This document shows, in pieces, positions 1 to 21,271 of a stretch of 21,271 nt of DNA; position 1 is the stretch's first letter, and each line of letters opens with the position of its first letter. The stretch is from positions 1 to 21,271 of the IMG/VR virus record IMGVR_UViG_3300034101_003487. One strand, given 5' to 3'. The notes under the pieces were generated by a model. The model was not told the origin of the DNA and ran no database searches. It saw nothing but the letters and a program-made list of their open reading frames with translations. The translations under genes and the position numbers were made by a program. This stretch comes from a virus.

Positions 1-44
1 GTCCCGAGGCTCAGGAGTACAGACTTTTCATGCCCCCCACCCTG

Positions 45-404
45 CTAGCCGCGCGCCGCCTTTGCCTCTGCCGCCGTCTTCGCCTGGTGGCATTCGTGGC
101 AGATCGATTGCAGGTTGCTGTCATCGTCTGTTCCGCCCTGCGACTTCGGAACGATGTGATCCACCTCTTTCGCTGGCCGGTATCTGCCTGCTGCCAGATC
201 CACCTGGCACAAGCCCTTGTCGCGGCGCAGGATGCGCTTGCGCTGCTTGTCCCACTCCGTGCCGTAACCGCGTTCGTGGCGGCTGCCTCTAGCCGTATCG
301 GCGAATGATCCGGCCGCCTGGTGCTTGTCGCAGTAGCCAGACCCATCCCGCACTAACGCCGGGCATCCAGTGTGGCGGCAGGGGCTAGGGGATCGGATAG
401 TCAT
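45..404 (-). CDS. HNH endonuclease next to the terminase position
   Basis: Small phage HNH nuclease of 119 residues. It has an N-terminal Cys/His cluster (C-R-H-T-G-C, then C-D-K-H). The C-terminal ββα-metal core has the catalytic His in DHIVP, the structural Asn in SNLQ and the last His in CHECHQ. HNH proteins of this size usually lie just before the small terminase subunit of cos phages and assist terminase cleavage during packaging. That role is inferred, because terminase would lie beyond the left edge. I chose the ATG at 404. An in-frame TTG at 416 is possible, but neither start has a Shine-Dalgarno sequence. The gene begins about 10 bases after the late terminator, so it should be the first gene read when Q-modified polymerase passes that terminator. 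Confidence 0.88.
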   Translation of the reverse strand: MTIRSPSPCRHTGCPALVRDGSGYCDKHQAAGSFADTARGSRHERGYGTEWDKQRKRILRRDKGLCQVDLAAGRYRPAKEVDHIVPKSQGGTDDDSNLQSICHECHQAKTAAEAKAARG

Positions 405-413
405 AACGTAATG

Positions 414-446
414 CAAAAAGCCCGCAGGCTAGGCCATGCGGGCTTG
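414..446 (-). terminator. Rho-independent late terminator (tR'-like)
   Basis: The minus strand has a 9-bp perfect stem (AAGCCCGCA paired with TGCGGGCTT; 437-445 with 418-426) around a 10-base loop, running into five T. It lies about 100 bases downstream of a consensus-like promoter (519-546) and just before the HNH/terminase genes. In lambda this is the place of tR', the terminator overridden by Q. Confidence 0.8.
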
Positions 447-463
447 GGTTTCTCTGGTCGTTC

Positions 464-487
464 GTAGCCCGCCATTCGGCGGGCTAC
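464..487. promoter_or_regulatory. Perfect 10-bp hairpin in the late leader
   Basis: GTAGCCCGCC and GGCGGGCTAC are perfectly paired around an ATTC loop. There is no T run on either side, so it is not a standard terminator. It begins 10 bases after the stop of the upstream gene and lies in the RNA that would come from the late promoter, some 20 bases before the tR'-like terminator. It may be part of the Q-response or pausing structure, or a transcript-end stabiliser. The function is inferred. Confidence 0.55.
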
Positions 488-496
488 TGGTCACGG

Positions 497-814
497 TCAG
501 TCGGATTCGTTGCTGCGGATTCTAGAAACGAATTTTGAATTGTCAAGCTTTTCTATAATCCAGCCGCATGTTCTACAGCCATGAGGACCACTCCTGATGC
601 GCGTCAATCTCAGCCCGTCATGGATGATGTTGCGTTGACTCTTGAAACACGCCAACACGCTACCGCCGCTGACTGCGTCCTCTATGGCTGATCTCAACGC
701 AATATCGTTCGTCCGTTCGACTTCCTTAGCGCAGAAGAGTTTGTCTGCCCCATAGACGGCATGCAACGCGCGCAACACGCTGAGCCACGTTGCTTCAGAG
801 ATGATCTTAGTCAT
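497..814 (-). CDS. Hypothetical protein between Q and the late promoter
   Basis: A 105-residue protein that I do not recognise. It is soluble, with no membrane segment. Near the C-terminus it has a C-R-T-C-G-W motif that could bind a metal together with an upstream Cys. The start at 814 is chosen over 820 because AAAGGA sits at the right distance before it and because its ATGA overlaps the stop of the Q-like gene, which indicates translational coupling. The last 50 bases of the coding sequence contain the late promoter, which constrains this end of the gene. Its position in the delayed-early minus-strand operon suggests expression together with Q. No function can be assigned. Confidence 0.7.
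   Translation of the reverse strand: MTKIISEATWLSVLRALHAVYGADKLFCAKEVERTNDIALRSAIEDAVSGGSVLACFKSQRNIIHDGLRLTRIRSGPHGCRTCGWIIEKLDNSKFVSRIRSNESD
519..546 (-). promoter_or_regulatory. Late promoter (pR'-like)
   Basis: On the minus strand there is a perfect -35 TTGACA (546-541), a 16-bp spacer and a -10 TAGAAT (524-519). The start would be near position 512. It overlaps the 3' end of the preceding small gene and lies downstream of the Q-like gene. The predicted leader of about 100 nt ends at the terminator 414-446, matching the lambda pR'-tR' design in which Q acts at the promoter. Confidence 0.75.
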
Positions 815-1251
815 AGCCATCCTTTACCACGGTCTCCCAAGCCAGGTTGCGAGATTGACCGCAAAGGCGGAGAGGATAGGCCGGCGCGGGTGGCGTGGTC
901 CAGTCGATTGCGCAGCATCGTCACTGCCCAAGCCAGGCGATCTTCGAACGCGCTGCGCGGGATGCCCGCCTTGCCGGCGATCTTCTCGCGGCTGATGCGC
1001 AGCACATACCAACCCTTGAGGAGCACACGCGCCAAGTGCGGGAACTCTGGATGGGACACCGCACGCTCCACGTTCAAACAAGCCCGCTCATCCAGCATCC
1101 GGATCGGGTTGCGTTCCTCGTCGCCTGGAACCCGCGGAGGACGGTAGCGGCCTTCGATCGAGCGGCAGTGATAGCCGCCCGAATCGCGGTGACTCACCCA
1201 CCAACCCCAGTCGTCCAACAGTCGATCCATCGTCGTATCAATCGCCACCAT
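811..1251 (-). CDS. Antitermination protein Q-like
   Basis: Protein of 146 residues resembling the phage Q antiterminators of Pfam Phage_antitermQ. It has an N-terminal D-R-L-L-D-D-W-G-W-W segment and a middle part ending in P-H-L-A-R-V-L. A C-terminal helix-turn-helix resembling sigma region 4 (about residues 85-118) includes S-R-E-K-I-A-G-K-A-G-I. Q proteins bind DNA at the late promoter, load onto paused RNA polymerase and let it read through the late terminator. The context is strong: a consensus late promoter and terminator lie immediately downstream. The ATG at 1251 has a good GGAGG just before it. The gene follows a nested inverted repeat that may act as a terminator delaying its expression. 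The assignment rests on motif resemblance and position, not on a search. Confidence 0.75.
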   Translation of the reverse strand: MVAIDTTMDRLLDDWGWWVSHRDSGGYHCRSIEGRYRPPRVPGDEERNPIRMLDERACLNVERAVSHPEFPHLARVLLKGWYVLRISREKIAGKAGIPRSAFEDRLAWAVTMLRNRLDHATRAGLSSPPLRSISQPGLGDRGKGWL

Positions 1252-1261
1252 GCACCTCCAG

Positions 1262-1393
1262 AAAAAAACAATCTGCGGGGTTTGCGGGGTTTGCGGGCGT
1301 TCTGGCTTTTAGATACTAAAAAGTGTCACTGTCTCACTGACACTTTTCACACGGCTCTAAGCAACAAACCCCGCAAACCCCGCAAACCCCGCA
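1262..1393. repeat. Nested inverted repeat built from 9-bp iterons
   Basis: The outer arms are 24-bp perfect complements (1274-1297 and 1370-1393). Each is made of direct 9-bp units: GCGGGGTTT two and a half times on the left, AAACCCCGC three times on the right (1366-1392). The 72-base interior holds a second 10-bp perfect inverted repeat, AAAAGTGTCA/TGACACTTTT (1319-1328, 1338-1347). On the minus strand the inner stem ends in five T and the outer stem is followed, after AGATTG, by seven T, so either could terminate transcription between the replication gene and Q. The iterons also fit an initiator-binding or origin region. The rest of the gap 1252-1489 shows no gene. Confidence 0.9.
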
Positions 1394-1489
1394 CTTCTAA
1401 AGAAAATTACCCATATTTTGAAAAACACCCACCTAAGGCGCCCTGAAAACAGGTTCGCCGGCCAAACAGAGAGAGGTGACGGTGCGTGG

Positions 1490-3190
1490 CTACATGTCGA
1501 TATCCTCGACAAGATCGTCTACAGCCAGACCCGCTTCACCCGTCGCCACCTGCCAACGCGCGATGCCGTTTCGATCTTGCGGCAGCATCACAAATCGTTT
1601 GCCGCCCACTACACGGCCCTTGCGGCGGCGTAACCAACTGCCCAGACTGCGCGATGTCGGCTGACGCCCGCCGCTGACCAGCAACAGCGCCTCGCGCAGT
1701 TCCGGCCGCGTTGGCGCTCCGATGTCCATCCCCTCGCCAACCGCCATCCCCTCCCGGATGATGTCCGCCGCACTCCGCGCAGACCCCTCATACAAGTCAA
1801 ACCACGCGGTCAGCAGGGCAAGCAGGGCTTCAAGGTCAGGGTCTTCAGCGCGCAACTGGCTAGAGGCTTCAAGCGGATCGGCCAGGCCAATCCAGCGCAA
1901 CGGCTGGCGACAGATGCGGTCCCAATCTTCAAAACCGCCCAGCGCCGGGGCATCGCTCTTTGGCGAACCGGCCGCCATGTAAGCCAGGGGAATGGTCAGC
2001 GCAGCCGCCACCAGCTTGCCGCGTAGCCGCGCGATGCGATCCAGATGCGGCTCGCCGTCGAAGGCGCGCAGTTCGGGGCGTTCCAGCTTTGCATCCAGGC
2101 GGATCATCGTCACCCGCCGTTTCAGGTCACCGTCGATGCTCAGGTTATTGCCGGTCGCCGCGATGATCGCGCAGGTCGGCACGTCGACAATGCCGGAGCC
2201 GCCCAGGGGCCGCACCTTCTTCACCGGCTGCGACAGGATCTGATTCAGCAGATCGCCGCCCAGGGGACGCTCCACGTTATCGATGTTCAGGATCGGATCG
2301 CCCGCCAACAGGATGCCGTCGATACGCTTCTCGGCTTCGTTGTCGTCGTGCCCCAGACTCATCACGCTCGCACGCCGGCCGGTAGCCAGCAGGCTGATCG
2401 TATCGGCCAGCAGGCTCTTGCCGGTGCCGGGTGTCGGCGCCGTGATCGCCAGCATGGGGGCCGATGGCAGGCTGCGCCGGCACACCGCCAAAATCATCCC
2501 GGCCAGTGCGGCCGAAATATCGGCCGGAGAAACAAACGGAAACGTATCGATCGCTTTTGCCAGCTCATCCGCCGCATCAGCGGCATCTCGCAAACTAGGG
2601 GCGCGGGGTGGCGAGACAAAGCCCGGCAAATCAGACCACGCCGCAAACAACCCGGTTGCCGCATCGTAGCCAGGCACATCCAGCACGCGACCATCCAGCG
2701 TCAGCGTCGGGCACTCCACAAACCCGTTCAGCAACGGAATCTCCGGCCAAAAACCGCGCGCCATGTAAGCCTCAGCCGTCTTTGCCGGACAATCACAGGC
2801 CTTGTACTTCTCCGCGCGGCCGTCGTATTTTTCATGCGACGCCGCGCGCCCGGCCAGTTCGCACAAATGCGGCGCACCCACCGCCACCAGAGACACCGCC
2901 CCGGCATGGCGCTTGATCTTGTGGCCATCCTCGGAATCTTCCGCCGCCACATAGACCCGGCTCAAGCCCGCACCCCAGCGAAACAGATTGCCGCCGTCGC
3001 GGCAGAACTCCCCCAGCGCCGCGCCCAACTCATCCAGGATGCGCGGCAACTGGCCCGCATCATGCTGGATGATGCGCCGGCCGTCCGGGCCGAAACATCC
3101 GCTGTCACCATCACCAGGCCCGCCATCCAAGTGCGCATCCTTGAACGCCGCATCCTGCTCGGGCGCCGCCTTGATCAGCTTAAGCGCCAT
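1490..3190 (-). CDS. Phage replication ATPase/helicase-like protein
   Basis: Protein of 566 residues with a P-loop ATPase core. Walker A is APTPGTGKS (about residues 251-259) and a Walker B-like segment I-L-N-I-D-N-V-E lies at about 300-307. Downstream are a sensor-like A-A-T-G-N-N and an arginine-rich G-D-L-K-R-R that could act as the arginine finger. The N-terminal 200 residues include A-C-D-C-P and resemble the accessory part of primase-helicase proteins. I see no convincing complete primase active site. The C-terminus looks like a winged helix (R-P-E-L-R-E-A-L to about 545). It probably unwinds or loads at the phage origin. The ATG at 3190 is preferred over an upstream in-frame start at 3274, because it leaves only an 11-base overlap with the preceding gene and lies after a G-rich stretch. 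Confidence 0.75.
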   Translation of the reverse strand: MALKLIKAAPEQDAAFKDAHLDGGPGDGDSGCFGPDGRRIIQHDAGQLPRILDELGAALGEFCRDGGNLFRWGAGLSRVYVAAEDSEDGHKIKRHAGAVSLVAVGAPHLCELAGRAASHEKYDGRAEKYKACDCPAKTAEAYMARGFWPEIPLLNGFVECPTLTLDGRVLDVPGYDAATGLFAAWSDLPGFVSPPRAPSLRDAADAADELAKAIDTFPFVSPADISAALAGMILAVCRRSLPSAPMLAITAPTPGTGKSLLADTISLLATGRRASVMSLGHDDNEAEKRIDGILLAGDPILNIDNVERPLGGDLLNQILSQPVKKVRPLGGSGIVDVPTCAIIAATGNNLSIDGDLKRRVTMIRLDAKLERPELRAFDGEPHLDRIARLRGKLVAAALTIPLAYMAAGSPKSDAPALGGFEDWDRICRQPLRWIGLADPLEASSQLRAEDPDLEALLALLTAWFDLYEGSARSAADIIREGMAVGEGMDIGAPTRPELREALLLVSGGRQPTSRSLGSWLRRRKGRVVGGKRFVMLPQDRNGIARWQVATGEAGLAVDDLVEDIDM

Positions 3191-3569
3191 GCGCGCGGCC
3201 CCCCACCAGGGTCTGGCCGCGCTCATGCCAATCGTGCCAGGTGCCGGCGACCATCTCGCCATTTGTAATGGCAAACGACGTCAGCGTGCGCGGCCGAATC
3301 GCCACAAGACAATCCGCCACCTCCTGCACCCGGCCGGAGTCCGAGGCCTCATAGATCAGCATCAAATCCAGCCCCGCGAGCGGCCGCAAGTCATAGTCCT
3401 GAATCGCCACATCCAGCGGCAACACCACGCGCGGATAACGATTTTGGCTGGGCGCATAGCGCGACGCCGACCAGCCCAGCGCCACCAAGAAATAACCGCC
3501 CGGAAGTGCAGGCACCAACCCCAGCTTGCGAGCATCGGCAAGCTCGCGGGCATACGGCGGCAAGCGCAT
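3180..3569 (-). CDS. Hypothetical protein upstream of the replication ATPase
   Basis: Protein of 129 residues that I do not recognise. It begins M-R-L-P-P-Y-A-R-E-L and has a hydrophobic A-L-P-G-G-Y-F-L-V-A-L-G-W segment too short and mixed to be a clear membrane span. It looks like a globular αβ protein. The ATG at 3569 follows the stop of the cII-like gene by two bases, and its own stop overlaps the ATPase start by 11 bases. The three genes therefore form one coupled unit, and a role in replication initiation or helicase loading is a reasonable guess from position only. An alternative GTG start at 3596 would overlap the upstream gene. Confidence 0.7.
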   Translation of the reverse strand: MRLPPYARELADARKLGLVPALPGGYFLVALGWSASRYAPSQNRYPRVVLPLDVAIQDYDLRPLAGLDLMLIYEASDSGRVQEVADCLVAIRPRTLTSFAITNGEMVAGTWHDWHERGQTLVGGRAHGA

Positions 3570-3571
3570 GG

Positions 3572-4042
3572 CTAACCCCGCGCGCGCACGCGGCACAGCT
3601 CGACAAACGCCGTGATCGCCGAAACTGCCTCATACCCCTCACGCTCGATCTCCACCAGCTCGCGCTGACTGATCGCACCATCCGCCACATCCGCCGCCGC
3701 CACCCCGGCCAGATCGCCGAATTCCTTCACCGCCAGCAACATCGACTGGGTCAACGCATCCGACTCAACCGGCAGATCGGCCAGCGCCACGAAAATGCCG
3801 CCATGTTCATGCGCCTTCGCATGCAGCGGCTGAGTCCAGTTCGCCACCCGCGCCTGGCGCGCGAAATGCAGGATGGCATCCTGCCGATCCACCTGCAGCG
3901 GCTCATCACCGCGCAGCTGGGCATACAACGTCGAAGCCGCCACCCCCAGCCGTACCGCCAACGCCGGCACCCCGCCGGGGTATTTCTGCGCCACCAGGTA
4001 GAGCGCGGAGAGTTGATCCATCGGGTCTTTGCGAAGAGTCAT
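3572..4042 (-). CDS. CII-like regulator (CP76 family)
   Basis: Protein of 156 residues resembling the phage regulatory protein CII family (Phage_CP76). It has an N-terminal helix-turn-helix (about residues 25-45, A-L-A-V-R-L-G-V-A-A-S-T-L-Y), then helical segments including K-E-F-G-D-L-A-G-V-A-A, and ends with a helical E-R-E-G-Y-E-A-V-S-A-I. Such proteins activate lysogeny promoters and help the repressor become established. The gene lies downstream of the cro-like gene and after two terminator-like hairpins, the lambda cII position. A second ATG at 4021 is possible. Neither start has a clear ribosome-binding site. Family membership is judged from length, HTH placement and gene order. Confidence 0.75.
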   Translation of the reverse strand: MTLRKDPMDQLSALYLVAQKYPGGVPALAVRLGVAASTLYAQLRGDEPLQVDRQDAILHFARQARVANWTQPLHAKAHEHGGIFVALADLPVESDALTQSMLLAVKEFGDLAGVAAADVADGAISQRELVEIEREGYEAVSAITAFVELCRVRARG

Positions 4043-4103
4043 ATCGAGCGGGGGCGTTTATGGTTTACGCGCCATGCCGGCGCGCATAGCCTGAATTAAG
4101 AAG

Positions 4104-4126
4104 CCCGGCCAGGCGAGCTGGCCGGG
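4104..4126 (-). terminator. Hairpin between cro-like and cII-like genes
   Basis: A 9-bp perfect stem, CCCGGCCAG/CTGGCCGGG, with a five-base loop is followed on the minus strand by CTTCTTAATT, a weak T-rich tail. It is probably a partial terminator that early transcripts must pass to reach the cII-like and replication genes, like lambda tR1. Confidence 0.6.
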
Positions 4127-4193
4127 AGCCGAAACGGCTTGAGAGAGAAAGCCAAGGAGTAGCCGATATGTTCCGACCGGCCAGCGGTGATGC

Positions 4194-4233
4194 AAAAAAA
4201 AGCCCGACGACGCGGGAGACGCGGCCGGCGGGC
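4194..4233 (-). terminator. Strong Rho-independent terminator (tR1-like)
   Basis: The minus strand carries a GC-rich imperfect stem (GCCCG-CG-CGCG paired with CGCG-CG-CGGGC) and then eight consecutive T (4201-4194). It lies 150 bases after the cro-like gene. The 342-base stretch 4043-4384 holds this terminator, the hairpin at 4104-4126 and no gene that I can support. Reading frames through it owe their openness to base composition. Confidence 0.85.
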
Positions 4234-4384
4234 AAAGCTGCGCGAATCGCGGCGCGCAGCCAGGGAGTCTGTAGGGTGCCGTCTCTCCGGCTGTCACGAC
4301 TGTTTTGTCCGCCTATCGCGGCATTGGACAGAGCAGGCAGCAAGCTGCACACCGCGTCGTTCTCTCCTCGCTGGGGTTGGGTAT

Positions 4385-4642
4385 TCATGCCGCCGCTTTT
4401 TCGTCGCAACTACAGCGCAAAACTGACCATTCCACATCGGGGCGCAGGTCTTCGCACCTCACCTGGCCGGCGGTGGCGCGTTCCAGGGCGGGGCAGTATT
4501 CAGCGGGGGGCGTGAGGTCCGGATTCGGGCTGTTCAGCCAGTTAAAAACGTGCGCCTGCTTGATGCCGCGCCCGACCGCCTTCGCGGTGGCTGTTTGCCC
4601 ACCGATCAGGTGAACAGCTTTTTTGAGGGGTTCGAGTGCCAT
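4385..4642 (-). CDS. Cro/YdaS-like repressor
   Basis: Protein of 85 residues resembling the YdaS/Cro group of small phage regulators. It begins M-A-L-E-P-L-K-K-A-V and has a helix-turn-helix at about residues 13-36 (G-G-Q-T-A-T-A-K-A-V-G, then Q-A-H-V-F-N-W-L). The C-terminal part contains T-P-P-A-E-Y-C-P-A-L-E-R-A-T, typical of the group. It is divergent from the cI-like gene, with three operators between them, so it should repress the repressor promoter and commit the phage to lysis. The ATG at 4642 falls at or within two bases of the start predicted for pR, and no other usable start codon exists downstream, so the message should be leaderless. Confidence 0.85.
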   Translation of the reverse strand: MALEPLKKAVHLIGGQTATAKAVGRGIKQAHVFNWLNSPNPDLTPPAEYCPALERATAGQVRCEDLRPDVEWSVLRCSCDEKAAA

Positions 4643-4648
4643 GCGTCA

Positions 4649-4678
4649 AGAATATAAGCATGATTGTATTTTTGTCAA
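4649..4678 (-). promoter_or_regulatory. Early rightward promoter pR
   Basis: On the minus strand there is a perfect -35 TTGACA (4678-4673). The -10 is either TATATT (4656-4651, 16-bp spacer) or TATTCT (4654-4649, 18-bp spacer). The predicted start is 4644-4642, at the cro-like ATG. The sequence from -35 to -10 is nearly the same as that of pL (6152-6181), and operator OR1 lies between the two hexamers. Confidence 0.85.
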
Positions 4679-4715
4679 TAAGCCGGCTTGTTTGAATATT
4701 CACAACCTGACTTGT
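4654..4715. promoter_or_regulatory. Tripartite operator OR1-OR3
   Basis: Three 14-bp semi-palindromic sites begin exactly 24 bp apart: ATAAGCATGATTGT (4654-4667), ATAAGCCGGCTTGT (4678-4691) and ACAACCTGACTTGT (4702-4715). The first two agree at 10 of 14 positions. The third is more divergent. They cover pR and pRM and recur at pL, as expected for CI/Cro binding sites. Which protein binds which site cannot be read from the sequence. Confidence 0.85.
4672..4700 (+). promoter_or_regulatory. Repressor maintenance promoter pRM (candidate)
   Basis: On the plus strand there is TTGTCA (4672-4677, five of six), a 17-bp spacer and AATATT (4695-4700, four of six). Its -35 overlaps that of pR on the other strand. 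OR2 lies in its spacer, and OR3 covers the predicted start near 4707. The repressor ATG at 4728 has no Shine-Dalgarno sequence. Confidence 0.5.
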
Positions 4716-4727
4716 AACCTGACTCTT

Positions 4728-5099
4728 ATGAGATATGGAGAACGATTACGCGCTGCTCGGCTACATGCTGGGCTTACCCAAGCCGAACTTGCTGTTGGCA
4801 TTGGCGGGGTGTGTACGCAAGCAAATATTTCAGGCCTGGAAAAATCGTTATCTGCCAATGGCTCTGAGTTTACAGTCCAGTTTGCCAACGCATGCCAGGT
4901 AAACGCGTTATGGCTGGCTACTGGTGAGGGAGTGATGTTTGATAACCATGTTAGCGAGCCTGTAAAACAGGTAACTCGTCGCATGCAGACACTTTCGGAG
5001 CGTGAGCAATACCGGGTTGCCAAGATGATCGAGTTCTATCTCGAACCTGCCGAAAACGATCTTGATGCCACGCCAGAAGGCCTGCGCGGCAGCCAATGA
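4728..5099 (+). CDS. CI-like repressor without a peptidase domain
   Basis: XRE-family DNA-binding protein of 123 residues. The helix-turn-helix covers about residues 5-60 (E-R-L-R-A-A-R, G-L-T-Q-A-E-L-A, then S-G-L-E-K), followed by L-W-L-A-T-G-E-G, common in phage repressors. A short helical C-terminus (S-E-R-E-Q-Y-R-V-A-K-M-I) may dimerise. Position and divergent orientation to the cro-like gene make it the immunity repressor. Lambda CI has a C-terminal S24/LexA-type peptidase domain of about 100 residues. It is absent here, so RecA-stimulated self-cleavage is not expected and induction must work differently. The start at 4728 is the first Met before the HTH. Upstream codons would run through the operators. 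Confidence 0.88.
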   Translation: MRYGERLRAARLHAGLTQAELAVGIGGVCTQANISGLEKSLSANGSEFTVQFANACQVNALWLATGEGVMFDNHVSEPVKQVTRRMQTLSEREQYRVAKMIEFYLEPAENDLDATPEGLRGSQ

Positions 5100-5150
5100 T
5101 CTACCGGTTGGTAAAGTCATTCAGTTCAGCATTAGAAAAGAGGGAAAACC

Positions 5151-5612
5151 ATGGAAGTAATGTGGATCATCATCCTTGCTTTCATCGGCTGGGCAATTTA
5201 TGAGCTACTGACCAGCAAGTCGGATATTGGCCCGATCAAGGCCTATGCCTCGCGTGAAGATGCCTTTAATGAACCCCATCCGTTCAGCAGCGGGCAAGTA
5301 TTCAACCAAGAGATTGTTGGAGAATCCCATTACCAGGAAGCGTTGAGCGGCATCGTTCAGAATATCCCCGCCGGCTACGAATATGTTCAGGCGCAGTTGG
5401 AGATGGAAAACAACAACCCGCATGATCGCAATGCGGTTGCAGTCAAAATCGCAGGTCATCTAATTGGCTACTTGCCACGCGAAGCCGCCAAGGAATACCG
5501 CAGCCTTGCCAAGGAAGAAGGACTACCTGCCATCACTACCTGCCCGGCGGTCATCAAAGGAGGTGGGGATCGGTCGTATGGTGTTTGGCTTGGCCTACCG
5601 GAGCTGGTCTGA
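5151..5612 (+). CDS. Membrane-anchored HIRAN-domain protein
   Basis: Protein of 153 residues. Residues 4-19 (M-W-I-I-I-L-A-F-I-G-W-A-I-Y) form one N-terminal membrane segment. Residues about 50-150 match the HIRAN domain, with I-V-G-E-S-H-Y near its start, the signature N-P-H-D-R-N-A-V-A-V in the middle, and I-G-Y-L-P-R-E-A-A. HIRAN domains bind DNA ends or single-stranded DNA in repair helicases; stand-alone bacterial versions are poorly characterised. AGAGGGA precedes the ATG. The gene lies 51 bases after the repressor and before pL, the position of rexAB in lambda, so it is probably expressed in the lysogen. A superinfection-exclusion or DNA-entry role at the inner membrane is inference. 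Confidence 0.8.
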   Translation: MEVMWIIILAFIGWAIYELLTSKSDIGPIKAYASREDAFNEPHPFSSGQVFNQEIVGESHYQEALSGIVQNIPAGYEYVQAQLEMENNNPHDRNAVAVKIAGHLIGYLPREAAKEYRSLAKEEGLPAITTCPAVIKGGGDRSYGVWLGLPELV

Positions 5613-5655
5613 ATTTCAAACGCTACAGCATCATCACCAGTTGGCAGGACTGAAC

Positions 5656-5874
5656 ATGAAAGACATCAACAAAACCCACAAAAATCTGTTCCTGGCTGAT
5701 CCAGCCAAGGCGGTATCGAACATAGACACCGCCTTGAAGTTCCTTTTTGCCGATACCGTGCATGGCATGAACGACAAGGTCGCGGGCGATTACACCTACG
5801 AGGAACTGGTGGATGCGTTGCTCTCCGCCCGTCGCGCCTTGTACTCCGACCACGGCGAAGAGGGCGACCAGTAA
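5656..5874 (+). CDS. Small hypothetical protein of the immunity operon
   Basis: Protein of 72 residues that I do not recognise. It begins M-K-D-I-N-K-T-H-K-N-L-F and appears mainly helical, with an acidic C-terminus (D-H-G-E-E-G-D-Q). AGGA lies six bases before the ATG at 5656. Longer versions starting upstream would overlap the HIRAN gene and are unlikely. It follows the HIRAN gene by 43 bases on the same strand, so the repressor, the HIRAN protein and this protein probably form one lysogenic operon. Its last 79 bases overlap a convergent gene on the minus strand. Confidence 0.65.
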   Translation: MKDINKTHKNLFLADPAKAVSNIDTALKFLFADTVHGMNDKVAGDYTYEELVDALLSARRALYSDHGEEGDQ

Positions 5875-6083
5875 AGCGGGGTTTCGCTGCCAGGGCGGTA
5901 TCGCGTCAGTCCAAAACGCGGCTCCACTCGATCCATCGCACCGCACTTCTTGCAGGCGTAATGAAAATGGCTCATGCAGCCATGCGTGATCTCCCACTCA
6001 TGCCGGCATTCCTCCACCGGCTTGTGTAACAGCCGCTTTCCAGTCCGCACCATCCACTTCCCCAGACATTCACCTAAATTCAT
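5796..6083 (-). CDS. Small Cys/His-rich protein, convergent gene
   Basis: Protein of 95 residues with a probable zinc site. Residues about 26-50 contain C-R-H-E-W-E, then C-M-S-H-F-H-Y-A-C-K-K-C-G. This type of cluster is common in small phage proteins of unknown role. AGGAG lies seven bases before the ATG at 6083, which argues that it is a real gene although it is short and points against its neighbours. Its 3' end overlaps the 72-residue gene on the opposite strand by 79 bases. It could be expressed from the minus strand near OL, but I see no convincing promoter there. Confidence 0.55.
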   Translation of the reverse strand: MNLGECLGKWMVRTGKRLLHKPVEECRHEWEITHGCMSHFHYACKKCGAMDRVEPRFGLTRYRPGSETPLYWSPSSPWSEYKARRAESNASTSSS

Positions 6084-6098
6084 TTCTGCTCTCCTGAG

Positions 6099-6128
6099 AC
6101 GCGGTCAAATCGGCCGCGTTTTCATTTT
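6099..6128 (+). terminator. Terminator in front of pL
   Basis: On the plus strand an 8-bp stem with one G-T pair (ACGCGGTC/GGCCGCGT) and a five-base loop is followed by TTTTCATTTT. It would stop transcripts from the repressor operon before they enter the early-left operon, keeping the lysogen transcript apart from the int/xis genes. Confidence 0.75.
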
Positions 6129-6138
6129 GCCATGAAAT

Positions 6139-6176
6139 ATAAGCATGCTTGTTGACACAAATACAATCGTGCTTAT
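6139..6176. promoter_or_regulatory. Operators OL1 and OL2
   Basis: Two copies of the repressor-site motif: ATAAGCATGCTTGT (6139-6152), and in the opposite orientation ACAATCGTGCTTAT (6163-6176). They start 24 bp apart, the same spacing as at OR. Relative to the promoter they sit exactly as OR2 and OR1 sit on pR. One overlaps the first base of the -35 and the other fills the spacer. Confidence 0.88.
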
Positions 6177-6181
6177 ATATT
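6152..6181 (+). promoter_or_regulatory. Early leftward promoter pL
   Basis: Perfect -35 TTGACA (6152-6157) with -10 TATATA (6174-6179, 16-bp spacer) or TATATT (6176-6181, 18-bp spacer). It is nearly identical to pR and drives the plus-strand operon that ends in int. The predicted start is 6186-6188. Confidence 0.88.
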
Positions 6182-6185
6182 TACC

Positions 6186-6367
6186 TTACTCCACCGCCAC
6201 CCAGCGGACACCCTCACCGGCGCAACGCCAATTAGCCGACGGTGACAGGCCCAACAGGCAGCGGAGAGCAGGCCAAAGGCTGGCCACCCCGAGCGGGCGC
6301 ACTCCAAACAGCCGAGTAACCGACAGGCAGGCGCGGCATGGTGCCGCGCGGAGACGGGAGTCTGGCA
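6186..6367 (+). promoter_or_regulatory. pL leader with a strong hairpin
   Basis: About 180 bases of G+C-rich leader with no supported gene. It contains a perfect 7-bp hairpin GCGCGGC/GCCGCGC (6331-6337, 6343-6349) whose five-base loop includes an ATG at 6338. No T run follows, so it is not a terminator. It may be an antitermination or translational element. No lambda nut boxB/boxA could be recognised with confidence. Confidence 0.4.
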
Positions 6368-6718
6368 ATGACGATATTGGACCCACTCGCCCTTTGGGGC
6401 GTGCAAGGCATGAGCCACGACGAAGCGCGCGCGCTGATCGCCGCCGCCTACGAAATGCGCGAAGTACTGCGCGACGCGGTACGGCATAGCGACACTTACC
6501 CGAGCAAAACCATTGCGAACTGGGAGTTGTACAACCGCGCCACGGCAGTCATCGCCCAAACCGAGGCTTCTGCTATCGCAAACTCGCTCGTGCCGACGAT
6601 GGAGTGGCCAGCAGATTGGCACATCGCCGCGAACGCCCCTGTCGCGGACACGGCAGACCGCATCGACATCCCCGCCTTTTTACGCAAACACGGCATGCAA
6701 GAGGAAACCGGAGCATGA
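6368..6718 (+). CDS. Hypothetical protein, first gene of the pL operon
   Basis: Protein of 116 residues that I do not recognise. It has an N-terminal helical part (M-S-H-D-E-A-R-A-L-I-A-A-A-Y-E-M-R-E) and a C-terminal D-I-P-A-F-L-R-K-H. The ATG at 6368 is preferred because GGGAG lies seven bases upstream. The in-frame ATG at 6338 is inside a hairpin loop. In lambda the first pL gene is the antiterminator N. This protein is not arginine-rich at its N-terminus and does not look like N. It overlaps the next gene by ATGA and is translationally coupled to it. Confidence 0.65.
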   Translation: MTILDPLALWGVQGMSHDEARALIAAAYEMREVLRDAVRHSDTYPSKTIANWELYNRATAVIAQTEASAIANSLVPTMEWPADWHIAANAPVADTADRIDIPAFLRKHGMQEETGA

Positions 6719-6906
6719 CCCGCGTTTTCCCCATTTTCACGATCCTTCCCGGCACCACCCGTGTTTCCGAAGCGGTGCGCCTGGCGCACCACCAGGGCGC
6801 CGGGCTGTATCTGACCCGCGCCGGCAAGGTGATCGTCGCCCCGTTTGCCCGCCCAGGCTGGCGCCGTTTGAACATTAACCAAGAGGCCACGCCATGCGCC
6901 GCATGA
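6715..6906 (+). CDS. Small hypothetical protein
   Basis: Protein of 63 residues. It has a short β-rich and basic composition (M-T-R-V-F-P-I-F-T-I-L-P, then L-Y-L-T-R-A-G-K-V-I-V-A-P-F). It is not recognised. It starts with ATGA overlapping the previous stop and itself overlaps the next small gene by 13 bases. It is supported by position in the tightly packed operon rather than by similarity. Confidence 0.5.
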   Translation: MTRVFPIFTILPGTTRVSEAVRLAHHQGAGLYLTRAGKVIVAPFARPGWRRLNINQEATPCAA

Positions 6907-7013
6907 TCCGGTTTCCATTTGTCTATGTCGCCTGCATGACTGCCCTGGGTTTGTTCATCGGCTGTGTTGGTTGGGCGTTCTGGGCGCTGTTTACCGCGCT
7001 GCTGGCAGCATGA
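6894..7013 (+). CDS. 39-residue membrane peptide
   Basis: A very short open frame encoding M-R-R-M-I-R, then a long hydrophobic stretch (about residues 6-38, including V-A-C-M-T-A-L-G-L-F-I-G and W-A-F-W-A-L-F). It therefore has one, or at most two, membrane segments with a basic cytoplasmic N-terminus. CCAAGAGG lies just before the ATG. Its TGA overlaps the ATG of the next gene by ATGA. This linkage and the composition support it as a real small gene. Its function is unknown. Confidence 0.55.
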   Translation: MRRMIRFPFVYVACMTALGLFIGCVGWAFWALFTALLAA

Positions 7014-8038
7014 GCCGCTACGCCGACCTTACACCCACCGCGCACGCCGTGCTGGCGTTGATCCGGCCGATCAGCAGCATGCGGCCGATCAGCCAAGGCG
7101 ACATCGGCGCCATGGCCCGCACCATCGCGCTGCCAGACGAAATCCATGACGCGCTCGAACAGCTCATCGATGCGCGCTTGATTACCAGCATGCGCCACAC
7201 CGTCGGCGACGTAACGCAAAACGTCTACTGGCCCACTGCCCTGAAACCCATCACAGCACCATCCATAGAGGAAATCCGCATGGCATCCGAATCGAAAAAC
7301 TCCCAACTTGCCGCCCTGATCGTCAAGCACGGCCCCCTATCCGGCAGCGATCTGGCCGCCAAGGCGCAAGAGCGGGGCATGAACTGTCCCACCAAGAACG
7401 TCCAAGGCATCCTTGGCGGGCATTTGACGCGCGGCGAGATCATCATGAAAAAACGCGACGGCGCGAACTGGTACATGACGCCGAATCAAGCGGCGGAATG
7501 GAATGGCAAGCCCGAGGGCCCCGCGGCGGACATCGACCCCACTACCGAGGCGGGGGCGCACGTCATGAGCGCACCGGCGGCGAGCGCGAAACAATCCGGG
7601 GATGAAAACCCGGTAAGCGAAACCGCGCCCCATGATGACAAGACGGCGATTATCCGCGCCCTGCAAGTAGACCTGGCACACCGCGACCGCATCATCCATG
7701 ACCTGAGAAACGATGTCTGCGCCGCAAACCTGATCTTTTCCCAGCTCGCAGAAACCCTCAAGGTCGAGCGGCCTGAGCAAATCCCCGACGCACTTGATGA
7801 GCTGACGCACGCGCTCGCCACCCGCGCCATGGTAGCCGCGCCGGAACCTGGCCGCCTGGCATTGCTGCTGATTGACAGCGCCGACCTTACCGAGATCGAA
7901 GTACTTGATCAGTACGACGCGCACAATGCCCAGCAGCTCGCAATAAGCAATATCGAGCAGGGTCACGCGGCGCGCGCGGTGGTGGTCCGCATCATCGGCG
8001 AGGCCAAGCGCCGGGTTGAGTGGAAGGAGGCCGCATGA
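7010..8038 (+). CDS. Putative DNA-binding protein with two winged-helix-like segments
   Basis: Protein of 342 residues, not recognised as a named family. Residues about 5-78 look like a winged helix (P-T-A-H-A-V-L-A-L-I, then A-L-E-Q-L-I-D-A-R-L-I). Residues about 95-150 look like a second one (Q-L-A-A-L-I-V-K-H-G-P-L-S-G-S-D-L-A-A-K, ending N-W-Y-M-T). A Pro/Ala-rich linker (about 160-205) follows, then a helical, probably coiled-coil segment (I-I-R-A-L-Q-V-D-L to about 265) and a C-terminal αβ part. The ATG at 7010 overlaps the previous stop. AAGGAGG near its 3' end serves the next gene, the H-NS/ParB fusion, which it probably assists or regulates. That last point is inference from coupling. 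Confidence 0.7.
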   Translation: MSRYADLTPTAHAVLALIRPISSMRPISQGDIGAMARTIALPDEIHDALEQLIDARLITSMRHTVGDVTQNVYWPTALKPITAPSIEEIRMASESKNSQLAALIVKHGPLSGSDLAAKAQERGMNCPTKNVQGILGGHLTRGEIIMKKRDGANWYMTPNQAAEWNGKPEGPAADIDPTTEAGAHVMSAPAASAKQSGDENPVSETAPHDDKTAIIRALQVDLAHRDRIIHDLRNDVCAANLIFSQLAETLKVERPEQIPDALDELTHALATRAMVAAPEPGRLALLLIDSADLTEIEVLDQYDAHNAQQLAISNIEQGHAARAVVVRIIGEAKRRVEWKEAA

Positions 8039-9978
8039 CTGCCCGCGACAAACTGCCCGCTATGCACGCCGTGCAGTACCGCCACCCGACTCTAGGCATG
8101 ACCTGGAGCGGTCGCGGCAGAAAGCCGCGCTGGGTGGAACTCTGGCTGGAAGACGGCAACAGCCTGGATGAGCTGCGGCTGGCACAAGCGCCGGAAGCGC
8201 CCACGCCAGAGCCCACGCCAGAACCCGCCCGACTGGATGCCCAGCATGTTCCCGCGCAAAACCTCGCGCCCAGCCCCACCAACCCGCGCAAGACATTCCC
8301 GCCCGACAAGATTGCCGAAATGGCCGAAAGCATCCGCCGGCACGGCATTTTGCAACCGATCCTGGTGCGGCCCTGGAACGGCCTGGCGCACCCCTGGCCA
8401 CATGAGCAAATCATTGACCTTGACCACCCGCGCTTCGAAATCATTGCCGGTGAACGCCGCTGGCGGGCTGCGCAGGTGGCGGAATTGGCCCTGGTGCCGG
8501 TGCTGATTCGCCACCTGAGCGACCAAGAAACGGTCGAGTTCCAGATTATTGAAAATCTCCACCGTGAAGACCTGCACCCGCTCGAAGAGGCCGAGGGTTA
8601 CGAACTGCTGATGCAGCGCCACGCCTACAGCGCCGAAGAACTCGCCGACAAGATCGGCAAATCCAAGGCTTACGTTTACGCCCGCCTCAAGCTCACCGCG
8701 CTGGTACCGGCAGCGCGCGAGGCCTTCCGCGCCGGCAAGCTCGGCGCCAGCACCGCGCTGTTGGTGGCACGCATCCCCGGCGCCGCGCTGCAGGAAAAGT
8801 ATCTGGCCGACATCACCAGCGGCTGGCAAGGCCCGATGTCGTACCGCATGGCCGCCGAGCGCGCCCAGAATCACTACATGCTGCGCCTGGCCGCCGCGCC
8901 GTTTGACGTCAACGCGCTTGATCTGGCCGACGCCGGGCCTTGCGGCACCTGCCCCAAACGCAGCGGCAACCAGCCGGAGCTGTTCGCCGACGTGGCGAGT
9001 GCAGACGTTTGCACAGACCCGGATTGTTTCGGCGCCAAGCGCGCGGCCTGGGTAGATCGCCAGCGCGCGGAAGCTGAAGCCAACGGCAAGACCATCATCA
9101 CCGGGCCCGCCGCCGAAAAGATCATCCCGAGCTACTACGCACTCGGCGAGACCGACAGCGCCAGCGGTTATGTCGCCCTCGACATGCCCTGCGAAGCGGC
9201 CAAACATCTGGCCAAGGTGTTGGATGATCCTGAACCGCAACCGCCAGATGAACCCGATGAGGATGCCGACGCCGCAACCATCGAGGCCTATCAAGCGGCT
9301 GATGACAAGTACGATGCCGATCTGGAAGCGTGGGAAGAACGCCAGACCGCCGCGCTGCCCACCTATCGCAACCTGCTCGCCGGCGCCGGCGGCGCGATTC
9401 CCACCGTCCTGGTGCAACATGCCCGCAGCGGAACCCTGGTCGAGTGTGTCGCGCAATCCGATCTGGCCCCCGTGTTGCGGCAACAAGGCATTGAGCCGCC
9501 GCCGCCACCGCCTACACGGGGCAGCAGCAACCCGGACCGCGAGCGGGAGAAAGTCGCCCGCCAGGAAACCGCCTACCGCCAGCGTTTGGCGGCGTGCATT
9601 GTGTTCAGCGCCGGCACGATGCCGTTTGATATGAGCGAATTGCAAATCCTGGCGCACACCCTGTACCAGTTGCGGGATTTCGAAACGCAGAAACTGATCG
9701 TCAAGATGCTGCGCGGCGGTACCGAAAAGATCGAGCGCGCCGACACCTACAAACTCGCCGCCGACATCATGGAAATGGACAAAGGCGAGCTGTACGGATT
9801 CCTGCGCCTGGCCACACTCGCCGGACATATCCACGTCGCCAGCTACAGCAACGACCCCACCAGCACCCCGACCGCAATGGCGACCCTGGCCGACAGATGG
9901 GGCGTTGACCCGGAAGCGGTGCGCAAACAGGTGGCGGACGACGCCGCCGCAAAGAAACCCGGCAAAGCAAAGGACTGA
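8035..9978 (+). CDS. ParB-family protein with N-terminal H-NS-type DNA-binding motif
   Basis: Protein of 647 residues. Residues about 13-50 match the H-NS C-terminal DNA-binding domain: Y-R-H-P at the start, T-W-S-G-R-G-R-K-P as the minor-groove hook, and G-N-S-L-D-E-L at the end. Residues about 76-180 form a ParB N-terminal domain, with T-N-P-R-K-T-F, the CTP-binding G-E-R-R-W-R-A (139-145) and I-E-N-L-H-R-E-D-L-H-P-L. A KorB/ParB helix-turn-helix follows at about 198-222. A four-Cys cluster (C303, C306, C326, C331) could bind zinc. Acidic linkers lead to a long C-terminus. ParB proteins are CTP-dependent DNA clamps. There is no parA or recognised parS nearby, so plasmid-style partition is not supported. 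Start 8035 has AAGGAGG and an ATGA overlap. Confidence 0.85.
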   Translation: MTARDKLPAMHAVQYRHPTLGMTWSGRGRKPRWVELWLEDGNSLDELRLAQAPEAPTPEPTPEPARLDAQHVPAQNLAPSPTNPRKTFPPDKIAEMAESIRRHGILQPILVRPWNGLAHPWPHEQIIDLDHPRFEIIAGERRWRAAQVAELALVPVLIRHLSDQETVEFQIIENLHREDLHPLEEAEGYELLMQRHAYSAEELADKIGKSKAYVYARLKLTALVPAAREAFRAGKLGASTALLVARIPGAALQEKYLADITSGWQGPMSYRMAAERAQNHYMLRLAAAPFDVNALDLADAGPCGTCPKRSGNQPELFADVASADVCTDPDCFGAKRAAWVDRQRAEAEANGKTIITGPAAEKIIPSYYALGETDSASGYVALDMPCEAAKHLAKVLDDPEPQPPDEPDEDADAATIEAYQAADDKYDADLEAWEERQTAALPTYRNLLAGAGGAIPTVLVQHARSGTLVECVAQSDLAPVLRQQGIEPPPPPPTRGSSNPDREREKVARQETAYRQRLAACIVFSAGTMPFDMSELQILAHTLYQLRDFETQKLIVKMLRGGTEKIERADTYKLAADIMEMDKGELYGFLRLATLAGHIHVASYSNDPTSTPTAMATLADRWGVDPEAVRKQVADDAAAKKPGKAKD

Positions 9979-9980
9979 GC

Positions 9981-10535
9981 ATGCCTATCGAGATCGAGCA
10001 ACACGCCACGCTGGAACACATCAACATCCGCAAGGAAGGGCCGGACGATGAGAAACATCTGATGGTCGACCTCAAGCTGCAACTGATCGCCAGCTCGGAC
10101 ATCCTGCTTGAGTTTGACCCCACGCTGCGCCGCATGCTGTTTACCCCGGAGGGCGGCAAACGCTATCCCAAGATGGCGCCGATCAAATGGGCGGGCGAAA
10201 TGCGCCACATGGAACTGGAAATTGCCGGCGTCGAGTTCATGGACGTGACGCTGCGCAAGTTCCAGTTTGACCCCATGACCTTGCGCGGCCATGAGTTTGT
10301 CGACCTGATTTTTCTCGCCACCTTCGCCCCGGCCGGGCGCGAGACCGCCATCATCGCGGAACAGGTCGGCGAGGAAACCATGATCAAGATCAAAGCCGCG
10401 CCGCAACTTGATCTGGGCGAAAAGTCCGTAGCCGAGGCCGTGGCGGATTTGCGCGATTTGATGGTCCGGAATAACGCCACCATGACCATCGACGGGCCGG
10501 ATGGCGCAACCTTCAGAGTAGGCGGAGATGCCTAA
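9981..10535 (+). CDS. Hypothetical protein downstream of the ParB fusion
   Basis: Protein of 184 residues that I do not recognise. Its pattern of alternating hydrophobic residues (H-L-M-V-D-L-K-L-Q-L-I, then M-E-L-E-I-A-G-V-E-F-M-D-V-T-L) suggests a mainly β-strand fold, ending with a helix (S-V-A-E-A-V-A-D-L-R-D-L) and a β-hairpin. It begins two bases after the ParB-like stop with AAAGGA at good distance, and its 3' end overlaps the next gene by eight bases. It is probably co-expressed with the ParB-like protein. I see no catalytic motif. Confidence 0.7.
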   Translation: MPIEIEQHATLEHINIRKEGPDDEKHLMVDLKLQLIASSDILLEFDPTLRRMLFTPEGGKRYPKMAPIKWAGEMRHMELEIAGVEFMDVTLRKFQFDPMTLRGHEFVDLIFLATFAPAGRETAIIAEQVGEETMIKIKAAPQLDLGEKSVAEAVADLRDLMVRNNATMTIDGPDGATFRVGGDA

Positions 10536-10992
10536 ATCCGCCAAGCCCCGCAAAAAGCGCCGGCTCATCCCCCTGTACAGCAGCCAGCGCCGGCCAGGCA
10601 TCGACGAAGCGATGGTGGTTTTTCAACCGCTGTTCGCCCTGTTCGAGCAGTTGGAAACCGGCTACCTGGACGACGCCGGCGGGCGGCCAATCATGCGCGA
10701 ATGGGATGGCGGCTACTGCGAGATTGCCCCGGCGCTGCTGGGCTGGGCAGACTGCTGGACGCGCATCGCAGACGCCGAGGGGTTTGCCCTTGACACCGAA
10801 CCGCTCCGCCGTATCAGCCGCAAGCTGGCGCTAGTCAGCCCGCTGACTGAAACGGAAGTCGAAGCCGGCCGGGCTGCGCTGATGGCGACGCATCGCGCGT
10901 TTCTAAAGTTGCCCGTTGGAGTCATCAAAAAACACGCCAACAACGAGGAAATCTCGATCGCGATCGAGAACATGGAAAGGATGGCAGCATGA
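10528..10992 (+). CDS. Hypothetical basic-N-terminus protein
   Basis: Protein of 154 residues, not recognised. The first 12 residues are strongly basic (K-S-A-K-P-R-K-K-R-R), followed by a helical core with many Trp and Leu residues (A-L-L-G-W-A-D-C-W-T-R-I). The basic tail could contact nucleic acid, but no defined domain is visible. It overlaps the gene before by eight bases and the one after by ATGA, so it is part of the same coupled operon. Confidence 0.65.
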   Translation: MPKSAKPRKKRRLIPLYSSQRRPGIDEAMVVFQPLFALFEQLETGYLDDAGGRPIMREWDGGYCEIAPALLGWADCWTRIADAEGFALDTEPLRRISRKLALVSPLTETEVEAGRAALMATHRAFLKLPVGVIKKHANNEEISIAIENMERMAA

Positions 10993-11312
10993 GATACACC
11001 AGCCCGAATGGCGCTTACCACGTCGAGCCATTGCCCAGCATGCCCCAGGTGGCGTGGTGCCACGGCTTCTGGGTTGCCGCAGACCAGCGCGGCAATGGCC
11101 ACGGCCGCGAACTGGAACAGTGCCAGGCTGAAACCCTGAGCGCCGAACTTTACGACTACGCCCTGACAACCACAGCCGCCGACAACCACGCCAAACAAGC
11201 CTGCTTGCGCGGCGCCGGCTGGACCCTGCTGGCCACCTTCGACAATTCCCGTACCGGGCAAGCGCACCAGGTGTGGGGACGAAATAACGGGGGCGCGGAT
11301 GACCGAGCGTGA
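10989..11312 (+). CDS. Miniature GNAT-like protein
   Basis: Protein of 107 residues resembling only the core of a GNAT N-acetyltransferase. The acetyl-CoA pyrophosphate loop R-G-N-G-H-G (residues 34-39) follows a β-strand (F-W-V-A-A). Then come a helix, N66 at the usual A-D-N-H-A-K position, and G-A-G-W at 75-78, matching the end of GNAT motif B. The family is usually 140-180 residues, so the N-terminal strands that help bind the acceptor are shortened. It may be an active small acetyltransferase acting on a protein or small molecule, or a degenerate binding domain. The overlap with both neighbours shows it is a regular operon member. Confidence 0.5.
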   Translation: MRYTSPNGAYHVEPLPSMPQVAWCHGFWVAADQRGNGHGRELEQCQAETLSAELYDYALTTTAADNHAKQACLRGAGWTLLATFDNSRTGQAHQVWGRNNGGADDRA

Positions 11313-11481
11313 AGCGGTGATACGCGAGTGCATTGCACACCTTCAAGGCCGGCCAGGACGCAACGCGATCCGAAGCCTGAAGGGCATGCTTGTCGCTGAA
11401 CTTGAGCAGCAAAAGCAGACCAAGCCGGCAGCGGATCATCCTTGGCGGAAAACCGAGCATCATCAGGACATTAATCAATGA
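11299..11481 (+). CDS. Small hypothetical protein
   Basis: Protein of 60 residues with a helical N-terminal half (M-T-E-R-E-A-V-I-R-E-C-I-A-H-L) and a polar, basic C-terminal tail. It is not recognised. The start overlaps the previous gene by 14 bases, and the stop overlaps the next ATG by four. It is supported by position and coupling. Confidence 0.5.
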   Translation: MTEREAVIRECIAHLQGRPGRNAIRSLKGMLVAELEQQKQTKPAADHPWRKTEHHQDINQ

Positions 11482-11699
11482 ACGCAGCCCCGATCAAAGG
11501 CCTGACTCTGCGCCAGGGAGACCGCGAGGTGAACGTCCATGATGTGATAGATGGCGTGGTGTATTACGGCTTCTATCGCCTGAGCAGCGACTGGCCAGCG
11601 GGGCTCTATCGGGTATCGATTCAGGAGTGGGACGCCATGCTTAAGGTTGCGCTGGATGCCGGAGCGGAGATGTATTGCTTGCTGGCGGGTAACGCCTGA
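11478..11699 (+). CDS. Small hypothetical protein
   Basis: Protein of 73 residues, acidic and β-rich (G-L-T-L-R-Q-G-D-R-E-V-N-V, then V-V-Y-Y-G-F-Y-R-L). It ends with a helix around W-D-A-M-L-K-V-A-L. It is not recognised. It starts in the ATGA overlap with the gene before and shares its last base with the excisionase start, so its translation is linked to excisionase. Confidence 0.55.
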   Translation: MNAAPIKGLTLRQGDREVNVHDVIDGVVYYGFYRLSSDWPAGLYRVSIQEWDAMLKVALDAGAEMYCLLAGNA

Positions 11700-11923
11700 T
11701 GCACATCACCCTTGAATCCTGGGCAGAAGACAACTTCCGCCCCGCCCCAAAAATTCACACCTTGCGCGCATGGGCGAAGAGCGGCCGCATCGTGCCGGCG
11801 CCGATCAAAGTCGGACGGCGTTTGATGGTCCAGGAGCATGCGCGATATTGCCCGGCAGAGTCGCCCGCACCTGATGCCGCTGGCTTGTCCGACCGCGCAT
11901 CAAGGATCTTGAACGCGGCTTGA
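11699..11923 (+). CDS. xis: Excisionase (lambda Xis-like)
   Basis: Protein of 74 residues that aligns along its length with lambda Xis. It has a start like M-H-I-T-L-E-S-W, then T-L-R-A-W-A-K-S-G-R-I, P-A-P-I-K-V-G-R and E-H-A. This is a winged-helix DNA-bending protein that binds beside the integrase arm sites and drives excision of the prophage. It lies directly upstream of int with four bases between them, the classical arrangement. It is produced from the pL operon. Confidence 0.88.
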   Translation: MHITLESWAEDNFRPAPKIHTLRAWAKSGRIVPAPIKVGRRLMVQEHARYCPAESPAPDAAGLSDRASRILNAA

Positions 11924-11927
11924 TATC

Positions 11928-13082
11928 ATGGCCGCCATGACACGCCCGCGCAGGGCAGGCAATAAAGACCTGCCAGATAACTTATACCGCCACCACGACG
12001 CCCGCACGGATCGCGTCTACTACCGCTATCGTGACCCCCGCACCGGCAAATTTCACGGCCTCGGCACAGACCACGAACAGGCCGTAAGCGATGCCATCGC
12101 ACTCAATGCCGCCATCTTGGCGGCGATGCATTCCGCACGGCTGCAAGCGATAGCGACGCCCGCCGACACCGCCGAGGGCCCGACGCTGGCCAAGGTCATC
12201 CGGCACCATCAAGAGCTTGCCCAGAAACTGCACGCGCGCGGCAAGCTGGCCGCCAACACGCTCAAGGCCAAGATGAGCAACGGCGCCGCCATCCGGCGCC
12301 ACATCGGCAGCCGACCTATCAACAGCATCGGCGTGCGCGACATCGCCGATCTGCTGGCGACCTACATCGACCAGGGCAAGGAACGCGCCGCCCAAGCGAT
12401 TCGCAGCGAAGCCATCGAGATATGGAAGACAGCCATCGCCGAAGGCTGGACGGAAGACAACCCGGCCGCCAAGACCCGTGCCATCAGCCCGGAAATCAAA
12501 CGCACGCGCCTCACCTTCGACGTCTTCCAGCGGATGCATCAACAGACCCAGCATGTCTGGCTGCGCAATGCCATGGCGCTGGCGCTGCTCACCGGTCAGC
12601 GCCGCGAAGACATCGCACTGGCGCAGTTCTCCGACGTGCATGACGGCGGCTGGTGGGTGATCCAGAAGAAGACCGGCTCGCGCGTTTTCATCCCGCTCGA
12701 TCTGAAACTGGAAGTTTTCGGCCTGACGCTGGGAGAAGTCATCCGCGAATGCCGCGCAACCGGCATTGTGAGCCGGCACGTTATCCACCAGACCCGCCCA
12801 CGCGGCAACAGCCCGGTGGGAAGCCCGATCTGGATCGACACCCTGAGCAAGATGTTTCATGCCGAGGTGCTGGCCACCGGGATTGACTGGGGCGACAAGC
12901 AGCCGCCCACGTTCCACGAAATCCGCAGCCTGGCTGAACGGATGTACACCGAGCAGGGCAACATCAACACCCAGATGCTGCTCGGGCACAAAGACCCGCG
13001 CTCAACCGCGATCTACAAAGACACACGCGGCGCGGAATGGGTGACGGTCAAAGTTCAGCAAAACCCCCGTGCAAGTATTTGA
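11928..13082 (+). CDS. int: Lambda-type tyrosine integrase
   Basis: Protein of 384 residues with all three lambda Int parts. The arm-binding domain spans about residues 5-70 (D-L-P-D-N-L-Y, then Y-R-D-P-R-T-G-K). The core-binding domain spans about 85-185. The catalytic domain has R225 (T-G-Q-R), K247 or K248 (Q-K-K-T-G), H330 and R333 (F-H-E-I-R-S-L), H354 (L-L-G-H-K) and nucleophile Y363. All active-site residues are present. An ATG at 11937 would give exactly the lambda N-terminal length up to the D-L-P motif and may be the true start. It recombines attP with the bacterial site. Its 3' end carries one copy of a 12-bp repeat found again in the attP-like region. Confidence 0.97.
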   Translation: MAAMTRPRRAGNKDLPDNLYRHHDARTDRVYYRYRDPRTGKFHGLGTDHEQAVSDAIALNAAILAAMHSARLQAIATPADTAEGPTLAKVIRHHQELAQKLHARGKLAANTLKAKMSNGAAIRRHIGSRPINSIGVRDIADLLATYIDQGKERAAQAIRSEAIEIWKTAIAEGWTEDNPAAKTRAISPEIKRTRLTFDVFQRMHQQTQHVWLRNAMALALLTGQRREDIALAQFSDVHDGGWWVIQKKTGSRVFIPLDLKLEVFGLTLGEVIRECRATGIVSRHVIHQTRPRGNSPVGSPIWIDTLSKMFHAEVLATGIDWGDKQPPTFHEIRSLAERMYTEQGNINTQMLLGHKDPRSTAIYKDTRGAEWVTVKVQQNPRASI

Positions 13083-13250
13083 TTTATATGATGCTGATTG
13101 TTTAATATTTGGCTCGAAAAACAACCTTTAAAAACATCGTAAAGCATTGATTTACATGAAAAATATAAGAGTTTTATTTGTTTGCATGGGCAATATCCGA
13201 ACCCCCTGAATCCATGCGGTTCAGCAAAACTACAGCAAAATATCAGCAAT
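13053..13250. other. attP: attP-like region with two repeat families
   Basis: An A+T-rich stretch between the ends of int and the lysis genes. GTTCAGCAAAAC occurs exactly at 13053-13064 and 13219-13230, with shorter copies of its CAGCAA core at 13233 and 13244. The last three are in 11-bp phase. TTGATTTAYATGA occurs at 13079-13091 and 13147-13159. A short inverted repeat GCATGG/CCATGC (13184-13189, 13212-13217) marks a possible core. Lambda-type integrases need arm sites and a core here, so these repeats are good candidates. The exact crossover cannot be fixed without the host site. Confidence 0.65.
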
Positions 13251-13272
13251 ACCTCCGGCAGATTCCGGCCGG

Positions 13273-13893
13273 CTAGAACGCAATCCCAACCCGTACCCGC
13301 GCATCAATCCCAGATGCAGACGTCTGCACACCGCCGGCCTGGTTGATATCCAGGCCGACACGGGCGACGACATTAACCAACGGGATGCGCATGTCTCGCT
13401 CGATCCAGATCCCGGATGTGCGATTGATGGGCGACCAGCTCAGGCCGGCGCCCCATCGGTTTGCCGGCGCCGGCATGACGATCGGCTCCACCGGCACATC
13501 GAGGCCGCCGACGATCTGGCCGTCTGGACTGCTGGCGAGGATGCGGCGGGCGCCGTCTGGCTCTTTGATCAGGGATAGATCGACGGTGACCGGCGGGCAG
13601 GGCTGGCCCGGCGCGGGTGAAGGGGCGCGGGGTTGCACAGTGACGGATACAACGCGCTCAAGTTTTGCGCGCGGCGGGAGTTGCTGTTTGGGCGGCGCGG
13701 CTGGATCCGGCTGGCGGGCGAGGATCAGGGAGCCGTCGGCCTGGCGCTGGGCGGGTGCGGGGGTTTCTGGCGCCGGCACCGGGCGGGTGTACCACCAGAC
13801 TGCACCGGCAAAGAGGGCCATGAATAGAAGTGTGGCCACGATCCAGCGGCGCGCTTCGGGGGGCAACCAGGAGCGCGCCCATTGTTTGATCAT
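13273..13893 (-). CDS. Spanin-like lysis protein
   Basis: Protein of 206 residues in the position of Rz, directly after the endolysin. Residues about 17-36 (W-I-V-A-T-L-L-F-M-A-L-F-A-G-A-V-W-W-Y) form a single inner-membrane anchor. Residues about 37-110 are a Pro/Ala-rich linker that could cross the periplasm. The rest looks like β-hairpins (W-G-A-G-L-S-W, then V-V-A-R-V-G-L-D) ending R-V-R-V-G-I-A-F, with a terminal Phe as in outer-membrane β-proteins. No lipobox or embedded Rz1 gene was seen. It may join the inner and outer membranes at lysis as one protein. This function is inferred. Its ATG overlaps the endolysin stop by ATGA. Confidence 0.6.
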   Translation of the reverse strand: MIKQWARSWLPPEARRWIVATLLFMALFAGAVWWYTRPVPAPETPAPAQRQADGSLILARQPDPAAPPKQQLPPRAKLERVVSVTVQPRAPSPAPGQPCPPVTVDLSLIKEPDGARRILASSPDGQIVGGLDVPVEPIVMPAPANRWGAGLSWSPINRTSGIWIERDMRIPLVNVVARVGLDINQAGGVQTSASGIDARVRVGIAF

Positions 13894-14432
13894 AGCGGTG
13901 GCAGTCCGAGCGCCAGGCGGGCGCGGCGCCAGTAGGTCAGGCGATCTTGCCAGCCGTTGAGGCCGCCATGGATGCGGCGGGTGATGCGGCGATAGGCATC
14001 CTCGCTGTCCTCATCGGCAAGGATGTTGAGTTTTTTGTCCGCCCAGAACCAGGCGGCAACCTGGCAGCCGACGCTCGGGGAAGATACCTGCTCGGGCGCA
14101 TCCTCGATGTTGATGCCGAGGGCCTGGCCGGCGCGCCGGTAGTTGGCGCGGCCGGTGAGTTGGATCGGCCCGCGTCCCTTGTAGCGGCGGCCGTCGCCGG
14201 GGTGGGTGTTGCCGAGGTCAGCGCGATCCTCGTAGGCGTCGCCGCTGGCGATCTCCTCCCAGTATCTCAGGCCGCCGGATTCGTGGGCAAGCTGGCCAAG
14301 AAATGCAGCCTCGCGCGCCGGGCGATCAATCGAGAAACGCAGGCAGGCGGCCTGGATGTGTGGGACGTAGCGGGTGGCAAGGTCTGCGCGCAAGGTGGGC
14401 ATGATGGCGCAAAGGAGTTTTGATCCGATCAT
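13890..14432 (-). CDS. Endolysin, GH19 chitinase-like lysozyme
   Basis: Protein of 180 residues of glycoside hydrolase family 19. H-E-S-G-G (residues 50-54) carries the proposed general acid E51, and a second acidic residue is available at E59/E60. The family signature Y-K-G-R-G-P-I-Q-L-T-G-R-A-N-Y spans 84-98, and W-F-W-A-D-K lies at 128-133. It cleaves the glycan of peptidoglycan. It has no signal peptide or SAR anchor, so it should wait in the cytoplasm for a holin. The start at 14432 has GGAG seven bases upstream. The gene is coupled by four-base overlaps to the holin-like gene before it and the spanin-like gene after it. Confidence 0.92.
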   Translation of the reverse strand: MIGSKLLCAIMPTLRADLATRYVPHIQAACLRFSIDRPAREAAFLGQLAHESGGLRYWEEIASGDAYEDRADLGNTHPGDGRRYKGRGPIQLTGRANYRRAGQALGINIEDAPEQVSSPSVGCQVAAWFWADKKLNILADEDSEDAYRRITRRIHGGLNGWQDRLTYWRRARLALGLPPL

Positions 14433-14674
14433 TGTTGTCTCCGGTCGCTGATTTTTTGCAGGGCAAGGGCGATCAGCAGGATGGGGCCGCCCAGCTCGAT
14501 GCCGGCGGTGATGGCGACGGCGCCGGCGGCAAGCAGGGCCCAATACAGGGCAAAAGCGACAAACCGTAAACGGTGGCCGGTGTAGCGATGCACGTCCATG
14601 CGCGCGGCAACGCGGACAGTGCGGGCGAGGATGATGATCAGGGCGACGATACAGAGGGCGGTGATCAGGCTCAT
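14429..14674 (-). CDS. Small membrane protein, holin or antiholin
   Basis: Protein of 81 residues with a hydrophobic N-terminal segment (L-I-T-A-L-C-I-V-A-L-I-I-I-L-A, about residues 3-18). Two closely spaced segments follow (about 40-57 and 59-75), and the C-terminal tail is basic (K-I-S-D-R-R-Q-Q). Length and topology fit a small phage holin or antiholin. The start at 14674 overlaps the stop of the preceding membrane protein by ATGA, and its stop overlaps the endolysin start, so it belongs to the lysis cassette. Confidence 0.65.
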   Translation of the reverse strand: MSLITALCIVALIIILARTVRVAARMDVHRYTGHRLRFVAFALYWALLAAGAVAITAGIELGGPILLIALALQKISDRRQQ

Positions 14675-15036
14675 GATTGCGCCCCGGTAATGATTTTTTG
14701 GACGCGCTCCATGGCGACCGGCAGCAGGGCCGGGCAACCGCCACCGATCAGGACGGCGAGCAGCATGCGCAGGGCGCCATGCTCTTCCAGCCCAGGCTGG
14801 GTGGCGGCCAGCCAGTGGGCCAGTACCGGCGAGCCGTATCCGGCAAGCAGAGTGGCGATGGCGACGGCGGATGCGGCGCGGATGCGATTGTCGATCGACG
14901 GCATCCAGATCGAGGCAAACACGGCGGCGATCATGCCCATCAGTAGCGCGTCGATCTGCGCGCCGAGGATTGTGCCGGTGAGGCCGATGCCGGCACCGAC
15001 GACGATGCCGGTGGTGGTTGAGGCGGGTTCGGTCAT
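14671..15036 (-). CDS. Putative holin
   Basis: Protein of 121 residues with about four hydrophobic segments: G-I-V-V-G-A-G-I-G-L-T-G near residue 10, M-G-M-I-A-A-V-F-A-S-I-W near 35, A-V-A-I-A-T-L-L-A-G-Y near 60, and M-L-L-A-V-L-I-G-G-G near 93. Its position just before a second small membrane protein and the endolysin suggests a holin/antiholin pair. Which of the two forms the hole cannot be told from sequence. Two adjacent ATG codons exist (15039 and 15036). The second has AGGA at the better distance. Confidence 0.6.
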   Translation of the reverse strand: MTEPASTTTGIVVGAGIGLTGTILGAQIDALLMGMIAAVFASIWMPSIDNRIRAASAVAIATLLAGYGSPVLAHWLAATQPGLEEHGALRMLLAVLIGGGCPALLPVAMERVQKIITGAQS

Positions 15037-15586
15037 CATTGTCCTAGCGCGATCCAGTTCAAGGTGCCGGTGGCCAACACTTGGGCCGCCGTCAGCGCGT
15101 ACTGGTAGTTGTTGAACAGGGAGCTGTTGGCGGGCGTGGTGGAGTTGGCAATTACGCGCTTGCGGGTATAGGTGGCGTTGACGGTGAGGCCGCGAATCCA
15201 GCATTGGGCGGTATCCGGGGCAACCGCTGTCAGGGTGAGGTTGTTCGACGACGCGATGTAACCGCTCTGACTCAGGCCCGTGCCGGATTGCGAGGCCGAT
15301 CCGGTCAGCGTGTGGCTGATGCCGCCGCCCGAGACGCTGGCGGTTGAGCCATACGGGGTATTGAGCTGCAACAGATAGCTGTAGGTGAAACTGAAGTTGA
15401 CCGAATCCAGCGTCCAGCCCGAGGGCGGGGATAGGCCGGCGCGATGTTGGCCGAGGCGGTGACGGTGACGCGGCGGAGTTCGGTCGCACCGTCCAGTTCA
15501 GCTACTTCGATTTCGGCATCCCACAAGTCGGTAATCTTCACCGACTTGATGAGATAGGTCAGGGTCTTGTTTTTGGTCAGGGGCAT
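15036..15586 (-). pseudogene. Frameshifted tail-associated protein
   Basis: Two partial frames join to one plausible protein of about 183 residues. The first (from ATG 15586, M-P-L-T-K-N-K-T-L-T-Y) runs to about T-A-S-A-N-I-A-P-A-Y-P. The second continues with P-S-G-W-T-L-D-S-V-N-F-S to a stop at 15036. The shift is -1, at or near 15421-15431, where the minus strand reads CCCCGCCC. One extra C would restore the frame. After the shift point, frame one codes for an Arg/Ser/Pro-rich tail typical of out-of-frame reading, stopping at 15305. The product has β-rich, Ser/Thr/Gly-rich sequence (S-G-G-G-I-S-H-T-L-T-G-S) like fibre accessory proteins. A sequencing error in the C run, a real mutation or recoding are all possible. 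Confidence 0.65.
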
Positions 15587-15601
15587 GATGATTACTTTCG
15601 A

Positions 15602-16738
15602 TTATGTGTAGTTAAATGCCAGAACAACTTCATTGGCACCGACAGCCGTATTATCAAGGTCAGCAACTCCGGCGGTGATCGCGTAACCTATACCTGTCGG
15701 AAGTCTCATGCCGACCGCATTCGCCACCGTCACCGTGTCGTTGGGAGGGATGCCAATGGTGATTGTTGGAGTATCCGTTCCAGGCACAGGTGCAGTTGCC
15801 TTGTTGAAGAACTTAACGTAACGCCACGACGCGGTATTGTTGGTCAGCATGATCCAGTAAAGCGAACCAGCAGTGGCCTTGACCAGTGTCGCGTTGTTGG
15901 TTGCCAGAGACACCCGATTAACGAACGAACCTGATGCGTTTGTGGTCGATCCGGCCAGCGTGGTGGTAGCTACCGTCGCTGTCACCGTGCCTGCCACCGA
16001 AATCGCCTTGGCCGCCGCCGAGTCGCCACGCCCGCCAGTGACTTCAACGGTCATTTCATTGATGTCCTGGATCGCGACCGCACCGAGGATCAACTGAGTT
16101 GCGCTGGCCGGAGGGGTGGCGCCATTGACCACACGAATCTGCGCGTAGTAGGTATCGCAAGGGCATGGGACGTTGTTAGTGCGGCAGAAGTTCGCAGCCT
16201 TGGCGTTAACTCCGTTTGGTATTCTGGTAACAAACCACGCCTCATCGGCGAACAGTTCGATCTCGAAAATTACATCAGTCGCGGTGTACGTGATGGCGGA
16301 GGCTACGCTTTCCGTGCCGTTGCCACCATTAAGTGCGTTGTAGACGGCAGTCGTCGCTGTTACGCCGTCAAGTTTCCATTGCGCCGCCATGTCTCCAGCC
16401 GCGTTGACCAATTCAAGCCAAAACGTCTGATTGGCGATGCGTTGACTGAGCCGACCAATGAACCAAGTCCGCACCGGGATCGAAAGCGGAATCTTGCTGC
16501 GGATGATGGTTTGCTCGTTCGCCGTCGTGCCGGCATTGATCGTAAGTTCGCCACCCGCCACGCTGATGACTTGTCCAACGTCATTTCGCACAACTTCCCA
16601 GTCTTCCAGGTTGAGCGCCGCCCCGTTGAAATCGTCCCGGTAAGCAGTGCGCAGGGAGCTGACCAGTTGGTTACCTTCGCGGTCCATCCTGGCGGTCACC
16701 GCTTCGCCTGTCTTTACATTCGCACCCTCTTGAATCAT
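15602..16738 (-). CDS. Tail fibre or baseplate carbohydrate-binding protein
   Basis: Protein of 378 residues. After a short helix-rich start, residues about 35-220 look like a concanavalin-type β-sandwich (R-D-D-F-N-G, then W-F-I-G-R-L-S-Q-R and F-W-L-E-L-V). A Thr/Ala-rich β stretch follows (A-G-T-V-T-A-T-V-A-T-T-T), and then a second β domain to the C-terminus (T-A-G-S-L-Y-W-I-M-L-T). An R-G-D-S appears near residue 236, probably by chance. The protein is likely part of the receptor-binding apparatus. The DNA is visibly less G+C-rich than the replication and lysis genes, which fits exchange of fibre modules. AAGG lies before the ATG. The 86-base gap to the next gene upstream shows no gene. 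Confidence 0.6.
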   Translation of the reverse strand: MIQEGANVKTGEAVTARMDREGNQLVSSLRTAYRDDFNGAALNLEDWEVVRNDVGQVISVAGGELTINAGTTANEQTIIRSKIPLSIPVRTWFIGRLSQRIANQTFWLELVNAAGDMAAQWKLDGVTATTAVYNALNGGNGTESVASAITYTATDVIFEIELFADEAWFVTRIPNGVNAKAANFCRTNNVPCPCDTYYAQIRVVNGATPPASATQLILGAVAIQDINEMTVEVTGGRGDSAAAKAISVAGTVTATVATTTLAGSTTNASGSFVNRVSLATNNATLVKATAGSLYWIMLTNNTASWRYVKFFNKATAPVPGTDTPTITIGIPPNDTVTVANAVGMRLPTGIGYAITAGVADLDNTAVGANEVVLAFNYT

Positions 16739-16824
16739 GTCTGCCGCCTTTCTGTTTGCGTGATCGAAATTTACGGTTCCGCCTGTTACGGTGCGTCGCT
16801 TGTGTCAGGTTCGCTGCGCGTAGA

Positions 16825-17328
16825 TCAGACTTGATCGACTTCCGTTGTTGTTTGCGCCAATTCCAGCGCCGCTTTCCTTGCCCAACTTTCCGCATAGGCT
16901 GCTTGCGTCTGAATCGCTATCGCTCCGGCAATCGCGAGCATGTCGGTCAGGCTGGTGATGGTCATGTCGTTATTGCTGGCGTCACGCCAAACATCCGGCA
17001 GAGGCAACCCTGCACCGGCAAGTGTGATGGCCTGGCCTAGCAAGGCCTGTGATCGAGCATCAGCCTGCCAGATACGTCCGTGCGCAGCGATGTTGGCCTC
17101 GCAAGCCGCATCCCTGTCACGTTCGATCTGAGCGAGCTTCACCGCCTTCACCATATCGAGCATTACGGCTTGGTCCGGTGGCAAGAACACACCATCTTGT
17201 AGCTTCCACGAGTACGCCTGACAGTCGTCCGGACAATCGACCCACGTCATCGGCGGCTCGACTGGAAACAATTCTTCAAACTCGACTTGTGCGATGCGAC
17301 CATCGGGGTCGATCAGTGCTTTTTTCAT
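16825..17328 (-). CDS. Tail fibre accessory protein, DUF4376-like
   Basis: Protein of 167 residues. The N-terminal part (M-K-K-A-L-I-D-P-D-G-R-I) is typical of short fibre-linked proteins. The C-terminal 110 residues resemble DUF4376: a long helix (A-V-K-L-A-Q-I-E-R-D-R-D-A-A), then A-D-A-R-S-Q-A-L-L, D-V-W-R-D-A, and a closing helix with L-T-D-M-L-A-I-A. Such proteins lie beside tail fibres in many phages and are thought to help assembly or cap the fibre. The ATG at 17328 lies two bases after the stop of the preceding fibre gene, with GGAG upstream. Confidence 0.7.
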   Translation of the reverse strand: MKKALIDPDGRIAQVEFEELFPVEPPMTWVDCPDDCQAYSWKLQDGVFLPPDQAVMLDMVKAVKLAQIERDRDAACEANIAAHGRIWQADARSQALLGQAITLAGAGLPLPDVWRDASNNDMTITSLTDMLAIAGAIAIQTQAAYAESWARKAALELAQTTTEVDQV

Positions 17329-17330
17329 GC

Positions 17331-18260
17331 TCAGGTTCTCCATTGGATGTGGATGCTGCCGGGAGCGGCGTAACCAATTTGGCCGTAGGTGTATCCGTTG
17401 GGTTGCTGCACGGCTCCTGTCGCACCCGCTGTGTTTATCGTACCCCCTGAGGCGCTGCCGCCCGATCCACCATATATCCCGTAATATGAATTCAAACCTC
17501 CTTGACCCCCGTTGCAGGTCTGGCCGGTTTGTGTGCATGTACTTGCACCTCCTGAAGGCGCATTCACCCACCATCCAGCCGTGTCATGTTGACCTCCCGA
17601 CCCTACAACCCCACTTAATACCATACCTGGTGTCACGGTAAACACTTCGAAGGAATATCCACCAGATCCTCCTTTGTTACAAAGATCGCCGCCTCCGTAA
17701 CCATCTCCCCCACTCGCACCAATCACCGTCACCGCTGCCGACGTTGCCCCTGCCGGCGCTGTCACGCTCCATGCGCCCGGCGTGCTGTTGTTGTACTCAT
17801 CTGCAAATGCCAGGCCGGCCGGAGATTTGGTGCGGCCCACCGTGTGCCAGACTGATCCGGTACAGAACAAGATGCACGACTCGCCAGGTGCCAGGTTAAG
17901 CGTCAGCGCACCGTCGATTGTTTGCGCTGCGCTCGGGTCGATAGTGATGGTGCCGGTGCCAATGTTGGTCACGGCGCAGGCGAAACCTGCTCCGAGAGTA
18001 CCTGCCGCGTTCAATGCCAATGTCCATGTACCACTGCAAGTGACCAGCTTTCCCCTGTCTGTCGACACTATGGTGTATGCGCCCGTTTTCGCCGTGAATC
18101 CGTTAAGCAGTGCTCCAATCGCGGTCAGCGCCGCAGCTTGGGTGCCGGCAGTGCCAAGCAAGGTGGCGATGTAGTCTCGAACGGCAACAAGCGCGGTCTT
18201 GAGTTGGGCTTCGGTGATGGTCGCGCCGGTGAGGTCCGTTGCTGCGGGTAGTGTTGGCAT
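17331..18260 (-). CDS. Tail fibre with glycine-rich tip
   Basis: Protein of 309 residues. Residues about 1-55 form a helical, trimer-like start (T-I-T-E-A-Q-L-K-T-A-L). Residues about 60-150 form a β-rich shaft domain (T-A-K-T-G-A-Y-T-I, then L-A-P-G-E-S-C-I-L-F). The last 130 residues are glycine-rich loops (G-G-D-G-Y-G-G-G, G-G-S-G-G-S-A-S-G-G) resembling glycine-rich phage adhesins of the T2 gp38 type, ending I-H-I-Q-W-R-T. Four Cys in this region might form pairs. It is probably the receptor-binding tip. GGAG lies eight bases before the ATG at 18260, and the tail tip gene's stop is one base upstream. Confidence 0.75.
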   Translation of the reverse strand: MPTLPAATDLTGATITEAQLKTALVAVRDYIATLLGTAGTQAAALTAIGALLNGFTAKTGAYTIVSTDRGKLVTCSGTWTLALNAAGTLGAGFACAVTNIGTGTITIDPSAAQTIDGALTLNLAPGESCILFCTGSVWHTVGRTKSPAGLAFADEYNNSTPGAWSVTAPAGATSAAVTVIGASGGDGYGGGDLCNKGGSGGYSFEVFTVTPGMVLSGVVGSGGQHDTAGWWVNAPSGGASTCTQTGQTCNGGQGGLNSYYGIYGGSGGSASGGTINTAGATGAVQQPNGYTYGQIGYAAPGSIHIQWRT

Positions 18261-18261
18261 A

Positions 18262-21090
18262 TCAATATCTCCATGCGAGCGTTGCGTCGTCGGCGTTCCA
18301 CGCCAAGGTAGTGTCGTCGGCGTTCCATGCGTAGTCTGCTGCGTCGCCATAGGCGACTTGCACCCACGGACCCTTGGCGATACCAACCGCCGCGACGCGA
18401 ATCAGGGTTGCACTTCCATAGAGCGCCGTAGCGGCATAGTTGCTGGTTCCCGTCTCACCTGTCCGCGTCCAGTTCGTTCCGTCGCTCGACTGTTCGATCA
18501 GGTAATACTCTGCCCAGGCCGAAGCCCTCCAACTGAGCAGCATTTTCAGCGGGTCGGATGGCGATGACCGCACGGTAAGACCCTCGATTACAGGCGCGTT
18601 TGTGTAGCCGGCCAACAGGCTGTATTGGATGGCCGGCGCGGTCAGTCCGATTTCGGCGGTGTGAACGCTGGCGTCCTCGTTGATGCACTCGATTTCTACC
18701 GAATGCAGGCCTCTCGGGCGAATTGAAAGCACGCGCGCAGGCTGGCGATAGGCTTCGGCCGCGCCGAGGGCGTAATGCGTGCGCTCTTCGTTTCCGCCAA
18801 CATAAACCGGGAAGTCCGGCAGACTGGCAAGGATGACATCCCGCTCGCCGCCGCCCTGGATGATGGCGTAAGGTCCATCGACTGACCCGTCGCGACGGCG
18901 CAATGCGATGTAATGCGTTCCGACGCCCCAGTCTGGTATCTCGCTCAAGGTTGCCGTCCTGGTGGCCGCATTCCAAGCCGTGACTTCTCCGCCCTGCCCC
19001 CACGCCGGCATGTCGTGCTGTACCGCTATCAGATCCCCGAAGGACGGGATGAATCCCTCCATTTCGGTGCTGAACTTGATCAACTTGCGGCGATACCTGT
19101 TCGATGCAGCCTGATAAACACCCTCGCGATAAGCCTGGTCACGCGACGTGACGCCGAACAACTCTATTTTGGCCGGACGTGCGGCCGTGCTGTCTGGCAG
19201 CATCGCCCGGACGCGCCTGGGCGCCCATGCGTTCGCATCGAAATAGCCCACGTCGATTGCGTCGGCGGTATCTGCCGTTGGCATCAGGTAGTCAACCGAA
19301 AACGACCCGCGCTGGATGTTTCTCATCGAATAAAGCTGCACCGGGATCGTGCTGGCCTGGTCGCGCATAAACCGGACTACGCCGGCCTGCATGAAAGGCT
19401 TCGCCCGGCCTGCCGCAGCGATCTTGCTGACCGTTTCCCAAAACGACATGAAGTTGTCGAATCGGCCGTTGAACTCGTCGCCGCGCGCTGCCCAGGTCGC
19501 GTCAAGCGCCAGCAGCGTCGGCAAGTCGATCTGAGCGTCTGTCAGCCCGATCTGTTTGCATGCGTAGGCGATAGGCCATGCAATCGAGGCTGTCGCCGTG
19601 TTTGCGCTCCATGTTGATCCGTTCCACACCGGCAATTTGCGCGTCGCGATGACGTTGATTTTGCGGCTCGCCTGCATGCTCAGATTGTTGCTGGCACGCA
19701 TCCTCATCGCTATCAGCGTCACATCGCCAAAGGTCCGCGTGTCCGGTAGATAGGCCCGAAGCCCGGCCCATGCGACATCATGCCCATACCTCGAATCAGT
19801 CTGCTCAACATCAACCCGCCAGGCACGGATTCGATACCGACCTTGCGTGACGTTGTACCGGAACGAGTGCCGCTGCGGGGTTGTCGTTGCTGCCGATATT
19901 GTCTCGGTGCCGATTGTTACCCATGCGCCTATGGATGCCCCGGCATCGTCGATCGGCGCGGCCTGAATTGCCACCGTCACCGATACCTGCGCCAGTGCGC
20001 CAGTGTCGGTCGCGTAGTAGAGACCGCGCGGCATCACCAAGTCGAAGCCGATGTAGTTGCAGGCCGTCTCCGGTGCGCTGGCGTTGAATGGACCAAGCGT
20101 TACGCCAACTGAACAGGTGTTTCCGGCTGCTATGGTTCCGCTTGCCGCTGTCGTCAAGTTGAACGTGTCTGTTGCTGGTGATTGCACCGCGTAAACGTCA
20201 TCAAGCGCACCGCCTGATGTGAAATCCATACTCACCACGTTGCTGGTGGTAAGCCCATGACCGGGCCATGTCACCGTGACGGTGGTTCCTGTTCGCTCGT
20301 AGGTGGCGGCGACGCAACGTAAATCCTGCCCGCTTACCTCCGGCGCTGATATTACGTTCGCCGGGAAAAGCGTCACCGCCTGGTAAGGCGGCACGACTTC
20401 ATAAGCGATATCGTCAAACACCTCGACCGGCGTGTCCTCGATCCTGATTGCCTCGATGTCGTACTCGCCGCGCCCGAGGCAAAGCAGTTGGTAGAGATAT
20501 TGCTCGTTTCCGGCATATTCCTGGTAGGGCTGGGCCGCATAGTCTGGAAACGCCGGTAACCGGCCGAAGTGTTCCGGGATAGCCGCCTCAAGCCTGGCCG
20601 TGTTTCCCTGGGCTTGCAGGTTGTACGTCGGCGAGGGCGCGGCCAATGCCGCCGCCTGTTGTGGCGTGGTCAACTTGGGAGGCGGAATCAGTGCGTTGAC
20701 TAGCATCATGCCGGCCATCACAGATATGGTCTCAACCATCGACAGTGCAAAACTGCCCGTCGCCAGCGTTGCGCCCATTTGGCCTGCGATCCACGTTCCG
20801 GCCATCGGCGCGAAGGCCAAGACGGCCAGCATCAAGATCGCCTGCAATGGATTACTTCCACCATCACCACCTTGTTGCGGGATGGCCTGCACGTCGATGA
20901 ACGCCAATGTCTCGCCATGATGCAATGTGCGGCCCCAGTCTGCGCGCATCACCGCCTTGCCATCCAGCATGGCGATATGCGGTCGCTTCCAGTCCGGTGC
21001 CAGGCTGCGAATGCTGCGCGGCGAAACATGCTCGATGCGTCGCTTGTGCGGTGTCAGGGCGTGGTGGAGGTAGATAACTGAGGCGGTCAT
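18262..21090 (-). CDS. Tail tip protein (J-like, host specificity)
   Basis: Protein of 942 residues. The N-terminus (M-T-A-S-V-I-Y-L-H-H-A-L) leads to a hydrophobic region at about residues 95-140 that may cross the host membrane during DNA entry. Then comes the conserved tail-hub segment (L-C-L-G-R-G-E-Y-D-I-E-A-I-R-I). A small β domain is inserted at about 275-340 (W-P-G-H-G-L, then F-T-S-G-G-A). A fibronectin III-like domain lies near the C-terminus (L-L-S-W-R-A-S-A-W-A-E-Y-Y). The extreme end repeats A-W-N-A-D-D three times. J proteins form the tail tip and contact the receptor. The ATG at 21090 overlaps the preceding tail gene by ATGA. Confidence 0.85.
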   Translation of the reverse strand: MTASVIYLHHALTPHKRRIEHVSPRSIRSLAPDWKRPHIAMLDGKAVMRADWGRTLHHGETLAFIDVQAIPQQGGDGGSNPLQAILMLAVLAFAPMAGTWIAGQMGATLATGSFALSMVETISVMAGMMLVNALIPPPKLTTPQQAAALAAPSPTYNLQAQGNTARLEAAIPEHFGRLPAFPDYAAQPYQEYAGNEQYLYQLLCLGRGEYDIEAIRIEDTPVEVFDDIAYEVVPPYQAVTLFPANVISAPEVSGQDLRCVAATYERTGTTVTVTWPGHGLTTSNVVSMDFTSGGALDDVYAVQSPATDTFNLTTAASGTIAAGNTCSVGVTLGPFNASAPETACNYIGFDLVMPRGLYYATDTGALAQVSVTVAIQAAPIDDAGASIGAWVTIGTETISAATTTPQRHSFRYNVTQGRYRIRAWRVDVEQTDSRYGHDVAWAGLRAYLPDTRTFGDVTLIAMRMRASNNLSMQASRKINVIATRKLPVWNGSTWSANTATASIAWPIAYACKQIGLTDAQIDLPTLLALDATWAARGDEFNGRFDNFMSFWETVSKIAAAGRAKPFMQAGVVRFMRDQASTIPVQLYSMRNIQRGSFSVDYLMPTADTADAIDVGYFDANAWAPRRVRAMLPDSTAARPAKIELFGVTSRDQAYREGVYQAASNRYRRKLIKFSTEMEGFIPSFGDLIAVQHDMPAWGQGGEVTAWNAATRTATLSEIPDWGVGTHYIALRRRDGSVDGPYAIIQGGGERDVILASLPDFPVYVGGNEERTHYALGAAEAYRQPARVLSIRPRGLHSVEIECINEDASVHTAEIGLTAPAIQYSLLAGYTNAPVIEGLTVRSSPSDPLKMLLSWRASAWAEYYLIEQSSDGTNWTRTGETGTSNYAATALYGSATLIRVAAVGIAKGPWVQVAYGDAADYAWNADDTTLAWNADDATLAWRY
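18286..18327. repeat. 27-bp-period repeat at the end of the J-like gene
   Basis: GTCGTCGGCGTTCCA occurs exactly at 18286-18300 and 18313-18327, 27 bp apart. A third, degenerate unit follows upstream in the gene. It encodes a repeated nine-residue unit beginning A-W-N-A-D-D at the C-terminus of the tail tip protein. Confidence 0.85.
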
Positions 21091-21271
21091 GGTTTGAACC
21101 CGAATGCGTAGAACTCGCGCCGGCCGAAACCGGACATGCGCCAGGATGCGTCTGAAGTGAACACCACGCCGGCTCCGCGCACGCAATGCAGCGCCCCTCC
21201 GCCGTCTATATCCAACCAGGTGCCAACGTGCATAGGGCGATGAATCATCACGGCGTCGCCATGTCTCGGAT
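21087..21271 (-). CDS. Tail assembly protein, NlpC/P60-like (C-terminal part)
   Basis: The last 60 residues of a protein whose start lies beyond the right edge. The sequence includes H-G-D-A-V-M-I, then H-V-G-T-W-L-D and a C-terminal G-R-R-E-F-Y-A-F-G-F-K-P. G-D-A-V followed by H-V-G and a later conserved β-strand resembles the second half of NlpC/P60 hydrolases, including their catalytic His. In lambda the corresponding gene K lies just before J, encoding a peptidoglycan-cleaving protein of the tail tip. The catalytic Cys would be outside the window. The stop overlaps the J-like ATG by ATGA. Confidence 0.65.
   Translation of the reverse strand, partial: PRHGDAVMIHRPMHVGTWLDIDGGGALHCVRGAGVVFTSDASWRMSGFGRREFYAFGFKP

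Follow-up and report, generated by a model that had tools for sequence, protein, structure and literature searches.

Several ParB-type clamps invite comparison with the phage protein described here. Chromosomal ParB (Spo0J) of B. subtilis has a parS site, with a central ACGT, embedded in its own parB gene. KorB of plasmid RK2, a ParB-family clamp, acts at several operators and has a ParA partner, IncC; we know of no H-NS hook or Cys cluster in it. VirB of Shigella is a ParB-type CTP clamp that acts as an H-NS anti-silencer (PMC10770331, PMC10653881). A PNAS survey of ParB-CTPase fusions from 2025 describes orphan ParB folds on mobile elements joined to other domains, and its main text names neither an H-NS fusion nor the phage sites described below (PMC12704722). 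In a search of open-licence papers we find no earlier report of an H-NS-ParB fusion, nor of a parS belonging to the phage family treated below. What the present locus adds is a new fusion partner, the H-NS hook, for a ParB clamp of the orphan kind, together with a dispersed candidate cognate site. Orphan ParBs are common in phages, and a large family of them now has a concrete candidate for its DNA site, one found genome-wide and not as a centromere-like cluster, with parB placed in an early, CI-repressed operon. The repeated gain or loss of an H-NS hook by such clamps gives, after VirB, a second setting in which CTP clamps are tied to xenogeneic silencing.

The window, by which we mean the whole stretch of 21,271 nucleotides that was analysed computationally, is a 21 kb virus fragment (IMG/VR record IMGVR_UViG_3300034101_003487). 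On its + strand an intact open reading frame with an ATG start at 8035 (8035-9978, 647 aa) encodes an orphan phage ParB with an N-terminal H-NS hook. A preliminary description made from the letters alone had called this reading frame a ParB fused to an H-NS-type DNA-binding domain, and both its coordinates and its account of the domains prove right, with three Pfam domains above their cut-offs. The H-NS C-terminal DNA-binding domain (Histone_HNS, PF00816; residues 14-48, 8074-8178), which includes YRHP...TWSGRGRKP, scores 42.7 bits against a cut-off of 25.6. Behind it lie the ParB_N CTPase-fold domain (residues 70-176, 8242-8562; 93.4 bits, cut-off 26.3), with GERR at 139-142 and ENLHR at 173-177, and the ParB helix-turn-helix (HTH_ParB, PF17762; residues 178-261, 8566-8817; 52.8 bits, cut-off 22.6). 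A search of the whole record returns the stretch at 8074-8178 as its single H-NS match (E 5.6e-14), and the closest solved relative of the hook is the H-NS C-terminal domain 2L92 (E 2.3e-5). The AlphaFold2 model of the fusion protein (mean pLDDT 86.3) matches the crystal structures of ParB, Noc and KorB, helix-turn-helix included. The nucleotide motifs GERRWRA (residues 139-145) and ENLHR (173-177) are intact, and across the family the corresponding GERR..A and EN..R are conserved; the choice of nucleotide by ParB-CTPase folds is, according to the PNAS survey, unreadable from sequence (PMC12704722). Codons 35-95 contain no in-frame ATG, GTG or TTG (a CTG stands at codon 67), so hook and clamp are expected as one chain, and a gene fission or internal start that would split the hook from ParB is unlikely. 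The presence of H-NS hook and ParB in a single chain is confirmed as a real fusion.

In its fold and in its W-[ST]-G-x-G-[RK] motif the hook agrees with the C-terminal hooks of H-NS, StpA, Ler and Bv3F, but it differs from them in standing at the N-terminus and in lacking the N-terminal oligomerisation domain, just residues 1-13 lying ahead of it. VirB resembles the phage ParB in having a ParB fold without ParA, a palindromic loading site, a link to H-NS and a sliding clamp, as proposed for the phage protein; it differs in that no H-NS domain is described for it, in acting at plasmid promoters, and in its site and its C-terminal architecture. KorB is like the phage protein in being a ParB-family clamp with dispersed operators, the operator sequence differing from the phage parS. 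The best NCBIfam profile is the PRTRC ParB, TIGR03734 (residues 82-346), which the phage ParB matches at 148.3, below the cut-off of 278.6. Both proteins have a four-Cys cluster, but none of the PRTRC loci examined contains the phage palindrome, and PRTRC partner genes (ThiF or other PRTRC-type) find no match among the neighbouring genes scanned.

In the phage protein this cluster (C303, C306, C326 and C331; 8941-9027, + strand) is probably a zinc ribbon. It follows immediately 3' of the helix-turn-helix as CxxC-x19-CxxxxC and is invariant in 57 of 57 aligned relatives; its presence in PRTRC ParBs as well marks it as an older trait of this ParB branch. The long C-terminus that had been listed as unknown, beside the Cys cluster, is modelled with confidence: residues 345-647 (9067-9975, + strand) form a mostly helical domain (AF2 mean pLDDT 87.8) that has no sequence or fold match, nothing in the PDB scoring better than E 0.25. 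Relatives L006, L008, L015, L021, L024 and L060 share a short tail of the form R-C-x-[KN]-T-x-[DE]-[LMI] behind a C-terminal hook, and this tail is not in the window protein. SH3/KOW-like stretches can be made out by eye in some C-termini of the family.

Relatives of the protein are numerous in IMG/VR when an alignment is used as the query (357, of which the best 80 were retained); a single-protein query against IMG/VR finds none, and megablast of the window against phages gives no match. Named members are gp06c of Acidovorax phage Aval, p35 of Variovorax phage VarioGold, and a protein of a 37-kb circular phage-like Comamonas element. These three and the window have a gene slot in common, running from the CI repressor through small genes to ParB, then through small genes and AlpA/MerR/Xis-type or small genes to the integrase. 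The fusion protein is one of a large family of orphan ParBs found in temperate phages and encoded between the genes for the CI repressor and xis/int.

The hook is found in a minority of this family. PF00816 exceeds its cut-off in 12 of 75 viral, phage and plasmid records, every time inside the parB frame and at its C-terminal end, with no separate H-NS gene among these 12 matches. A scan of IMG/VR with the hook only gives 80 loci, in 23 of which ParB is followed by the hook, the remainder being mostly small H-NS-like proteins; the order hook then ParB occurs in none of the 80. Two additional C-terminal cases appear among contigs retrieved by parS alone. Counted as distinct records, the hook stands at the C-terminus in 28 further members, and the sole N-terminal case found is that of the window (whose nearest relative, L007, has a C-terminus truncated by the contig end). 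On a tree of the ParB core the presence of the hook changes 9 times, at least 7 of these changes being forced by well-supported branches. The hook is thus an accessory, repeatedly gained or lost, and as it is missing from most of the family, how much it matters is uncertain.

The genes around parB are laid out much as in lambda, where pR lies beside cro, and pL beyond cI and the rex region. In the window a CI-type repressor is encoded at 4623-5099 (+ strand; PHROG transcriptional repressor), its true start probably being downstream of 4623. The palindrome ATAAGCATGCTTGT, which has the look of a CI/Cro-type operator, occurs in four copies with 0-2 mismatches at two places: 4654-4691, with a leftward TTGACA/TATATT, and 6139-6176, with a rightward one. 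The former pair belongs to a pR-like promoter (4651-4691, - strand), and the latter lies over a pL-like promoter, TTGACA-18-TATATT (6152-6181, + strand), of the operon that includes parB. Given this lambda-like arrangement, the + strand genes from about 6.3 kb to the end of int at 13,082, parB among them, are most simply read as a CI-repressed, pL-like early operon, and from this we infer early expression of the fusion protein. The gene upstream of parB (6971-8038, + strand) overlaps it by 4 nt and has a winged-helix-like segment, judged by eye, with no family match; an excisionase (11699-11923, + strand; PF07825) and a tyrosine integrase (11928-13082, + strand) stand at the end of the operon. 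The same early operon holds a small GNAT-type acetyltransferase gene (10989-11312), and the place of lambda's rex, between the CI gene and the pL-like promoter, is taken by a HIRAN-domain gene (5151-5612).

Perfect 16-bp palindromes, counted blind over 92 loci of the family, number 78 where 29 are expected. The most repeated of them, GTGCAGACGTCTGCAC, lies in parB itself in ten loci, at the A-D-V-C-T codons of the Cys cluster, and GTGCACACGTGTGCAC recurs in the Acidovorax group. The consensus GTGCANACGTNTGCAC is a candidate for the family's own palindromic parS. Its central ACGT is found also in chromosomal parS, whereas its outer half-sites differ from those of Spo0J, a protein from whose system the phage ParB is further set apart by the lack of ParA and by sites over the whole phage genome. 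The window has two matches to the consensus at up to 3 mismatches, against 0.13 expected: GTGCAGACGTTTGCAC at 8999-9014, in parB at the ADVCT codons, and ATGCAGACGTCTGCAC at 13314-13329, beside int and near the stop codon of a lysis-module ORF (13273-13893). The latter has equivalents near the lysis-cassette end in VarioGold and the Comamonas element. Outside parB, GTGCANACGTNTGCAC occurs at no more than 1 mismatch in 34 sites from 29 loci, where shuffled versions give 0, 1 and 1, and 919 kb of cellular ParB loci have no copy of it, nor have 347 kb of viral loci without a ParB of this phage family.

For the embedded site, the ADVCT protein sequence explains part of the conservation. In 37 of 46 genes its Ala is encoded by GCA, which has a share of 17% among all Ala codons, and in 27 of 46 the codon before it is AGT, which has a share of 6.4% among Ser codons; this strong bias points to a constraint on the DNA beyond the protein alone. 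Whole records contain sites in 39 cases out of 42, with a total of 145 sites vs 4 for the reversed pattern. The sites were first found in genomes chosen for their family ParB. A scan of IMG/VR with the exact 16-mer alone finds at least 120 stretches vs 3 for a reversed palindrome of the same composition; a family ParB is encoded in 35 of the 40 new contigs (at least 27 kb each) retrieved in this way. In one clade the recognition helix is different (SQT; SQTRTYVAQRLKL in place of GKSRAYIYARLKL), and there the site occurs in 0 of 10 loci, as compared to 61 of the 82 others; because this clade is one lineage, its lack of the site counts as one event, not ten. No replacement palindrome was found in it (SQT-type loci are L023, L025, L030-L034, L037 and L050-L052). 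Together, these genomic associations make GTGCANACGTNTGCAC the putative target of the ParB helix-turn-helix. A perfect 18-bp palindrome of the window, TCTCGATCGCGATCGAGA (10952-10969, near the 3' end of the gene at 10528-10992), was dropped as a parS because it is not common to relatives.

Within the phage genomes the sites are scattered, not clustered. VarioGold has them at 5756, 15561, 21002, 31899 and 37753, with a weak site at 29452 in parB; Aval at 5488, 7662, 13369, 20625 and 38568; the Comamonas element at 681, 13713, 20781, 29274, 31347 and 35200. In 11 further records the median spacing is about 8.3 kb. Many sites lie within coding genes, and some in short gaps beside genes (for example 3' of the capsid gene, in both VarioGold and Aval, and in VarioGold also upstream of the Q region); neither of the two in the window overlaps pL or pR. 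Given such scattering of the family's recognition site, it is probably the phage genome itself that the clamp coats, in place of sorting chromosomes. The preliminary description had suggested that ParB could load on A+T-rich DNA such as attP and the immunity region. The islands are where it placed them, the two most A+T-rich of the window being beside int (13001-13275, minimum 31% G+C, the probable attP) and in the CI/cro region (about 4,601-4,750). The loading is a different matter: it would be at a specific palindrome, and since parS sites differ little in local G+C from the rest of their locus (the phage DNA has about 61% G+C), loading by A+T content is rejected. Most relatives without a hook keep their parS sites, so the hook is not required for targeting.

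Partition by way of ParA finds little room in this family. ParA (PF13614) is present in 0 of 41 records (that of the window and 40 relatives), with 14 of 14 control genomes positive, and the ParA-binding motif [LFI]G[KR]G[LFI], as defined in the PNAS survey (PMC12704722), in 0 of 85 proteins. Both the lack of a ParA and a use of ParB other than partition, as first suggested from the window's letters, are thus upheld, the two absences making partition unlikely. An ordinary partition ParB that borrows the ParA of its host would agree with the intact ParB_N and helix-turn-helix, but it is extremely improbable in light of the 41 records without ParA and the 85 proteins without the binding motif, of a phage site that differs from chromosomal parS and is missing from the 919 kb of cellular ParB loci, and of an integrase and an early operon as the setting of parB. 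It is also very improbable that the palindromes belong to some other conserved regulator. They were found in genomes chosen for the family ParB, which would allow this, but 35 of 40 contigs reached by the reverse search, with the site alone, encode that ParB, the clade whose ParB recognition helix is altered lacks the site, and regulators such as CI differ among these phages, the CI cluster being common to 25 of 92 loci.

It would appear instead, with a probability of about 0.65, that the protein is an early clamp that loads at dispersed parS sites and coats the phage genome, the H-NS hook being an accessory grip. The fusion protein would be produced early from the CI-repressed, pL-like operon, and its helix-turn-helix would recognise GTGCANACGTNTGCAC, with one copy in parB and others about every 8 kb in the genomes of relatives. 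From homology to ParB, Noc, KorB and VirB we infer a nucleotide-dependent clamp, presumably using CTP, that would load at parS, slide off and cover much of the phage DNA. Partition complexes typically span 10-20 kb (PMC10770331), and with loading sites about every 8 kb such spreading makes coverage of a 40-kb phage genome possible. The hook, which can be attached to one chain end or the other, may provide an extra minor-groove grip on A+T-rich stretches. Since ParA is absent, what results would be a nucleoprotein state of the phage genome and not partition, most likely a genome kept transcribable against host silencing, as with VirB, or one organised or regulated at a distance, as with KorB.

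Displacement of host H-NS, raised in the preliminary description, is possible by analogy, VirB being the precedent. With CTP, the ParA-less ParB relative VirB loads at virS and slides, acting against H-NS (PMC10770331); clamps loaded at the phage parS might likewise slide and remove or exclude H-NS-type silencers of the host, while the hook competes for the same A+T tracts. That the hook is itself of H-NS type, that a spacing of about 8 kb suits ParB spreading over 10-20 kb (PMC10770331), and that parB is in an early operon all speak for such a viral counter-silencer, which we nonetheless would not bet on, for phage DNA with about 61% G+C is not generally A+T-rich and the hook is missing in most relatives. 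Rather doubtful is a long-range regulator in the manner of KorB, in which clamps from dispersed operators would repress or time early and late promoters, with self-regulation through the site in parB. The AF2 model matches KorB, one site does lie inside parB, and others occupy short gaps beside genes in VarioGold and Aval; however, many sites are in coding genes, and those of the window overlap neither pL nor pR. Compaction or protection of replicating phage DNA, a phage chromatin in which the hook would bridge DNA like the C-terminal domain of chromosomal ParB, is unlikely: the genome-wide dispersal of sites is in its favor, and grip modules that can be exchanged are suggested by the SH3/KOW-like stretches made out by eye in some C-termini, but the sites show no link with packaging or nuclease attack. 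Extended to temperate phages at large, the early coating clamp that we prefer would become a ParA-free ParB/parS system with sites genome-wide, whose early clamp builds a viral nucleoid and which in some phages has captured the hook of a host silencer, at either chain end, to become a viral counter-silencer; we offer this extension tentatively, at a little short of even odds.

Two other features recur among these phages. In 26 of 92 relative loci parB has a diversity-generating retroelement as its neighbour, with a reverse transcriptase (PF00078), bAvd and at least one Lcl_C-like variable protein per locus; none was seen in the window. Examples are L021 (4556-5977), L068 (3666-4157) and L011 (4125-4499), and the element sometimes overlaps the start of parB. 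The same hook is also found at the end of a phage protein of about 297 aa that has no ParB (L169, 3251-4141; also L170, L175, L178 and L187), which in L169 shows a match to ribosome modulation factor (PF04957) upstream of the hook. An H-NS hook also lies in the interior of an L223 reading frame that is at least 2645 aa long, so that several kinds of phage protein have this hook attached.
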